Assembly: GCF_003609605.1 (NCBI RefSeq)
Contig: NZ_MCHY01000001.1
Coordinates: 62,001 to 126,000, forward strand
Direction of reading: 5' to 3'
DNA from: Ammoniphilus oxalaticus
GTDB lineage: Bacteria; Bacillota; Bacilli; Aneurinibacillales; RAOX-1
Length of the DNA stretch: 64,000 nucleotides
In this document: piece by piece, positions 1 through 64,000 of the stretch
Layout of the letters: each line of letters begins with the position of its first letter
How positions within the stretch are numbered: position 1 is the stretch's first letter
Notes under the pieces: generated by a model
What the model was told of the DNA's origin: nothing
What the model saw: the letters and a program-made list of their open reading frames with translations, nothing else
Databases searched by the model: none
Translations under genes and position numbers: made by a program

Positions 1-383
1 GCAATCGCCAAGTAAAAGGCCCGATTTTGGGGAATGTCTTTTTCGGACTCTCGTTGCTCTACAACTTCTCTCAACTTCTCATAGTGTTCCGCTTCAGTAA
101 GATTAACTTGGGCATAATTCAAATGGGCGCAAAAAGAATTCCATTGCTGTTCATCATGCGCTTGATACCCGCCAAACTCTTTTAGCGCCTGTAACACAAA
201 TTCCCGAAAAGTTTCTTGTGAAAAATCTCGACGAGCGACGCCGATGATTGCAAACGAGGGTGGCAGCATCTCGCGCTTAAACAGATTAAACAGGGCGGGA
301 AACAATTTTCGCCTCGATAGATCGCCTGTTGCCCCAAATAAAATAATTGTTGCGGGGTCTAGCTTTAAGGTTTGTAGTCGCAT
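1..383 (-). CDS. zwf: Glucose-6-phosphate 1-dehydrogenase, N-terminal part
   Basis: First enzyme of the oxidative pentose phosphate pathway; oxidises glucose-6-phosphate to 6-phosphogluconolactone with NADP reduction in the cytoplasm. Reading the minus strand from the ATG at 383 gives about 127 codons that run off the window edge. The nucleotide-binding motif IFGATGDLSRRKLFPALF-like segment (here FGATGDLSRRKLFPALF) lies near residues 17-33, and a GVARRDFS segment and a PQNRAFYLAI segment near the break match the family. A GGAGGA ribosome site sits seven bases before the ATG. The catalytic part lies outside the window. Transcribed divergently from the folC-like gene. Confidence 0.93.
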   Translation of the reverse strand, partial: MRLQTLKLDPATIILFGATGDLSRRKLFPALFNLFKREMLPPSFAIIGVARRDFSQETFREFVLQALKEFGGYQAHDEQQWNSFCAHLNYAQVNLTEAEHYEKLREVVEQRESEKDIPQNRAFYLAI

Positions 384-502
384 AGTTCATTCCTCCGTTA
401 CCAATAGATCTTCTTATTTATTATTCCAACCGCTCTCGTTTTATATCAACTAAATACGTTATAATGAAAGGAAAATGAAGAAGGAACGAGTGGACGATTC
501 GA

Positions 503-1828
503 TTGAAAACTAAGTTGCAAACGTATGTAGATGCAGAAAATTTTATGTACGAATCTTTTTTACGGGCCCAAGCTTATATTCCAAAAGCGGATGATTCGGT
601 CACGCGTGATCCCAAACGAGCCAGATGGTTATTAGATCAACTAGGCAAGCCCGATCAAGGTATAAAAACAGTGTTGGTTGCGGGCAGTAAAGGGAAAGGA
701 TCGACATCCCATCTCATTTCTATTTTATTGCGTGGCTTAGGATACCGAGTGGGGTTGTTTACTTCACCGCATCTGATCCAGTTTACGGAACGAATTCAAG
801 TGAACGGGCAGCAGATTAGCGAGCTAGATTTTTTGCGCCTCACAAGAAAGATCGAGCCATATGTAAATGAGCTAGAAACGAAACTCGAGCGCGTCGCTTA
901 TCAAGGACCGATCGGTTTGGCGTTGAGTGTTGCTTGGCTTTACTTTAAGGAACAGCAAATTGATTTTGCTGTGATTGAGGCCGGTCGCGGCGGTAGATTT
1001 GACGAAGCGAATGTTGTTTCAAATCAGTGGGCCGCGCTTAGTTCACTGTTCCCGGAACACCTTGATACGTTAGGACCAACCATTGAGGACATCATATGGC
1101 ATAAACTGGGCATTGTCAAAGGGGAAACGACGACGGTGATCGTTAATCATCAACAACACGCGATTCTTGAAACGTTGCGCTCAGAGCTTAGTCATATAAA
1201 GGATCTGCGTGTCTATGGTGAACAATTTCAGGCTGACTCTATTCAACTAGATCGGAGCGGAATTACTTTTCAGCTACGGACTGAACGAGCGGATTATGGC
1301 CGACTCCACCTCCCGTTGTTAGGCGCTTTCCAGGCAAATAACGCCGCGACTGCTGTTGCCTGTTGCGAATCGATCATCGGTGATCGTTTCCCCGAACAAC
1401 TACTGCGTGATACGTTAGCGCAAGCTCGCTGGCCAGGCAGATGTGAACTGCTCAGTCAAAATCCGACCGTGATTGCGGATGGAGCGATCAACGCCGTTTC
1501 CGCGCTGTACATTCAAGAGTTGGTGGAAACAATCGGTTTTCAAAAAGTGATTTCGATTGTGGGCGTTCCTGTCGATAAAGATTATGAGGGCGTAATTCGA
1601 GTTGTTAGCGGCTTTTCGGAACAAGTGATTATCTCCACGCCCGATTTATCGCACAAATCATTTTCGGCGGAGGCGTTCATTTTTGCAAAAAAGATGAATC
1701 GATCTTCTCGAGAAATTACTCCTTTAGACAAGGCTTTAGAATTCGCGAAACAACAACCTGGCGTCGATTTAATTTTAATTGTTGGCACACAAACATTCAT
1801 TGGCAACGCAAAGCGACTATACCGCTAG
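503..1828 (+). CDS. folC: Folylpolyglutamate synthase / dihydrofolate synthase family (Mur ligase type)
   Basis: Predicted cytoplasmic ATP-dependent ligase that adds glutamate to folates (or makes dihydrofolate from dihydropteroate). The 441-residue product has the Mur-ligase/FolC P-loop GSKGKGST near residue 62, the folate-loop FTSPHLIQFTERIQVNG right after it, an EAGRGGRFDEAN segment near 165 and a C-terminal ligase domain with TVIADGAIN. Length fits FolC. The TTG at 503 is the first start in frame; its upstream ribosome site is weak (AAGGAAC, about 17 bases away), so the exact start is uncertain. Sequence is somewhat divergent from housekeeping FolC (EAGRGGRFDEAN rather than the usual VGLGGRLDATN), so it may be a paralogue. 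Confidence 0.78.
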   Translation: MKTKLQTYVDAENFMYESFLRAQAYIPKADDSVTRDPKRARWLLDQLGKPDQGIKTVLVAGSKGKGSTSHLISILLRGLGYRVGLFTSPHLIQFTERIQVNGQQISELDFLRLTRKIEPYVNELETKLERVAYQGPIGLALSVAWLYFKEQQIDFAVIEAGRGGRFDEANVVSNQWAALSSLFPEHLDTLGPTIEDIIWHKLGIVKGETTTVIVNHQQHAILETLRSELSHIKDLRVYGEQFQADSIQLDRSGITFQLRTERADYGRLHLPLLGAFQANNAATAVACCESIIGDRFPEQLLRDTLAQARWPGRCELLSQNPTVIADGAINAVSALYIQELVETIGFQKVISIVGVPVDKDYEGVIRVVSGFSEQVIISTPDLSHKSFSAEAFIFAKKMNRSSREITPLDKALEFAKQQPGVDLILIVGTQTFIGNAKRLYR

Positions 1829-1921
1829 AACTCATTGTTTGTAAGGACAAGCTGGCTTTTCTAGGCTAGATTCGGTATGATAAAAAAATGATGGATATAG
1901 TAAAAAGAGGTGTGTGAGAAA

Positions 1922-3850
1922 ATGTCAGTGGTACAGGTCAAATTAAAGGACGGAAGTGTCCGCGAAGTTGAATCAGGCATCAATCTGCGTGACCTTGCAG
2001 GACAAATTTCCTCAAGATTAAAAAGGGATTCGGTTGTCGGCAGCGTCAACGGGGAGTTGACTGAGTTGACGACGCCGATCATGGAAGACTGCGCGATCGA
2101 ATTGTTCACAACAGAGGATGAGGCGGGAATGGAAGTTTTACGTCACTCCACAGCTCATCTGATGGCTCAAGCGATTCAACGACTGTGGCCTGATGTGAAA
2201 TTGGCGATCGGACCGGTCATTCAAGATGGTTTTTATTATGATATGGCGGGACGTACGTTTTCCTCAGATGAGTTTGAACAGATTGAGCAAGAGATGGCTA
2301 AGATCGTTAAGGAAAATGTGAAGATTGAGCGTCAAGAAATTAGTCGGGATGAAGCGCTTGCTTTTTTTAAAGAGCGCGACGATAAATATAAAGTTGAAAT
2401 TATTGAAGATCTACCAGATGAAGAGACGTTAACCCTTTATACACAAGGCGAATTTACGGATCTTTGCCGTGGACCGCACGTTCCTTCCACAGGGTATTTG
2501 AAAGTGTTTAAATTAATGTCTTTATCCGCCGCTTATTGGCGTGGGGACGCTAAGAATGATTCGTTAACGCGAATCTATGGAACCGCTTGGACGAAAAAGA
2601 AAGACCTGAATGATTATTTGGAGCGACTTGAAGAAGCGCGCCGTCGCGATCACCGTCGCATCGGACGTGAGATGAAAATTTTTGCGAATGCGCCAGAAGT
2701 GGGCGCTGGTTTTCCGCTTTGGTTGCCAAACGGGGCAAAAATCCGCAGAACGTTGGAGCGCTACATTGTTGATTTAGAAGAGAGCTTAGGCTATCACCAT
2801 GTTTATACGCCTGTTTTAGCCAACGCCGATTTGTATCGGATTTCGGGACATTGGGATCATTATCAGGAAGACATGTTCCCGCCAATGGAGTTGGACAATG
2901 AACAGTTTGTGCTGCGACCAATGAACTGCCCGCATCATATGATGGTTTATAAACAAGACAAACACAGTTACCGCGATCTGCCGATTCGAATTGCCGAATT
3001 AGGAATGATGCACCGATATGAAGCGTCTGGGGCCGTGTCTGGGTTGCAACGGGTGCGAGCGATGACGTTAAATGACGCGCACATATTCTGTCGTCCAGAT
3101 CAAATCCAAGAGGAATTTAGCCGCGCGGTTGAATTGATCGAACGGGCCTATAAAGATTTGAATATTACCGATTATTGGTTCCGATTATCGTATCGCGATC
3201 CAGAAGATAAAGAGAAATATGTGCAAAATGACGAGCTATGGGAACTGGCTCAAAAAATGTTGAAAGACGCGATGGATACGATGGGGTTACCGTATAAGGA
3301 AGTGGAAGGAGAAGCAGCTTTCTACGGTCCGAAATTGGACGTGCAGGTGAAGACAGCGATCGGTCATGATGAAACACTATCGACGGTTCAACTGGATTTC
3401 TTATTGCCAGAACGGTTTGAGCTCGAGTATATTGGCGAAGATGACCGCCCGCATCGTCCTGTTGTTATTCACCGTGGAATTTTATCAACGATGGAACGGT
3501 TAACCGCCTACTTAATTGAAGTGTATGAAGGGCGCTTCCCGGTTTGGTTGGCGCCGGCGCAAGTGAAAGTGTTGACGATCACGAGCGATGTTGATGCGTA
3601 TGCCGCGGAAGTCGTTCAACAGTTAAAGCGTGTCGGGATTCGCGTTGAATTGGATGATCGGAATGAAAAAATTGGTTACAAGATTCGCCAAGCTCAGCTA
3701 GAAAAAGTTCCGTATATGGCCGTGATTGGTCGAGCGGAAGCGGAGAATGGTCAAGTTGCCGTTCGTAAGCGGGGCGAAGGGGATCAAGGAGCGTTAGCCA
3801 CGCAGGATTTTGTGAATCAGGTTCTCGATGCTATCGACTCCAAACAGTAA
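1922..3850 (+). CDS. thrS: Threonine-tRNA ligase
   Basis: Cytoplasmic class II aminoacyl-tRNA synthetase that charges tRNA-Thr. The 642-residue product shows the full ThrRS order: N-terminal TGS domain, the editing domain with [17 protein letters not shown] (about 75-90) and the HxxxH zinc-like editing motif, class II motif 2 around [16 protein letters not shown] and [11 protein letters not shown], motif 3 with [10 protein letters not shown], and a C-terminal anticodon-binding domain ([14 protein letters not shown]). I place the start at the ATG at 1922, nine bases after AAGAGGTG; a GTG at 1910 is in frame but overlaps that ribosome site. No T-box leader fits in the 80-base upstream gap. Followed directly by a terminator. 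Confidence 0.96.
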
Positions 3851-3875
3851 AAAGCGCCATTTGGCGCTTTTTTTA
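3849..3875 (+). terminator. Rho-independent terminator after thrS
   Basis: AAAAAGCGCC, a four-base loop and GGCGCTTTTTTT form a perfect stem with a T-run starting at the thrS stop codon. Confidence 0.9.
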
Positions 3876-4005
3876 CTAGCAGCTTAGGAAAGCAGTCACT
3901 GAGTAGCGTCATCTTTTTCTTAGGGATTGGATTGTGGATTGAAGCATGTTTTACGCCTGATTTTGAGTTGAGTTGTAACATTTTTAGCGGGGAGGTTCCG
4001 ATCGA

Positions 4006-5598
4006 TTGGAACATTTAGATACAAAAAGGAAGATTGCGATCATGCTCTCCGTCATGTCTGTGATGCTGTTTGCCGCATTAAACATGACGATTGTCGGAAC
4101 GTCTTTGCCTAAGATTATTGCGGACATCGGTGGAATGGAGTACTTTAACTGGGTTTTTATGATTTATATGCTGACCTCGAGCATTACCGCAATTCTAGTC
4201 GGAAAATTATCTGATATCTATGGCAGGAAAGTGTTCATCTTGATTGGAATCTGGGTTTTTATTGTGGGTCAGTTGTTATGCGGTTTCTCCACGTCAATCT
4301 TTCAACTAATTTTGTTTCGGGGACTGGCGGGATTCGGCGGGGGGATGATTATGTCCACTTCCTTTGCAACGGTAGGTGATTTGTTTTCCGCTCGAGAACG
4401 AGGACGTTGGCAAGGTTTTATGGGGAGTGTGTTTGGCTTGTCTAGCTTGTTTGGACCGACTCTTGGCGGATATATCGTCGATAACATGGATTGGTCCTGG
4501 GTGTTTTGGATTTTTCTCCCGGTGGGTTTGATTGCCTTTATTTTAATCTTCAAGCTGTATCCGAAAGCGGACAAAAAAGCGAAGGAAAAAATCGATTATT
4601 TCGGTTCAATCTTGTTGTCGATCTTAATCTTAAGTTTGTTGCTCGGCTTTAGCTGGGCGGGGACGGTCTACGCGTGGACTTCATGGCCGATTATTGGTTT
4701 GTTTAGCCTCACACTAATCTGCTTAGGCGGGTTTATTTATGTTCAAAATAAAGTGGAGAGCCCGGTTGTGCCGCTGCATTTGTTCAAAAATAGTGTAGTG
4801 TCCGTCTCTAACGTTGTCTTGTTTTTGTCTGGGATGGGAATGTTTGGGTTGATCATGTTTGTGCCATTTTATGTGCAGGGTGTGCTCGGTAAATCAGCGA
4901 CGACATCGGGTTTGGTGGAAATGGTGATGACGCTGTCGATGGTGACGGTCAGCGCTGCTTCAGGTCAATGGATTACAAAAACAGGAAAATATAAAAATCT
5001 GGCTTTAATCGGATTTGTAATTATGGCGACAGGGATTTTTCTAAATGCAAGATTGACGCCGCAGGCGGATTTGATTGAGATCATTATAAACCTTGTAATT
5101 AGCGGAATTGGTTTAGGAATGACGATGCCAATTTTCACATTAACGGTTCAAAATGCGGTGGAACATAAATATCTTGGCGTCGTGACGGCGACGGGACAGT
5201 TGTTTAGACAAATTGGCGGAACGGTTGGAGTAGCGATCATGGGCTTCATTATGAGCTCAAAAATGGCTGAACGGTTACAAGGGAGTTCGCTCCCGCTACT
5301 GCCTGAGCAACATGCGCTTGGCGGCGAGGAATTGTTAAATCCGCAGTTGTTGATGAGTACCGAGGCGTTGCAAGGGATACATGCGGGACTTCCCGCTGAC
5401 GCTCAACCCCATTTTGAGCAATTTATTGTCGTTTTACGGGAGGCGCTGAATCATTCGTTGACGCAAGTTTTTCTGTTCACAGGGGTGATCGTGATGCTCT
5501 CTTTTGTCGCTACTCTCTTGCTAAAAGAGATTCCGCTGCGGACTTCGAATGAAATGAAACCAGCGTTGGACCCTAATCAGGAGGAAGTTTCCTCCTGA
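4006..5598 (+). CDS. MFS multidrug efflux transporter, DHA2 (14-TM) family
   Basis: Predicted proton-driven drug exporter of the EmrB/QacA type in the cytoplasmic membrane. The 530-residue product starts with a hydrophobic helix carrying the family-typical LNMTIVGTSLPKI segment, then motif A GKLSDIYGRK near residue 65, and motif C-like GLSSLFGPTLGGYIVD near 145-160; some 14 hydrophobic segments follow, which with the length points to DHA2 rather than the 12-TM families. The TTG start at 4006 is ten bases after GGGGAGGT. It stands alone between two terminator-like structures; substrate cannot be inferred. Confidence 0.9.
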   Translation: MEHLDTKRKIAIMLSVMSVMLFAALNMTIVGTSLPKIIADIGGMEYFNWVFMIYMLTSSITAILVGKLSDIYGRKVFILIGIWVFIVGQLLCGFSTSIFQLILFRGLAGFGGGMIMSTSFATVGDLFSARERGRWQGFMGSVFGLSSLFGPTLGGYIVDNMDWSWVFWIFLPVGLIAFILIFKLYPKADKKAKEKIDYFGSILLSILILSLLLGFSWAGTVYAWTSWPIIGLFSLTLICLGGFIYVQNKVESPVVPLHLFKNSVVSVSNVVLFLSGMGMFGLIMFVPFYVQGVLGKSATTSGLVEMVMTLSMVTVSAASGQWITKTGKYKNLALIGFVIMATGIFLNARLTPQADLIEIIINLVISGIGLGMTMPIFTLTVQNAVEHKYLGVVTATGQLFRQIGGTVGVAIMGFIMSSKMAERLQGSSLPLLPEQHALGGEELLNPQLLMSTEALQGIHAGLPADAQPHFEQFIVVLREALNHSLTQVFLFTGVIVMLSFVATLLLKEIPLRTSNEMKPALDPNQEEVSS

Positions 5599-5600
5599 TT
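5575..5600 (+). terminator. Perfect hairpin across the MFS stop codon
   Basis: AATCAGGAGGAA and TTCCTCCTGATT are exact complements with a two-base loop, and the TGA of the MFS gene lies in the 3' arm. No T-run follows, so it may act as an RNA stability element or weak terminator rather than a classic terminator. Confidence 0.5.
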
Positions 5601-5695
5601 TAAAACGTGTCAAAGGGAGTTTCGCGGTGGACGTAGAGCTTACTAAATCGGTATAATAGAATTATTGTTATGTAGAGAGAAAGGGGCTTTTCAAG

Positions 5696-6415
5696 TTGTC
5701 CTATCTGCCGTCCAAAGATAAAAAAGAATCGTATGTTAGAGAGCTGTTTAATAATATATCAAAAGGGTACGATCGCACGAATCGAATGATGAGCCTTGGT
5801 CGCGATGAAAAGTGGCGGAGGACAGTTGTCAAACGCGCGCGTGTGAAACCCGGCCAGCATGTGTTGGATGTTTGTTGCGGCACAGCAAAACTATCGATGC
5901 AGTTGGCGATGGCGGTCGGCTCGCAAGGAAAAGTAACAGGCCTCGATTTTTCAGAAAAGATGATCGAAATTGGCTTGGAAAATATCGTTGATCACCCTCA
6001 ACGGGGGCAGATTGAGTTGATGCAAGGCAATGCGATGGATTTGCCGTTTGAGGACGAGCAATTCGATGCGGTAACGGTTGCCTGGGGATTACGAAATGTG
6101 CCTGAATTGGAAGTCGCCTTGCGTGAGATGATCCGAGTCCTGAAGCCAGGCGGAAAGCTGGTCTCGTTAGACATGTCAAAACCGACCGCACCTGTCTTTA
6201 AACAAGCATATTGGGTATATTTCGAAAAGATCGTACCGATTATGGGCCAAGTCGGAGCTGGCAAGAGCGACGCGTATCGTTATTTCTATGAATCAGCGAA
6301 ACATTTTCCTGATGCCCCTAAATTGACCCAGTTGTTTGCGGAAAATGGTTTGAGAGACGCAAGATATACGAATTTGATGGGTGGAACACTAGCGATTGTA
6401 GAGGGAAGAAAATAA
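5696..6415 (+). CDS. menG: Demethylmenaquinone methyltransferase
   Basis: SAM-dependent C-methyltransferase for the last step of menaquinone synthesis (UbiE/MenG/MenH family, also called ubiE). The 239-residue product has the UbiE N-terminal signature (FNNISKGYDRTNRMMSLGRD at about 18-37), SAM motif I DVCCGTAKLSM near 60, the second UbiE signature around RNVPELEVALREMIRVLKPGG (about 138-158), and ends with LTQLF...LMGGTLAIVEGRK as in Bacillus homologues. TTG start with a GAGAAAGGGG ribosome site ten bases upstream. Single gene followed by a terminator. Confidence 0.95.
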   Translation: MSYLPSKDKKESYVRELFNNISKGYDRTNRMMSLGRDEKWRRTVVKRARVKPGQHVLDVCCGTAKLSMQLAMAVGSQGKVTGLDFSEKMIEIGLENIVDHPQRGQIELMQGNAMDLPFEDEQFDAVTVAWGLRNVPELEVALREMIRVLKPGGKLVSLDMSKPTAPVFKQAYWVYFEKIVPIMGQVGAGKSDAYRYFYESAKHFPDAPKLTQLFAENGLRDARYTNLMGGTLAIVEGRK

Positions 6416-6491
6416 TAGTATTTGAAAAAAGGATAATATGAGCCGAGGTGGTTCGATGATTGCTTTATCACTTGGGGGATAAAGTTTAAAT

Positions 6492-6518
6492 AGGCCGATG
6501 AATCGGCTTATTTTTTTG
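6492..6518 (+). terminator. Terminator after menG
   Basis: GCCGA, loop TGAA, TCGGC followed by TTATTTTTTT. A 14-codon frame (6438-6482) lies between menG and this hairpin but has no independent support. Confidence 0.8.
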
Positions 6519-6591
6519 CAATTTTATGGTTATTAGTGACATTTGCCTAGTGATTTGAATACGCTGATTGGGGAGAGGGAGGAGATGACGA

Positions 6592-6903
6592 ATGGGTAAC
6601 AAAAACGCGCGAGCGGAGGAGTCCGTTTGTGTAGATGACATCGCCCAGGTTTGTGAGCAACTACGCGCTGAGATCAGAACGACGCAACGGGCGATGATTG
6701 ATTTGATGTTGTATCTGGATACACATCCGCTCGATCACTCCGCTCGTCAACAATATACCGCTTGGCAATCTCATTGGGCGGGGTTAAAACAAAAATATGA
6801 ACAATCTTGTGGACCATTGGGTTGGTATGGACCGCGTTGGTGGGAGCGGGCGTTAGGTTACGGATACGATCCGTTAGATGATTGTTTCGAAAATCGGCCT
6901 TAA
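6592..6903 (+). CDS. cotJB: Spore coat protein CotJB
   Basis: Small protein of the inner spore coat complex encoded with CotJC. The 103-residue product is a little longer than Bacillus CotJB (about 87) and has its features: helical N-terminal half (QLRAEIRTTQRAMIDLMLYLDTHPLD), an aromatic GPLGWYGPRWWERALGYG segment and the Pro/Asp-rich tail YDPLDDCFENRP. ATG start after GGGAGGAG. In Bacillus the operon is cotJA-cotJB-cotJC and is transcribed in the mother cell (known of the family); no cotJA is visible upstream here. Confidence 0.88.
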   Translation: MGNKNARAEESVCVDDIAQVCEQLRAEIRTTQRAMIDLMLYLDTHPLDHSARQQYTAWQSHWAGLKQKYEQSCGPLGWYGPRWWERALGYGYDPLDDCFENRP

Positions 6904-6928
6904 TCTATATAGAAAGGAGTTGGCAGCC

Positions 6929-7483
6929 TTGTGGATTTATGAAGCAAATCTATTGTGTGATGTGGAGGTTACTTATCCCGATCCGCGGCTAGCCCAGTTG
7001 TTGATGGCGCAATATGGGGGACCAAATGGGGCGATGGCCGCCGCGATGCAATATTTGAATCAACGTTTTACGATGGAAAACAAGCGAGTCCGACAATTGT
7101 TGGTCGATATCGGCACGGAAAAACTGGGTCACTTGGAAATGATCGGCGTCATGATCCGTAAGCTATTGAAGGGACTCTCACCGAAACAGGCACGCGAGTC
7201 GGGAATCGCCCAGCATTATGTCGAACATAGAAATGGACTTTTTTATGTAAATCCGAGCGGAAACACGTGGACCGCTGATTATCTGCAACATGTTGGCGAA
7301 CCCATCGCCGACATCATGTCCAACCTCGCCCTCGAAGCGCGATCAAGAACCATTTACGAAAATCTTATTACGTTGACAGAAGATCCGTGTGTTCAAGACA
7401 CGCTCCGCTTTTTACGTGAACGTAGCTTAGTCCATGCTGCCCGCTTCCAAGAAGCCCTCTTTATTTTGGGAGAAGGAACATAA
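6929..7483 (+). CDS. cotJC: Spore coat protein CotJC (manganese-catalase-like)
   Basis: Ferritin-like four-helix protein of the spore coat, related to manganese catalases. The 184-residue product carries the metal-ligand pattern LLVDIGTEKLGHLEMIG (about 52-68; E and H ligands) and a second EARSRTIYENLI helix near 130-142. I place the start at the TTG at 6929, which gives MWIYEANLL as in known CotJC, six to eight bases after AAAGGAGT; a longer frame from 6878 overlaps cotJB and lacks a ribosome site. Downstream of cotJB by 25 bases, so one operon. Confidence 0.93.
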   Translation: MWIYEANLLCDVEVTYPDPRLAQLLMAQYGGPNGAMAAAMQYLNQRFTMENKRVRQLLVDIGTEKLGHLEMIGVMIRKLLKGLSPKQARESGIAQHYVEHRNGLFYVNPSGNTWTADYLQHVGEPIADIMSNLALEARSRTIYENLITLTEDPCVQDTLRFLRERSLVHAARFQEALFILGEGT

Positions 7484-7840
7484 ATTAAGGCGCCTGATCG
7501 TGGAAATCACGGGAACTCGAGCTTGGCGCTCGAAAATTTTGAGCCAGGTCGTGAAATGTGGGCCGAGAGGACGAGGATTTGCGTTGGGTCGGAGCAAATC
7601 GGGGAAGTTTGAGTCCAAAGCTCGGAAATACCGCGCTAAATCGTGGAATTCGGGTAGGCAGGTGGAGCGGCCGATCTGAAGATCGCGCGCAGGTCACAAA
7701 AATGTACCGCTAGGTCCCAAAATTCGGTCCCAGATTCCAAAAAGTCGTGGTTAGGTTCCAAAATCGCAGCTCCTGCTCCCTTTGTCGGAATGATTTCAAA
7801 TAAGAAGCCAAGCCGCGCAGCGCGGCGGGCGAGTACACGT
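7484..7840. repeat. Non-coding stretch with degenerate short repeats
   Basis: No supportable gene. Similar words recur: ATCGTGGAAATCACGG, GGTCGTGAAATGTGG, AAATCGTGGAATTCGG, AGGTCACAAAAATG, AGGTCCCAAAATTCGG, AGGTTCCAAAATCG. They look like decayed direct repeats about 20-50 bases apart. The open frames across it on both strands have no ribosome sites and no recognisable domains. Confidence 0.4.
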
Positions 7841-7878
7841 AAAAAAGCAGGCGGAGGAAAATTCCTCGCCTGCTTTTG
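7841..7878 (-). terminator. Terminator of the ABC binding-protein gene
   Basis: AAAAAAGCAGGCG-GAGGAA and TTCCTCGCCTGCTTTT are complementary apart from one bulge and are flanked by A/T runs on both sides, so it can stop transcription from either direction. Confidence 0.85.
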
Positions 7879-7882
7879 ATAT

Positions 7883-8911
7883 TTATTCGATGATTTCGAC
7901 GGCTTCATCTAATAATTTTTGCGGGATGGTTACGCCAAAGCGCTCCGCCGCTTTTTTATTGATTGTGAGGCCAAGATTTTTTTGTGTTTCAATTGCCATC
8001 TCAGCAGGCTCTGCTTCCCCTTTTAAAATGCGGATCGCCATTTCGCCTGTTTGCTTGCCTAGTTCATAGTAGTCAAGTCCGTATGTGATCAAAGCTCCAT
8101 TTTTAACGGATTCGGATTCTCCCGCAATGACGGGAACTTTCGCTTGTTCAGCGACCATCAACACGGATTCAATCGCGGCAACGACTTTATTATCAGTTGG
8201 CACATAGAATGCGTCTACTTTTGGCATAGATTCTGCCGCTTGTTTTACTTCCGAGCTGTTTGAGATCGTTCGTTCTACAATTTCAAAACCAAGTTCCTGC
8301 GCATATTCTTTCGCTAGATTCACTTGTAAAATCGAGTTGTCTTCCCCTGAGTTATAAATAATACCAACTGTCTTCGCATCAGGTACAATATCCTTTATAA
8401 GAGTCAACTGTTCCTTGATCGGATTCATGTCGGATGTTCCTGTCACGTTTGCTCCAGGCTTGTCCATTGATGCTACTAGCTTCGCGTCAACAGGATCAGT
8501 AACCGCTGTAATTAAGATCGGAATCTCCTGCGTTGCTTGCGCGGCCGATTGCGCGGATGGAGTAGCAATTGCCAAAATTAGATCCACCTTATCGCCAACT
8601 AACTGTTGGGCAATCGTTGTCGCGTTATTGATATCCCCTTGCGCGTTTTGATAGTTATACTTGACTTGCTCGTCTGTTTTGTATCCATTTTCGGCTAGGG
8701 CATCCATAAAGCCTTTTCTCGCCGCGTCTAAAGCAGCGTGCTCTTCAATTTGAATGACACCGACGTTAACTTGTTGTTCACCAGCTTGTTGATCTTGATC
8801 GCCTTGATCCGCATTGTCGGAAGGTTGGTTGGTCCCGCCGCATGCGGCTAAGGATAGCGCCAGCGTTGTCCCGATTAAGCCGAGCATCCACTTTTTTACT
8901 CTCTTTTTCAT
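7883..8911 (-). CDS. ABC transporter substrate-binding lipoprotein (TrpX-type, ABC_sub_bind family)
   Basis: Lipid-anchored extracellular binding protein of an ABC importer. The 342-residue product has a signal peptide with lipobox LSLAACGG (Cys about 24), an acidic/Gln-rich linker, then the two-lobed PF04392-type domain: VNVGVIQIEEHAALDAARKG, LILAIATPSAQSAAQ, VTGTSDMNPIKEQL, VGIIYNSGEDNS, and ITYGLDYYELGKQTGEMA. The family in Gram-positives is often linked to tryptophan/tyrosine uptake; substrate here is inferred only. GAGGAGG ribosome site. It has no permease or ATPase beside it; a matching pair lies at 19691-21419. Confidence 0.88.
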   Translation of the reverse strand: MKKRVKKWMLGLIGTTLALSLAACGGTNQPSDNADQGDQDQQAGEQQVNVGVIQIEEHAALDAARKGFMDALAENGYKTDEQVKYNYQNAQGDINNATTIAQQLVGDKVDLILAIATPSAQSAAQATQEIPILITAVTDPVDAKLVASMDKPGANVTGTSDMNPIKEQLTLIKDIVPDAKTVGIIYNSGEDNSILQVNLAKEYAQELGFEIVERTISNSSEVKQAAESMPKVDAFYVPTDNKVVAAIESVLMVAEQAKVPVIAGESESVKNGALITYGLDYYELGKQTGEMAIRILKGEAEPAEMAIETQKNLGLTINKKAAERFGVTIPQKLLDEAVEIIE

Positions 8912-9156
8912 GTGAAGATCCTCCTCAATTCATTTCGCGTATTCAATAAATGCCAGCGCTTTATTTAGTGCTGCGCTAAAAAAGCATACTTATAAAGTAT
9001 CAGAAAATTGAAATTTGCACAATGCTAAATTGATTTTTATCGAAGTTATTGTCAAATTGTGTCGATAAAAGGCGTCACACGCCCTTTGCATAGGGCTATA
9101 GTCTCTGGTGAAAGTTAAAGCGCGAAGCGTCGAGTTTCATGCTTCTAAAACGGTTC

Positions 9157-9165
9157 TGGTATAAT
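9157..9165 (+). promoter_or_regulatory. Extended -10 promoter of the Crp/Fnr gene
   Basis: TGGTATAAT matches an extended -10 (TGnTATAAT) 38 bases before the start codon; the -35 region is weak. Confidence 0.55.
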
Positions 9166-9202
9166 GCCATAAGCAGGTGAAATAAAGGGAGTGAAATAGA
9201 GA

Positions 9203-9862
9203 ATGCAAAGTGAATTGGGGCAGATGCTCAGCCGCGTTGAAATATTTCAATATTGTACCGAGGAAGAAATTGAACAAGTGGCGGATTTGTTGTTGCCGCG
9301 CGAAATTAAACGCAGGGAGATTTTATTTAATGAGGGAGACCCTTGCGAGGTGGTTTACTTTATTCAACAAGGCAGAGTGAAAGTATATAAGACGACGGAA
9401 GATGGACGTGAGCAAATTGTCAATTTGCTTGGAAAAGGAGATATATTTCCGCACGTCGGTTGGTATGGAGGCAGTAACTACCCGGCGACCGCGGAATCAT
9501 TGGAAGACGGGCATTTTTATTTCATGTCAGTGGATAAGTTTGTAAGAGTGTTAGAGAATAATCCGCGTTTAACATTAAAGTTGTTGAAGGAATTCGATGA
9601 ACAAATACGCGAGTTGCAACGGCGTTTATCCAACGTGTTGAGCGGGGACATGGCGGGCAAAATTTTGAACGTGTTGCACTCGTTAGCGAAGAGTAAGGGG
9701 CGGAAAACGGAAGATGGTTACCTGCTAGAAATTGATCTGACCCACCAAGATATTGCGAATATGGTCGGCACCAGCCGCGAAACAGCTAGTAGGGTAATTA
9801 GCCAGTTAAGAAAAGAAGGTAAGTTACTCTTAGAACATAAATCTTTGTTAGTAAAAGGGTAA
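9203..9862 (+). CDS. Crp/Fnr family transcriptional regulator
   Basis: DNA-binding regulator with an N-terminal cyclic-nucleotide-like beta-barrel (residues about 20-120; FNEGDPCEVVYFIQQGRVKVYK) and a C-terminal winged helix (LTHQDIANMVGTSRETASRVISQL, about 178-201). The sensor lacks the N-terminal cysteine cluster of Bacillus FNR and I cannot name the signal. ATG at 9203 follows AAGGGAGTG. Divergent from the ABC lipoprotein gene, with a 290-base gap that could hold shared control sites. Directly followed by the five-copy repeat array. Confidence 0.9.
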   Translation: MQSELGQMLSRVEIFQYCTEEEIEQVADLLLPREIKRREILFNEGDPCEVVYFIQQGRVKVYKTTEDGREQIVNLLGKGDIFPHVGWYGGSNYPATAESLEDGHFYFMSVDKFVRVLENNPRLTLKLLKEFDEQIRELQRRLSNVLSGDMAGKILNVLHSLAKSKGRKTEDGYLLEIDLTHQDIANMVGTSRETASRVISQLRKEGKLLLEHKSLLVKG

Positions 9863-9927
9863 GGGGCGCGTAGGCGGGATGCCATCGCGGCTTGGTTCGG
9901 GGCGGTTAGCGAGCTGGCCGTCCCCCG

Positions 9928-10480
9928 CTCTCATTTAACCCTGTCGCTCTGTAACGGTCCCATCTCCCGTTGCAGCGCGCGAATCGTCGTTTCTCCTTCT
10001 GCAGAGGTCGCAACTCCCGTTAGAGCGCTCGCCGACTGCTCTCATTTAACCCTGTCGCTCTGTAACGGTCCCATCTCCCGTTGCAGCGCGCGAATCGTCG
10101 TTTTTCCCTCTGTAGAGGTCGCAACTCCCGTTAGAGCGGCCCGCCGACTGCTCTCATTTAACCCTGTTGCTCTGTAACGGTCCCATCTCCCGTTGCAACG
10201 CCTGTTTCGCTGTTTTCCCCTCTGCAGAGGTCGCAACTCCCGTTAGAGCGCTCGCCGACTGCTCTCATTTAACCCTGTCGCTCTGTAACGGTCCCATCTC
10301 CCGTTGCAGCGCGCGAATCGTCGTTTTTCCCTCTGTAGAGGTCGCAACTCCCGTTAGAGGGCTCGCCGACTGCTCTCATTTAACCCTGTCGCTCTGTAAC
10401 GGTCCCATCTCCCGCTGCAACGCCTGTTTCGCTGTTTTCCCCTCTGTAGAGGTCGCAACTCTCGTTAGAGCACTCGCCCT
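9928..10480. repeat. Five tandem ~111-bp repeats with complementary ends
   Basis: Units begin at 9928, 10039, 10151, 10262 and 10373 (spacings 111, 112, 111, 111). Each starts CTCTCATTTAACCCTG, then CGCTCTGTAACGG, and ends CCCGTTAGAGCG, the reverse complement of the start except for two extra bases, so every unit can fold into one long hairpin. Each unit is also an imperfect dimer: CGGTCCCATCTCCCGTTGCAGCG and AGGTCGCAACTCCCGTTAGAGCG-like halves (shown in part). Two internal variants occur in the order A, A, B, A, B (GCGCGAATCGTCG versus CGCCTGTTTCGCTG). No spacers, so not CRISPR. Confidence 0.92.
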
Positions 10481-10579
10481 CCCCGCGCGCCTTTCCATCT
10501 CTCTTTCAACTCCATTGGTATGACGCAGTGGACAAGCGAATATAGATGAATGGAGGTGAACGTTGAGGGGGGAATCAGC

Positions 10580-11260
10580 TTGGACGGGCAATTTTGGCTC
10601 AGTTTTTTGAATATTATTATCATTGATCTCATTTTGAGTGGTGATAACGCCGTCGTCGTTGGGATGGCAAGTCGACGTTTGCCGCCGCCCGAAAGAAAAA
10701 AAGCGATTATGTGGGGGACGGTTGGCGCGGTAGGGCTGCGGATTCTGTTCACAGGGATTATTACATGGTTGCTCGGGATTCCTTATTTAAAATTGATCGG
10801 CGGCTTTTTATTAATTTGGGTTGCTCTTAAATTGTTAACCCAGCAGGAAGATGTCGCTCAGATAGAGGAAGGTCGCAATCTTTGGGAAGTGATTCGGATC
10901 ATTGTAATTGCCGATGTGGTGATGAGTTTAGACAATGTGCTGGCGATCGGAAGCGCGGCGAAAGGGAATTTTGGACTCGTGATTTTTGGGCTAATGTTGA
11001 GCATTCCTTTGTTAATGTGGGGGAGCGCCGCGATTGCAAAGTGGATGAATGAATATCCGATCCTCGTCTATTTTGGTTCGGGGGTGTTAGTTTTTGTGGC
11101 CACATCGATGATGCTGGAAGAACCGCTTTTGATTTCGTATTTGGCGGGGTGGAAGTTACCTTACCTCGACACGCTGATTCCGATTATGGCGACAGGTTTA
11201 GCGCTGTTCATAGGAAAGTGGCGGCGAAACAGTTTATTCACCTTTCATCATGTAAAATAA
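10580..11260 (+). CDS. TerC family integral membrane protein (YjbE-like)
   Basis: Multi-pass membrane protein of the TerC family, members of which are linked to metal (manganese) efflux or supply to exported proteins. The 226-residue product shows the family's two acidic membrane motifs, DLILSGDNAVVVGMASR near the N terminus and DVVMSLDNVLAIGSAAKG in the middle, with about seven hydrophobic segments. I prefer the TTG at 10580, seven bases after GAGGGGGGA, which starts the protein as in relatives (MDGQFWLSFLN); an ATG at 10550 is in frame but overlaps a GGAGGTG. Lies just downstream of the repeat array. Confidence 0.88.
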   Translation: MDGQFWLSFLNIIIIDLILSGDNAVVVGMASRRLPPPERKKAIMWGTVGAVGLRILFTGIITWLLGIPYLKLIGGFLLIWVALKLLTQQEDVAQIEEGRNLWEVIRIIVIADVVMSLDNVLAIGSAAKGNFGLVIFGLMLSIPLLMWGSAAIAKWMNEYPILVYFGSGVLVFVATSMMLEEPLLISYLAGWKLPYLDTLIPIMATGLALFIGKWRRNSLFTFHHVK

Positions 11261-11327
11261 TGGATCATTCTTCGGGGCATACTGATAGGAGAATGTGTTT
11301 TTTGACCATCAGTGAGGTGTCCATCTA

Positions 11328-12446
11328 ATGAAAGTACTCATACTTACCGAGTCGATCGCGGGAACGGGCCATTATCAAGCAGCAAAAAATGTGGCAAAAG
11401 GAATTGCGGCTGTCTATCCGCATGCGCAAATAGAAGTAGACCAATCGTTGACTCATGTTAATCCGTTTCTAGAACGGATGACGAGCAAGCTTTATATGGG
11501 AACGATTCAACATGCCGCAAAATTGTGGGGATGGGCTTATCAACGAGAACGTGAATGGAGTTTGTTGACGAAGCAAGCGCTTCGAAAATACATAGCGAGA
11601 AAATTGCAACCCTATCTGGAAGAGCGTGGTCCCGATGTCGTCGTTAGCACACATGCTTTTTGCTTAGGGGGACTTGCGGAATTAAAGAAAAAAACGTCAA
11701 AGCCGTTTCGACTCGGGGTTGCCTTAACCGATTATTCCGTCAATCCATTTTGGATTCATTCAGAAATTGATCATTATTTTGTAGGAGCGATGGAATTAAA
11801 AAGTCGGTTGATCGATCAGTATGGCGTCTCTGAAAAAAACATTTTTGTTACGGGTATCCCGATCGATCCCTGTTATAGTCAACGACTGGACCCGATTCAA
11901 GCGCGCGTAAAATTAAATTTGCAGGGAGATCTGCCCCTTTGTCTGGTGATGGGCGGTGGACTCGGATTAGTTCCTTTCATTGAGATTTTAAAAGGACTGG
12001 CTGAGATGGACCAAAAAGTGAAAGTCTGTGTCATTACGGGAACAAACACGAAGGCAAAAGAACAGTTGGAACGGTGGTTGGAAAAAACGTCTTATCCGCA
12101 TCCTGTCTATGTAAAAGAATACGTCTCCAATATGGATGAGTGGATGAGCGCTGCTGATTTATTAATTGGCAAGCCGGGCGGACTAACGGTATCTGAAGCG
12201 CTTGCTTGCGGCTTACCGCTGCTCATTTATAAGCCAATCCCCGGTCAGGAAGAAAGAAATAGTCAATTTTTAATGGACAGTCAATTGGCTCTAAGGGTGA
12301 AAAGTCAAGCCGAATTACCTCAACTGGTTGATCGCTTTCTCGCGGATCAACAGGGAGCAAGGTTGCTTAAACAACAAATTGCCAAGTACTCAATGCCAGA
12401 TGCAGCTTACCAAGTGGGTAAGATTCTTTGTGGACCAGTGGAATAA
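11328..12446 (+). CDS. Glycosyltransferase, MGDG synthase / processive diacylglycerol glucosyltransferase type (GT28)
   Basis: Predicted peripheral membrane enzyme that transfers a sugar from a nucleotide donor to diacylglycerol. The 372-residue product has the MGDG-synthase N-terminal signature LTESIAGTGHYQAAKNVAKG (residues about 5-24), VVSTHAFCLGGLAELK, TDYSVNPFWIHSEIDHYFVG, a GIPIDPCY segment and the GT-B donor motif LIGKPGGLTVSEALACGLPLL near 280-300. Length and order match UgtP-like proteins, but identity to UgtP itself cannot be judged. ATG after GTGAGGTGT. Confidence 0.88.
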   Translation: MKVLILTESIAGTGHYQAAKNVAKGIAAVYPHAQIEVDQSLTHVNPFLERMTSKLYMGTIQHAAKLWGWAYQREREWSLLTKQALRKYIARKLQPYLEERGPDVVVSTHAFCLGGLAELKKKTSKPFRLGVALTDYSVNPFWIHSEIDHYFVGAMELKSRLIDQYGVSEKNIFVTGIPIDPCYSQRLDPIQARVKLNLQGDLPLCLVMGGGLGLVPFIEILKGLAEMDQKVKVCVITGTNTKAKEQLERWLEKTSYPHPVYVKEYVSNMDEWMSAADLLIGKPGGLTVSEALACGLPLLIYKPIPGQEERNSQFLMDSQLALRVKSQAELPQLVDRFLADQQGARLLKQQIAKYSMPDAAYQVGKILCGPVE

Positions 12447-12526
12447 TTTAACATAGGCCTTCTGCGCATGATAAAACCTCTTTTGAGAAACTATATGATT
12501 ACACCACTCAAGGAGGTGAAACACAC

Positions 12527-12730
12527 ATGCCAAACAACAACAACTCTAACCAACTGGTAGCGCCAGGCGCTGCTCAAGCTCTTGATCAAATGAAATATGA
12601 AATTGCTCAAGAATTTGGCGTTGAACTTGGAGCTGATCAAACTTCTCGCGTAAACGGTTCTGTGGGCGGTGAGATTACAAAGCGTCTTGTTCAATTCGCT
12701 GAACAACAATTAGCTGGTTTCCGTCAATAA
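12527..12730 (+). CDS. Small acid-soluble spore protein, alpha/beta type
   Basis: DNA-binding protein of the spore core that protects DNA from UV and heat. The 67-residue product has the family hallmarks: Asn-rich start, [23 protein letters not shown] including the germination-protease site (EFGVELG), and [20 protein letters not shown]. Very strong AAGGAGGTGAAA ribosome site, as usual for ssp genes. In the family, transcription is by sigma-G in the forespore; a GCATGA at about 12466 could be part of such a promoter but the spacing to a -10 is poor. Monocistronic with its own terminator. Confidence 0.96.
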
Positions 12731-12768
12731 TAATGGAATACAACTTCCTTCATTGGATGAAAGGAAGC

Positions 12769-12799
12769 GAACAGGACAACCTTTGGGTTGTCCTGTTTT
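12769..12799 (+). terminator. Terminator of the ssp gene
   Basis: AACAGGACAACC, loop TTTG, GGTTGTCCTGTTTT: a perfect 12-bp stem plus T-run. Confidence 0.92.
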
Positions 12800-12862
12800 A
12801 ATGTAGCCGTAGGCGCAGTTTGGCCCAACAAATCTGACGAAGATTCGCCGCTCTATAAGGTC

Positions 12863-13000
12863 TTATGATGACTTGTTGCGAATTGCTTTCATCGCCTGTT
12901 CTGGACCGAGCAAGCCAATCATTTCCAACAATTCTTTGTTGTTGAGCTGCTTTTTCTTCCCTTTTTCCATCAATTCCATTAATCTGTTTTGGTCGCTCAT
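12863..13000 (-). CDS. Small uncharacterised protein, 45 residues
   Basis: An ATG at 13000 read on the minus strand, seven bases after a GGAGGTGG ribosome site, opens 45 codons: charged helical start MSDQNRLMELMEKGKKKQ then NNKELLEMIGLLGPEQAMKAIRNKSS. No signal peptide or membrane segment. The perfect ribosome site and amphipathic, Lys/Glu-rich composition support a real gene. It is divergent from ytfI and convergent with the ssp gene. I do not recognise the family. Confidence 0.65.
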   Translation of the reverse strand: MSDQNRLMELMEKGKKKQLNNKELLEMIGLLGPEQAMKAIRNKSS

Positions 13001-13131
13001 GGACGCCACCTCCCACTCTTAGTCTCTCCCTTTTTTAATTGAAACATGAAATAAATTACCATTTGTTCTGTCTCCTATTCATTCGACTAATCGAAGCTGG
13101 GCTCGTTCATACTAGTAAGGAGGTGGATAAC

Positions 13132-13791
13132 ATGATTTGGTTCGGATTAGCTTTGCTTGCTCTTATCGCAATCGTTTTTTTTACATCGGTAAGGATCAAC
13201 TTTGAATACATCCGAAAGGCTGAAGATGACCGCATTCGCATTCGAATCGAAATTTGGGGCCTCATCAAATTAAAGTACGAAATTCCTACATTGGAATTGC
13301 AAATGTTGTTTAAGGGCGTCGGTATCAAACATAAAACAGGCGTGGCGGTAAAGCAGGAACCCGTCAAAAAGAAAAAGTTTCGACTCACGCCAAATGAGGT
13401 TCAGAACTACTATCGGAAGATTTATAAGATAAAGGATCGAATGCGTGATTTTAACGCAGTGGTGAAAGTGATGAGCAAGCAGATAAAATGTGATCGTTTG
13501 GAATGGTACAGCAAAGTAGGCGTTGGGGATGCGGCGATGACGGGGATGGTGACAGGTGGGGTCTGGGGGATTAAATCAATTGTGATCGGTCTCATCTCAC
13601 GGTATACAACGCTGCAAACGGAGCCGAAAATGAATGTCATTGCCGCCTTTCAAGGAAGCGATATTAATACAGAATTACATTGCATACTCAGATTTCGAAT
13701 CGGGAATATTATAATTGCAGGCACCCGAATTTTGTTTAAAATTATAAAGGGGCGTGAAGGATTATGGCAGAGCATCCTATTCAGGGCTTAA
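13132..13791 (+). CDS. ytfI: YtfI-like DUF2953 membrane-associated protein
   Basis: The 219-residue product begins with one membrane helix (MIWFGLALLALIAIVFFTSVRI) followed by a charged soluble region (KVGVGDAAMTGMVTGGVWG, LQTEPKMNVIAAFQGSDINTELHC) typical of DUF2953. Function is not known; in Bacillus it sits upstream of the sporulation gene ytfJ, as here. The ATG at 13132 follows AAGGAGGTG; a longer frame from 13039 has no ribosome site. Its 3' end overlaps ytfJ by 28 bases, so the two are translationally close. Confidence 0.85.
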   Translation: MIWFGLALLALIAIVFFTSVRINFEYIRKAEDDRIRIRIEIWGLIKLKYEIPTLELQMLFKGVGIKHKTGVAVKQEPVKKKKFRLTPNEVQNYYRKIYKIKDRMRDFNAVVKVMSKQIKCDRLEWYSKVGVGDAAMTGMVTGGVWGIKSIVIGLISRYTTLQTEPKMNVIAAFQGSDINTELHCILRFRIGNIIIAGTRILFKIIKGREGLWQSILFRA

Positions 13792-14180
13792 TGCAAACAG
13801 CAATGGAAAACTTAAAAGAGATGGTAGATGTCAATACAATTGTCGGGGATCCCGTCGAAACGCCGGATGGAAGCATTATCCTTCCTATTTCCAAAGTAGG
13901 ATTTGGTTTTGCCTCTGGAGGGTCTGATTTTGAGGTGGAAAAAGAGTCGAAAATCGGCGAGGATGTTAATCCTTTTGGCGGTGGAGCGGGTGGCGGTGTG
14001 TCAATTACGCCTGTTGCTTTCCTCGTCGTTGGTAAAAATGGCGTAAAGACGATTCCATTGGAAGGACATAATCAGATGGTCGACAAGATCATGGATTATA
14101 TTCCGCAGGTGATCGATAAATTTAGCGCGAACAAAAAAGCGATTAAAAATCAAGGGGAAGATCCGTTTGATCTTCAGTAA
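13764..14180 (+). CDS. ytfJ: Sporulation protein YtfJ (GerW family)
   Basis: The 138-residue product matches the GerW/YtfJ family: MQTAMENLKEMVDVNTIVGDP, TPDGSIILPISKVGFGFASGGSDF, a Gly-rich FGGGAGGGVSITPVAFLVV and a C-terminal DYIPQVIDKF. Known to be made in the forespore and linked to normal germination in some species. ATG at 13764 with AAAGGGGCG upstream, inside the 3' end of ytfI. Terminated by a strong hairpin shared with the convergent pyc gene. Confidence 0.93.
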   Translation: MAEHPIQGLMQTAMENLKEMVDVNTIVGDPVETPDGSIILPISKVGFGFASGGSDFEVEKESKIGEDVNPFGGGAGGGVSITPVAFLVVGKNGVKTIPLEGHNQMVDKIMDYIPQVIDKFSANKKAIKNQGEDPFDLQ

Positions 14181-14204
14181 AAGTGAAGTTTCGCTATTCG
14201 AGAC

Positions 14205-14253
14205 AAAAAAGAGGGAGCTTAACCAATTTATTTGGTTAGCTCCCACTTTTTTT
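14205..14253. terminator. Bidirectional terminator between ytfJ and pyc
   Basis: GGGAGCTTAACCAA and TTGGTTAGCTCCC form a stem with an A-run before and TTTTTTT after, serving two convergent genes. Confidence 0.9.
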
Positions 14254-14267
14254 GTTTTCTTTTTATG

Positions 14268-17200
14268 TTATAAATGAGGTTTTAATTCGATTAACAAGTC
14301 GCCTGTTTCGATCGTGTTCCCGTTTTTAACGTGAATCGCTGCCACCACTGCGTTAAATGGAGCTTGGATCGTAGTTTCCATTTTCATCGCTTCCGTAACA
14401 ATTAGATGTTCTCCTTTTTTCACTTCTTCTCCCGCTTCGACCATAACTTTAATCACTTTGCCTGGCATCGTCGCCCCGATTTCTTCTGGATGCTGCGGGT
14501 CCGCTTTACGTTTGACGACGGTGGTGACTTGCGCGGCTTGATCGCGAATCATAATTTCACGCGGCTGTCCGTTAAGTTCAAAATAAACCGTCCGATTTCC
14601 TTCCGCGTTCGGCTCTCCGATGGAAATTAACTTCACGATTAATGTTTTGCCCAGTTCAATCTCTACCGCAATCTCTTCCCCGAGGCGTAGGCCGTAAAAG
14701 AAACTTGGCGTGTCTAATCCAGCAAGACTGCCAAAACGCTCCGCTTGCGCCTCCTTGTCTAAAAAGACTTGGGGATAGAGCGTATAGGAGATGATCTCAA
14801 AGTCTGAAATCGGGCGATCCAGCTTTTCTTCAAGCTCGGCGCGCGTTTGCTCAAAATCAACAGGAGGGAGCAACTGGCCAGGTCGACAGGTAAACTGCTC
14901 TCTTCCTTTTAAGATGATGCTGCGCAATTGTTCGGGAAACCCGCCGGGTGGTTCTCCAATGAAACCTTGGAAAAACTGAACAACCGATTCTGGAAAATCG
15001 AGGCGTTCTCCACTCTCATAAATATCTTGCTCTGTTAGATCGTTTTGGACCATAAATAAAGTCATATCACCAACAATTTTGGAAGAAGGGGTGACTTTCA
15101 CGATATCGCCAAACATTTGGTTCACTTGTCGGTAAGTCGTTTTGACATCATCCCACCGTTCGCCCAGCCCAACCGCCTTGGCTTGTTGGTGGAGGTTCGT
15201 ATATTGCCCGCCTGGCATCTCATGCAAATAAACATCCGCCGTCGGGGCTTTCATCCCGCTTTCAAAACCCGTATAGAACTGCCTCACATCTTCCCAATAA
15301 TCCGATAGCTTTTGCAGATCGGTCTCGGAAAGTTTTGTTTCCCTTGGTTGTCCATTTAACGTCGTCACTAAGCCATTCAAGCTCGGTTGCGAGGTTAAAC
15401 CAGACATGGAGCTAATGGCCGCATCGACGATATCGACGCCCGCTTCATAAGCTTTCAATAAGGAGGCGAGTCCGTTTCCGCTTGAATCGTGGGTGTGCAA
15501 GTGAATTGGAATGCCAACTTCTTGTTTTAACGTATGAATCAATTTGTAAGCCGCAAACGGTTTTAAAAGCCCCGCCATGTCTTTAATACACAAAATATGC
15601 GCGCCCGTCTGTTCAAGTTCTTTCGCTAAATCAACATAATATTGTAGGGAGTATTTGTCGCGGTTTGGATCGAGAATATCCCCCGTATAACAAATCGAGG
15701 CTTCCGCAATTTTACCCGTTTGCAGGACCGTGTCGATCGATACCCTCATTCCGTCTATCCCGTTTAGCGGATCGAAAATACGGAAGACGTCAATCCCAGC
15801 TTGGGCGGATAGTTCTATAAAGCGACGGATCACATTATCCGGATAATTTGAATAGCCAACCGCATTTGAGCCGCGCAATAACATTTGGAACAACAAATTG
15901 GGGATTTGCTCCCTTAACTTTTCCAATCGTTCCCAAGGGTCTTCATTTAAAAAACGCATTGCCGTATCAAAAGTAGCCCCGCCCCACATTTCCAGAGAGA
16001 AGAAATTCGCTCCGAGTTTACCTGTTGCCTCAGCGATTGTCAGTAAATCGCGCGAGCGGACGCGTGTCGCAAAGAGGGACTGGTGGGCATCGCGAAAGGT
16101 TGTGTCTGTTATTAACAACCGATCTTGCTCGCGGATCCAGTCGATCAATGCATTCACTCCGCGTTCATCCAAAATTTGCTTTGCTCCGTTTGGAAACGGT
16201 TGGTTCACACTGACTTTTGGGATACGCGGTTGAGGAAATACAGGCTTTCGTTCCTTCAGAATTCCCGGGTGCCCATTCACTGTTGTCTCTCCAATATAGG
16301 TTAGTAGTTTTGTGCCGCGATCTTGTCTCTTTACAAATTCGAACAATTCTGGTTTGGTGTCAATGAAGGAAGTATCATATTCCCCGCTCAAAAAATCGGG
16401 GTGCTGCATTACATTTTCTAAAAAGGGGATGTTCGTTTTTACGCCGCGAATTCTAAACTCTTGCAAGGTCCGATTCATTTTATTGGCGGCTTGCTCGTAA
16501 CTCATCGCCCAGGCTGAAACTTTGACTAATAGTGAATCGTAGTGGGGGGTAATGACTGCCCCTGTAAACCCTGTTCCGCCATCTAAGCGAATACCAAATC
16601 CGCCGCTTGAACGGTATGCAAGCAAACGACCCGTTTCTGGGGCAAAGTCTCGCTCAGGGTCTTCCGTCGTGACGCGACACTGAATTGCATAGCCGCGCGG
16701 GGAAATTTGAGCTTGGTCTTGAATGCCAATTTCCGGATCGGCGAGGGCATACCCTTCCGCAATGCGAAGTTGCGATTGAACGATGTCGACCCCTGTAATT
16801 AATTCGGTAATCGTATGTTCCACCTGAATGCGAGGGTTCACTTCGATAAAGTAAAACTGATGATCAGGCGTTACCAAAAACTCAACCGTCCCCGCATTGA
16901 TATAGCCAGCCGCGCTCATTAGTTGCAACGCCGCTTGGTTTATTTGATTGCGTAAATCGGATGGCAAAGAGACGCTCGGCGCCACTTCGACCACTTTTTG
17001 ATGTCGGCGTTGGATGGAACAGTCTCGTTCGAAAAGATGCGCGACGTGTCCATATTGATCCGCCAAAATTTGAACTTCAATATGTTTTGGATTTTCTAAA
17101 TATTTTTCAATATACACTTGGGGGTTACCGAAAGCAGAGGCAGCTTCAGATCGGGCTCGCGTCAACGCTTCTTGCAATTCATCTTGCGATCTCACAATTC

Positions 17201-17723
17201 GCATTCCGCGTCCTCCTCCGCCCGCAGACGCTTTTACAATGATCGGGTAACCGTGTTCATTCGCAAATAACATCGCTTCTTGCAGTGTTTCAACGGGTTT
17301 TGGCGTTCCTGGAATGATCGGAATCCCCGCCGAAATGGCCATTGCTCTCGCGTCCACTTTGTCCCCAAACGTTTGAATGTGGCTCGCTTTGGGACCGATA
17401 AACACGATGTTCTCCTGTTCACAACGCAACGCGAATTCCGCATTCTCCGCCAGAAAACCATAGCCGGGATGGATTGCGTCCACATCGTGTCGTTTGGCAA
17501 CTTCAATGATCGCTTCGATATCGAGGTATGCTTCAATGGGACCTTTTCCTTCGCCGATCATATACGCTTCATCCGCCTTGAAACGATGTAACGAAATGTG
17601 ATCTTGTTCAGCGTAAACAGCAACCGTTCGAATGCCAAGTTCGGTACAAGCTCGAAAGATCCGAATCGCTATTTCGCTGCGATTGGCTACTAAAACTTTA
17701 TTGAATTTTCTTATTCGTTTCAT
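14268..17723 (-). CDS. pyc: Pyruvate carboxylase
   Basis: Biotin enzyme that carboxylates pyruvate to oxaloacetate, feeding the TCA cycle. The 1151-residue chain has the usual single-polypeptide order: biotin carboxylase (VLVANRSEIAIRIFRA at the N terminus; ATP-grasp loop KASAGGGGRGMR near 165; FIEVNPRIQVEHT), carboxyltransferase (DTTFRDAHQSLFATRVR near 540-556; metal-site HLHTHDSSGNG; KDMAGLL), the PC-specific domain, and a C-terminal biotinyl domain with TEAMKME, Lys about 1114. Length equals Bacillus Pyc. GAGGAG ribosome site. Stands alone. Confidence 0.97.
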   Translation of the reverse strand: MKRIRKFNKVLVANRSEIAIRIFRACTELGIRTVAVYAEQDHISLHRFKADEAYMIGEGKGPIEAYLDIEAIIEVAKRHDVDAIHPGYGFLAENAEFALRCEQENIVFIGPKASHIQTFGDKVDARAMAISAGIPIIPGTPKPVETLQEAMLFANEHGYPIIVKASAGGGGRGMRIVRSQDELQEALTRARSEAASAFGNPQVYIEKYLENPKHIEVQILADQYGHVAHLFERDCSIQRRHQKVVEVAPSVSLPSDLRNQINQAALQLMSAAGYINAGTVEFLVTPDHQFYFIEVNPRIQVEHTITELITGVDIVQSQLRIAEGYALADPEIGIQDQAQISPRGYAIQCRVTTEDPERDFAPETGRLLAYRSSGGFGIRLDGGTGFTGAVITPHYDSLLVKVSAWAMSYEQAANKMNRTLQEFRIRGVKTNIPFLENVMQHPDFLSGEYDTSFIDTKPELFEFVKRQDRGTKLLTYIGETTVNGHPGILKERKPVFPQPRIPKVSVNQPFPNGAKQILDERGVNALIDWIREQDRLLITDTTFRDAHQSLFATRVRSRDLLTIAEATGKLGANFFSLEMWGGATFDTAMRFLNEDPWERLEKLREQIPNLLFQMLLRGSNAVGYSNYPDNVIRRFIELSAQAGIDVFRIFDPLNGIDGMRVSIDTVLQTGKIAEASICYTGDILDPNRDKYSLQYYVDLAKELEQTGAHILCIKDMAGLLKPFAAYKLIHTLKQEVGIPIHLHTHDSSGNGLASLLKAYEAGVDIVDAAISSMSGLTSQPSLNGLVTTLNGQPRETKLSETDLQKLSDYWEDVRQFYTGFESGMKAPTADVYLHEMPGGQYTNLHQQAKAVGLGERWDDVKTTYRQVNQMFGDIVKVTPSSKIVGDMTLFMVQNDLTEQDIYESGERLDFPESVVQFFQGFIGEPPGGFPEQLRSIILKGREQFTCRPGQLLPPVDFEQTRAELEEKLDRPISDFEIISYTLYPQVFLDKEAQAERFGSLAGLDTPSFFYGLRLGEEIAVEIELGKTLIVKLISIGEPNAEGNRTVYFELNGQPREIMIRDQAAQVTTVVKRKADPQHPEEIGATMPGKVIKVMVEAGEEVKKGEHLIVTEAMKMETTIQAPFNAVVAAIHVKNGNTIETGDLLIELKPHL

Positions 17724-17854
17724 CAGTCGCCACTCCTCACTACTCGTTGTAATGATTAATCATGATAAGTATATCATGCGCATGTTGCTGAAAAATTTCC
17801 CTTGAGGTATACGATGTGTCAATCCGGTGAAGAATGTGTCGAGAGGTGATAGAA

Positions 17855-18373
17855 TTGCTCTTGATCGATCGCAAACCAACTGACATCTGGAAATTACTGA
17901 TTCCTCGCAAAAACATCCTGCTCGCGGAGGGTCAAGGTTTTGAAGATCTCATTTTTTATTATCGAGACAACCTTTATTTTGTTCATGAAGATGGGGCTGT
18001 CGTTGGGATGAAAAGACCACGCGAGGTTGAAAAAATAGCCCCCGATGAGTTATGGGAACTTTTATTTTATGCTAAGGATACGTTCGATTACGACGATCAA
18101 GGTCTGTTCTCGATCGGTTCAATCTTGTTAGAGATGGGTTATCTTACAGAAGTCCAACAAAACCAACGAAAAAGCTACCGAGTGGAATTGGTTGATATGT
18201 TAGATTCAAGTCGCGTCCGTTCGTTTGAATTGCAAAGTGTTTCATTTCAATATGCGTTATATCGCGCTTTGCTTGAATGCCACCTTTTAGACCTGGATGG
18301 CGGGGAAAGTGTGGAATATGAAGTGTTACAAATAGTGGAAATCAGTCAACCGCTCCAACAGATGCATACATAA
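17855..18373 (+). CDS. Uncharacterised protein, 172 residues
   Basis: Not recognised. Soluble, acidic, no signal peptide or membrane segment. Visible pieces: an N-terminal LLIDRKPTDIWKLLIPRKNILLAEGQGFEDLIFYY (shown in part) and a C-terminal region rich in Leu/Glu. I choose the TTG at 17855, five bases after GAGAGGTGAT; an ATG at 17834 is in frame but overlaps that ribosome site. It lies divergently from pyc, 130 bases away, and has its own terminator. Confidence 0.7.
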   Translation: MLLIDRKPTDIWKLLIPRKNILLAEGQGFEDLIFYYRDNLYFVHEDGAVVGMKRPREVEKIAPDELWELLFYAKDTFDYDDQGLFSIGSILLEMGYLTEVQQNQRKSYRVELVDMLDSSRVRSFELQSVSFQYALYRALLECHLLDLDGGESVEYEVLQIVEISQPLQQMHT

Positions 18374-18675
18374 TGAAACACGGTCGGGGCGAACTCGGAT
18401 TGTGCTGGGCGATGGGGGTCGGGCGCGCGCGATAAATAGATAACGATATAAATCTCCTACTTTAGAAGTAACAGGCTGTATCTTCTAGAGTAGGGGATTT
18501 TTCATTTCGGTCTATAAAAATGAAGTTATTCGCCCGCCATTTCCAGGCGTGTACTCCTCCGCCTGGCTCTCCGCCCCGCCGAGAAGGAAAATCATTCTGT
18601 CTAGCGAATAGGAGTTGAAGGAGATACAACGATAGTTAGGGCGCTTTTTGAAAATGGAACAGGGGGCTTTTAAAA
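18374..18675. other. Intergenic region
   Basis: Holds the terminator of the upstream gene and a G+C-rich stretch (18535-18590) with repeated CGCC/GGCG words (CCAGGCG and CGCCTGG are complementary) but no gene that I can support. Confidence 0.4.
18449..18503 (+). terminator. Terminator after the 172-residue gene
   Basis: CCTACTTTAGAAG and CTTCTAGAGTAGG pair around a 13-base loop and are flanked by AAATCT and GGATTTTT. Confidence 0.7.
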
Positions 18676-19572
18676 ATGAACAACCCTACGCTGATTTATC
18701 AAATAACCGAGGAAGATGAAGGAAATACGATGAAACATTTTCTTCGAAAGAAGAAGGGGCTGTCTCGTAAATTGCTGTCGCGTATGAAAAATGGGCAATC
18801 CATTTTTTTAAACGATCAGTTTACCTATTTGGACCATCCTTTAAAAGCGGGGGATACGATCCGACTCGTCATGCCAGAAGAAGAATCGGAAAATATAATC
18901 CCACAAAATTTGCCGATTCAAATTGAATACGAAGATGAAGATGTGATGGTTTTGAACAAACCCTTTGACCAGTGTGTTCACCCGACACTGCTCCATCCCG
19001 ATGGGACGCTAGCGAACGGAGTCGTTCATTATTGGCGCGAGCAAGGTTTTAACCGAAAGTTTCGGGCGGTCAATCGGCTTGATCGCGATACTTCCGGATT
19101 ACTGATCGTCGCCAAAAACCAATTTGCGCATCAACAACTTGCGATCGCCCAAAGTAACCAGCAAATTGAACGGTTTTATGAAGCTTTTACACACGGAATA
19201 ATGGAAAAAGAGGCGGGAACAATCGCGGCGCCGATCGGAAGAAAGTCAGAATCGATCATTCGACGAGAGGTTCGCGCTGACGGACAGGAAGCGGTGACAC
19301 ATTATCGTTTATTAGAACGATTTGAAAATGCGAGTCATGTTCAATTGCAGCTGGAAACTGGAAGAACACACCAAATACGGGTGCATTTGAGTTTTATTGG
19401 ACATCCATTAATTGGAGATGACCTGTACGGAGGAGAGAGGGATCTTTTGGAAAGACAAGCGTTGCATGCGCGTCATATTTCATTTCCGCATCCGCGCGCA
19501 GGCGATCAACTAAGCTTTTCTTCACAGTTGCCGCCAGACCTTGATCAATTGCTAAAAAAATTAAGAAAATGA
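18676..19572 (+). CDS. RluA family pseudouridine synthase
   Basis: RNA-modifying enzyme converting uridine to pseudouridine, probably in 23S rRNA or tRNA. The 298-residue product has an S4-like N-terminal domain (LSRKLLSRMKNGQSIFLND), then the catalytic core: DVMVLNKPFDQCVHPT, the catalytic aspartate motif NRLDRDTSGLLIVAKN (near 136-151) and GRTHQIRVHLSFIGHPLIGDDLYGG. No other domain. Exact target among RluA/RluC/RluD types cannot be told. Confidence 0.93.
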   Translation: MNNPTLIYQITEEDEGNTMKHFLRKKKGLSRKLLSRMKNGQSIFLNDQFTYLDHPLKAGDTIRLVMPEEESENIIPQNLPIQIEYEDEDVMVLNKPFDQCVHPTLLHPDGTLANGVVHYWREQGFNRKFRAVNRLDRDTSGLLIVAKNQFAHQQLAIAQSNQQIERFYEAFTHGIMEKEAGTIAAPIGRKSESIIRREVRADGQEAVTHYRLLERFENASHVQLQLETGRTHQIRVHLSFIGHPLIGDDLYGGERDLLERQALHARHISFPHPRAGDQLSFSSQLPPDLDQLLKKLRK

Positions 19573-19623
19573 CATACTTTAACGCCTAAAAGTCACAAAG
19601 CGGTGAACCCTAAAAACTTGCGC

Positions 19624-19652
19624 TTAAACTATTATAGAGGATATATTATAAT
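19624..19652 (+). promoter_or_regulatory. Sigma-A-type promoter of the ABC permease operon
   Basis: TTAAAC, 17 bases, TATAAT, about 40 bases before the permease start. Confidence 0.55.
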
Positions 19653-19690
19653 AATGTTTAGTGTCGTAAAAAGAATGAGGGGGAGACAAT

Positions 19691-20638
19691 ATGGGTACAG
19701 CCATGCTCGGATCACTTGAATCAGGCTTCATCTTCGCCCTGATGGCGCTTGGTGTTTACCTGACTTTTAGAATACTTGATTTTCCTGACCTAACGGTCGA
19801 TGGGAGCTTCACAACAGGTGGTTCGGTTGCGGCGGTTTTAATTGTGAGCGGATACCCGCCATTGATCGCAACCGCGCTTGCGGTCGTCGCAGGCTTCTTT
19901 TTTGGGGCGATCACAGGGGTTTTGCATACGAAAGGAAAAATCAATGCCTTACTATCGGGGATTTTATCGATGATCGCTCTTTATTCCATTAATCTACGGA
20001 TCATGGGGAAAGCGAATATTGGGCTGTTGGGCCAGGAGACGCTCATCTCACAGATTAGCGCTTGGACAGGCTCTATGAAATACTCGATTTTAATCGTAGT
20101 TGCGATCCTGGCAATTATCGTCAAAGTGGCGCTCGATTGGTTTTTGCGCACGGAAATTGGGATGGCGTTGCGCGCAACGGGAGATAATCCGCGAATGATT
20201 CGCAGTTTCTCGGCGAATACGGACAACACGATCATTATTGGCCTTGCCCTTTCCAATGGCCTTGTCGCCCTTTCAGGCGCGTTGATGGCTCAATATCAAG
20301 GGTTCTCTGACGTATCGATGGGAATCGGGATGATCATTATCGGGCTTGCTTCGGTTATCATCGGGGAAGCGATCTTCGGTAGTCGTTCCATTTGGAGAGC
20401 AACCTTCGCCGTCGTCGGCGGGGCGGTTATTTATCGTTTAGTTGTCGCCGCGGCTCTACGCTTTAAATTTGTTGAAGCATCGGATATGAAATTGATCACC
20501 GCGTTAATTGTCATTGCGGCTTTGATCGCTCCGAAGATGATTAACAATATGAAGGAAAAGAAACGGAAAGCAGCGAGAAGGAAACAGATGATCAAAGCGA
20601 ACGCTTCTTTAGGAGGCGAGAAAAATGCTGAAGCTTAA
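19691..20638 (+). CDS. ABC transporter permease (TrpY-type, BPD_transp_2)
   Basis: Membrane subunit of an ABC importer. The 315-residue product has about nine hydrophobic segments and the family start SGFIFALMALGVYLTFRILDFPDLTVDG (in part), with the cytoplasmic ALRATGDNPRMIRSF coupling segment near 165 and a Lys/Arg-rich tail. This family pairs with ABC_sub_bind lipoproteins, of which one lies at 7883-8911. GAGGGGGAG ribosome site. Overlaps the ATPase gene by 14 bases, so one operon. Confidence 0.9.
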   Translation: MGTAMLGSLESGFIFALMALGVYLTFRILDFPDLTVDGSFTTGGSVAAVLIVSGYPPLIATALAVVAGFFFGAITGVLHTKGKINALLSGILSMIALYSINLRIMGKANIGLLGQETLISQISAWTGSMKYSILIVVAILAIIVKVALDWFLRTEIGMALRATGDNPRMIRSFSANTDNTIIIGLALSNGLVALSGALMAQYQGFSDVSMGIGMIIIGLASVIIGEAIFGSRSIWRATFAVVGGAVIYRLVVAAALRFKFVEASDMKLITALIVIAALIAPKMINNMKEKKRKAARRKQMIKANASLGGEKNAEA

Positions 20639-21419
20639 TAGGGTTAACAAAATATTTAACGAGGGTACAGCTGATGAAAAAATAGCATTGGAGGATGTCA
20701 ACCTTGAATTAAAGCAAGGGGACTTTGTGACGATTATCGGCAGTAACGGAGCGGGTAAATCAACGCTAATGAACATCATTTCCGGCGTGTTGTTCCCTGA
20801 TGAGGGACGCGTTGAAATCGGTGGGTCTGTTGTGAATCAGTTGAAGGAACACCAACGGGCTCCGTTGATCGGTCGAGTGTTTCAGGACCCGATGGCAGGA
20901 ACGGCGCCAACGATGACGATTGAGGAAAACTTAGCGATGGCTTATTCTAGAAATCGACCGCGCAAGTTGCGCAAGGGCGTCACGAAAGCGCGACGGGACA
21001 TGTTCCAAGAGTATTTAGAGACGCTTCATTTAGGGCTGGAAAATCGGTTAACAGCAAAGGTCGGTCTGCTGTCTGGCGGCGAGCGGCAAGCGCTCAGCCT
21101 ATTGATGGCAACTTTTACCCAACCGAAAGTGCTACTGCTTGATGAGCATACCGCTGCCCTTGATCCGGCGCGGGCATCATTGATTACACAGCTCACGAAA
21201 AGAATTGTAGCTGATTCTGGTTTGACGACGTTGATGGTGACGCATAATATGCAACAAGCCATTGATTTAGGCAACCGTTTAATTATGATGGACAAAGGGA
21301 TGATCATTTTAGACGTGCCGCCTGAGCAAAAGGGTTCACTTACAATTGAAAGATTATTGAAGGAATTCGAGCGTTTACGTGGCGAGAAATTCGCTAGCGA
21401 TCGAGCGGTATTGGGATAA
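20625..21419 (+). CDS. ABC transporter ATP-binding protein
   Basis: Cytoplasmic ATPase for the permease upstream. The 264-residue product has Walker A GSNGAGKST (about 40-48), Q-loop RVFQDPMAGTAPTMT, signature LSGGERQALSLLMA (about 149), Walker B VLLLDEHTAALDP and switch histidine MVTHNMQQA. AGGAGGCG ribosome site inside the permease end. Likely completes a TrpXYZ-like importer. Confidence 0.93.
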   Translation: MLKLNRVNKIFNEGTADEKIALEDVNLELKQGDFVTIIGSNGAGKSTLMNIISGVLFPDEGRVEIGGSVVNQLKEHQRAPLIGRVFQDPMAGTAPTMTIEENLAMAYSRNRPRKLRKGVTKARRDMFQEYLETLHLGLENRLTAKVGLLSGGERQALSLLMATFTQPKVLLLDEHTAALDPARASLITQLTKRIVADSGLTTLMVTHNMQQAIDLGNRLIMMDKGMIILDVPPEQKGSLTIERLLKEFERLRGEKFASDRAVLG

Positions 21420-21480
21420 TTCTTTTTTTAGGGGAGAAGACCTTACGAGAGAATAACAATTTAAAAAGGGGAGGTTCACG

Positions 21481-22059
21481 ATGAGGAAACGTGATGATGA
21501 AAAGCGCGCAATTGATGCGGAATGGACCCCTCTAGATGATGAAAAAGAGCAAGCGTCTGGACAACAAGATAGAACGGAAGACCGCTCCGCTGATTGGCGA
21601 GATCAAGTGATATTGGAAAATGAGCATCGCCGTTTTTATGATCGGTTAAGAGCAAAAATTGAGGATTTTATTCATAAGCAAGGGCAGGGGCGGATTGATG
21701 GCGCCACACAATATATTTTGCTTGCTCCTGATTTGTTTGTCCTCTTTGCGCGGTTGATGCAAGATCGACGTGTCCCCGCTAAAACAAAGGCAATTGCGGG
21801 CGCGGTTGTAGCTTATTTCATCTCTCCTCTTGATATCATTCCTGAACTCGTATTTGGCCCATTAGGCTACCTAGACGATATTGTATTGGCCGTGTACGCG
21901 CTCAACCGAATTTTACAGCAAGTTGACCGTTCGATTATTCTTGAACATTGGAATGGGGAGGAAAACCTATTTGATGTTGTGCGGGAAGTCTTGATGAAAG
22001 CGGAAGATTTGGTGGGAAGACGCGTGTTTGCCGCAATTAAACGAAGATTCAAAAGATAA
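21481..22059 (+). CDS. YkvA-like DUF1232 protein
   Basis: The 192-residue product has a charged N-terminal 60 residues (Asp/Glu/Arg/Gln-rich, probably disordered) and then the DUF1232 core: RRVPAKTKAIAGAVVAYFISP-like helix (in part), SPLDIIPELVFGPLGYLDDIVLAVYAL, with the conserved SPxDxIP...GYLDD pattern. DUF1232 proteins are membrane-linked and of unknown role. Preceded by a GGGGAGG site and followed by a terminator. Confidence 0.88.
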   Translation: MRKRDDEKRAIDAEWTPLDDEKEQASGQQDRTEDRSADWRDQVILENEHRRFYDRLRAKIEDFIHKQGQGRIDGATQYILLAPDLFVLFARLMQDRRVPAKTKAIAGAVVAYFISPLDIIPELVFGPLGYLDDIVLAVYALNRILQQVDRSIILEHWNGEENLFDVVREVLMKAEDLVGRRVFAAIKRRFKR

Positions 22060-22091
22060 AAAAGAGCTGTCATTATGACAGCTCTTTTTTT
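22057..22091. terminator. Bidirectional terminator
   Basis: AAAAAAGAGCTGTCAT and ATGACAGCTCTTTTTTT form a perfect stem between the convergent DUF1232 and GNAT genes. Confidence 0.92.
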
Positions 22092-22572
22092 ATACGGAAA
22101 CAGCAACGGGAAGCACTTCTTTAATGACAGCAATCTCATCACAAGCGGGGAATTTTGAGCAATTTATGCAATCTTTCCATACTTTATGTGGTAGAGTCTC
22201 TTTATCAACGATCCGAAATCCGCATCGGTTAAAGAATTTTTCCTCATAAGTGAGAGCCATCACGCGGCGAATATGCAGTTGACGGGCTTGTTCGCAAAGG
22301 TGTTCCACAAGCATTTTACCAAGTCCTTTCCCCGCATAGTCTGGACCGATCACAAGCGAACGAATCTCTGCTAAATCTTCCCACAAAATGTGTAAACCGC
22401 CTACACCCGCGACACGCTCAGGGTGGTCAGGATCTTCCACAACGCTAAAACAAGTTAAATTTTCACACAAGGAAAGTTTCGAACGAGGCAACATCAGGCC
22501 CTTTTCCGCGTACATGTTAATCAGCTCAACCATCGCATCGAGATCTTTTATTGTCGCTTGACGAATTTTCAT
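22090..22572 (-). CDS. GNAT N-acetyltransferase, ArgA-like
   Basis: Acetyl-CoA dependent acetyltransferase. The 160-residue product has the GNAT fold with acetyl-CoA loop VIGPDYAGKGLGKMLVEHL (about 76-94), and a C-terminal CINCSKFPACDEIAV segment typical of the short ArgA-like group of amino-acid N-acetyltransferases. The ATG at 22572 follows TGGGGGAA; a GTG five codons earlier overlaps that site. Substrate not certain. Confidence 0.85.
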   Translation of the reverse strand: MKIRQATIKDLDAMVELINMYAEKGLMLPRSKLSLCENLTCFSVVEDPDHPERVAGVGGLHILWEDLAEIRSLVIGPDYAGKGLGKMLVEHLCEQARQLHIRRVMALTYEEKFFNRCGFRIVDKETLPHKVWKDCINCSKFPACDEIAVIKEVLPVAVSV

Positions 22573-22699
22573 TTTTATTTCCCCCACACAAACGAATAAT
22601 TATTCCTATCCTTTATATAAATATACACAATGTCAGGGTCGTTTGTCTACTCCTTTAATCGACTTAAATTGCCCGATTTTGCCGAAAGCTGTCGATTAA

Positions 22700-22830
22700 A
22701 GTTTGTGTCTAGTTACTAATATATATGCTATTATAAAGACTGTAAATCCATTTCATTTCCTATTCTTCTCCCCGAGTTCCTTGACGCCCTGGCAATCCCA
22801 GTGGGTCTAAGGGATCGGGGAGTTTTTTTG
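22700..22830 (+). ncRNA. Candidate small structured RNA with terminator (element A)
   Basis: A possible extended -10 (TGCTATTAT, 22726-22734) precedes a 60-base segment closed by CTCCCCGA (22768-22775) and TCGGGGAG (22815-22822) and followed by seven T. Inside is a small hairpin CCC-AGT-GGG (22797-22805). A related element with compensatory base changes occurs at 51761-51832. There is no frame with a ribosome site here. Confidence 0.5.
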
Positions 22831-22857
22831 TCTTCTGACTAATACCAGAATGTACGG

Positions 22858-22956
22858 TTAAAGATAGTTAAAAACGACCTGGATGTGACCAAAAACGTGA
22901 CCAGTGTGACCAAATGTGTGACCAAACTTTTGAGTTACCTTATCGGTGTTGGACTG
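22858..22956 (-). pseudogene. Possible remnant of an integrase C-terminal tail
   Basis: On the minus strand 32 codons follow an in-frame stop and end in TAA: a tail with repeated FGHT/GHVFGH units made by four GTGACC words on the plus strand. Similar Gly-His tails occur at the end of some Bacillales phage integrases, and integrase genes usually lie next to an attachment site, here element A. The catalytic domain is absent, so the call rests on weak similarity. Confidence 0.25.
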
Positions 22957-23081
22957 TCAATTTTTAAAATACTGCGATTATTTATATCGGTTTGGATTAT
23001 TTAATTATACCAGTTAATTAACAACACAATTAAAATTAATTTTCACTTTACTTCACATCTATAGAGGGGGGATTTTTAAAT

Positions 23082-23147
23082 TGGATAAAGATTGGGGATG
23101 AAGAGGTTTTTGAAGAGAAAATTAAATTGATCCCCGAATCGATTTAA
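23082..23147 (+). pseudogene. Duplicated 3' tail of the 97-residue gene at 32659
   Basis: Twenty-one codons and a stop encode WIKIGDEEVFEEKIKLIPESI, nearly identical to the last 21 residues of the gene ending at 32952 (WVKVGNEEVFEEKIELIPESI). Nothing of the rest of that gene is present, so this is a broken second copy. Confidence 0.75.
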
Positions 23148-23288
23148 GATTATGAATATTTCAGCGCTTTTCTCCTAAAAGACACGTGCGTCTCGAATTG
23201 GGTGGTGGCCGATATGTCCCCTGTCGTCCTTTTTTTAGCCGTAATAAAACACCCTAAATATTTCTAATTTTGGGGTGTGGTTCAAAAC

Positions 23289-23768
23289 TTAAACTATAAG
23301 GGGGCATACTACTCTAACGTATCTATATAATTTAAAAACATGTTCTTTGATAAGGTTTTTTTCATCCTCAGATAATTCTTTTCCGGGTCCGGGTGATTCG
23401 GGTGGTTGATCCGCAGCAAGAGTAGTCACAGGTTCAAATTCCATTTCTTCTTTCGTATCGGAATAGTTTGTACTATCCCTAAATACATCATATTTAATAG
23501 AACTGTTTATGTAGGTCCCATCGTTATTATAATAATCAGCTACTTCATATAGTTTTGTGGTTTTCCCGCTTCTTGAAGAGGTTTCGTAACGCAATATCGA
23601 ATTGACCTTTCTATAACCTTCTATTTCCATGAGACCTTCGCTATTGGGAGTATCCCCGAGGTAATCCATAGTAAATACTTCAATATGCTCGATGACTTGT
23701 ACGCTTTCAGATGACGAACACCCCATCAAAAGTAAAGTAAGTAAACTAAATATAAAAATGTTTTTCAT
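23289..23768 (-). CDS. Small lipoprotein, uncharacterised
   Basis: The 159-residue product has a signal peptide with lipobox LLLMGCSS (Cys 17), so it is probably anchored outside the membrane. The rest is hydrophilic with Tyr/Ser-rich strands and a Pro-rich PPESPGPGKELSED linker near 120-133. AGGAGG ribosome site. No family recognised. Confidence 0.75.
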   Translation of the reverse strand: MKNIFIFSLLTLLLMGCSSSESVQVIEHIEVFTMDYLGDTPNSEGLMEIEGYRKVNSILRYETSSRSGKTTKLYEVADYYNNDGTYINSSIKYDVFRDSTNYSDTKEEMEFEPVTTLAADQPPESPGPGKELSEDEKNLIKEHVFKLYRYVRVVCPLIV

Positions 23769-23865
23769 GATACCTCCTCGTATATTCTCATTACTAATAC
23801 TGCTCTATTATACAGATTAATCCTGGTAGCTTTGTGTCAAAAAAACTGAAAAGAGCATGTTTTAA

Positions 23866-23914
23866 GGCCCCTCACTTCCCTTCTGAGCGGATTTTATACG
23901 GAAAGAGTATATAC
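23866..23914. repeat. Dispersed ~49-bp repeat, copy 1
   Basis: CTTCCCTTCTGAGCGG and TTTATACGGAAAGAGTAT recur with few changes at 25505-25553 (CTTCCCTTCTGAGTGG, TTTATGCGGAAAGGGTAT). Confidence 0.75.
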
Positions 23915-24038
23915 AAAAACGATTATCTGATATGATTTCCTTAAATAAACAAATAGAAGAGGGCCTGCGGTTTTCTGTGGTGTTGAATCGTAAGTGTATC
24001 CGATCCACAAACAAATGTTTAGAGGTGGGTATGGATTC

Positions 24039-24146
24039 ATGGCTATCTTAGCGGGGATTGCATTTTACATTACTTTTTTATCTATTTTTGAATTAAAGAG
24101 TGGAGTTGAATCCGCAGGATACTTTTATTCAATATTAACTGATTAA
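24039..24146 (+). CDS. Small hydrophobic protein, 35 residues
   Basis: ATG at 24039, nine bases after AGAGGTGGG, opens 35 codons with one likely membrane helix (MAILAGIAFYITFLSIFEL) and a short polar tail. Too short for domain calls; similar tiny membrane ORFs are common in this region. Confidence 0.4.
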   Translation: MAILAGIAFYITFLSIFELKSGVESAGYFYSILTD

Positions 24147-24263
24147 ATATCGTTTGTATTAAACTTGCATATATGGTGAGATAAGGCCAATTTTTTGACG
24201 CCGAACCTAGGGAACCTAATAAATCTAAAGATAAAGAGATAGTAGTAGCGCGCGCAAGGCGCG

Positions 24264-24625
24264 GATCCATCCTATCCAATTGTAAACTACCCTTTTGTCA
24301 TTACCGAAAAGCTGTCCGAATTTAATCTTAAACCCAACCCAGCCACCTTAAAACGCTGGCTGTCTTTAGCGAACGAAGAAACGATCTTACAAGTCATGAA
24401 CGAGAGTGTTGCAAGAAAAAGTATACGCAATCGGATTGCCTGGATCACAGGCGTATTGCAACAAGGATATGTTCAAGCGGATCAAACGAAAGCAAAACCG
24501 AAGAGTTATCCAAAAAAACAAATAAAACAGGATCGCGTCCCCCTTGGATCGGGGCCCAGAAACAGCGTGGTCAGTATCCCGTGGAAGAATTAACCGAAGA
24601 ACAAAAGCAAGAAGCTGCGGAATGA
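24264..24625 (+). pseudogene. Broken gene resembling a replication/DnaD-type protein C-terminus
   Basis: The first frame reads VITEKLSEFNLKPNPATLKRW and NEETILQVMNESVARK, then, after a frameshift near 24540, the second reads GAQKQRGQYPVEELTEEQKQEAAE before a TGA at 24623; a further LAALDALAYNDD reads on past it. The TLKRWL...NEETIxxVMxES pattern resembles C-terminal parts of plasmid or phage replication proteins. No start codon or N-terminal domain remains. The family call is tentative. Confidence 0.45.
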
Positions 24626-24761
24626 CTGGCCGCTTTGGATGCACTTGCGTACAATGACGATAAAATTAGGATTGCATAAGTAATTAGTGATGGTTTGATG
24701 AATTAGATACCTAATTTTGAACATACAGAGTTATAAGGGTTCAAAGAAAGGGGTGTGGGTT

Positions 24762-24935
24762 TTGGATATCGTTATTGGAGTTATATTGGCGGGATTATAT
24801 TTAATTTTTCATTCTGCGGAACTTTGGTTTTCCCCCAGTAATGGAGGCGTGTTTAAGGGATTTAAAAAGAGGTTAGCCTTTGCTCTGCCTCTGTGTGTTA
24901 CCTCTTTTGGAGTATGGTATTTTTTCTTTTCTTAA
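24762..24935 (+). CDS. Small membrane protein, 57 residues
   Basis: TTG at 24762 after GAAAGGGG; two hydrophobic helices (DIVIGVILAGLYLIF and the LPLCVTSFGVWYFFFS end) around a basic loop. A GTG three codons earlier is also possible. Unknown role. Confidence 0.5.
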   Translation: MDIVIGVILAGLYLIFHSAELWFSPSNGGVFKGFKKRLAFALPLCVTSFGVWYFFFS

Positions 24936-25058
24936 ATGAATTTTAAAAATGTATAATCTTTGCATATAGGGTGGCAAAAGGCCGATTTTGCATCAACTTA
25001 ATTTTTTTCAAAGAAATAACATTAGAATAAATGATGTTGAAAAGGAGAGTGAAACAGT

Positions 25059-25244
25059 ATGGATCTCAATATACAGTGGGTGCTTTCTCAGCTTATTTCT
25101 TTTTTTATTCTACTAGCTATTGTCGTAGGGATTTCATGTTTTCTTATAATCCCGTTTTTCCAAAGCCGTAAAAACAAACGTGCAACAGAGTACGAAGCAT
25201 TAGAACAACGTGTGCAGCAGCTGGAAGAAGAGTTGCAAAAGTAA
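25059..25244 (+). CDS. Small membrane protein with coiled-coil tail, 61 residues
   Basis: ATG after AAAGGAGAGTG. One long membrane helix (LISFFILLAIVVGISCFLII) followed by a basic stretch and a heptad-like YEALEQRVQQLEEELQ tail that could pair as a coiled coil in the cytoplasm. Unknown family. Confidence 0.65.
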   Translation: MDLNIQWVLSQLISFFILLAIVVGISCFLIIPFFQSRKNKRATEYEALEQRVQQLEEELQK

Positions 25245-25269
25245 AGTTCATTTGTATAGTTCTTGCATA

Positions 25270-25499
25270 CAGGGAGACATAAGGTGGATTTTGTCTGGCT
25301 TGTTAAAGACGGCCCTAGAGCCGATTCTCTTGATTTCCAAGGGATTCAACCGTCTATTCGATGAGTTTGTTCATGCAGGATTTCATACATCGCCCTTTTC
25401 GGGGTGAAAACCGTCTTTATCGGCTTTTTTGAGCGCATCGGGGAGGCACAAACGGATTGGGCTCGAGTCGGAGGGTTATTAACACTGCCCGTCATGTGA
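25270..25499 (+). pseudogene. Frameshifted gene remnant
   Basis: One frame reads LFDEFVHAGFHTSPFSG to a TGA at 25405; the next frame continues directly with VKTVFIGFFERIGEAQTDWARVGG-type sequence (in part) to a TGA at 25497. Together they look like one broken gene; I do not recognise it. Confidence 0.4.
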
Positions 25500-25504
25500 T
25501 TTGA

Positions 25505-25553
25505 GGGCCCCCTCTTCCCTTCTGAGTGGTTTTTATGCGGAAAGGGTATAAGA
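25505..25553. repeat. Dispersed ~49-bp repeat, copy 2
   Basis: Second copy of the repeat at 23866. A weaker third match (CCTTCTGAGTCGTTAGCACGCGGA, in part) follows at about 25589. Confidence 0.7.
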
Positions 25554-25728
25554 CATGGGACAAACCTTGAAAAGGTCTCCTGCGTCCTTCTGAGTCGTTA
25601 GCACGCGGATGATTCGAGGGGGAATCCGATTAATTAAGCGGTTGTATCTTTTTTCTAGAAAAAGAACCAGGGATATTTCAACAGAGATTCCGATATCATT
25701 TTTTTAAAAAGAGGAGGGAGTTTTCGGA

Positions 25729-25992
25729 ATGCTTAAGACTTGGAAAGGGAGAAAACAGCCATTTTTGGCACTGGATATTTTGTTGACCATTGTAATTACT
25801 CTTACCATTCTTTTTACGTTTTTTACCCCGCTACCTTTACTTCCTTTGGTGTGGGGTTTAATGGGCTTATCATTTTTGAATCAAGGAATAGAGATGTTTG
25901 TTACAAACCAACGGAGGTATTTTGTTTTAACACTATCAGCGTCGGTATTTTTCATTGCCGTATCCGTTTACCAATATTTCGGATCTGTTTAA
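25729..25992 (+). CDS. Small membrane protein, 87 residues
   Basis: ATG after GAGGAGGGAG. Basic start then three hydrophobic helices (LLTIVITLTILFTFF, LLPLVWGLMGLSFL, FVLTLSASVFFIAVSV). Resembles the short YczI/DUF3953-type proteins of Bacilli in size and layout, but I cannot confirm the family. Confidence 0.65.
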   Translation: MLKTWKGRKQPFLALDILLTIVITLTILFTFFTPLPLLPLVWGLMGLSFLNQGIEMFVTNQRRYFVLTLSASVFFIAVSVYQYFGSV

Positions 25993-26165
25993 ACGTTTTT
26001 CAAAACGGAACTGGTCGAAATGCCTTTTCCTTTCGACCAGTTTATTTGGTATACCTACATACGATTGATGACTCTGTTTTTAGTGGAATTGTTCGTCTGC
26101 TCTATAGCTCCCTTCTCTCCATTGGCTAATAATGAGCGGAAAACGGGGCTGATCTCGGTAACGGT

Positions 26166-26194
26166 GTTACTGTGTTACTCAGTAACGCAGTAAC
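26166..26194. repeat. 29-bp near-perfect palindrome
   Basis: GTTACTGTGTTACT then C then AGTAACGCAGTAAC; only one pair of positions breaks symmetry. It lies 75 bases before the lipoprotein start at 26270 and could be a regulator site; no T-run follows. Confidence 0.7.
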
Positions 26195-26269
26195 TACGGT
26201 GGGGGAAAGGCGAGTTTTCACGAACATTGCTTGTCCAAGATATTTAAAATATTAAGGGGGGGATATAAC

Positions 26270-26668
26270 GTGTTTAAATTAAGATGGGTGTTAGCAATAA
26301 TTGCGGCAATCGCTATGTTATCAGGCTGTTCAACTAAAACTCCTATAACACCAATGGCGCTTCTGTATGATAACTCGGATGCTGGAGCGACCGATGGACA
26401 TTACGTTTCAACTGAATTTGCTACACCATCAAGCAATTCCAATAACATAAATGTTTGGTTTGACAATAAAGGGGCTTCTAGTGTTACAGTAACGTTTCAG
26501 AAAAAAGGGTTCTTTGGAACATGGTCAAATGTTGGTTCTTTTGCAGTGAATGCGGGTAAAGCTGACTTTAGACAAATGGCGGGTGCAAGTGGAACCACTT
26601 ACAGAATTAAAGTGGATTCGTCAATTGGTTCTCCAATAAAAGGTCATCTGAAGGCTAACCAACTTTAA
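26270..26668 (+). CDS. Small lipoprotein, uncharacterised
   Basis: The 132-residue product starts at a GTG nine bases after GGGGGGGA. Signal peptide with lipobox AMLSGCST (Cys 20), then a Ser/Thr/Asn-rich beta-type domain with VNVWFDNKGASSVTVTF-like strands (NINVWFDNKGASSVTV). Probably anchored outside the membrane. Preceded by a palindrome at 26166. Confidence 0.75.
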   Translation: MFKLRWVLAIIAAIAMLSGCSTKTPITPMALLYDNSDAGATDGHYVSTEFATPSSNSNNINVWFDNKGASSVTVTFQKKGFFGTWSNVGSFAVNAGKADFRQMAGASGTTYRIKVDSSIGSPIKGHLKANQL

Positions 26669-26862
26669 TTTAATTTTCTTTCCAATAGCGTGACATAACC
26701 GTTATTTTGTATGCGATTTAAACCGCGACAGGGTATAGCGTAGAGAGGGCCTTCCCTTGGATTTGTAATCCAAGAAATAGCTTTAAGAAAGTTAGGATTC
26801 AGGTTCAATAATTTGATATAATTATTTTAACTTTGAAAATATCTTAAGGGAGGTGAGTAAAA

Positions 26863-27192
26863 ATGTTTTTGGAACTTATAAATAATGCATTTATTGACTC
26901 TTCTTTTTATTTATATTTAGGTACAATTTTGATTACATTTGGTGTTTATTATCAATTAAATAATATTTTCATTGAGAGTGATTATTTATTTTACAATAAA
27001 CATCAAAACACTAAGGTTAATTTTAGCCATATGGAGACATTTGTCATTAATGAATCCATTGTAATTTGGCTTATCATAACATTTAAAAGAATAGATGAAA
27101 AAGATGATAAAGAAGACAATTCCTCCTCTTATTTTAAGAATTTGTTTAAAATAAGAGGAGGACAACTATGGAAAGAAACATTTTGTTTATAA
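26863..27192 (+). CDS. Membrane protein upstream of the YidC paralogue
   Basis: The 109-residue product has two hydrophobic stretches (FYLYLGTILITFGVYYQL and ESIVIWLIITF) and an acidic tail. GGGAGGTGA ribosome site. Its last 25 bases overlap the yidC-like gene, so the pair is probably co-translated. Not recognised. Confidence 0.6.
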   Translation: MFLELINNAFIDSSFYLYLGTILITFGVYYQLNNIFIESDYLFYNKHQNTKVNFSHMETFVINESIVIWLIITFKRIDEKDDKEDNSSSYFKNLFKIRGGQLWKETFCL

Positions 27193-27950
27193 CCCTTAAA
27201 AAATATCAACTTTTAATTTTATTGCTACTATCTTTGTTCTTACTTGGGGGGTGTGGAAACAACTTCACACCTATTGATAGTTCATCGACGGGTTTCTTTG
27301 ATCATTATTTTGTATATCCTTTTTCTCTTCTGATTAAAAAAGTTGCCTTTTGGTTTCAAGGTAATTATGGAATTGCTATTGTTCTCATTACAATAAGCAT
27401 TCGCTTTGTGTTAATGCCTTTTTTGATCCGACAATCAAGGAGTAGTAAGGAATCACAAGATAAAATGGCAATCCTAAGGCCTGAGATCGATTTAATTCAG
27501 GAGAAATATAAAGGTAAGAAAAGTACAGAAGATCAGCTAAGTATGCAAAGAGAACTAAGTGATCTTTATAAAAAACACGATTTTAATCCAGTTAAAATGG
27601 CTACAGGATGTTTGCCACTAATTATACAGACACCTTTTCTTATAGGTTTTTATTATGCTATTAGACGAACTCCAGAAATAGCCGAACAGTCTTTTCTTTG
27701 GTTCAATCTAGGAGAAACAGATATTTTATTTGTTGTTTTGGCCGCAATTATTTACTATATCCAAGCAAGAGTTGGTCTGATCGGCTTGGAAGAAATCCAG
27801 CGTAAGCAAATGGCTATCATGGGCTTAATATCTCCGATTATGATTGGTGTTATTTCTCTGAATGTTCCAGCAGCACTGCCTTTATATTGGGCTGTAGGTG
27901 GATTATTTATGATTGTGCAGACACTTATTATAAAAAAGTATGTGTATTAA
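27168..27950 (+). CDS. Accessory YidC/OxaA membrane protein insertase
   Basis: Inserts proteins into the cytoplasmic membrane. The 260-residue product has a signal peptide with lipobox LLGGCG (as in Bacillus SpoIIIJ/YqjG lipoprotein forms), then the 60KD_IMP core: WFQGNYGIAIVLITISIRFVLMPF (in part), the conserved Arg near 80 (SIRFVLMP), ATGCLPLIIQTPFLIGFYYAIR, and a last helix pair ending VPAALPLYWAVGGLFMIVQT. Shorter and less Met-rich at the tail than housekeeping YidC. AGGAGG site; overlaps the previous gene. Likely an extra copy carried by the island. Confidence 0.92.
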   Translation: MERNILFITLKKYQLLILLLLSLFLLGGCGNNFTPIDSSSTGFFDHYFVYPFSLLIKKVAFWFQGNYGIAIVLITISIRFVLMPFLIRQSRSSKESQDKMAILRPEIDLIQEKYKGKKSTEDQLSMQRELSDLYKKHDFNPVKMATGCLPLIIQTPFLIGFYYAIRRTPEIAEQSFLWFNLGETDILFVVLAAIIYYIQARVGLIGLEEIQRKQMAIMGLISPIMIGVISLNVPAALPLYWAVGGLFMIVQTLIIKKYVY

Positions 27951-27955
27951 AAGAT

Positions 27956-27990
27956 AATAGAGTAGCTAAAAGCTACTCTATTTTTATTTT
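27956..27990 (+). terminator. Terminator after the YidC paralogue
   Basis: AATAGAGTAGCT, loop AAA, AGCTACTCTATTTTTATTTT. Confidence 0.9.
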
Positions 27991-28069
27991 TCATCGTCAA
28001 AAACAGCTTAAGTTCTTTATCTTTGGATGTTTTCGTATGGGGCCCTATCACTTGAAATTACTTGTAAAT

Positions 28070-28541
28070 GCCGCCCGCGGGATTCAATGGCGCGTATGTA
28101 CACGATTTTTTTCATGGTGGTCGATTTCAAAAAGGATGCGGTACGCCCCCACTCGTAGTCGGTAGAGTCTCGCATAGCCTTTCATCGATCGAATATCGCC
28201 GATCGGGGGACTTGAAGAAGACCTCTTAATCCTAATGCGATGCGTTCTTGAATGGCTTTTTCTTGCTTGGCTAAAAATTTAATGCTGTTTCTATGGTAAA
28301 TCAACGGATAATCCGAACGCGGGTTTAACGTTCTTTCCCGTTATAAAGCCTTCCTCGCTGTCTAATTGATGAAGTTCTTCCTCTGTAAGGGGTTCGTCGT
28401 CAGGTTCCATCCGATCGATCGCATCACGATTGGGGCGTGTGTGATGAAGCGTAGAAACTTTAAATAATCATAGGCCGACTGAGATGCTTTCTTTGGCAGC
28501 ACATGAATCAATTTAATTAGATCTTCTTTTCTAATCGCCAT
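28070..28541 (-). pseudogene. Decayed RelE/ParE-type toxin-antitoxin pair
   Basis: From an ATG at 28541 after AAAGGATG the frame reads MAIRKEDLIKLIHVLPKK and AYDYLKFLRF, shifts frame, and continues as DRMEPDDEPLTEEELHQLDSEEGF and VKPAFGLSVDLP, as in small antitoxins. Further on (28070-28235) MKGYARLYRLRVGAYRILFE then, after another shift, IVYIRAIESRG and GGIYK reproduce the C-terminal half of a RelE toxin. At least two frameshifts, so the system is dead. Confidence 0.7.
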
Positions 28542-28631
28542 GACCCATCATCCTTTCAATTCCTGTTTAACCTGTTGTGCGTTCGTTTACAATGAGTCGC
28601 CAGATAGTAACAAACTTGGGAAAAATAACAC

Positions 28632-29318
28632 TTAATAGTTTGTTTCGTTATCACCTATATCATTATCCCAATTGGAAGCAATTTGATTATAGAATATTGC
28701 AACAGAAGCAGAGATGTATGGAATCAACCACAGAAATCCAATTCCCAACGTAAACAAACATAGAATTCCCCAACCAACAAAACTTAGCCATAACAGGAAG
28801 TACTTCCACTTGTATCCGTTCATCATTTTCCTACTCTCCGTTATTGCCTCGGTCACTTTATAATCAGGATGATCCCGTAATATAAAGAATGTTTGAGAGT
28901 AAGCTAATCCTTTTATAATTCCAGGAACAATCAATAATAATGACCATAAAAACAAATAAATAACTTGTAAAATAGATGCCCCAATCATTTTAAATGAAGT
29001 TTTTCCATCTTTATATATTGAAAACACATCAGAAATTCGTGGATCCTTTTTCCGTATCAATGATAAAAAGAACCAAGATACACCTATGTCAAAAGGAATT
29101 AGCGCAATGGAAATTATTATACTTACAACATCTACTCCTATTGATCTTTCCTCTTGATCCAACCATTCAATAACCCCGCCACTCATAAAGACCTCAATAA
29201 TAGTGGGAATTACAAAGTTTAATAAAAATAAAATAAAAGTAAGTAAAACGACTAATCCCCAATTTCCCTTCAATGATGATTTAGATTCGCTTTTAATTTC
29301 TGAGATTCTTAAATTCAA
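28632..29318 (-). CDS. DUF975 family membrane protein
   Basis: The 228-residue product has about five membrane helices and the DUF975 hallmarks: a short LRISEIKSESKSSLKGNW start and the ITESRKMMNGYKWKYFLLWLSF-type block (in part) followed by LFTLGIGFLWLIPYI. Function unknown. I choose the TTG at 29318, nine bases after AGAAGGAG; the longer frame from 29342 reads through that site. Confidence 0.85.
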   Translation of the reverse strand: MNLRISEIKSESKSSLKGNWGLVVLLTFILFLLNFVIPTIIEVFMSGGVIEWLDQEERSIGVDVVSIIISIALIPFDIGVSWFFLSLIRKKDPRISDVFSIYKDGKTSFKMIGASILQVIYLFLWSLLLIVPGIIKGLAYSQTFFILRDHPDYKVTEAITESRKMMNGYKWKYFLLWLSFVGWGILCLFTLGIGFLWLIPYISASVAIFYNQIASNWDNDIGDNETNY

Positions 29319-29418
29319 TATTCTTTTTCTCCTTCTTCTCAAAATTCATCTTAATCTCTTTCCCTTGGAGTGGAGCTAGTATAGATGTATGGACACTGTT
29401 TAGTTAAATCTCTATCAA

Positions 29419-31233
29419 TTAAAGCTCATCAATACCAATCATCCTAATTAAGTAAAGGGCATTAGTAGTTTTAGACACTCCAGGGGATAATTTATAATCA
29501 AATATGATTTGATTATCTACATATCTTTCTGAAAAGTGAAAATTGTCTACATCTATCTCTTTATCCATCTCAATCTCACTCAATTCAAGATCGTGTGTTG
29601 ATACAAGTCCCACGGCGCCCATTTTGCTTAATTTTTTTATGACCGCGGTTGCTCCAATATGCCTGTCTTTAGAATTTGTTCCTCTAAAAATTTCATCTAA
29701 TAAAAAAAGGATGGAGTTTCCCTTGTTAGCTTCTTGGATAATGTCTTTTATTCTTAGTAGTTCAGCATAAAAGGAAGAAATCTTTTTTTCCAAATTATCA
29801 TTCACTCTCATGGATGTATAAATGTCCATTATGGAGCACTTAAAATCACTTGCGCAAACAGGCGCCCCTGCATATGCCAAAACCAAATTTAAGCCAACAG
29901 TCCTTAATAACGTACTTTTTCCAGACATATTTGATCCTGTGATCAATAAAACATGGCCACTTCTCTTTATTGATAGGTTATTACAGACACGATCACTTGA
30001 AAATAAAAGTGGATGTCCCATATTTTTTGCGGTGAGATTTTGTTTGGATATCGTCAACTCCGGGGTGTCCCAATTAGGATGATCGTATCGTATTGTCGAT
30101 AAGCTCGATAATTCCTCTAACCTGCCAATAACAGTAAGCCAATTACGTACGCTAGACCCCGACTTTTTCTTCCACTTTTCAAGCGCAATCATGCAGTGGT
30201 AATCTAATAAGAAAGTTACATTGAATAAAAAGTAGATCAATGGACTATATTTGAAACTCATCATATCAACAATAAAAGATAATTCTTTAATTTGCCTGGA
30301 GGCATAATTACCATTCGAGTCAATTAGACCTGATTTAAGCTCAGATAGATACTTGGATTTGAATTTTTCACATTCAATTTTACTTAGTAGTCTTTGGTAA
30401 TTAAGGATCGTATCATGATGCAGGTTTATCATCTTATGAGTATTCCTATACAATCTTAACCCCATAACAAATAAACTGAATTGAGTAAGTAACAGTATCC
30501 CTGTTATATAAAGAAAGCCTATGCCAATTAGAAAGGGCAAAATGAGCGATAGCACTGTAGCTAACGAAATGGCTCGGATACTCCATACCAACCAGGTATT
30601 TCTGAATATGTGGTTTTCATTTTCTGCCCATTTACATAACGGCTCAGGGTTGTTCATTTCATTTTTACTTGAACTACCTTCCGCAAAAAAGTGTTGTTTC
30701 CAATCGAGCTTATCAGCAAGTTCATTAATTGCATCTTGTCTTTCCCTAATTCTTGAAATACTTTTCTCTGGGTGAGTCAAGGAACTTACCAAGAGTTTTC
30801 TTCCTAAAAATGTAAAGGTGTTATTAATCCACTGAAATACTGAAGCTTGTCCAAATATATCTAAATCAACGCTATACGGATGGTTTGGATCCCTATACTC
30901 CTCTCCGGTATCCGTGAATCCAACCCATTTTCCATTAATTCTGTCAATTGCTTGCCGATTGATATTTAAAAGGGAAAGAGCCAATTTCCTCCGTCGTTTT
31001 TCTTTTTCATGTCGAATAATAAAAAGGACAAATGCAACAAAAGAGAGAGCTAAGGACAAACCTCCAAAAATACGATATTCAAAGTAAAGAAATAGCGCGC
31101 CAAAAACAATCCCTAAAAATGCAATCAACCGCGAATTGCTTAAGTTTTTACATTTCCGATCGGCCTGAGTATATTGTATAAAATATCTCCTTTCACGTAT
31201 TTGATACTCATGTTCCGCATTATACATGTTCAA
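29419..31233 (-). CDS. MutS-like membrane ATPase
   Basis: The 604-residue product joins two pairs of N-terminal and central membrane helices (RLIAFLGIVFGALFLYFEY and LSLALSFVAFVLFI; later ISLATVLSLILPFLIGIG) to a MutS core and ATPase: DLDIFGQASVFQWINNTFT, Walker A ITGSNMSGKSTLLRT (near 450), Walker B ILFLLDEIFRGTNSKDR and a GLVSTHDLELSE switch. There is no mismatch-recognition or clamp domain of classic MutS, so a role in mismatch repair is unlikely; this group is uncharacterised. TTG start eight bases after GGAGGGG. Confidence 0.85.
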   Translation of the reverse strand: MNMYNAEHEYQIRERRYFIQYTQADRKCKNLSNSRLIAFLGIVFGALFLYFEYRIFGGLSLALSFVAFVLFIIRHEKEKRRRKLALSLLNINRQAIDRINGKWVGFTDTGEEYRDPNHPYSVDLDIFGQASVFQWINNTFTFLGRKLLVSSLTHPEKSISRIRERQDAINELADKLDWKQHFFAEGSSSKNEMNNPEPLCKWAENENHIFRNTWLVWSIRAISLATVLSLILPFLIGIGFLYITGILLLTQFSLFVMGLRLYRNTHKMINLHHDTILNYQRLLSKIECEKFKSKYLSELKSGLIDSNGNYASRQIKELSFIVDMMSFKYSPLIYFLFNVTFLLDYHCMIALEKWKKKSGSSVRNWLTVIGRLEELSSLSTIRYDHPNWDTPELTISKQNLTAKNMGHPLLFSSDRVCNNLSIKRSGHVLLITGSNMSGKSTLLRTVGLNLVLAYAGAPVCASDFKCSIMDIYTSMRVNDNLEKKISSFYAELLRIKDIIQEANKGNSILFLLDEIFRGTNSKDRHIGATAVIKKLSKMGAVGLVSTHDLELSEIEMDKEIDVDNFHFSERYVDNQIIFDYKLSPGVSKTTNALYLIRMIGIDEL

Positions 31234-31602
31234 AAGGATAGCCCCTCCACTCAAGGAATTGTTGTGGTAAACCACGATTAAACCAGTATGAATAAGCCAT
31301 TCAAGTGTCCTTGGTTATCAAATCATTACGTTTTATTTAGAAAACATCTTATTATATTGATCAATAGACGCAGTCAAATGGATATTATATCCATAATAGG
31401 TGGAAGTCAATGTGATTTCCAATGCTACTTAATTATGACTATTTAAAGAAGGGGTGAATTATAATTAAATCAGTATATACTCGACATATAATATGACTTA
31501 TATGCGCACGAAAATGCATCTAACTGCATTTTCTCATATGCGAATACGCATATTTTCATTTTTAAAAAATAAAACAAGCACTTATAAGAAGCGCTTGTTT
31601 AG
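31234..31602. other. Intergenic region with two adjacent palindromes
   Basis: GAAAATGCA and TGCATTTTC (31510-31533) and ATATGCG and CGCATAT (31536-31553) form neighbouring hairpins, the second followed by TTTTC. They could end transcription or bind a regulator between doc and the mutS-like gene. No gene seen. Confidence 0.5.
31564..31600 (-). terminator. Terminator of the doc operon
   Basis: On the minus strand AACAAGCGC and GTGCTTGTT pair and are followed by TTATTTTTT, two bases past the doc stop. Confidence 0.75.
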
Positions 31603-32007
31603 TTACTTATCGTCTTTAATTTGAACAGCATGTTGTTCGATCCATTCAGCGATTTGATGAATATCTTTTTCCTTCGTCGCGATCTCTATTGCTAGGTCAA
31701 ACAGTTCGCCCTCGTGCATATCTAGCTCATACCCATTAAAGTTTAAAAACATCTCAGCACAACCTATTGACGTTCGTTTATGAGCATCGTTAAAACAATG
31801 CAAGGTTGCAATGGATTCCATGTAGATGGCTGCCTTTAAAAATAGACCAGGGAATGCTTCTCCCTTTAATCCGAATGGGCCGTAAAACGGCTTTTCTGCT
31901 ATGTAATCAAGCATACCAGGATCTTTTATTCCCGGTATGCCTCCGTACGTTTCGAGCATGATGTCATGTATGAGGCGAATATCGTTGGCTGTTAATCCAA
32001 CGATCAA
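31603..32007 (-). CDS. doc: Doc-type (Fic fold) toxin
   Basis: Death-on-curing toxin of a type II toxin-antitoxin pair; Doc proteins phosphorylate elongation factor Tu. The 134-residue product fits the family in length and has DIRLIHDIMLETYGG, GMLDYIAEKPFYGPFG and the Fic motif HCFNDAHKR at 70-78. The usual motif is HxFx(D/N)(A/G)NKR; here the Asn before Lys is His. TTG start overlapping the antitoxin stop in a TTGA quartet, so translation is coupled. Confidence 0.9.
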   Translation of the reverse strand: MIVGLTANDIRLIHDIMLETYGGIPGIKDPGMLDYIAEKPFYGPFGLKGEAFPGLFLKAAIYMESIATLHCFNDAHKRTSIGCAEMFLNFNGYELDMHEGELFDLAIEIATKEKDIHQIAEWIEQHAVQIKDDK

Positions 32008-32171
32008 TTCTTAGAAAGTCTCCTTAGATCCTCGTTATATCGATTTGTAAATTTATTCATACGATCGCGGAGGAATTCTTCACGTTCTTTTTGAGATGAA
32101 TTTTGAGATTTTTTAATATCCTTGTTATCTACAGCCATTTCAGTATCCTCCCAATCTTCTTCTCTTTTCAT
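32004..32171 (-). CDS. Putative Doc antitoxin
   Basis: The 55-residue product lies first in the operon and overlaps doc by four bases. It is highly charged (Lys/Glu/Asp-rich), with a C-terminal helix EEFLRDRMNKFTNRYNEDLRRL that could wrap the toxin. It does not resemble the Phd N-terminal DNA-binding fold, so the call rests on position and composition. Start at the ATG at 32171 after GAGAGGATG. Confidence 0.7.
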   Translation of the reverse strand: MKREEDWEDTEMAVDNKDIKKSQNSSQKEREEFLRDRMNKFTNRYNEDLRRLSKN

Positions 32172-32299
32172 TTTATCACATCCTCTCACCTGATAGTCTG
32201 TCCAGTTTAAATAGATTTTCTACCAAGTTATGAGGAATCATAGTTGATTATGTGTATCTAATATTACATGTATTAACGCTTTTTGTCATGTAAATTCGA

Positions 32300-32343
32300 T
32301 TACATCAACGTAAACGGATACGTAGATGTTTACGTTGATGTAA
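32300..32343. repeat. Perfect 16-bp inverted repeat (palindrome 1)
   Basis: TTACATCAACGTAAAC, 12-base loop, GTTTACGTTGATGTAA. Contains ACGTAGATGTTTACGT (32320-32335), the exact reverse complement of a 16-mer in palindrome 2 at 33400-33415. Confidence 0.9.
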
Positions 32344-32478
32344 GATGTGTCTCAATAGATACTATTTATTCAGATATGATTCAGGAACGTTTTGGATTAA
32401 AATATCGTCTTTATAGAGACTTGCTCTTTGAATGGGGATCTACACGGTAAAACGGAGGGACAAGAGGAATTGTTGTTG

Positions 32479-32622
32479 TTGATTAACCACCGTCAACGAT
32501 GGTCTGTTTTTATCGTTAGTTTTTTTAATGTAGTGATTTTTTCAGGGTGCAGTAAAGAAAATAATGTGTTGTTTCTGTCTGGTGAAGGAGAAGATTGGAA
32601 GATTGAGTCTTACTCTTTATAA
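32479..32622 (+). CDS. Short lipoprotein, possibly truncated
   Basis: From one of several tandem TTG codons (32470-32481) after AGAGG, about 48 codons give a signal peptide and lipobox VVIFSGCSKEN, then only 25 residues (NVLFLSGEGEDWKIESYSL). The SGE..WK start is like longer Bacillus lipoproteins, so this may be the front end of a broken gene. Confidence 0.4.
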   Translation: MINHRQRWSVFIVSFFNVVIFSGCSKENNVLFLSGEGEDWKIESYSL

Positions 32623-32658
32623 ATAACCCCTACAACAATAAAGACGGGAGGTGGGGAA

Positions 32659-32952
32659 ATTATAAAAAAATATGAATCAAGATATGATCTCCAATTTATT
32701 GGTATAGAAGCCTTTGCTGAAATCGAAGGAGTTGATCGGCATAAGTATTTTTCTGATATTAAGGAAATGGGTCCGGTGAACAAGGTTCAGGCCGATATAG
32801 GTAGATCTAACTTGGGGGTTTATCCCAATAAAAATGGAGATCCGATAACATTTGATGATATTCGTCAAATTTATATGATGATATATTGGGTAAAGGTCGG
32901 GAATGAAGAGGTGTTTGAAGAGAAAATTGAATTAATTCCCGAATCTATTTAA
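32659..32952 (+). CDS. Uncharacterised 97-residue protein with an apparent ATT start
   Basis: A strong GGGAGGTGGGG is followed within three bases by ATT ATA AAA AAA; the frame then runs 97 codons: KKYESRYDLQFIGIEAFAEI, DIGRSNLGVYPNKNGDPITF, IYWVKVGNEEVFEEKIELIP. No ATG, GTG or TTG lies near the ribosome site; the first ATG is at 32767 and would lose a third of the protein. Either ATT is used or the start is mutated. A broken copy of the 3' end is at 23082. Family unknown. Confidence 0.55.
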   Translation: MIKKYESRYDLQFIGIEAFAEIEGVDRHKYFSDIKEMGPVNKVQADIGRSNLGVYPNKNGDPITFDDIRQIYMMIYWVKVGNEEVFEEKIELIPESI

Positions 32953-33040
32953 TATTTTGGATCTTTAAAATTTGCATAGCCCGCATCTAGAGTGACATGG
33001 CGTAATTTTGTGAAGTCGGAATTTAATAGGGGGTAGGCAT

Positions 33041-33250
33041 TTGATTATATTGTATTATTTGAAGAAGATATTAAATTCGTTTGGAGATGTCTTTTATAAT
33101 TTCTTTAGAGAGGGAATATGGATTGCAGGTTTCTTTTATTTGTTGAATAAAACATTTGAATCTGAAAAATTAAAGAAAATATCAAAAGGAGTTATTATAG
33201 TTGTTTTAACTATCTTATTTCTCCGTTCAGTGTTTTATTTATCCTTTTAG
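33041..33250 (+). CDS. Small membrane protein, 69 residues
   Basis: TTG start after AGGGGG. Two hydrophobic segments (GIWIAGFFYLL and GVIIVVLTILFLRSVFYL) around a Lys-rich loop. Lies between palindromes 1 and 2. Unknown. Confidence 0.5.
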   Translation: MIILYYLKKILNSFGDVFYNFFREGIWIAGFFYLLNKTFESEKLKKISKGVIIVVLTILFLRSVFYLSF

Positions 33251-33559
33251 AACAACCTTTCCTTATGCTCTTTAGGTGAGTGCTTAATAAAACTTGAAAA
33301 ATCGACTAGCGAGACAAAGTTGTCATTTTGTGTACAGGTTATTTATAAAAAGCTAAAATAAAACAATCTGTAAAAAACACAAACATTCCATCTACGCACA
33401 CGTAAACATCTACGTGTGCGTAGATGGAATGTTTCAATAGTGCGTCTTATTGGTGTATTTATAACAAAAAGATAAAACGAGAAATGTACTTTCTCATCCT
33501 TCTTTATGTGATTGCTTCTTTATTCTAGCAAATGTATTCCCTACGCCTCTATGATGCTA
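33251..33559. other. Intergenic region holding palindrome 2
   Basis: No gene seen; contains the 24-bp palindrome at 33381-33434 and A+T-rich sequence. Confidence 0.5.
33381..33434. repeat. Perfect 24-bp inverted repeat (palindrome 2)
   Basis: The arm starting AAACATTCCATCTACG (33381-33404) is exactly complementary to 33411-33434 across a six-base loop AACATC. Shares a 16-mer with palindrome 1 in the opposite direction. No T-run, so not a terminator. Confidence 0.93.
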
Positions 33560-33815
33560 CTACTCATTCTCCTCGGATAACGATCTAGCACGATCATCCA
33601 AGTAACGATATAAAGTAGACTTACTAATTCCAGTCGCTTCTTTGATGTCATATAGCGTATATTTTTTACTGTCATACATTTGAAAAGCGCGCTGTAAATT
33701 GTCATCCGTTTTTCGTGGACGACCAATCGATTTACCCTGCTGTTTTGCCGCTTGCAGCGTAAAGGTTGAAGAATGGCTTAGGAATTTAGACTGTAATTCC
33801 ATAAAAAAAGCATCA
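33560..33815 (-). pseudogene. Serine recombinase (resolvase) C-terminal fragment, copy 1
   Basis: The minus frame encodes LQSKFLSHSSTFTLQAAKQQ, GRPRKTDDNLQRAFQMYDSK and the helix-turn-helix YTLYDIKEATGISKSTLYRY, typical of the DNA-binding end of resolvases. The catalytic N-terminal domain is absent; the frame runs into sulP instead. A related fragment is at 40988-41385. Confidence 0.8.
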
Positions 33816-33830
33816 TGGAAGGGGAATAGT

Positions 33831-35228
33831 ATGTCTACTTTAAAACAAGAGTGGTTTGGGAATGCGCGCTCCGATATTTTGGCAGGTATTGTTGCGGGAT
33901 TGGCGCTCATTCCTGAATCATTAGCTTTTGCATTTATTATGGGTGTTGATCCGCGTGTTGCGATCTATGCTTCGTTTACCATTTCGGTTGTTACTTCATT
34001 TGTAGGCGGTCGACCTGGTTTGATTTCAGCAGCGACCGGGGCGATGGCTTTAGTTCTTGTCAGCCTAATGGCGAATCATGGACTACAATATGTACTCGCG
34101 GCTACCATTTTAACAGGACTTACTCAATTTATACTCGGAGGATTGGGTGTGGCCAATTTAATGCGCTTTGTACCCAATTCCGTCATGCTTGGCTTTGTAA
34201 ATGCGCTCGGGATTATGATTTTCATGACGCAACTGCCTTATATATGGGGAGCAAGTAGCATGACCTATCTCTTTGCGATTGTGACATTAATTTTAGTGTA
34301 CGTGATCCCGCGGTTTTTCACTGCAATTCCCGCGCCGCTGATTACGATTGTTCTCATGACAAGTATCGCGCTGATCAGTGGCGTCGGGTTACAAACGGTC
34401 GGCGATATCGGGACGATGCCAAATACGTTACCGACTTTCTTTTTGCCAGATATTCCACTTAACTTGGAAACGTTAAAAATTATTTTACCTTATTCTTTAG
34501 CTTTATCGATTGTTGGTTTGTTGGAATCGTTACTGACATCCCAAGTGTTGGACGATATGACTGATTCATCGAGTAATAAAAATAGGGAAGCGCGCGGACA
34601 AGGGATCGCCAATTTCATTAATGGTTTTTTCGGGGGGATGGCAGGTTGCGCCTTGATTGGTCAATCGATCGTCAATGTTAAATCGGGTGGACGCGGCCGC
34701 TTATCGACATTGACCGCAGGTGTATTTTTGATGTTTTTAATTATCCTGTTAGGCGATGTTGTTATCAAAATTCCGATGCCCGTGCTTGCCGGCGTGATGA
34801 TTATGATCAGTTTCACAACATTTAATTGGGGTTCGTTTCAATTTTTGAAACAAGCGCCTAAATCGGAATCTTTGATTATGCTGATTACCGTTGCAATTAT
34901 CTTATATACAAAAAATTTAGCAATTGGTGTTGTTTTTGGTATTGTATTGAGCTCGTTATCCTTTGTTGCAAAGATTTCTCGTATCAACGTTATACAGAAA
35001 CGGAATAGATACGAGATAAAGGGTCCCTTGTTTTTTGCATCAACGACTAAATTTATTCAGTCATTCGACAACGTTTCAGAAAGTGAAATCGTGATTAATT
35101 TTGAAAACAGTCAGGTGTGGGATGAATCTGCAATTGGTGCAATATCTAAAGTAAAACAGAACCTTGAACAAAAAGGCGTGAAGGTACAAATTCAAGGGTT
35201 AAATTCCTCAAGTGAACAATTAACATAG
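33831..35228 (+). CDS. SulP family anion transporter with STAS domain
   Basis: Membrane transporter for sulfate, bicarbonate or related anions. The 465-residue product has about ten hydrophobic segments including AGIVAGLALIPESLAFAFI, RPGLISAATGAMALV and the SulP block GIANFINGFFGGMAGCALIGQ, then a short C-terminal STAS domain (NFENSQVWDESAIGAISKVK). ATG at 33831 after GGAAGGGGA; the longer frame overlaps the recombinase. Followed 13 bases later by a Usp fragment gene; the sulP-usp order suggests one operon. A truncated second copy of the STAS end lies at 41370. Confidence 0.9.
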   Translation: MSTLKQEWFGNARSDILAGIVAGLALIPESLAFAFIMGVDPRVAIYASFTISVVTSFVGGRPGLISAATGAMALVLVSLMANHGLQYVLAATILTGLTQFILGGLGVANLMRFVPNSVMLGFVNALGIMIFMTQLPYIWGASSMTYLFAIVTLILVYVIPRFFTAIPAPLITIVLMTSIALISGVGLQTVGDIGTMPNTLPTFFLPDIPLNLETLKIILPYSLALSIVGLLESLLTSQVLDDMTDSSSNKNREARGQGIANFINGFFGGMAGCALIGQSIVNVKSGGRGRLSTLTAGVFLMFLIILLGDVVIKIPMPVLAGVMIMISFTTFNWGSFQFLKQAPKSESLIMLITVAIILYTKNLAIGVVFGIVLSSLSFVAKISRINVIQKRNRYEIKGPLFFASTTKFIQSFDNVSESEIVINFENSQVWDESAIGAISKVKQNLEQKGVKVQIQGLNSSSEQLT

Positions 35229-35241
35229 GGGGGAATATTAT

Positions 35242-35484
35242 ATGAAAATTGCTGTAGCAATTGACGGATCAGAAAATGCTTTACGTGCAGCAAAACACGC
35301 GATTCTATTGGATAATAGTGACGGTCTTCTTTTAGTGTACGATGAGGAGAATGAAGCTTCCCCGAAATTTTTAAAAAAGGAAGCGGAATCGAAAAAAGAG
35401 AATGCAAATTATCAAATCATAACTGTTAACTTTAATGACCTTCAGGATATTATCGAAGAAGAAAACGCAAGAAATTATTTATGA
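35242..35484 (+). CDS. Truncated universal stress protein (UspA) homologue
   Basis: The 80-residue product begins with a clear Usp start, MKIAVAIDGSENALRAAKHAI, then diverges and ends early; full Usp proteins are about 140 residues and carry a C-terminal GxxGxxxxxxxxxG(S/T) ATP loop, missing here. GGGGGGAA ribosome site. Probably a degenerate partner of SulP. Confidence 0.65.
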   Translation: MKIAVAIDGSENALRAAKHAILLDNSDGLLLVYDEENEASPKFLKKEAESKKENANYQIITVNFNDLQDIIEEENARNYL

Positions 35485-35630
35485 ATTAAGTACAGGTAAA
35501 TGAATTAAAGATTAAAAGGAGTGGGCTATAAGTCTCACTCCGACATGATAAATTTATTATATAACGTATACTCCTTCAATTTGTAAAGCGTTAGGTCCTC
35601 TTATTTTCTATCAAAGATATTTGATCAACG

Positions 35631-35873
35631 TCAAACGATACTTGCTAACCCCAGTATAAATATAACGATCAAACCAATAATGATTGCTAGAACGAGATTA
35701 ATAATTCCAAAAACAAGATATTCTTTGCCCTTTGGAGATTGACGAAGTTTCACAAAACTTAATTGAATAATTGATGGAACGAGAAAAGCAATCCAAGAAT
35801 ATTCAAATCCAACTTCCCATTTGAAACTTGAGTATACTAAAATAGACGATATAATAAACCCTACACTATTCAT
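35631..35873 (-). CDS. Small membrane protein, 80 residues
   Basis: ATG after GAGAGGGAATGG. Three hydrophobic helices (VGFIISSILVYSSF, WIAFLVPSIIQLSF, IINLVLAIIIGLIVIFILGLA) with a KLRQSPKGKEY loop. Resembles small DUF6142/YesK-like proteins in layout but I cannot assign a family. Confidence 0.65.
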   Translation of the reverse strand: MNSVGFIISSILVYSSFKWEVGFEYSWIAFLVPSIIQLSFVKLRQSPKGKEYLVFGIINLVLAIIIGLIVIFILGLASIV

Positions 35874-36089
35874 CCATTCCCTCTCCGATTCTTTTTCTTT
35901 AATATTGATCTATATGTATACAAACTCAATAATATTTTCAATATGTTTATGGCAGTATAAAAATGTACAGTATGGCAGCTAATTTATGCGCTGTTAAAAT
36001 ACCGCAATAAAAGAAAAGCCACTTGCCAACACCCTAAAAAATACATACACTCCTTTTGGGCATTACGTTCATGGGAGGGTATATAGGAG

Positions 36090-36630
36090 ATGTTAACAAT
36101 GGCTGAAATTAATTATATCAGAGAAGAAACGAATAAAAAAGGACGTTCTTATTCATCAGTAGCCAAGCAGATGAACCGAGATCGACGAACCATTAAGAAA
36201 TATTCAGAGATGGAAGATTTCAATCCAGAGGAACAGCCTGTTCAGATCAGAACGGCGCGTGTGATGGATCCAGTGAAGCCGATCATTGATCAGTGGTTAC
36301 TAGAAGACATGGGGAAAAAGAAGAAGTTTAGAAGAACAGCAAAACGAATCTATGATCTGCTTGTCACAGAGTGTGTTTTGCAAGATAAAAGCGAAGAAGA
36401 ATGCAAAGATAAATACATAAGCTTGCCAGCCTTCAATTTAGTTCGTAACGCCAGAACAGTGCCATTCAGGCGCTTATATAGATGTGCTTAAAAACCGTAA
36501 GAACGTGTATGAACAAGCAAAGATGAACCGTCCAGAACGCTGGTCAAGAACAACAAGGAATTGGGATCCGCATGATACAGTGGCTTTAAATCCAGTCAAA
36601 GATGAAATAAATCGATCTGTCAGGGATTAA
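36090..36630 (+). pseudogene. istA: IS21-type transposase IstA with internal deletion
   Basis: The front (36090-36455) has the IstA helix-turn-helix GRSYSSVAKQMNRDRRTIKKY and the following charged region. A junction near 36457 shifts frame and joins to the C-terminal end: GAYIDVLKNRKNVYEQAK, NRPERWSRTTRNWDPHDTV, LNPVKDEINRSVRD and TAA at 36628. The DDE catalytic domain between them is missing, and no istB follows. Confidence 0.85.
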
Positions 36631-36646
36631 GCGTAAATCAATTTAC

Positions 36647-36690
36647 CCTTGTCATGCAAGAACAGAAAAATCTGTTCTTGCATGACAAGG
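36647..36690. repeat. Perfect 20-bp palindrome (palindrome 3)
   Basis: CCTTGTCATGCAAGAACAGA, loop AAAA, and its exact complement. Seventeen bases past the istA remnant. No T-run. Confidence 0.93.
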
Positions 36691-36886
36691 CCACCAAGCG
36701 ACAGCGCGGTAGTTCCTTGCAAATCATAAACACTAAACTAAGTTATATGCGACAACTATGTTGACAAACACCGAGACTAAGGGGAAAAATATGAATAATA
36801 CTGAGCTCTAATAGCTTGTCTTTTGAGCCGCAAGAATGGATTGAATTTCGGGATTAGACTATCGGAAATTAGTTGTTTATAAAAAA

Positions 36887-37360
36887 TCACCTTTTAATTA
36901 AGGTGATATCTGCTCGTCTTTCTGTAACATACCGATGTTTTTCGGGTGACATTTTCCTAACCTTTCTATTATAAAGGCGATTCAAGCTAAGAAGTAATTT
37001 AGCTATTTGTTGCGAAGCCGTTGTCATTTTGTTACCTTGCCGATCCAAAGTATATCCTGTTTGTTCGTAAAAGGGTAAGTGCCTTAACATTCGTGTTAAA
37101 GAACGAAGGGGCGGAAAATAAGGGACCTTTAAGGCGGTATGGAGGTCGAGTAACATTTCCTGAACTTTTGGATCCTCGTTAGCAGCCTGTAAAAATGTAT
37201 AGAAGTCCTCGGATGAATTCAGCGAGTATAGAACCATTGCGTTTCGAACTCGTTCATGTCGTTTCGCATGTTCGATTAACTCGTCCATGGATGGAATCTG
37301 TCCATAAAAAAGATGTTTGACTAATTCAGTTGTTGATTGGGTGTATTGTTGATAATCCAT
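36887..37360 (-). CDS. Uncharacterised protein next to the nucleotidyltransferase relic
   Basis: The 157-residue product is soluble and basic at its end (YNRKVRKMSPEKHRYVTERR), helical, with no signal peptide. Perfect GGAGGTGG ribosome site. It lies 50 bases downstream of the broken nucleotidyltransferase on the same strand, so they were probably one operon. Not recognised. Confidence 0.7.
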   Translation of the reverse strand: MDYQQYTQSTTELVKHLFYGQIPSMDELIEHAKRHERVRNAMVLYSLNSSEDFYTFLQAANEDPKVQEMLLDLHTALKVPYFPPLRSLTRMLRHLPFYEQTGYTLDRQGNKMTTASQQIAKLLLSLNRLYNRKVRKMSPEKHRYVTERRADITLIKR

Positions 37361-37410
37361 GTTACCACCTCCGATTATTGATTATTATAACCGATATAGA
37401 TTCTTTTAGA

Positions 37411-37935
37411 CTATGATTTCCTTCGATAATAATCTTCAATTATATCATTAATATCAATAAATCGAATGGGGTGTCCTACGGTATACCCCACAATTTCATT
37501 GTAAAAATCCCGTAGCATATCTAAATCATCGATCTCACTTAATATATCTGAATCCTACACATCCGTAGCATCACGCATATCTCCGCGTATTAATTTTGAA
37601 ATAACTAAATCGATTGGATGGGCTACAAATACCTTTAAATTTTTAAATCCACTCAATTCATAGGCGCGATTCATATAATCTTCTGGTACTCCGACAATAC
37701 CCTGCATCTGATTATTAATGTCATATTCATTGAAGATTTTGATGACATCATTATTCATTACTTTGTTTAGGAAAAGGACATCAATATCCGATGTAGCACG
37801 GAATCTTTGGCTGAAAAATAAGAATGCTGTTCCGCCAAAAATACAAAAATGAACTTTTTCTTTAAGATTCTTTTCATCTAAATCAAAGTCAAGTTCTAAT
37901 AAAGTATTTATTACCTGCTGCTGATTTTCAAACAT
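37411..37935 (-). pseudogene. Nucleotidyltransferase (DUF6036/AbiEii-like) interrupted by an in-frame TAG
   Basis: From the ATG at 37935 (after GAGGAAGAAG) the frame has the nucleotidyltransferase motif FGGTAFLFFSQRFRATSDIDVLF-like (FGGTAFLFFSQ and SDIDVLF, residues about 32-56) and HPIDLVISKLIRGDMRDATDV, then TAG at 37555. The same frame continues beyond it as DSDILSEIDDLDMLRDFYNE and ends at 37411. Without the stop the protein would be 174 residues. The shortened form (126 residues) keeps the catalytic motif. Confidence 0.8.
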
Positions 37936-38018
37936 ATCATTACTTCTTCCTCGTGCAGATACCACCCAGATCAATAAAATTAAACGGCCTTACCTGAGAA
38001 GATAAACTGGATTTTTTG

Positions 38019-38170
38019 TTATTTTTCCAAATAGCGATATATCGTTGTTCGAGACACATTCCATTTTTCAGCAACATCTTTAATCGGCGTACCATTTTCA
38101 ATCAGTGCTTTCATCATTTTAATATCTTTCGGTCCAAATTTATTCGGACGTCCACTTGATGGCGGTACCC
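38019..38170 (-). pseudogene. Resolvase helix-turn-helix remnant
   Basis: On the minus strand: GRPNKFGPKDIKMMKALIEN, GTPIKDVAEKWNVSRTTIYR, YLEK and stop. This is the C-terminal DNA-binding domain of a serine resolvase; the rest is absent. Confidence 0.8.
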
Positions 38171-38280
38171 CTATTAAAGCAGGGGTAGCACCGACTAGAA
38201 TTTTACTAATTGAAACTAGACCTTAAATAATCTGTCCAATTTACTGTTGATAGTCCAGAATCATACAGAAATACCTCCTA

Positions 38281-38330
38281 AATAATAAAGGTACGCTGAA
38301 AAGCGCACTCAATAATTATACAGAAGAAAT
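38281..38330. repeat. Hairpin repeat, decayed copy
   Basis: AAAGGTACGC, AGCGCACTC and AATTATACAGAAG resemble the copy at 51875; GCTTGTCACT follows, as it does after the 51875 copy. Confidence 0.5.
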
Positions 38331-38464
38331 CGTGGTAAACTGCTTGTCACTTACTGATACAATCTTTGTTACTAGCTGGTAAATAGGATGGCACTGGTGG
38401 TACATTTTTTAGTGGCGGTATTCCAATACAGTCTAGGATTTTACGACAATTAACCACCAAAAAA

Positions 38465-38522
38465 ACCTTCTGTATAATATCGTAATGCTTAATCGCATGC
38501 TTTGTTTATTATACAAGAGGTT
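38465..38522. repeat. Hairpin repeat, 58 bp
   Basis: ACCTTCTGTATAATA and TATTATACAAGAGGT are near-complementary ends around a spacer containing GCATGC. Same family as 51875-51930. Confidence 0.75.
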
Positions 38523-38824
38523 ATTTTATTTAGCGCACTGGCTCTTAACTCCGCAGAAGGTCGCTCACTCTTCCTCACTGACTGGCTTTAAACTCCGCCT
38601 ATGTGGCTCAATTTATATGCAATAATCAGGCATCCTGAGGTCGTATTTCGCGCAAAGTCTGAATGATCATGTCAATGGATAGATTAGTAGCGGAAACAAG
38701 CTAACTAATTTGTAATGAAAAATAATTGAATCAAGAAATATCCGGGTTAGGTAAATTTTAGGGAACTAATTCTATTCTTTTAACGTCTAATTTTATAGAA
38801 AACTGAAAAGGAGTTGTTAGTTAG

Positions 38825-39337
38825 GTGAGTTTGTTTAAAAAAATAGCGCTATTATTATTAGCTGTTATGATGGTTACTACAGGTGTGATCGTTCAGGACG
38901 GTAGCGCCGCTAAAGAGATAGAACTTCCCGCAGCGCCAACAGAAGGGGCGCCTTCAAAAGATCTTTCTAATGGTCAAGCGAATAAGTTCTATGATAACAC
39001 TATACAAGCTACTGAATATTTAATGCGAAGCCAAAGTTCGATTGCTAAAGCATCATCAAGTCAAGTAACTGTTAGTGGAAGTACAAGAGCATATTCTTCT
39101 GTAAATACTATTGGCATTGACTTATATCTACAAAGATGGGACGAATCTAAGGGAAAATGGATAGAAATAGGTTACATTGGGGAATTTAAAAATATTAATT
39201 CTTCCATAGTCACGGCAGAGAAAAAAACAAATATCGTAAGCGGTTATTACTATCGGACTCGCGCTTATCATTGGATAAATAAGGGCGGATTAATTGAAAG
39301 TGATAATACTTATTCAACTTACATACTTGTAAACTAA
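38825..39337 (+). CDS. Secreted DUF6147-like protein
   Basis: The 170-residue product starts at GTG after AAAAGGAG. Signal peptide MSLFKKIALLLLAVMMVTTG with likely cut after GSAA (about 29). The mature part matches the DUF6147 pattern of Bacilli: QSSIAKASSSQVTVSGSTRA, VNTIGIDLYLQRWD, SGYYYRTRAYHWINKGGLIE. Role unknown; probably extracellular. Confidence 0.8.
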   Translation: MSLFKKIALLLLAVMMVTTGVIVQDGSAAKEIELPAAPTEGAPSKDLSNGQANKFYDNTIQATEYLMRSQSSIAKASSSQVTVSGSTRAYSSVNTIGIDLYLQRWDESKGKWIEIGYIGEFKNINSSIVTAEKKTNIVSGYYYRTRAYHWINKGGLIESDNTYSTYILVN

Positions 39338-39340
39338 AAA

Positions 39341-39378
39341 CGAGGAATGCCAGTACGACTGGTATTCCTCGATTTTTT
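39341..39378 (+). terminator. Terminator after the DUF6147 gene
   Basis: CGAGGAATGCCAGT, ACG loop, ACTGGTATTCCTCG, ATTTTTT. Confidence 0.93.
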
Positions 39379-39691
39379 CATTGACATAGTAATTTGAACA
39401 ATTTCAGATTATATGGATAAGTGATTAAACACAAATTAAGTGTTTTTAATTTCACGTTTACTCGATCATTGGGCTTTTCTAATATTTAATGGTTTTCCAT
39501 TCTTTGACTTAAGCCATTCAGCTTGAAATCTTAATTAGTGACATATGAATGTAGTCGGTTGTATTAATCGAGGGAATCTTATCTTGATGTTTTTTGATAA
39601 GCTGAAATGTCGATGTCTCTTAACTGGTTATATTTTAGAATGCTATGGTTTTTTTAGCGAGGAATCCAAAGGATTATCTGAGCGATCAATA

Positions 39692-39728
39692 CCCTGTTTC
39701 CGAATCTATTATGGAAACAGGGTAATTT
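39692..39728 (+). terminator. Terminator-like hairpin
   Basis: CCCTGTTTCC and GGAAACAGGG pair around an 11-base loop, followed by TAATTTTTT. No clear gene precedes it. Confidence 0.65.
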
Positions 39729-39882
39729 TTTGAGCGCCTTATTAAATGGGGAATAGTGGTAATAGAAGGATCATACTTCCCTAAAAGAACTTCTTGAAAT
39801 CAACATATTGTGTTTATATATTCCTTATAAAGTGTACATAGACGGTTGGACAAGCCGTCAAACAATAGCTAGGAGGAGAAAC

Positions 39883-40785
39883 ATGAGAAACATGAATCAG
39901 AAAAACAAGAAGACAGAGAAACGATGGATCCCAGTTGCGATGTCAACGAGTTTACTAGCTTCCGCTTTTTTCAGCGCTGGAGCGCCTGTATTAGCTGATG
40001 AACTTGAACAGGGGGATGTTACGCACACTGAAAAGGAGTCAGAAGCTAAGAATCATGGAAAGGTAGTTTCAAAACTAGCGAAATCATTAAATACTCCACC
40101 CGGAAAAGGTTCTATTGTTAGTGAAGTAGCAAAAAATAAAGAAGAAAGGCTAGAAGATCCGACTGATGGTGCCGATATGGATCCTGATCTAGAAGATCCG
40201 ACTGCTGATGCCGATGAGGACGTTGATCTAGAAGATCCGACTGCTGATGCCGATGCAGACCTTGATTTAGAAGATCCGACTGCTGATGCCGATGAGGACG
40301 TTGATTTAGAAGATCCGACTGCTGATGCCGATGCGGACCTTGATTTAGAAGATCCGACTGCTGATGTCGATGCGGACCATGATTTAGAAGAACTAAATGC
40401 TGATGCCGATGTGGACCTTGATCTAGAAGATCCGACTGCTGACGCCGATGCGGATACTCATAGCTGGATAGATGAATACTATAAGCAAGTGATTCAGGAT
40501 CAAAAGAATTTAAATAATTTTTTTGAAGACTACATTCAGCAACAGAGGGTAAATGGAGAGGAATCTACAGACATTGCTGTTGACGGCCCGAATGAGATTG
40601 TTGAATCGAAAGATGAAATTGCGTCGGAAGAAGTAGCGGAGCCTGCGGATATTGATGAAATGACTGAAAAACTAGAGGAAAGTAAAGGTAATGAGGATCG
40701 TTCACGATCAGTCTACGATAGGCTTACTGGCTATTATCAACATGTGATAACAACGTGTCAGAGTTTCGTTTCCATTTTTAAGTAA
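39883..40785 (+). CDS. Secreted acidic repeat protein
   Basis: The 300-residue product starts at ATG 39883 after AGGAGGAG. Basic start and signal peptide (IPVAMSTSLLASAFFSAGAPV, cut near VLA-DE). Residues 90-193 are eight 13-residue units of the form LEDPTADADxDxD, giving a very acidic Asp ladder that could bind calcium. The C-terminal third is Glu-rich and ends VYDRLTGYYQHVITTCQSFV. No wall-anchor motif. Alternating unit variants (EDVD and ADLD) indicate recent duplication in pairs. Family not recognised. Confidence 0.85.
   Translation: MRNMNQKNKKTEKRWIPVAMSTSLLASAFFSAGAPVLADELEQGDVTHTEKESEAKNHGKVVSKLAKSLNTPPGKGSIVSEVAKNKEERLEDPTDGADMDPDLEDPTADADEDVDLEDPTADADADLDLEDPTADADEDVDLEDPTADADADLDLEDPTADVDADHDLEELNADADVDLDLEDPTADADADTHSWIDEYYKQVIQDQKNLNNFFEDYIQQQRVNGEESTDIAVDGPNEIVESKDEIASEEVAEPADIDEMTEKLEESKGNEDRSRSVYDRLTGYYQHVITTCQSFVSIFK
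40150..40461 (+). repeat. Eight in-frame 39-bp tandem repeats
   Basis: Units share GAAGATCCGACTGCTGATGC; two 39-bp variants alternate, suggesting 78-bp duplications within the gene at 39883. Confidence 0.9.
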
Positions 40786-40816
40786 AATATTAATATGAAT
40801 CCCCTTCTCCTCGATT

Positions 40817-40853
40817 AAAAAGAACTTGCCAAAAACGGCAGGTTCTTCTTTTT
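40817..40853 (+). terminator. Terminator after the acidic repeat gene
   Basis: AAAAAGAACTTGCC and GGCAGGTTCTTCTTTTT with a six-base loop. Confidence 0.85.
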
Positions 40854-40987
40854 ATAAAGAAATTTTTCTGTATGAGCCGTTAGAGCCTATTGTATACAGT
40901 CTAATTAATTTAAATAAACGGGTGTTGCTGTTGAAGAAGTGATACCTCCTCCCAAAATAAAGCTTGCCCCATTACTACTAATCTTTC

Positions 40988-41385
40988 CCCTCAGATAACG
41001 ATCTAGCGTGATCATCTAAATAACGATATAAAGTAGATTTACTAATTCCAGTCGCTATTTTTATGTCATACAGCGTGTAATTTTTACTGTCATACATTTC
41101 AAAGGCGCGCTGTAAATTGTAATCTGTTTTTCGTGGACGACGAATCGGTTGACCTTGATATTTCGCAGCTTGCAGCGAAATGTGGAAGAATGGCTTAGAA
41201 ATTTAGACTGTAAATCTGCAAAAAAAGCAGCGTTTTCAAGGAGTAAAGTTTTTTGGATCGTTTGATTGGTTAATTGTTCATCGACAAAGTGGATGATGAT
41301 TTGATCTCGCTGAGCTAATCGTAAAATAGCTATAAGTTCCTGCAGAGAGTCGGCCAACACGAAAATAATTTGGATAAACAGTTCG
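40988..41385 (-). pseudogene. Serine recombinase fragment, copy 2
   Basis: Same C-terminal end as copy 1 in several frames, extended at the front by LADSLQELIAILRLAQRDQI, IHFVDEQLTNQTIQKTLL and FFADLQSKFLSHSST, the end of the resolvase catalytic domain. A frameshift follows HSSTF. The front half of the catalytic domain is missing. Confidence 0.75.
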
Positions 41386-41552
41386 TCATTCATTTTGAAA
41401 ACAGTCAGCTGTGGGATGAATCGGAAGTCGGCGCCATACTTAAAGTCAAACAAAACCTTGAGAAAAAAGGAGTGAAGGTACAGATTCAAGGGTTAAATTC
41501 TTCAAGTGAACGATTGTACAAACAATTAGCTTCAGGGAGGAAGCTATTGTGA
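41370..41552 (+). pseudogene. SulP C-terminal (STAS) fragment
   Basis: IHFENSQLWDESEVGAILKV and KQNLEKKGVKVQIQGLNSSS match the end of the SulP at 33831 with few changes; all membrane segments are gone. Overlaps the following usp gene by four bases. Confidence 0.85.
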
Positions 41553-41848
41553 GGGTTGCTGTAGCAGTTGATGGATCAGAAAATGCTCTGCGCGCGGCAC
41601 AACACGCGATTACGATCGTGAAATGCTTACCAGAAGCGCAGTTAGAAGTAATCTATGTATCCGATTATAATAAGGCGAAAGAGGAGCGACTGTTATCGCA
41701 AAGTCCAGAGAGCCTAGTCTTAAAGCGAGAGCAAAAAATGCTTCCGATTATAGAACTCGCAAAAGAGGCTGGAGTGGTGGCAAAGGTTAACATGTTAAAA
41801 GGGAGTCCGAGCGATGAAATCATAGAGTATGTGAAGTTACGTCAATAA
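41549..41848 (+). CDS. Universal stress protein (UspA) homologue lacking the ATP loop
   Basis: The 99-residue product has the Usp start VAVAVDGSENALRAAQHAI, LEVIYVSDYNKAKEERLL and the AGVVAKVNMLKGSPSDEIIEYV stretch, then stops where the ATP-binding GxxG loop should begin; normal length is about 140. GTG start (41549) after GGGAGG. Either truncated or a non-ATP-binding form. Confidence 0.75.
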   Translation: MRVAVAVDGSENALRAAQHAITIVKCLPEAQLEVIYVSDYNKAKEERLLSQSPESLVLKREQKMLPIIELAKEAGVVAKVNMLKGSPSDEIIEYVKLRQ

Positions 41849-41875
41849 AAAAGTGGATTTAGCAAGATAATAGCT

Positions 41876-41923
41876 CGAATGCCACGGGTTAGATATGACG
41901 AACCTGTGGCATTCGTATTTTTT
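41876..41923 (+). terminator. Terminator after usp
   Basis: CGAATGCCACGGGTT and AACCTGTGGCATTCG pair, followed by TATTTTTT. Confidence 0.9.
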
Positions 41924-42038
41924 ATCCTTTTATAAAGGGGGCGATTCTAGTTAGCAAAATGAATGCATGGTACTTTTCCTATTCTGCCTTTTCACAAAGA
42001 ATGTGTTTGTCTCTGGAGAAATCATGCAACAGTAATTT

Positions 42039-43199
42039 TTACAAGGCTATATCTTTATTATCTTGTTTGTTTCGGGTTCCAAAAAAGACTTTTAATAAAG
42101 GTGGTGTAACTAGTGTCGTTAAAATAATAACAATAATCGTAGAAGTGTAATACTGAGCAGCTAGTAATCCACCCTCTAATCCCATTGCAGCTAATATTAA
42201 GGCAACTTCTCCCCTTGAAATCATCCCAGAACCGATTCCCATTGAAGATCTTGTATTAAACCCTGATATCTTAGCGCCAAGACCACAGCCAATAAACTTT
42301 GACAATACGGCGATTACCGAGAAAATAACAAGAAATCCTACTTGGTTTCCGATCCCATCAAATGAAACAGGCAATCCTATACTGACAAAGAAGAAAGGAA
42401 CAAAGATCCCATTTGCAATCGGTTCCACTCTATACTCAATTTCCTCTTTAAATTTGGTTTGAGAAATGGCAATTCCTGCAAAGAACGTTCCAATAATCCC
42501 AGCAACACCAAGCAATTCTCCAAAATATGCAAAGCCGAACGCGATAATTAATCCTGCGCTTAGAGTAACTTCAGTTACTTTAAACTGTGAGAATAATTGA
42601 ATAAATCTGGGAACCAACCATTTAGAAGCTAAAATAACAACCGCAAAGAATAAGACTTGTTGTCCAAGGAGCAACCCAATATTCGTATCCGATCCTGTAA
42701 AGACACCCATTGCAACTGCAATTAGAATGACAACAATAATATCATCTAATACTGCAGCTCCTAGTAATGCGGATCCTTCCTTGGTATTCAACCAGCCAAG
42801 CTCTCTTAATGTTTGAACAGAAATACTAACGGAAGTAGCAGATAATAGTAAACCCATAAAAATCGATTCTGACGTTGAAAAATCATAAAATTGTGTTCCA
42901 GCGTAACCCAAGACAAGGGGAATAACGATACCGCCAACCGCAACGAGTAAGGCTGCTTTCTTATTTCGATTTAAGTCCTTCAAGTCTGTTTCTAACCCCG
43001 CTAAAAACATCAATAGTAAAACACCAATTTGACTAAAAACATCGATGATTTCAGTATCCTTTACCCACCCAAGTAATGCAGGACCTAAAATAATCCCAAC
43101 GATAATTTTACCTAACACCGACGGTTGCCCTAATCGAACACTTAATTGACCAGCTAATTTTGTAGCAAGTAAAACAATGACGATTTGTAGAATAAACAT
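42039..43199 (-). CDS. CPA2 family cation:proton antiporter
   Basis: Membrane Na+(K+)/H+ exchanger of the KefB/GerN/NapA type. The 386-residue product has about 12 membrane segments, GQPSVLGKIIVGIILGPALL at the N terminus, LLMFLAGLETDL, the LLSATSVSISVQTLRELG helix and the LGAAVLDDIIVVILIAV helix with the paired Asp-Asp of CPA2 transporters, and IGSGMISRGEVALILA near 325. No Rossmann (TrkA-N) domain. GGAGGT site. Upstream lie three tandem hairpins. Confidence 0.92.
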   Translation of the reverse strand: MFILQIVIVLLATKLAGQLSVRLGQPSVLGKIIVGIILGPALLGWVKDTEIIDVFSQIGVLLLMFLAGLETDLKDLNRNKKAALLVAVGGIVIPLVLGYAGTQFYDFSTSESIFMGLLLSATSVSISVQTLRELGWLNTKEGSALLGAAVLDDIIVVILIAVAMGVFTGSDTNIGLLLGQQVLFFAVVILASKWLVPRFIQLFSQFKVTEVTLSAGLIIAFGFAYFGELLGVAGIIGTFFAGIAISQTKFKEEIEYRVEPIANGIFVPFFFVSIGLPVSFDGIGNQVGFLVIFSVIAVLSKFIGCGLGAKISGFNTRSSMGIGSGMISRGEVALILAAMGLEGGLLAAQYYTSTIIVIILTTLVTPPLLKVFFGTRNKQDNKDIAL

Positions 43200-43370
43200 A
43201 TATTACCTCCGATAATAAGATTTTTAGACATTTCAACAGAAAACGAAGGAACTTATTGTTCTTCTCAAAGCATACAAAGGTCTATTCATGTAAAATGCAA
43301 AAGACTTACTACAGAATGTATCCCGTTATTCATCATCCTTTCTGGGTCAGTCCCCAATAAAAACACAAAG

Positions 43371-43476
43371 AGGAGCCTTGTCTAGCTGGCTCCTCTAAAA
43401 AAGCGCAAAAAGGAGCCTGTAACACAAGGCTCCTGCGAAAAAGCGCAGAAAGGGGCCTTGTGTGACAGGCTCCTCC
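43371..43476. repeat. Three tandem 40-bp hairpin repeats
   Basis: AGGAGCC/AGGAGCC/AGGGGCC start exactly 40 bases apart (43371, 43411, 43451), each paired to GGCTCCT ten bases later, joined by AAAAAAGCGCAAA-type linkers. The loops differ, and the second loop (TGTAACACAA) is close to the complement of the third (TTGTGTGACA). Confidence 0.9.
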
Positions 43477-43648
43477 AAAATTTAAATAAAAATATATTCA
43501 AATTGTTAATATATTATGTAACAAAAATTAAGAAAATGTCAAGGTTTTTTATATTTTAAAAAAGAACCCAAGACGGCCCCGCGCTTTTATAAGTGGGGAT
43601 TTTTTGAATTATCGTGTAAAGGTTTTGTAAATTACCATTTCTATATAG

Positions 43649-43674
43649 ATATAACAATATGGTTATATTATAAT
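43649..43674 (+). promoter_or_regulatory. arsR operator and -10
   Basis: ATATAAC, six bases, GTTATAT is a perfect inverted repeat of the ArsR-operator type, touching a TATAAT (43669-43674), about 52 bases before the arsR start. Confidence 0.6.
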
Positions 43675-43725
43675 ATCGTTGTTATTGATGCAGTAATTAA
43701 TAATGAATCAAGGGGGGAGATAAAG

Positions 43726-44052
43726 ATGGATATAATCCAAATCACAGATGGCTTAAAAGCTCTTGGGGATCCAACGAGGCTTCAAATGGTTGCCTTAATG
43801 AAACATCGAGAATGTTGTGTTTGTGAATTCACTGCCATCTTTCACATTTCACAACCCGCTATTTCTAGGCACATCGGACGCTTAAAAAATGAAGGATTAG
43901 TGAACGAAGAACGGAGGGGACAGTGGGTGTTCTATTCATTGAATCGGAACAAGTTTGAAAAGCTTGGATTTTCTCTAGCCCATCTTCCTGACCTTTCAGA
44001 GAAGTTTAAGGAGCTAGAGGAGAAAGGTCTCCTTGTGAATTGTGACGCCTAA
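43726..44052 (+). CDS. arsR: ArsR family arsenite-responsive repressor
   Basis: Winged-helix metalloregulator. The 108-residue product has LKALGDPTRLQMVALMKHRE, the metal site ECCVCEF (Cys pair with ELCVCDL-like spacing, about 28-34) and the recognition helix ISQPAISRHIGRLKNEGLV. It should sit on the operator upstream and leave when As(III) or Sb(III) binds. GGGGGGAG site. Followed 20 bases later by arsB. Confidence 0.93.
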   Translation: MDIIQITDGLKALGDPTRLQMVALMKHRECCVCEFTAIFHISQPAISRHIGRLKNEGLVNEERRGQWVFYSLNRNKFEKLGFSLAHLPDLSEKFKELEEKGLLVNCDA

Positions 44053-44072
44053 ATAGGTAAGGAGAGAGAACT

Positions 44073-45359
44073 ATGATAGCAGTTATGATTTTTGCCATTA
44101 CATTAATGTTTGTTATCTGGCAACCGAAAGGACTTTCGATTGGATGGTCAGCCTCAGTAGGCGCGCTGCTCGCCCTGTCCTTTGGAGTGGTTACGTTCCA
44201 AGATGTATGGACAGTGACAGGGATTGTCTGGAACGCCACATTAGCATTTGTAGCCATTATCCTGATTTCCTTAATTCTAGATGAAGTTGGTTTCTTCGAA
44301 TGGGCTGCCTTACATATGGCTCGTCTGGCTAAGGGTAATGGAAAGTTAATGTTCGTCTATGTCATTTTTCTAGGAGCAGCGGTAGCCGCATTTTTTGCCA
44401 ATGATGGCGCCGCCTTGATCTTAACCCCGATCGTGCTGGCGATGGTCCGCGCCTTGAAGTTGGATGAAAAAATGATCATTGCTTATGTCATCGCGAGTGG
44501 ATTTATTGCAGATACGACTTCCCTTCCACTTATTGTGAGCAATCTAGTGAATATCGTATCCGCGGACTTTTTTGGCATTGGTTTTCTTGAATACGCGAGT
44601 CGTATGATCATCCCTAATTTTTTTGCCTTGTTTGCCAGCTTAGGGGTACTGTACCTCTATTTCCGAAAAAGTATTCCAGAATCTTATGATTTAACGCAGC
44701 TTAAGAATCCGCAAGAAGCCATTCTAGATCGTACATTATTTCGCTTATCCTGGGTCATTTTAGCTGTCCTGTTATTTGGCTATCTGTTGAGTGAAACCTT
44801 TGCCATACCCGTATCGTTTATAGCCGGTATTGCGGCTATATTCTTTATCATTCTAGCCAAAGGGAGTGAAAAAGTAGATACCTGGAAGCTGATTAAAGAA
44901 GCCCCTTGGGCAATCGTAGTTTTCTCCATTGGTATGTATGTGGTCGTATACGGGCTCCGAAACGCAGGCCTGACCGACCTATTAGGACAGGCGATTCAAT
45001 GGACAGCGGACCATGGTCTGTTCTCCGCAACAATGGGAATGGGCCTTATCGCCGCGATCCTTTCTTCGATTATGAACAACTTGCCAACGGTAATGATTGA
45101 TGCCCTGGCAATCGAAGGTACAGCAACCGAAGGAATCATTCGGGAAGCCCTTATTTATGCGAATGTGATCGGTTCTGACTTAGGTCCTAAAATTACGCCG
45201 ATTGGTTCTTTAGCGACTCTTCTTTGGCTTCATGTCCTCTCCCGAAGAGAGATTACGATTACTTGGGGCCAGTATTTCCGAACAGGAATTGTCCTGACAA
45301 TCCCGACTTTGTTTATTACTCTATTGGGATTATATATATGGCTAATTCTTATTCACTAA
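44073..45359 (+). CDS. arsB: Arsenite efflux pump ArsB
   Basis: Membrane carrier exporting arsenite/antimonite. The 428-residue product (usual length about 430) has about 12 membrane segments, [58 protein letters not shown] and [18 protein letters not shown], all ArsB hallmarks. AAGGAGAGAG site. Part of arsR-arsB-chrA; no arsC in the window. Confidence 0.95.
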
Positions 45360-45380
45360 AACGATTAGGGGAGAGAGTTT

Positions 45381-46589
45381 ATGGATACTCAAGCGAAAAG
45401 CACAAGTAAAAAGAGGATCACGATACGGTCATTGTTAGAAATATGGCTGATTTCAACCAAGCTTGGATTGATGTCTTTTGGAGGACCTGTCGCGCATTTA
45501 GGATATTTTCATGAGGAATATATTAGAAGAAGGAAGTGGATGGATGAACAGAGCTATGCTGATTTAGTGGCCTTGTGTCAATTCCTTCCTGGGCCAGCAA
45601 GTAGTCAAGTGGGGATAGGTATTGGGGTCATACGCGCTGGTATTTTAGGCGGGATTGTCTCATTTCTTGGATTTACAATCCCTTCCGTTATAGCCCTTAT
45701 CGTTTTTGCTATCATTCTTCAAGGGGATGAGATCAGTTCCGCGGGATGGATCCATGGATTGAAAATTGTTGCGGTAAGCGTTGTTGCTTATGCTATTCTA
45801 GGCATGTCTCAGAAACTAACGCCCGATTTAAAACGAAAAGCAATTGCTTTGCTAGCGTTGATCGTAACGCTATTATGGCAAACCGCTTATGCGCAAGTAG
45901 GAATCATTTTATTATCTGCATGTATTGGTTATCTCATTTATAGGCAGGAAGATGAAATGGATGGCGCTAAGATTCACATTCCTTTTTCACGCAAGGTTGC
46001 AATCACTTGTTTGACACTGTTTTTTGGACTACTTATTATTCTGCCTATTCTACGAGAAGTTACTTCATTGAGTTGGGTTGCTATGTTCGATAGTTTTTAT
46101 CGATCAGGTTCCCTTGTTTTTGGTGGAGGACACGTTGTTTTACCTTTACTTGAACGTGAATTTGTATCAACAGGTTGGCTAAGTCATGAGGAATTCCTTG
46201 CTGGATATGGCGTAGCGCAAGCAGTCCCCGGACCATTGTTTACATTTGCAGCTTATGTAGGCGCAATTATGAATGGTTGGTTAGGGGGAATAGTAGCAAC
46301 GATTGCTATTTTCTTACCAGCATTCCTTTTAGTTTTAGGTACGCTACCTTTTTGGGATCGTCTTCGTAGCAACCTAAAAATGAAAGGCGCTTTGATGGGA
46401 GTCAACGCAGCGGTTGTTGGGATATTAATTTCAGCATTTTATCAGCCGATCTGGACTAGCTCTATTTTAAAACCCATTGATTTTGCCTTTGCTGCAATTT
46501 TGTTTAGTATGTTAGTTTATTGGAAGCTACCACCTTGGCTTATTGTAGTAACAGGCATAATTGGCGGGACACTAATTTCATTATTTTAA
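45381..46589 (+). CDS. chrA: Chromate transporter ChrA
   Basis: Exports chromate. The 402-residue long-chain form has two homologous CHR halves: first LGLMSFGGPVAHLGYFHEEY with CQFLPGPASSQVGIGIG, second SGSLVFGGGHVVLPLLEREF with GVAQAVPGPLFTFAAYVGA. Length fits bidomain ChrA. GGGGAGAG site, 21 bases after arsB, so likely co-transcribed with ars genes as a metal oxyanion resistance unit. Confidence 0.95.
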   Translation: MDTQAKSTSKKRITIRSLLEIWLISTKLGLMSFGGPVAHLGYFHEEYIRRRKWMDEQSYADLVALCQFLPGPASSQVGIGIGVIRAGILGGIVSFLGFTIPSVIALIVFAIILQGDEISSAGWIHGLKIVAVSVVAYAILGMSQKLTPDLKRKAIALLALIVTLLWQTAYAQVGIILLSACIGYLIYRQEDEMDGAKIHIPFSRKVAITCLTLFFGLLIILPILREVTSLSWVAMFDSFYRSGSLVFGGGHVVLPLLEREFVSTGWLSHEEFLAGYGVAQAVPGPLFTFAAYVGAIMNGWLGGIVATIAIFLPAFLLVLGTLPFWDRLRSNLKMKGALMGVNAAVVGILISAFYQPIWTSSILKPIDFAFAAILFSMLVYWKLPPWLIVVTGIIGGTLISLF

Positions 46590-46614
46590 TAATCATAAAT
46601 AAAGGTTAGGTGGT

Positions 46615-46701
46615 ATGATTAATAGAAACGAGGGCTGTTTTTGGGAGGGGCTTGCTTGTCCCGCGTGGTTCTGGTTTGTTGCTAGAAAAATAAAGGAGTG
46701 A
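46615..46701 (+). CDS. Possible 28-residue peptide coupled to sipS
   Basis: ATG after AGGTTAGGTGG opens MINRNEGCFWEGLACPAW and FWFVARKIKE, rich in Trp/Phe/Cys, ending TGA nine bases before the signal peptidase start. Could be a short membrane peptide or a leader; evidence is only the ribosome site and position. Confidence 0.3.
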   Translation: MINRNEGCFWEGLACPAWFWFVARKIKE

Positions 46702-46709
46702 AGCTGGAT

Positions 46710-47264
46710 TTGGATACAAAAAATATTAGTAAAAACGAGGGGAAAAAAGAGGCATGGGAATGGGGTAAGGCCATTGGAATAGCCGTTATCATAGCATTTT
46801 TCACTCGAACCCTTCTGTTTTCTCCATATTTAGTTGAAGGATCCTCTATGGAATCAACTTTAAAAAATCACGATAAGGTGCTGGTAAACAAAGCAATCTA
46901 TCTTGTAAGTAAACCGAAACACGGTGATGTTATAGTTTTACATGCTACACAAGAAAATGATTATATTAAACGTGTGATAGGAGTCCCTGGGGATAAAATT
47001 GAAGTGCGCGATGATACCCTGTATATAAACGACAGAACCGTTGAAGAGAAATATCTCTCTGAAAATAAAAATAATGCGGCAGTAAAACCCTTAACTGAAG
47101 ATATTAGACCGTTAGTTGTGCCAGAAGGGAAAGTTTATGTCCTTGGAGATAATCGTCAAAACAGTCTAGATAGTTCCGAACTTGGTCCTTTTGATATTGA
47201 TAAGGTTGTAGGTCGCGCTGAATTTGTTTTATGGCCATTTAAAGATATTCGATTGATTAAGTAA
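46710..47264 (+). CDS. sipS: Type I signal peptidase
   Basis: Membrane serine protease that cuts signal peptides from exported proteins. The 184-residue product has one N-terminal membrane helix (AIGIAVIIAFFTRTLLF), catalytic Ser 46 in VEGSSMESTL, catalytic Lys 87 in DYIKRVIGVPGD, and the GDNRQNSLDSSELGPF box. Length fits the SipS/SipT group. I prefer the TTG at 46710, ten bases after AAGGAGTG; a GTG at 46698 lies within that site. Probably an extra copy carried with the secreted-protein genes. Confidence 0.93.
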   Translation: MDTKNISKNEGKKEAWEWGKAIGIAVIIAFFTRTLLFSPYLVEGSSMESTLKNHDKVLVNKAIYLVSKPKHGDVIVLHATQENDYIKRVIGVPGDKIEVRDDTLYINDRTVEEKYLSENKNNAAVKPLTEDIRPLVVPEGKVYVLGDNRQNSLDSSELGPFDIDKVVGRAEFVLWPFKDIRLIK

Positions 47265-47368
47265 GTCACTCATTTCACCTTGACAGGATCGTTATAGATT
47301 TTTTGTTATAGAAACTCAGACTTTCATCTATTCAATCGACATACAAATATAAGGGAGACTTCGAGTTA

Positions 47369-47554
47369 ATGCATAATGGATTTAAACTTACCTTAACAGG
47401 CGCAATTGTTTTTCTTGGGTTTTCCATTTTGGTAGGCTCATGTCAAATCTCCAGCGCGATAAATTCAACAAAAGATATCGACTATCAAAGTGAATTTAAT
47501 ATGTTCAATTACAATTTAGAGAGGCTTGTAGAATTACTTGAGCAAAATCAATAA
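47369..47554 (+). CDS. Small lipoprotein or membrane protein, 61 residues
   Basis: ATG after AAGGGAGA. One hydrophobic segment (LTGAIVFLGFSILVGSC) that could be a lipoprotein signal with Cys 25, then a polar tail ending in a leucine-rich NLERLVELLEQN. Unknown. Confidence 0.5.
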   Translation: MHNGFKLTLTGAIVFLGFSILVGSCQISSAINSTKDIDYQSEFNMFNYNLERLVELLEQNQ

Positions 47555-47943
47555 CGGCGATCCTTATCCCGCTTTGTTTAGCAGTCCCCTTGGGTATCGA
47601 CAGGGTTTGAACACCTAGGGTCTAAACCCAAGATTCCCTTTATCGAATCCAAAAGTGTGAAATAAGTAAAATCCGATATTCAATATGGGTAATGGAAAAG
47701 AAAAAGTATTGCGCATGATTACCTCCTGTAACTTCACTCAAATAAGGGATCGACCCCTTCTTTGATTTCAAGAGTCAATGATTATAAGTTTAATGTTTCA
47801 CTTCAAAACTAATAAGCGTTAATTTTTCTTGGTAGATTACTCAACCGTCCGAAAATCCGTACTACTTGTTAGAGTACGGATTTTTTATGTGAAAAATACT
47901 TCTCCAATTTAATTCTTAGTCTCGAGACATCCTTATCTATATT
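47555..47943. other. Gene-free stretch
   Basis: No gene supported. Contains a complementary pair GGTTT-GAAC.../GTCTAAACCC around 47605-47630 and the terminator at 47852. Confidence 0.4.
47852..47887 (+). terminator. Terminator-like hairpin
   Basis: AAAATCCGTAC and GTACGGATTTTTT pair around an 11-base loop. Confidence 0.8.
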
Positions 47944-48042
47944 CTAGTAAGCTTTCATTTTTTGTGAGTGGCTACCTTCGCTAACCAAATAAACAATAAC
48001 GATCGCAGAGATAATCGTTATTATAAGAGCAAGGTAAGACAA
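47944..48042 (-). CDS. Small single-helix membrane peptide, 32 residues
   Basis: On the minus strand a TTG at 48042, eight bases after AAAGGTGA, opens SYLALIITIISAIVIVYLVS followed by a polar EGSHSQKMKAY tail. A GTG at 48054 is also in frame. It diverges from the BlaI operon, whose operators lie between, so it could be controlled by BlaI too. Confidence 0.45.
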   Translation of the reverse strand: MSYLALIITIISAIVIVYLVSEGSHSQKMKAY

Positions 48043-48078
48043 AACAAAATTCACCTTTCATTTGTAGTAAGGAATTAG

Positions 48079-48140
48079 TTGACACCTTTGAATTACATAT
48101 GTAATACTAACCTTAACACGCATCATTTACAAGTGTAAAT
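48079..48140 (+). promoter_or_regulatory. BlaI-type promoter with two operators
   Basis: TTGACA (48079-48084), 17 bases, TAATAC (48102-48107). The perfect palindromes ATTACATATGTAAT (48092-48105) and ATTTACAAGTGTAAAT (48125-48140) share the TACA-n-TGTA core of BlaI/MecI boxes; the first covers the -10. Confidence 0.85.
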
Positions 48141-48159
48141 CTTGAGAGGGTGAATACAC

Positions 48160-48558
48160 ATGAGTATGCCAAATATATCGGAATCTGAATGGGAAATTAT
48201 GAAGGTGATTTGGAGGAACCATCCGATCACGGCAAATCAGATTACGGAACTATTGCCAGAAGATATTGGATGGAGCGATCAAACCGTGCGGACTTTCATT
48301 AACAGGCTCATGAAGAAAAAGGCCATTGGTTTTGAGCGAGAGGGAAGAAGCTACAATTATTATCCGTTGGTGTCAGAAGAAGAATGCGTTAAGTCGGAAA
48401 GTAATTCCTTTTTAAAAAGGGTGTTTGATGGAGCGACACATTTGATGATGACCAATTTTATTGAACATGCCGATTTATCGGACCAAGAAATAGAGCAATT
48501 GAAAAAAGCGCTGCTTGAAAAGCAAGACCAGGGACAGAAGAAACGAAGCGATGAGTAG
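48160..48558 (+). CDS. blaI: BlaI/MecI/CopY family repressor
   Basis: Winged-helix repressor cleaved by its membrane protease partner. The 132-residue product has ISESEWEIMKVIWRNHPITA, recognition helix WSDQTVRTFINRLMKKKAIG, and the FEREGRSYNYYPLVSEEEC wing and dimer part. Should bind the two palindromes upstream. Followed by the M56 peptidase gene 33 bases later. Confidence 0.93.
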   Translation: MSMPNISESEWEIMKVIWRNHPITANQITELLPEDIGWSDQTVRTFINRLMKKKAIGFEREGRSYNYYPLVSEEECVKSESNSFLKRVFDGATHLMMTNFIEHADLSDQEIEQLKKALLEKQDQGQKKRSDE

Positions 48559-48591
48559 CTGATTGGCAGCATACAGAAAGGACGGTGAGGT

Positions 48592-50724
48592 GTGCATTAT
48601 TTACAGCTATTATTTTTATGGGTAGTGGAGTCAAGTCTCGCAGCCAGTGTTGTCATACTTTTGGTTTTAGCGGTTCAAACGATTTTTAGGCGGTATATTA
48701 GTCCGCGGCTGTCTCATCTTTTATGGTTGATTGTATTAATACGGTTGCTTGTTCCCGTTTTTCCAGATAGTCCAGTAAGTATTTTCAATCTGTTTTCGAA
48801 TGGGCAAAACGTGTCCGAATCAGGGATGGTGATCCGTCCATTTACTAATATTGGAATGAATCATTTTCAAGCGCTGGACAAGCAACCTGTTCCGCTCAAT
48901 CCGTCTATTCCTGAAAAGTTCCCGTCTTTGGAAACTAATGAGGCCTCAATGTCGTTGACAGCTGTTGGTTTGAAGTTGTTCTCAGCTGTGTGGTTTCTTG
49001 GAACGCTCGTGTTATCGGTATACTTGGGTCTGGTATTGTGGAAGACGAGTCGACAACGTAGATTATACGATCGGGTCACAGATTCAGACATTATTTCGAT
49101 CGTTACACAGTGTCGAGAGAAACTAGGAATTAAGCAAAGTGTTCCCGTCTATACGGGAAAATATAAGAAAAGTCCGTATCTTTCAGGGCTCATCGATCCG
49201 TGGATCTATCTGCCTGAAGAATTGAACAACCAGCTGGGCGCCAATCAGTTGACACATATTATCTTCCACGAGTTAGCCCACCTTAAGAGGAAAGATATGA
49301 TGTGGAATCTAATCGGGGGATTGGTGTTAACGATTCATTGGTTTAATCCCCTAGTGTGGGTATGTTTAAAACAAATGAGGGATAACAGGGAGATCGCTTG
49401 CGATGCCTATACGTTGGAGATTCTTGGTGAAACTGAGGCGGTGCCTTACGGGATGACAATGATTGAGTGTCTACAGTATTACTCATCAAAGGAAAGAACA
49501 TTAAGTCCACTACATTTTTCCAACAATCTGAACCACATGAAGAGGAGAATAAACATGATTAAACGGTTTAAAAAGGGATCGTATCGACTGTCTGCCCTAG
49601 CCATCGTCACGGCGCTTATCATTGGCGGAGCGACATTAACGAATGCGGGCACTACGAAAAATGAAGATCAATTACTATTTGGAGCAACAATTTTTGGCGG
49701 TGGTCAGTATGCTAACTTAGAAAAGGGAGTTAAGGTATCAGGATTTAAATATAAGGTCCCGGCAATCCTACCCGAAGGATATAAGTTCGATCATATAATA
49801 GCTCGTCCCCCAATAGAGCTATATAGTCAAGAAGGCAATGTATCTATCCGATTCTCAAAGCGTGATGCAACGGGTGAGATTGGGAGTTTTCATTTTTCTG
49901 CAATCCTTGACGGACCTGGAATAGAAGCCGCTTATGCTAAGGTTAAAAAAGGTGATGAAAGAGCAAGGGAAATCGTGGAAGAACCACTGATTGCGCGCGG
50001 ATTAGATGGGATCAAGGTGACATCCTACATATACGACTGGGAAAAGCTGACCTATATTTGGAAGGATCAAGGCATTCAATATCAACTAGAGAGTAGCGCA
50101 GAGTTAGCCGATCAAGACATGCTAGTAATGATCCACTCGATGAAGTACCCTGATAAGGAGATGTTCGAAGCTTCTATAAATCCTTATATGATCACTGAAA
50201 ATATCTATGATACAGATGATTTACGCCGCGCATCGGAATCCATCGGTATAAATCTCAAGTTCCCAGTACAAGGTCCTGGGAAGTTTAAGGCGGTAACTGC
50301 TGATGAATCCAAGAAAATTAACTTCAGTTACCCAGTTGATGAAGACGATTATTGGAGCAAGGCGCTTGTTATAAATTATAGAAAAACAAAGGGTGAACCC
50401 GGATTTTTATTTAAACAGATTGAAAATAATAATATCTTTGAAATGATAGAAGCTGAAGGGGAGGTTTCATTTATCCGAATGGACATGGAAAAGAATACAA
50501 TACCAGTATTTTCAATTGAAGTTAATGGAAAAAAGGTATTGGTTACAGAAAAATACCATGCTGATGGAATGTTAGCCACTTCACCACCGTATAAGACCAG
50601 CTATTTTTGGAAAGAAAACAATGTTTGTTATCAGCTTGAATCTTACCAAGATGATATGGCAGACGAGGAAATCGTGAGCTTTTTCATGAATGCTGACTAT
50701 ATGGATATAAAGAATCTACACTAA
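48592..50724 (+). CDS. BlaR1-like M56 metallopeptidase with C-terminal DUF4367-type domains
   Basis: Membrane sensor-protease expected to cleave BlaI. The 710-residue product has the M56 core (about 1-310): several membrane helices, zinc motif HELAH at 226-230, WFNPLVWVCLKQMRDNREIACDAY. After a further membrane helix (about 335-355) the outside part is not the penicillin-binding domain of BlaR1 but repeated YKVPAILPEGYKFDHI and LEISWKD-like units (TYIWKDQGIQYQLES, SYFWKENNVCYQLES) of the DUF4367 type, in two or three copies. The signal is therefore probably not a beta-lactam. GTG start. Operon with blaI. Confidence 0.88.
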   Translation: MHYLQLLFLWVVESSLAASVVILLVLAVQTIFRRYISPRLSHLLWLIVLIRLLVPVFPDSPVSIFNLFSNGQNVSESGMVIRPFTNIGMNHFQALDKQPVPLNPSIPEKFPSLETNEASMSLTAVGLKLFSAVWFLGTLVLSVYLGLVLWKTSRQRRLYDRVTDSDIISIVTQCREKLGIKQSVPVYTGKYKKSPYLSGLIDPWIYLPEELNNQLGANQLTHIIFHELAHLKRKDMMWNLIGGLVLTIHWFNPLVWVCLKQMRDNREIACDAYTLEILGETEAVPYGMTMIECLQYYSSKERTLSPLHFSNNLNHMKRRINMIKRFKKGSYRLSALAIVTALIIGGATLTNAGTTKNEDQLLFGATIFGGGQYANLEKGVKVSGFKYKVPAILPEGYKFDHIIARPPIELYSQEGNVSIRFSKRDATGEIGSFHFSAILDGPGIEAAYAKVKKGDERAREIVEEPLIARGLDGIKVTSYIYDWEKLTYIWKDQGIQYQLESSAELADQDMLVMIHSMKYPDKEMFEASINPYMITENIYDTDDLRRASESIGINLKFPVQGPGKFKAVTADESKKINFSYPVDEDDYWSKALVINYRKTKGEPGFLFKQIENNNIFEMIEAEGEVSFIRMDMEKNTIPVFSIEVNGKKVLVTEKYHADGMLATSPPYKTSYFWKENNVCYQLESYQDDMADEEIVSFFMNADYMDIKNLH

Positions 50725-50836
50725 AGTGAATAAAGCGGCTTTTCCTTTTGTAGGATGAAGTCGCTCTTTTTAATTATTTGTTAAAACCTACATATTTTAG
50801 GGTTCCATAAATAATTTGCAATCTCTTTTTATCCCT

Positions 50837-51232
50837 TCATAAATTTCCATCCAATTTCCAATTATAGTAGGTGTCGGGTTCATTAATATTTATTGTTCTT
50901 TTATTAATTATTATTTCATTATTGTCTTTCCATCCAATAGAAATTTCATCGATTGCCGGATATAACCAATATATTGTATCATCATGAAACTCCTTTTTCT
51001 CGGTTAAAGAAGTTACAGAGACCCTATATTGATGACCAACTGTAGCGCCACCTTTATTTATGAGAAATGAATCAGCTCGGTAGTTGCCATCAGGAGAAAC
51101 ATAAGATTTTTGAAAATTCCCGCTACCATTGAGTTCCCAAAGTTTTGTTTGCATAAATGAATCTAGAATAAAGAATAAGGAGATCAGCGCGGTAATAGTA
51201 ATCGTTGCCATTACTAATAAGACTTTTCTGAT
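50837..51232 (-). CDS. DUF5412-like membrane-anchored protein with non-standard start
   Basis: One N-terminal helix (LLVMATITITALISLFFIL) and an outside domain with YVSPDGNYRADSFLINKGGA, TIYWLYPAIDEISIGWKDNN and a NEIIINKRTININEP end, the DUF5412 layout. AAGGGGGA lies seven bases before ATC at 51232, which would give RKVLLVMATI; the first ATG (51211) has no ribosome site. So translation may start at ATC, or the start is mutated. Confidence 0.6.
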   Translation of the reverse strand: MRKVLLVMATITITALISLFFILDSFMQTKLWELNGSGNFQKSYVSPDGNYRADSFLINKGGATVGHQYRVSVTSLTEKKEFHDDTIYWLYPAIDEISIGWKDNNEIIINKRTININEPDTYYNWKLDGNL

Positions 51233-51299
51233 TTTTACTTCCCCCTTTTCTCTTTCCTATTTTATTTAGAATGTGCAATGGTAGAGTTTTGGCGTGATA

Positions 51300-51608
51300 A
51301 AACCATATTTTGCGCGCGGATTTAAACAGAAAACCAAAGCTGCTAAGTTCCCCTTTTTCAAACCGGTAGATGAGTTCGATTTTAATCGGTTACAACAAAT
51401 TTCTAGCGCAACGATATGGGAATTAGCTTCCATTGAATGTTATAAGAAAACGATGTATCTGTAAAGATGAGCCTTCGATCTTTCAGGCGCACCTTTTTAA
51501 CCTTAAGTGGCCTACGATTCTTTCAGCGTTTTACTTCAACTGGTCTAGTATTTTACAAGGTGACTGGTCTACTATTTTCTGATCAGCTGGCCTACTTTTT
51601 TATTGACA
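51300..51608 (+). mobile_element. 3' end of an IS21-family element (istB fragment plus terminal repeats)
   Basis: 51300-51464 encodes AAKFPFFKPVDEFDFNRLQQ and SSATIWELASIECYKKT, the N-terminal part of an IstB helper ATPase, ending in TAA before Walker A. Then four direct repeats TGGYCTAS(T/A)TTTT-type start at 51508, 51541, 51565 and 51588, the last running into ATTGACA; multiple repeats and a CA end are typical of IS21 termini. The element end is probably 51608. Confidence 0.65.
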
Positions 51609-51708
51609 CTCGCAGATCAAAGCCACTGAAGGGATTATCCATTCATTGTTAAATAAAGGATATAAATTTGTCACAGTTAATGAACTTCAGGAATCGGAAG
51701 TTAAATAG
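51609..51708 (+). pseudogene. Polysaccharide deacetylase C-terminal tail
   Basis: Starts exactly at the proposed IS end: IIHSLLNKGYKFVTVNELQE then SEVK and TAG. The LLxxGYxFVTVxEL ending is typical of NodB-type deacetylases. The body is missing, so the gene was cut by the IS insertion or later deletion. Confidence 0.65.
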
Positions 51709-51760
51709 TATTAAGTAAGCGGTAAATTTTCGGACCGCGTAAAATAAATTTACAGCATTC

Positions 51761-51832
51761 CCTTATTCTTCTTCCCAAGCCTTTTGAAAACGCTGGAAAA
51801 CTCAGTGAGATTAAGGGATTGGGAGTTTTTTT
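51761..51832 (+). ncRNA. Candidate structured RNA/terminator (element B)
   Basis: Matches element A along about 69 bases: TATTCTTCT, TTGA, CTGG, AAGGGAT and GGGAGTTTTTTT line up. Outer stem TTCCCAA (51772-51778) with TTGGGAG; inner hairpin CTC-AGT-GAG (51801-51809). Relative to A, three stem pairs change on both sides. Confidence 0.5.
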
Positions 51833-51874
51833 ATGTGTTGGTTATCCTGAAATAGTTGGGTAAAATACTAAAAT

Positions 51875-51930
51875 ACCTTCTGTATAATAACGGCATGCCG
51901 AAAGGCTTGCTCCTTTATTATACAGAAGGT
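51875..51930. repeat. Hairpin repeat, 56 bp, best copy
   Basis: ACCTTCTGTATAATAA and TTATTATACAGAAGGT are perfect 16-bp ends; the middle has CGGCATGCCG, itself a palindrome. Related copies at 38281 and 38465. Confidence 0.85.
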
Positions 51931-52312
51931 ATAACAATAGAAAGCTTGTCACTCGGATAAATAATGGCAAGTATAATTCTATGTCTATAATTATATCCAC
52001 GCCGATGTGAATGAGCGGTTATTTGTCTTTGCTTTTACGATCGAGATCTGCGTTTAGACAAACGCCGAGTGGTTGTTTCTCTGGATTCGATAATTCCGTG
52101 CGGAACCCTGTTTTTAGAACTATTTTAGCAGTTGCTTTATCATGATATTCGTTACAGGAAAGACAGTAAAATATAGCGACCACATCCCTTGAGTATTATT
52201 TACTATTACTTCATAGTATAAATTGTTTCCCTATAAAGAACACCGAAATTGATATTGCGGTTTACCACAAAGATATAGGTAAGATTGAATTGCTTTAAGA
52301 AAGGACTGAATT

Positions 52313-52527
52313 ATGACGATTGAAACAATTTATGCGGAGATGCGAAATGGGATAGATGAACAATTGTTGGGCGTCTAAGAGAATACACATTGAAATTTAT
52401 AATGATTGAATCTTTACCCGTAAGTAAGGAAAGGCAAGAGAAATTAAACAATTATATTTATTTATCTAGAGTGGACCGCAATCGAATTGTGGTATACCAC
52501 CGAATAGATACGTGTTTACTGGGGTGA
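52313..52527 (+). pseudogene. Possible comQ (isoprenyl transferase) 3' remnant
   Basis: One frame ends IYAEMRNGIDEQLLGV at a TAA; after a frameshift it goes on as EYTLKFIMIESLPVSKERQE and KLNNYIYLSRVDR to a TGA at 52525. The pattern (a helix with ID..L..V..Y, then IESLPxSxER..KL..YI) fits the C-terminal end of polyprenyl synthetases. Its place just upstream of the comX remnant is where comQ lies in comQXPA loci. Tentative. Confidence 0.4.
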
Positions 52528-52580
52528 TTATAGGTATAATTAGGTATAAAGGTATATCATAAAAAGGGGATATGTGAAGG

Positions 52581-52732
52581 GTGTTCCAGTCTATTATTGA
52601 ATATTTATTGCGAAAACCTGATGTAATTTAACAGGTGAAAGAGGGGGGACAGCTAGTCTAGTCGGACTATCAGATGTTGAACAACAGGCGCTTGTGGGAG
52701 CGCCTATCACTTCCATGAAATATTGGCCATAG
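52581..52732 (+). pseudogene. comX: Inactivated comX pheromone precursor gene
   Basis: GTG at 52581 reads FQSIIEYLLRKPDVI, then TAA at 52629, then QVKEG. In a G-run (52643-52648) the frame slips by one and continues ASLVGLSDVEQQALVGAP then ITSMKYWP and TAG. Joined, this is about 50 residues with the ComX pattern (II.YLL..P.V...V..G.ASLVGLS..E..A) and a Trp one residue from the end, the residue that is prenylated in ComX. Both lesions would abolish the peptide. It lies 55 bases before comP. Confidence 0.75.
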
Positions 52733-52787
52733 TTGTATACTATAGTCATGACAAAATGCGCTGAAATATGCCTATAGGAGAGATAGC

Positions 52788-55139
52788 ATGAAATCGGTTA
52801 AAAGCCACCATCTGTTTTTATTTCTATTGTTCTCCGTGGTAATCGTGTCTAGTTATTTAATCATAGTCACATTAAAAACGCCTTTCATCGGTTTGGAAGT
52901 AGGGCGAAATACGTTAAACGAGTGGGAAATTACGCATGTGACTGAAATTAGTTGGGCGCAGGAAAAGGGGATTGCCGTTGGGGATCTCGTAACCTCGATT
53001 AATGGCGCATTGCCGAACCATCACCCCACGGTTAAACAATATAGTAACATTGAAAATATAAAGGAAATGGGTGTGGTAAGAAATGGAGAACTATATAGAT
53101 ATGAAGTAGATCGCGTGTTCATTCCTAGTCTGTTTACTTATCATACTCTGTTCCCGACGATAGCAGTGTTCCTCTCGTTGTCTTGTTCTTTATTTTTATA
53201 CTTTAGGAAGAAAAACGATCTAGCGGCGTTAATGCTTGGTCTATTTTTGTGCGTAGCGAGCATCGGTTACCTAAGCGCGGGCGGTTCTGCTCGAGGGGAT
53301 TTTATTGCAAGGACTATAAATAGCATAACTTTTTTGCAAACGCCCGTTATATTTTCCCACTTTTTATATCATTATTTTAAAAGATTTAATATTTTTCTTA
53401 TATCCAAGCGGTTAATACACTTTCTCTATCTTTTAAACGTGGTCATCGTATTAATTAGCGCCAGTTTCATGATAGGTGAATTCGGGCATCTTTTTGTAAT
53501 TGCTAGAGTGGTTTTTCTGCTCGTTTTCTCGATCAATCTCGTTCTTTGCTTAACAGTTATTTCGATGGGATATATTCGGTACAAAAAAACAGTCTACGAA
53601 TCCGTTTTTAAGTTATTAATTAGCGGGTTATCTTTGGTCTTTTTACCCTTCATTTTATTGGCTGCTATCCCAGAAATAATTTGGGGGCAAACGTTCGTAT
53701 CGGGAGAATTAGCTGCTATTTTACTATTAATCCTCCCGGTGTTTTTGACCTATCTCGTCGTAGCCAATCGGCTGCTGGATATTAATTTTGTGACGAGTCG
53801 ACTACAACATTATGCGGTCATCGCCCTCTTGCCGACACTGATGTTCATTTTTTTGCTTCATTTCATTCTACTCGAAGCGACTTTTGGGCAAAGGTTCCAA
53901 TCGGTAGTGATCATTTATTTTGGTCTGATTTTTACTTTTTATATGAAGGAAAGACTAGACTATCTAATTTATCCGAAACTTTTTAAAAAGTTTAGCTATC
54001 TTCAGGCAAACTTAGATCGTTTTGCCCATGACATTGGAAAGGTGATGACGATATCTGAACTCGAACATAGAATCTTGGAAGAGGTCAAAGACGTGCTTCC
54101 GATCAAATCGAGCGCTCTTTTTTCCATACATAAAAGGGATCACTCCGTTCTGTTAAGGAAGGGTGCTGAGGATAATCAGATCGAATCTATTAAGAAGACG
54201 ATCCTAAACGAAGTGGATAAATTTAAGGTTGGTTATCGAATGTCTTTTAAAGACGGCATGCTTATTACGATTGGGCAAAATATTCAGGAATATTATATCC
54301 TCTGGATTGGGGTTAAACAAAATTATGTGGATTTTAATCAGGATGAGAAAAGTTGGCTGAAAGCGATGGCGCATTATACGGGGATCGTCTATGAAAATTT
54401 GCATTTAACTCATCTGAAATTACAAGAAATACAAGAGTCAATGCATAGTCAGTCAGCTCCGCCATGGATCTTAAGGCTTATTTTTAATTTATCGGAAAAG
54501 GAAAGGCGGAATTTCGCGGCGGATTTACATGATTCTGTGCTTCAAGATCAATTATTGTGGTTTCGTAAACTAAAAGATGCTTTAAGGGACCCAACAATGC
54601 CGTGTGAAATAAGACAGAAATTAAAAGAGATAAAGGAGGGTTTTTTAGATGTAATCTACCAAATACGTGAAACCTGTAATAATTTAAGGCCCCCTTTTTT
54701 GGCAGAAAGAGGGTTAGTATCCGCTTTACAGGATTTATTTGAAATTGTCCACCTTCGCTCCGACTATGTCATTTATTTTGACGCCGATCCCGTGCTCGGT
54801 CTCGATGATGAACAAACACTAGCCATTTACCGTATTATTCAGGAACTATTAACCAATGCAACAAAACATGCAATAGCCACCCAGGTGCGCATCACGATAG
54901 AAAATAAAGGCGGGGATCTGAACTTGAGATATGAAGATAATGGAATCGGTTTCGAGTTGGGCAAGTTACAGCGTTCGACCGATCATATGGGTTTAACAGG
55001 GATTTCGGATCGGGTTTTAAGTTTTGATGGAAAAATTAATTTACACTCTTCGCATGGAGAAGGTTTGAGTGTCGAGCTTACGATCCCACTGGCGAATAAG
55101 CATAAAGAATTGATTGCGCAGGGTGAATCATATGATTAA
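52788..55139 (+). CDS. comP: ComP-like sensor histidine kinase
   Basis: Membrane receptor for the ComX pheromone in Bacilli. The 783-residue product (B. subtilis ComP 769) has an N-terminal membrane helix, an outside PDZ-like segment (GIAVGDLVTSINGALP), about eight further helices to residue 385, a GAF-like linker, the HisKA_3 box ADLHDSVLQDQ with His 581, and the ATPase domain with ELLTNATKHA (Asn near 690) and GLTGISDRV. Frame is intact. ATG after AGGAGAGA. Overlaps comA by eight bases. Confidence 0.88.
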   Translation: MKSVKSHHLFLFLLFSVVIVSSYLIIVTLKTPFIGLEVGRNTLNEWEITHVTEISWAQEKGIAVGDLVTSINGALPNHHPTVKQYSNIENIKEMGVVRNGELYRYEVDRVFIPSLFTYHTLFPTIAVFLSLSCSLFLYFRKKNDLAALMLGLFLCVASIGYLSAGGSARGDFIARTINSITFLQTPVIFSHFLYHYFKRFNIFLISKRLIHFLYLLNVVIVLISASFMIGEFGHLFVIARVVFLLVFSINLVLCLTVISMGYIRYKKTVYESVFKLLISGLSLVFLPFILLAAIPEIIWGQTFVSGELAAILLLILPVFLTYLVVANRLLDINFVTSRLQHYAVIALLPTLMFIFLLHFILLEATFGQRFQSVVIIYFGLIFTFYMKERLDYLIYPKLFKKFSYLQANLDRFAHDIGKVMTISELEHRILEEVKDVLPIKSSALFSIHKRDHSVLLRKGAEDNQIESIKKTILNEVDKFKVGYRMSFKDGMLITIGQNIQEYYILWIGVKQNYVDFNQDEKSWLKAMAHYTGIVYENLHLTHLKLQEIQESMHSQSAPPWILRLIFNLSEKERRNFAADLHDSVLQDQLLWFRKLKDALRDPTMPCEIRQKLKEIKEGFLDVIYQIRETCNNLRPPFLAERGLVSALQDLFEIVHLRSDYVIYFDADPVLGLDDEQTLAIYRIIQELLTNATKHAIATQVRITIENKGGDLNLRYEDNGIGFELGKLQRSTDHMGLTGISDRVLSFDGKINLHSSHGEGLSVELTIPLANKHKELIAQGESYD

Positions 55140-55800
55140 GATTTTACTCGTAGATGATCACCCTTCCGTTGGCGCGGGGACAAAAGCAATGATTGAGCAA
55201 GAAGAAGATATGGTTGTGACGGTAACGAATGCCAGTATAAATGTTTTGGAAATGGTGGGGCGGACACCATTTGATATTTTTTTATTCGATTTAAACATGC
55301 CTGGGATCAATGGATTAGAATTAACGAGACGGGTAATGGCGATCCATTCGGATACACCCGTTGTGATCTATACAGGTCACGACATTGCTCCCCATTTTAA
55401 TCTCCTTGTTGAAGCGGGAATTGCCGGGTTTATAAGTAAGACGGCATCACAAGAACAACTTATAACCGCCTTGCGTTGCGTCATAAGGGGGGAGAGCATT
55501 ATACCAACCTCGCTTTTTAGGCAATTGAGAAGAAAAGAAGTTCAGGTAGCAACCGAAGAGGGTAACGGAAGCATAGCGGAAATTTCAATTAATGAAAGAG
55601 AACAGAGGATTCTACTGGAAATAGCGAAGGGGAAAGGAAACAGAGAAGTGGCCGAAACCTTATCCTTAAGCCAACGGACCGTAGAGTATAACCTCACAGG
55701 CATTTTTGAAAAATTAGGTGTGCGTTCTAGAGCAGAGGCGATTGCTAAAGCGAGGCAGTTTGGCGTTATTCCTAACGAACCTTTGCTTGATATACAGTAG
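55132..55800 (+). CDS. comA: ComA-like response regulator
   Basis: The 222-residue product has a receiver domain (ILLVDDHPSVGAGTKAMIEQ; phosphorylated Asp 53 in FLFDLNMPGINGLEL; VVIYTG and FISKTASQEQL) and a LuxR-type output helix (LSLSQRTVEYNLTGIFEKLG). The start HPxVxxGTKxxIE and the output end match ComA. ATG at 55132 after CAGGGTGA; longer frame starts inside comP. Should be phosphorylated by ComP. Confidence 0.88.
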   Translation: MIKILLVDDHPSVGAGTKAMIEQEEDMVVTVTNASINVLEMVGRTPFDIFLFDLNMPGINGLELTRRVMAIHSDTPVVIYTGHDIAPHFNLLVEAGIAGFISKTASQEQLITALRCVIRGESIIPTSLFRQLRRKEVQVATEEGNGSIAEISINEREQRILLEIAKGKGNREVAETLSLSQRTVEYNLTGIFEKLGVRSRAEAIAKARQFGVIPNEPLLDIQ

Positions 55801-55824
55801 TTTCAAATCAGGTCGAGTGAAAGG

Positions 55825-55870
55825 GGGGTAATGCATAGTAGACAAGTCTAGCATGCATTACCCCTATTTT
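55825..55870. terminator. Bidirectional terminator between comA and the chemoreceptor
   Basis: GGGGTAATGCAT and ATGCATTACCCC pair around a 16-base loop, with TATTTT after. Confidence 0.85.
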
Positions 55871-57563
55871 AATGATCCCTTACCTTAAAGTACCCGATGG
55901 ATTGATCCAATCGCGCTACCATTTCATTCATTTTATCAGCATTGGCGGCAAGTTCATCGTAGGATGCGGATTGTTCCTCAACAGAAGCTGTCACTTCTTC
56001 TGTAGAAGCGGCATTTTGTTGAATAACAGATGTGATTTCCTCGGCGGCAAAATTTGTTTGCTCGGTACTGCTCCTTAGATCCAGCACAAATTCACGAACT
56101 TTCTGAATGTTTACACGAGTCTCTGCCGCTTGCTGAACAATCTTTTCAAGCGATTCCGTTCCTTTATTCATCCGCTGTTCTTGTTCGGTCACGGCTAATT
56201 GGTTTTGGCGAATATGCTCCACCGTTTGCGTTGTTTGAAGTTGAATGTTTGTAATTAAATCCGTAACTTGATCGGTAGCCCGGTTAGTGTGCTCGGAAAG
56301 TTTACGTATTTCATCCGCAACAACCGCAAATCCTCTACCGTGCTCACCCGCGCGCGCCGCTTCGATCGAAGCGTTCAAAGAAAGTAGATTTGTTTGTGAC
56401 GCAATATCTTCAATGACCTTCACGATTTGACCGACTTCCTTCGATTGTTCGCCAAGTTGTTGAATAAATTCGACGGCTGTCGTGATCCCCTGTGACAAGG
56501 TATTGAGTTGTTCCATGGCTTCTTGAATCGATCTTCTTCCCTCATTCGCTTCATCGCTTGATGAGTTTGCGCTTTTTTGAGACTGTTCGATTTGAGCGAC
56601 TGCCTCCCGCATTTGCATGATGATGCGTTGACTCAATTTAAGTATTCCCGTTGCTTTTGTTGCTTGATTGTCGGATCCAATCGCAATTTCATTCATAGCG
56701 TATGAAATTTGACCTGAAACTTCTTTGTTTTGCTGTGTTGTTTGGGCTATATAGTGACTATTTTCAGAAACGTGGAGCGTCAGTGTCTTCAACTGCAAGA
56801 TCATCTCTTCGAGACGACTACGCATTTTTTCAAACGTTTGCGCGAGTTTCCCAATTTCATCTTTCGAGTGGACCCTTATTTCATGCGTTAAATCCCCATT
56901 GGCAATCGACTCGCTGCTGACCATCAACTCCGATAAAGGACGGGTGATCGATCGACTGATGATGATGAAAAAACCAAGTGTAATCAAGGTCACAATGATA
57001 TAGACGGTGATAGAAAAGGTGGTCATTTTGTTGATGTCTGTAATAAGCTGGTGTTCTTCGTTATGGATTCGCTCAAGCGCTCCCGCGCGGAAAACATCAA
57101 TTTTTTCATTGATATCTTCGGCAAACTGGTCAAAGTCACCCATAATTTGATTGCCGCCTGCTGGACCCTCCGCTATATAAGCGTTTGCCATCCTTTTTCC
57201 CATCTCGTAATAAGCATTAAATGAAGTCTCAAATGAAGAAAGTTGCTCCTCCTGTTTCGGATCGATTCTTTTTAAATCTGCAATCGTCCGTTTAAAGTTA
57301 AGGGCATGTACCTCAGCCAATTCAAAGCCGTCATCAAAACCGGATAATGCCTGTGTGGCAGAAATATCCGTTAAAAATTGTTGGACCTGAACAACATCCA
57401 ATTTCAAGTCATCCGCTTTAAAAGCGACCTCGATTGACGTGTCTTTGAGATTGGTTACCGTTTGACCATAACCATTGATCTTAGCTATGAGAAAAAAACC
57501 GAAAATAACAAAAACTAAAATAATAACTAAAAACGATGACAACAACTTGGACCTGATCGACAA
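55869..57563 (-). CDS. Methyl-accepting chemotaxis protein
   Basis: Transmembrane chemoreceptor signalling to CheA. The 564-residue product has an N-terminal helix ([20 protein letters not shown]), a helical outside sensor domain (about 30-180), a second helix near 185-205, a HAMP domain ([23 protein letters not shown], in part) and the signalling hairpin tip [20 protein letters not shown] followed by [23 protein letters not shown] start after AAGGGGGAA. No CheW-binding pentapeptide seen. Ligand unknown. Confidence 0.94.
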
Positions 57564-58016
57564 TTGTCAAATTCCCCCTTGTCCCTATCATATTTAAATT
57601 AACAGAAACTACCCCTTCATTTAATTATCGGCAGCTATATAAACCTGTTAAATCGTTTTTAACATTTTTAATGAACTTTATGTGAAAAGTTGGCGGGGGG
57701 GGGCGCAAACAAATTTAGCTTCACGCATCGATCAGAGGAATGGGGCAATCGGGCCCCGACAGCGGATAAGGCGCCATCCTGTGGATATAGGCGACTTGTC
57801 CTTTTTAGGAAGAAAGACGCGCCTGGGTCATGGCGCTGACCTTCTTTTTTGTATGTTAGAATCTTCTTATTTAATTTACTTCTCGCAAATATGCTGGTTG
57901 GAATGCTTCCAAATAGGTTTAAAGAGAGAATATATATTTATCGATTTACGATAAATATATATTGCTATTCAGTAATACTGTATTATAAATCCTACTATAA
58001 CAAAATGAGGTGCTTT
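57564..58016. other. Intergenic region with a G+C-rich foldable block
   Basis: Between 57745 and 57845 GGGGC/GCCCC, AGGCGCCAT and ATGGCGCT, and CCTTTTTAGG form nested complementary segments ending in CTTCTTTTTTG, so a structured leader or terminator is possible. The frames across it lack ribosome sites. Confidence 0.4.
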
Positions 58017-58493
58017 ATGAAACGGGGGACAATCACTTTTTTAAAGTTAGCGGTTTTTATTATTTGGATAGCGGTTCTCACGATGTGCATCTACTGGTTG
58101 CCATGGTTGGGTCGAACAACAGTTGAGATGTATCCGGGGTATGCTCATTTAAGATTACCTATTCTATTTGGGCTGTATGTTACAGTGATTCCATTTACCA
58201 TTGCGCTATATCAAGCTTTTAAACTACTGAATTATATAGAAAGTAAAAACGCTTTTTCAGATTTAGCCATTGTTTCGTTGCGATCGATTAAGAACTGCGC
58301 GATCATCATTTCCGCGTTATACATAGTGGGGGTCGTTTTTCTCATTATCGAAAATGCGATGCATCCTGGCGTTGCCATGATAGGATTCTCAATCCTATTT
58401 GCGTCTCTAACAATCTCGTTTTTTGCGGCAGTTCTACAGGAACTATTGAGAAGCGCATTCGAAATAAAAACAGAAAATGATTTGACGATTTGA
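58017..58493 (+). CDS. DUF2975 family membrane protein
   Basis: The 158-residue product has four membrane helices (FLKLAVFIIWIAVLTMCIYW, LPILFGLYVTVIPFTIALYQ, SALYIVGVVFLII, GFSILFASLTISFFAAVL) and the conserved LLNYIESKNAFSDLAIVSLR loop of DUF2975. In Bacilli such proteins (YoaS type) are paired with a short HTH regulator, as here ten bases downstream. ATG after AATGAGGTG. Confidence 0.87.
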   Translation: MKRGTITFLKLAVFIIWIAVLTMCIYWLPWLGRTTVEMYPGYAHLRLPILFGLYVTVIPFTIALYQAFKLLNYIESKNAFSDLAIVSLRSIKNCAIIISALYIVGVVFLIIENAMHPGVAMIGFSILFASLTISFFAAVLQELLRSAFEIKTENDLTI

Positions 58494-58502
58494 GGTGGTT
58501 AC

Positions 58503-58712
58503 ATGGCGATTATAATTAATATCGATGTGATGCTTGCGAAGCGAAAAATGAGCGTGACGGAACTTTCGGAACGGGTTGGCATCACGATGGCTAACATCTC
58601 TATATTAAAAAATGGTAAGGCAAAGGCCATCAGACTGTCAACTTTAGAGGCCATTTGTAAAGCATTAGATTGTCAGCCTGGTGATATTTTGGAATATAGG
58701 AGTGACGCTTAA
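58503..58712 (+). CDS. YozG-like HTH regulator (Cro/CI type)
   Basis: The 69-residue product is a single helix-turn-helix: LAKRKMSVTELSERVGITMA, NISILKNGKAKAIRLSTLEA and ALDCQPGDILEY, the compact one-domain form common next to DUF2975 genes. GAGGTGG site. It ends one base before the next gene. Confidence 0.92.
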   Translation: MAIIINIDVMLAKRKMSVTELSERVGITMANISILKNGKAKAIRLSTLEAICKALDCQPGDILEYRSDA

Positions 58713-58713
58713 G

Positions 58714-59241
58714 ATGACACTTTTTTTATTAGTTGGATTCATTATCGTACTTATTTTACTTTTTAATAAAAGGCTCGTATTTAAGTTGGTCCGCTCCGAT
58801 TCTACTTTCGTTGGAAAGTTATCAGGGGCGGATTGGTTTCAAAACCCATGGAAAAGTGGCACTTTTTTATTCGTATCAAACGCTTTGCTGTTTAGTTTAA
58901 CACTGTTGCTTATTTATGTTACTGGACTTTTAGAAATCCCTTTTATACACCTGTTTGTCATGATTGCAGCCGTTTTATCGAGCTTATATTTGTGGATTGT
59001 CATACATAAATCATGGAGAGGCGGGCGAAAGGAGCGGCTTCTTCAAGGATTCGTCGGTAGCAGCTTTTATGGCGTGCTTGCGCTAATTTTCATTTTCATG
59101 ATCTTTAACATGGAGCCTGAAACGCCTTACAACGATAACTTCATGCAATTCATTGGCTTAGTTATGGGTATTTTTGTTGCTGTTGTCGCTTTTATAACCT
59201 GTTTTTGTATCACGAGTTTGACGGGGAAGAAACAACTATAA
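58714..59241 (+). CDS. Uncharacterised membrane protein
   Basis: The 175-residue product has five or so membrane helices (LFLLVGFIIVLILLF, FLFVSNALLFSLTLLLIYVT, LFVMIAAVLSSLYLWIVI, GVLALIFIFMIF, LVMGIFVAVVAFITCF). ATG at 58714 after ATAGGAGTGA, one base past the HTH stop, so third gene of that operon. Not recognised. Confidence 0.65.
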   Translation: MTLFLLVGFIIVLILLFNKRLVFKLVRSDSTFVGKLSGADWFQNPWKSGTFLFVSNALLFSLTLLLIYVTGLLEIPFIHLFVMIAAVLSSLYLWIVIHKSWRGGRKERLLQGFVGSSFYGVLALIFIFMIFNMEPETPYNDNFMQFIGLVMGIFVAVVAFITCFCITSLTGKKQL

Positions 59242-59289
59242 GCGGGCGAATTCAAGGGAAGTGGTTCCGAGCGAACGAGAGAAAATGAT

Positions 59290-59769
59290 ATGAAAATAAT
59301 AAAGGGTATCATACTGTTTCTGTTTATAGTCGCTTTCATTTGTTTTTTAAAATTCTACACATTCCATACTGACTTATCCGAGGAAAATATGAATGGATTA
59401 AATCTTGGGGAAAAATATTTCCCCTTGATAAATGGAGATACATTACATAACATTGATACTTTTTACCCGAATAATCACGTAAATCATAAGTATAAAAGCG
59501 GATTAGAATTACTTGTCGATAAAGAACTCTATATTAAAAGAATTTGGTTACAGGGTCCAAGTATAGGTTACATAACGTCGAAAGGTGTATCAATTGGAAA
59601 TAATCGAAGCAAGGTTATAGATTTATATGGCAAAAACTTTTATATGAGACATGAACAAGGCGCGGATATTATAGGCTACATAGATAGAAAAAGGAATTCA
59701 AAAATAGAATTTTGGACAAGCGAAAATATCGTCCACAGTATCCGCTATGATAAAAGAAATCTATATTAG
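59290..59769 (+). CDS. Membrane-anchored uncharacterised protein
   Basis: The 159-residue product has one N-terminal helix (IIKGIILFLFIVAFICFL) and a polar outside domain with GISIGNNRSKVIDLYGKNF-type sequence (KGVSIGNNRSKVIDLYGKN). That GxxxGxxRxxVxxxYG pattern is seen in several small secreted Bacillus proteins. Weak ribosome site. Confidence 0.6.
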   Translation: MKIIKGIILFLFIVAFICFLKFYTFHTDLSEENMNGLNLGEKYFPLINGDTLHNIDTFYPNNHVNHKYKSGLELLVDKELYIKRIWLQGPSIGYITSKGVSIGNNRSKVIDLYGKNFYMRHEQGADIIGYIDRKRNSKIEFWTSENIVHSIRYDKRNLY

Positions 59770-59885
59770 ACACCTTGTCATTTGCTCGTGACCCAAATGT
59801 TGTTGTCTAAAGCGCTTAAACAGCCCTACCCACCTGAGCGACTTTGTGGATCGGAGGGTAGCAGTCCATTATTATAACTTCAAAC

Positions 59886-59898
59886 TTTCTTCACAGTT
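59886..59898 (+). promoter_or_regulatory. Candidate response-regulator site 1
   Basis: TTTCTTCACAGTT, one change from the sites at 62511 and 62961, 29 bases before the regulator's own start codon, so autoregulation is possible. Confidence 0.4.
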
Positions 59899-59926
59899 AT
59901 AAGTTAGCCTAGAACGATACAGAAGT

Positions 59927-60643
59927 ATGTTCCGCAAAGGAGGAGCGTGGTTCACTAAGAAAAAAGCTCACCGAGTGCTTGTTATAGATGATGAAGCGCC
60001 AATGAGAAAGTTGTTGGAAGTGTATTTGCGAGACAGCCTGTACGATGTTCTAACCGCATCAGGTGGGGATCAGGCTGTGGATATGTTGAAAAAGGGCTCA
60101 TTTGATTTGGTGTTATTAGATATTATGATGCCATATAAGGATGGTTGGGCAGTCTGTCGAGAAATTCGATCTTTTAGTGATATTCCCATTATTATGTTAA
60201 CGGCTCGGGATCAGACGGTTGATAAGGTGAAAGGGCTCAAATTAGGGGCGGATGATTACATTACGAAACCCTTTGAGGAAATGGAGTTATTGGCTCGAAT
60301 TGAAGCGTTATTTAGGAGGTCTGAACCAAAAGGACCGACCGAACCCCAATCACAGTCCCATGGAATTACGATTGATCCCACAACCCATTCTGTTTTTGCG
60401 AATGGACAACCGATCGAACTCACGCCAAAGGAATTTGAATTATTGTATACTTTTCTTACGAATAAGGGGCGCGTCTATAATCGTGAACTATTATTAGAGA
60501 TGATCTGGGATTTGGATTATGAGGGGGATCTACGCACGGTCGATACCCATGTTAAGAATTTACGGGAAAAATTAAGGAAACATGGGTTGGATGCCAATTC
60601 AATTATTAAAACGGTGTGGGGAGTAGGGTATAAAGGACAATAG
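59927..60643 (+). CDS. OmpR family response regulator
   Basis: The 238-residue product has a receiver domain (VLVIDDEAPMRKLLEVYL, phosphorylated Asp 65 in LLDIMMPYKDG, IIMLTARD, DYITKPF) and a winged-helix output domain (LTPKEFELLYTFLTNKGRVY, DLRTVDTHVKNLREKL, VWGVGYK). The ATG at 59927 has a poor ribosome site, while AAAGGAGGA just inside the gene has no in-frame start after it; the start is therefore uncertain. Its partner kinase is at 61021, separated by a minus-strand gene. Confidence 0.92.
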   Translation: MFRKGGAWFTKKKAHRVLVIDDEAPMRKLLEVYLRDSLYDVLTASGGDQAVDMLKKGSFDLVLLDIMMPYKDGWAVCREIRSFSDIPIIMLTARDQTVDKVKGLKLGADDYITKPFEEMELLARIEALFRRSEPKGPTEPQSQSHGITIDPTTHSVFANGQPIELTPKEFELLYTFLTNKGRVYNRELLLEMIWDLDYEGDLRTVDTHVKNLREKLRKHGLDANSIIKTVWGVGYKGQ

Positions 60644-60674
60644 AAAAAGCCTCATTTATATGAGGCTCTTTTAT
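60644..60674 (+). terminator. Terminator after the response regulator
   Basis: AAAAAGCCTCAT, TTAT loop, ATGAGGCTCTTTT; may also serve the convergent SHOCT gene. Confidence 0.85.
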
Positions 60675-60695
60675 AAATGCTACCATCTAATTCTG

Positions 60696-60917
60696 CTAAC
60701 GAAGCAATTCGTTTCTTTTATCCCTATATTCTTCTTCGGTAATTTCCCCTTTGGCAAATCGTTCGCGTAGAATCTGAAGGGCGGGATCTTCTTTTTTACC
60801 TCCATTAATCCAACGAATAAACAGATAGATTCCTCCTAGGAGAAGGCCCCATTGTAAAAGCATCCAATAAAACATGCTAAAACCATGTACACCCATATTA
60901 TTCATCATATGCATCAT
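60696..60917 (-). CDS. SHOCT-domain membrane protein with Met/His-rich start
   Basis: The 73-residue product begins MMHMMNNMGVHGFSMFYW, then one membrane helix (LLQWGLLLGGIYLFIRWI) and a C-terminal SHOCT motif ALQILRERFAKGEITEEEYR. Met/His clusters suggest copper contact, fitting the neighbours. I choose the ATG at 60917, after AAAGGGGGCG. Confidence 0.88.
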   Translation of the reverse strand: MMHMMNNMGVHGFSMFYWMLLQWGLLLGGIYLFIRWINGGKKEDPALQILRERFAKGEITEEEYRDKRNELLR

Positions 60918-61020
60918 GGCTTCTGCGCCCCCTTTAGTCTTTATTATAAAAGATAAATATGAAGATTTCATGTGGAATGCGTTGCGTTAAAAAAGTTTTT
61001 TAAAAAGGGGGTGTTCGAGT

Positions 61021-62439
61021 TTGGGGCGGATGGCGCAGTTTATTCGAACGAGAGTGACGATCAAATTAGGGCTATTACTGTTCGGTGTCTTCTTACTGAT
61101 TGCAGTGGCCCTTGGAAACATTGTGTATACGTTTTTTGTTTCCTTCTATGTTTCGCATGTGTGGGAAGAATTGACTCAGAGAACAGAAAGTCATGCCGCC
61201 GTTTTAAGCGATTATTTCAACGACAGTACGATTGACCATGTTGTACGCATGGAAGTAGGCGCTAACTTTATGGTGGTGATTTTAGACTCGGATAAAAATG
61301 TGTTAGGTCAATCTGACAACATGACTTCCGAACATCACGACTATTTGGATATGACATATGAGAAACAAATGAAATTTGGAGCCACGGTCGAGCAAGATTG
61401 GGATTCGAAACCATTCCTTGTCGATCAAGCGCCTGTTTTCCAGGGCGGCAAGGAAGCGGGAACCGTTGTTTTGTTTAGTTCCACAACACCGATTCGCGAG
61501 GCAATTCAATCATTACAACGTATCTTGCTCACGATCGGACTCGCTTCCGCTATTATTGTCGGCGGTATCTTGTTTTTAATTTCGAGAATGATCGCTCGTC
61601 CTCTGCTTGTCATGAGGCAAGTCACTAGTGAAATTGCAAAGGGGAATTATGATTTTTATTTGCCGTTGAGGGGGGAGGATGAGGTTGCTCAACTTGCCCA
61701 CTCGATCCATCATATGTCGAGGGAAATTCAGTTTTATCAGAAGCAACGCAATGACTTTTTAGCCGATATTGGTCATGAGTTGCGAACACCATTAACGTAT
61801 CTTAAAGGGTATTCCGAATTAATATTAGGTCACGACGTGTCTAACGAAGAAAAACAAGAGTATCTTACGGTTATTAATGAACAGAGCGAACGCCTGCAAC
61901 GATTGGTGCAAGATTTATTTGATTTAGCCAGAATTGATCAAGGGGTTTTCTCGTTTCACTGGGAAAAGATCTGTTTAGAAGACGTCCTGACTGACACCCT
62001 TTCAGTCGTCGAATCGTCGATGGATGCAAAAGGGATTCTCATTGAATATTGTCCTCCCGAGAAAAAAATTATGGTTAAAGGAGATCGTCAACGGTTGGGA
62101 CAAGTGTTTATCAATATCTTGGATAACGCGCGTTATTATACCCCTGAGGGCGGAAGCGTTTTTGTTCGTTATCAGCGGAATGCAGCGGAAGTTATCATCG
62201 AGATCGAAGATACAGGACCGGGTATTCCGAAAGCAGAACTTCCTTTTATTACGGAACGGTTATATCGGGTGGAAAAATCACGCTCTAAACAAACAGGAGG
62301 CGCTGGGTTAGGTTTAGCTATCAGCTCCAAAATTATTGAAAAGCATCAAGGTTATTTACAGATCGAGAGCGCCGAGGGAGAAGGGACGACGTTTAAAGTG
62401 AATTTACCCCTTGTATTTGTAGATCAAGCTAAATCCTAA
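61021..62439 (+). CDS. Sensor histidine kinase
   Basis: The 472-residue product has two membrane helices (about 15-45 and 168-190) around an outside sensor domain containing His/Asp/Met residues (DNMTSEHHDYLDMTYEKQM), a HAMP domain (RPLLVMRQVTSEIAKGNYDF), HisKA with His 252 in ADIGHELRTPLTYLKGYSEL, and an ATPase domain (ILDNARYYT, DTGPGIP, GGAGLGLAIS). TTG start after AAAGGGGGTG. Probably phosphorylates the regulator at 59927. Confidence 0.93.
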   Translation: MGRMAQFIRTRVTIKLGLLLFGVFLLIAVALGNIVYTFFVSFYVSHVWEELTQRTESHAAVLSDYFNDSTIDHVVRMEVGANFMVVILDSDKNVLGQSDNMTSEHHDYLDMTYEKQMKFGATVEQDWDSKPFLVDQAPVFQGGKEAGTVVLFSSTTPIREAIQSLQRILLTIGLASAIIVGGILFLISRMIARPLLVMRQVTSEIAKGNYDFYLPLRGEDEVAQLAHSIHHMSREIQFYQKQRNDFLADIGHELRTPLTYLKGYSELILGHDVSNEEKQEYLTVINEQSERLQRLVQDLFDLARIDQGVFSFHWEKICLEDVLTDTLSVVESSMDAKGILIEYCPPEKKIMVKGDRQRLGQVFINILDNARYYTPEGGSVFVRYQRNAAEVIIEIEDTGPGIPKAELPFITERLYRVEKSRSKQTGGAGLGLAISSKIIEKHQGYLQIESAEGEGTTFKVNLPLVFVDQAKS

Positions 62440-62510
62440 GGTGATCTGAGTCAGTAGTTAACAATGAACCTTGGTCGTTATGTTGATGGGATGTGATCAT
62501 TTCGACACTT

Positions 62511-62530
62511 TTTCTACACAGTTTCCACAT
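62511..62530 (+). promoter_or_regulatory. Candidate response-regulator site 2
   Basis: TTTCTACACA then G then TTTCCACATA: a direct repeat with 11-base period, as OmpR-type regulators prefer, 61 bases before the start at 62591. Confidence 0.5.
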
Positions 62531-62590
62531 ATGTATCTTCTATTATTAAAAGTGTAAAGAAGAATACTTCTCGTGGGAGGGGAACAGGAA

Positions 62591-62863
62591 ATGAAAAAGA
62601 TGGTGATCGGTGGAACGCTAGCTGCATTGTTGGTCATAGGCGGCATCGGGGGAGTGTGGGCGGCGGAATCTGTGAGCCCTAATAGCGGAAATGAAAAAAC
62701 ATTCGAAGACATGTTGCCGTTCATGAAGAAAATGCATCCCCATACATCCGATGAAACTTTTAAAAAAATGTACAATGACTGCCACGGTGAGGGCGGGATG
62801 ATGAAAGGCCATCATCGTCATATGGGCGGGAATCATTGGATGCATAATATGAAGGAATCATAA
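62591..62863 (+). CDS. Secreted His/Met-rich small protein
   Basis: The 90-residue product has a signal peptide (VIGGTLAALLVIGGIGGVWA, cut near WAAES) and a mature part with clustered metal ligands: MLPFMKKMHPHTSDET, NDCHGEGGMMKGHHRHMGGN, HWMHNM. Likely a copper-binding extracellular protein by composition. ATG at 62591 after GGGAGGGGAA. Own terminator. Confidence 0.8.
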   Translation: MKKMVIGGTLAALLVIGGIGGVWAAESVSPNSGNEKTFEDMLPFMKKMHPHTSDETFKKMYNDCHGEGGMMKGHHRHMGGNHWMHNMKES

Positions 62864-62869
62864 GCGCGA

Positions 62870-62901
62870 CAGCCGGATCGAACGATCTGGTTGTTTTTTT
62901 G
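62870..62901 (+). terminator. Terminator after the His/Met-rich gene
   Basis: CAGCCGGATCG and CGATCTGGTTG pair with G-U pairs, followed by TTTTTTT. Confidence 0.75.
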
Positions 62902-62960
62902 GTTGAAAAGCTAGATTTATAAATAACATAAATAAGTAGGTATTGTAATAAACTCCATAA

Positions 62961-62975
62961 TTTCTACACAAGTTT
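62961..62975 (+). promoter_or_regulatory. Candidate response-regulator site 3
   Basis: TTTCTACACAAGTTT, sharing the first ten bases with site 2, 61 bases before the start at 63022; again identical in distance to site 2. Confidence 0.5.
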
Positions 62976-63021
62976 ACCGTAAACTCACAATATAGAAGGA
63001 CTTTAAGAGGGGAGAAAAACG

Positions 63022-63150
63022 ATGGATGATATGAGCTTGAGTTCGTTGTTGGGAATAATGAAACCTATTTTATATGTAGTCGGGTTGTACATACTTTACA
63101 GCGTGGTTGTCGCGCTATACAAAAAGAAAAGAGGAACAAATAATAAATAA
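63022..63150 (+). CDS. Small membrane protein, 42 residues
   Basis: ATG after GAGGGGAG opens MDDMSLSSLLGIMKPILYVV and GLYILYSVVVALYKKKRG: one membrane helix with a basic end facing the cytoplasm. Same operon as the multicopper oxidase 18 bases downstream. Unknown role. Confidence 0.7.
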   Translation: MDDMSLSSLLGIMKPILYVVGLYILYSVVVALYKKKRGTNNK

Positions 63151-63167
63151 GAGGAGCGTGTTTGGAA

Positions 63168-64000
63168 ATGAAGAAAATGTTGTTTTTAATTTTGGCGAGC
63201 GCCCTTGTGTTAAGCGCGTGTAGCGCGAAGACGGATGGTGATGTGGCTGAACCTGAAGATCATTCAATGGATGGGATGGCTATGGGACATGATCATCACG
63301 AACCCGATTTAAATCATTCGACTGGAGAAAATGAATTGAAATTGCCGCCCATTTTAAAGAGCGACAAGGAAACAGAAGACGAAATTCATTATACGGTTGA
63401 TGCTCAAAAGGGTCAAACAGAAATATTCGATGGTTACCAAACGGATACGTTAGGTTACAACTCCTCGTTTTTAGGCCCGGTTTTAAAAGTGAAAAAAGGG
63501 CAAACCGTCCACATTAACACGAAGAACAGTTTGGATGAGGATACGACATTTCACTGGCATGGGTTGGTTATTGCCGGAGCGGCCGATGGAGGTCCTCATA
63601 GTGTGATCAAACCGGGGGAAAGCAAAGAAATTACGTTTAAAGTCGATCAGGGAGCGGCCACTCTTTGGTTTCATCCCCATCCATTAGGAAATACAGCCGA
63701 ACAGGTTTTTAATGGTCTTGCGGGATTGTTTTATATTGAAGACGATGAAGCGGATCAACTGGATTTACCAAACGAATACGGCAAAAATGATTTTCCATTA
63801 ATTATTCAAGATAAGACGTTCGATGAAGAGAAGCAATTGAATTTTACTGAAGTGAAAGATGAAGATGGAATGATGGGGGATACTCTATTAGTCAATGGCA
63901 CAGTCAATCCGAGCTTAACCATTGGAAAGGAAAAGGTGCGTTTGCGTTTGTTAAATGGTTCGAACATGCGGAACTATGTGTTTAAGTTGAGTAATGATCA
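63168..64000 (+). CDS. Multicopper oxidase lipoprotein, N-terminal part
   Basis: Extracytoplasmic copper-dependent oxidase, likely oxidising Cu(I) or metals to limit toxicity. From the ATG at 63168 (GAGGAG upstream) 277 codons run to the window end. Signal peptide with lipobox LVLSACSA (Cys 16), a Met/His linker (HSMDGMAMGHDHHEPDLNH), then the first cupredoxin domain with type-2/3 copper ligands FHWHGL and LWFHPHPLG, and a second domain starting. The C-terminal type-1 copper site lies outside the window. Confidence 0.94.
   Translation, partial: MKKMLFLILASALVLSACSAKTDGDVAEPEDHSMDGMAMGHDHHEPDLNHSTGENELKLPPILKSDKETEDEIHYTVDAQKGQTEIFDGYQTDTLGYNSSFLGPVLKVKKGQTVHINTKNSLDEDTTFHWHGLVIAGAADGGPHSVIKPGESKEITFKVDQGAATLWFHPHPLGNTAEQVFNGLAGLFYIEDDEADQLDLPNEYGKNDFPLIIQDKTFDEEKQLNFTEVKDEDGMMGDTLLVNGTVNPSLTIGKEKVRLRLLNGSNMRNYVFKLSND

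Follow-up and report, generated by a model that had tools for sequence, protein, structure and literature searches.

Does a quorum-sensing locus that has lost its signal gene still listen, and if so, to what? This question is raised by a comQXPA-type locus of Ammoniphilus oxalaticus, which lies within the 64,000-nucleotide stretch of contig NZ_MCHY01000001.1 analysed here (the window), and in which an earlier note had read a broken comX beside intact comP and comA.

Receiver and sender genes of the locus

The following features were assigned, from 5′ to 3′:

52255..52270, forward strand: inverted repeat resembling a ComA box (TTGCGG-4-CCRCAA type), differing at one position from the B. subtilis consensus
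52313..52375, forward strand: weak candidate for a remnant of the comQ start, by ComQ profile score
52405..52458 (about), forward strand: scrap of the comQ C-terminus within the open fragment 52360-52524, by ComQ C-terminal profile
52581..52732, forward strand: comX pseudogene, with PF05952 matching both pieces and the read-through peptide
52788..55139, forward strand: comP, intact, histidine kinase of the pheromone-receptor type, 783 aa (HisKA_3 and HATPase_c)
55132..55800, forward strand: comA, intact, response regulator, 222 aa (Response_reg and GerE, residues 2-222)

The claim that comP and comA are full length was borne out, as both frames are open and encode the expected domains, and the start of comA overlaps the stop of comP. 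ComP shares 50% identity with a ComP of Aneurinibacillus tyrosinisolvens across residues 2-769, and its phosphoacceptor His is conserved in the ComP alignment. The sensor part aligns with those of other ComPs (47% to locus L034), which is consistent with a ComP architecture. ComA is 57% identical to the ComA of locus L035, and its 222 aa fall within the 196-245 aa expected of a Response_reg and GerE protein of this kind.

The region 52581-52732 is a broken comX. Its frame starts with GTG at 52581 and is interrupted by TAA at codon 17 (52629-52631), the frame slips at a G-run (52643-52648), and the second piece ends in KYWP before the stop at 52730-52732; the earlier note had placed these faults correctly. 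Compared with the open frame of 52-73 codons and Trp near the C-terminus expected of comX, the Trp is kept and the open frame is lost. In a whole-genome search with PF05952 the two pieces scored 19.1 bits (52584-52646, with one TAA inside) and 16.5 bits (52643-52696), each alone below the cut-off of 25 bits. Joined into one read-through peptide in which both faults were written as X, they reached 46.1 bits (E 4.3e-12) against Pfam ComX, confirming that the joined peptide is ComX-like.

Much less is left of comQ. Among 1810 window fragments of 20-90 aa, 52360-52524 ranked first when scored with the ComQ C-terminal profile; its score was reached by one of the 1810, taken to be the fragment itself, and by 8 of 2000 shuffles. 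Against the whole ComQ profile it scored 0.9 bits, a value reached by one of 500 shuffles (349 of which were scored), and Pfam at E 10 did not detect it. For the candidate start at 52313, equally good scores came from 73 of 2000 shuffles and from 53 of the 1810 window fragments. Upstream of comX no ComQ body was found (best 1.5 bits in 50.7-52.8 kb), and the ComQ profile at E<1 gave no match in the window locus. Thus, of the possible comQ tail suggested upstream, the C-terminal scrap stands and the start at 52313 is near chance; the suggestion that comQ is dead as well needs no "perhaps" after these profile searches, in which nothing recognisable beyond that scrap remains of the isoprenyl transferase of about 290-310 aa that would adjoin comX. 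About 1 kb further upstream (51300-52250) holds no convincing gene, and its short frames give the impression of scraps of other genes.

Another explanation would be a sequencing or assembly error that hides an intact comQX in the species. One comX fault does sit in a homopolymer, but the stop lies outside any run, comQ is missing too, and comP, comA, gyrB and rpoB are all open in the genome; we therefore consider this explanation very improbable.

As described in PMC4008528, comQXPA of B. subtilis and its relatives has the same gene order and strand as the window locus, the same type of ComP (HisKA_3, HATPase_c) and ComA (receiver and LuxR-type DNA-binding domains) and a ComX-like peptide with a Trp close to its C-terminal end. 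The window differs in having a comX pseudogene, a scrap of comQ and no sending half.

Search for a replacement sender in the genome

The assembly comprises 3.32 Mb in 13 contigs and is 99.93% complete. Searching all of it with PF05952 yielded no second convincing ComX. A third match on another contig (14.9 bits, in a 439-aa frame with a TAG inside) was rejected as being at control level, since the same loose search also matched in 11 of 14 control genomes; no control match exceeded the cut-off. The ComQ profile gave three matches across the genome (53.4, 19.6 and 12.9 bits). The best of them, L155, was rejected as ComQ because it matches PF00348 at 241.7 bits, as an ordinary polyprenyl synthetase does; the profile yields other prenyl synthases, of which the best was checked by Pfam, and no convincing ComQ was found elsewhere in the genome. 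No intact ComX or ComQ was thus found anywhere in the 13 contigs, and we regard it as near certain that the sender of this comQXPA locus is dead and its receiver intact.

Production of prenylated ComX requires ComQ. With comQ gone except for a scrap and comX a pseudogene, no prenylated ComX should therefore be made. ComX might still arise if the stop and the G-run were recoded, or with a ComQ encoded elsewhere: both comX halves are ComX-like, the C-terminal Trp is retained and G-runs can slip. Production would, however, depend on getting past two separate faults, and the genome search returned the polyprenyl synthetase L155 in place of a ComQ, which makes continued production extremely improbable.

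Related comP loci and ComA-type sites

Altogether 43 loci were examined, comprising the window and 42 relatives; because ComP served as the bait in collecting them, loci that have lost comP are under-represented. PAS-type or partial matches (G012, G013:C1, G026 and G281) and second pieces (G061 and G134) were excluded, and L041 (G028) has no sensor-domain match. A first scan of named genomes with ComP alone found no relative. comQ was present in 25 of the 42 relatives. A comX-like frame occurs in 32 of them, that of L127 scoring no more than 16-18 bits, and in eight (L037, L119, L122, L129, L135, L139, L145 and L150) both were absent from the stretch examined beside comP. The lack of comQ at L123 and L151 means little because contig ends cut both loci upstream, and in some of the ComP genomes for which no ComX is listed, one too divergent for the profile may exist. 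ComX-like matches in G213, G302 and G186 (20.8-22.7 bits) were rejected, the site being occupied by a different small Cys-rich frame. Loss in the opposite direction also occurs: a ComX match without a ComP match was found in nine genomes (G548, G549, G552, G573, G577, G582, G598, G615 and G486, the last with a doubtful ComX).

The closest ComP relative is that of locus L034 in A. tyrosinisolvens LL-002, with which the window ComP pairs in a tree of 42 sequences. L034 resembles the window in having comX directly 5′ of comP and no adjoining comQ; unlike in the window, its comX is intact (87.1 bits, Pfam ComX), comA does not adjoin and the genome holds a second locus, L035. The latter consists of comQ, comP and comA, with an 18-codon frame ending MEYWV in the position of comX, so that the two loci form a split system, one with comX-comP lacking comQ and comA, the other with comQ-comP-comA lacking a normal comX. 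The 18-codon frame lies in the comQ-comP gap (about 10800-10940), 3′ of a ComA-type composite site and TATAAT, and is a candidate truncated comX or mini-pheromone.

Eight ComPs, the window and L034 among them, form a clade with a support of 93 (labels as printed after midpoint rooting), within which comQ and a comX-like frame occur together in two loci, L120 and L132, the comX of L132 being weak (24.5-27.2 bits). The sensor-part and kinase-part trees disagree, L122 adjoining the window pair in the former. Two further observations concern individual ComPs. In L039 (G022) the phosphoacceptor His column holds Q, unique among the 42 ComPs, and no comA was found beside comP. Four genomes of genus g85 (L129, L135, L139 and L145) carry a further ComP of only about 730 aa, accompanied by ComA and by no adjoining comQ or comX; these shorter ComPs form one branch of the tree, and comX is present at other loci in the same genomes.

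The B. subtilis ComA site is given in PMC4797271 as TTGCGG, 4 nt and CCGCAA, often with further downstream elements. The repeat at 52255-52270 is the sole one-mismatch box in the 64-kb window, 42 nt 5′ of the doubtful start at 52313; the further element seen in the sites of relatives is missing here (2 of 6). Genome-wide, one-mismatch boxes numbered 6, against 9 for the reversed control, and a ComA regulon defined by the canonical box was rejected as not exceeding that control. Composite ComA-type sites, matching in 15 or more of 18 letters, were found seven times in the 43 loci, with 0.15 expected (one strand scanned). Five lie just 5′ of comX or comQ (L034, L126, L120, L035 and L131) and two downstream of comP (L118 and L151). 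Judged from these sequences, the sites before signal genes of relatives may reflect positive feedback on pheromone production; B. subtilis is described without feedback on signal production in PMC7794433. The candidate box in the window could now drive comPA alone.

Selection on receivers without a sender

In G585 the gene order is a neighbour gene, comQ, comX, comP and comA. In four genomes of family f5 (G017, G188, G604 and G568) the same neighbour lies directly 5′ of comP and comA, no comX pseudogene was seen, and the spacers align, so that one shared deletion explains the loss of comQX. The neighbour, a membrane-protease-like gene, putatively of the CAAX-protease type, was rejected as a new partner of comPA because the comQX-bearing sister G585 has the same neighbour. 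Like the window, these genomes combine intact comP and comA with no ComX match in the genome (at E 0.01); unlike in the window, comQX was removed cleanly, the removal is common to four genomes and selection is measurable.

All four genomes have an open comP, with dN/dS of 0.09-0.24 (Nei-Gojobori, six pairs) for the whole gene, 0.10-0.29 for the sensor part and 0.06-0.19 for the kinase part; comA gave 0.045-0.086, and comP in pairs with the comX-bearing G585 gave 0.10-0.13. The ratios for the three G017 pairs are rough because dS is near 1, and the highest comP value belongs to the closest pair in the clade. The family of G017 holds 136 comP genomes, from which six loci and that of G547 were read, not as a frequency sample. 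These data strongly suggest that comPA remains useful once comQX is gone and that selection can keep such a receiver where no sender is encoded beside it, its input being perhaps the ComX of others or a different cue. As the clade belongs to another family, the result may extend to comPA of the window by analogy only.

For the window itself, rates were compared as the window branch over the Aneurinibacillus branch since the split from A. tyrosinisolvens. They were 0.64/0.35 (ratio 1.8) for whole comP, 0.62/0.44 (1.4) for its sensor part and 0.65/0.25 (2.6) for its kinase part, with about 0.21/0.15 (1.4) for gyrB, based on 12 of 13 genomes searched, and 0.14/0.06 (2.2) for rpoB. The whole-gene and sensor ratios lie inside the gyrB-rpoB range and the kinase ratio slightly above it, which would indicate no clear relaxation, relative rates proving neither relaxation nor its absence.

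The somewhat fast kinase part is one of the points that would fit a dying locus caught midway, in which comQX was lost first, comPA has not yet been damaged and nothing is sensed. Decay is indeed under way, given the two comX faults and the near-complete loss of comQ, and the receiver side decays too in loci of the ComP family: comP is broken by several stops beside an open comX in L126 (G061), the one broken comP among the 42 relatives, and is interrupted beside an open comX in G547 (L193), where the interrupting sequence resembles a transposase gene. Yet both small faults in the window fall within 150 bp of comX and none across the about 3 kb of comPA, and the four genomes described above display selection on comPA without comQX. 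We hold the dying locus to be possible, though rather doubtful.

We favour, as the probable reading, a comQXPA quorum-sensing locus minus its sender, with the receiver comPA still at work. ComP and ComA most likely still function: the membrane domain of ComP would receive a signal, ComP would phosphorylate ComA, and ComA would switch its target genes. As the strain has no ComX of its own, the trigger should be an outside signal or another cue, of which ComX from neighbours would be the simplest candidate. Such a listen-only state can last, as in the G017 clade, where comQX was lost in a shared event and both comP and comA have since stayed under purifying selection. The proposal that the strain listens without speaking is therefore a fair reading of a locus whose sender half is lost and whose receiver half is whole, made credible by the four selected comQX-less genomes; no measurement supports the accompanying term "cheater", which would mean that the strain profits from public goods supplied by other cells. 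More tentatively, receiver-only ComP-ComA pairs might be a stable type that arose several times, in lineages that gave up their own prenylated pheromone and retained, under selection, the means to hear the ComX that other species make; the window would be one case in which the remains of the sender are still readable.

A ComP-ComA pair is also reported, in a passage of PMC8895600, from Chloroflexi in which the ComQXPA pathway is incomplete; both are receiver pairs, the Chloroflexi case being a distribution of orthology groups in another phylum, described in that passage with neither a decayed sender nor a test of selection. No description of a decayed comQX adjoining an intact comPA was found in those portions of the open-access literature that were searched. 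Social-evolution theory expects listeners to displace speakers at times. Natural listener-only loci kept by selection would make this expectation testable, and the comQX-less clade with its comQX-bearing sister G585 would be a ready test system.
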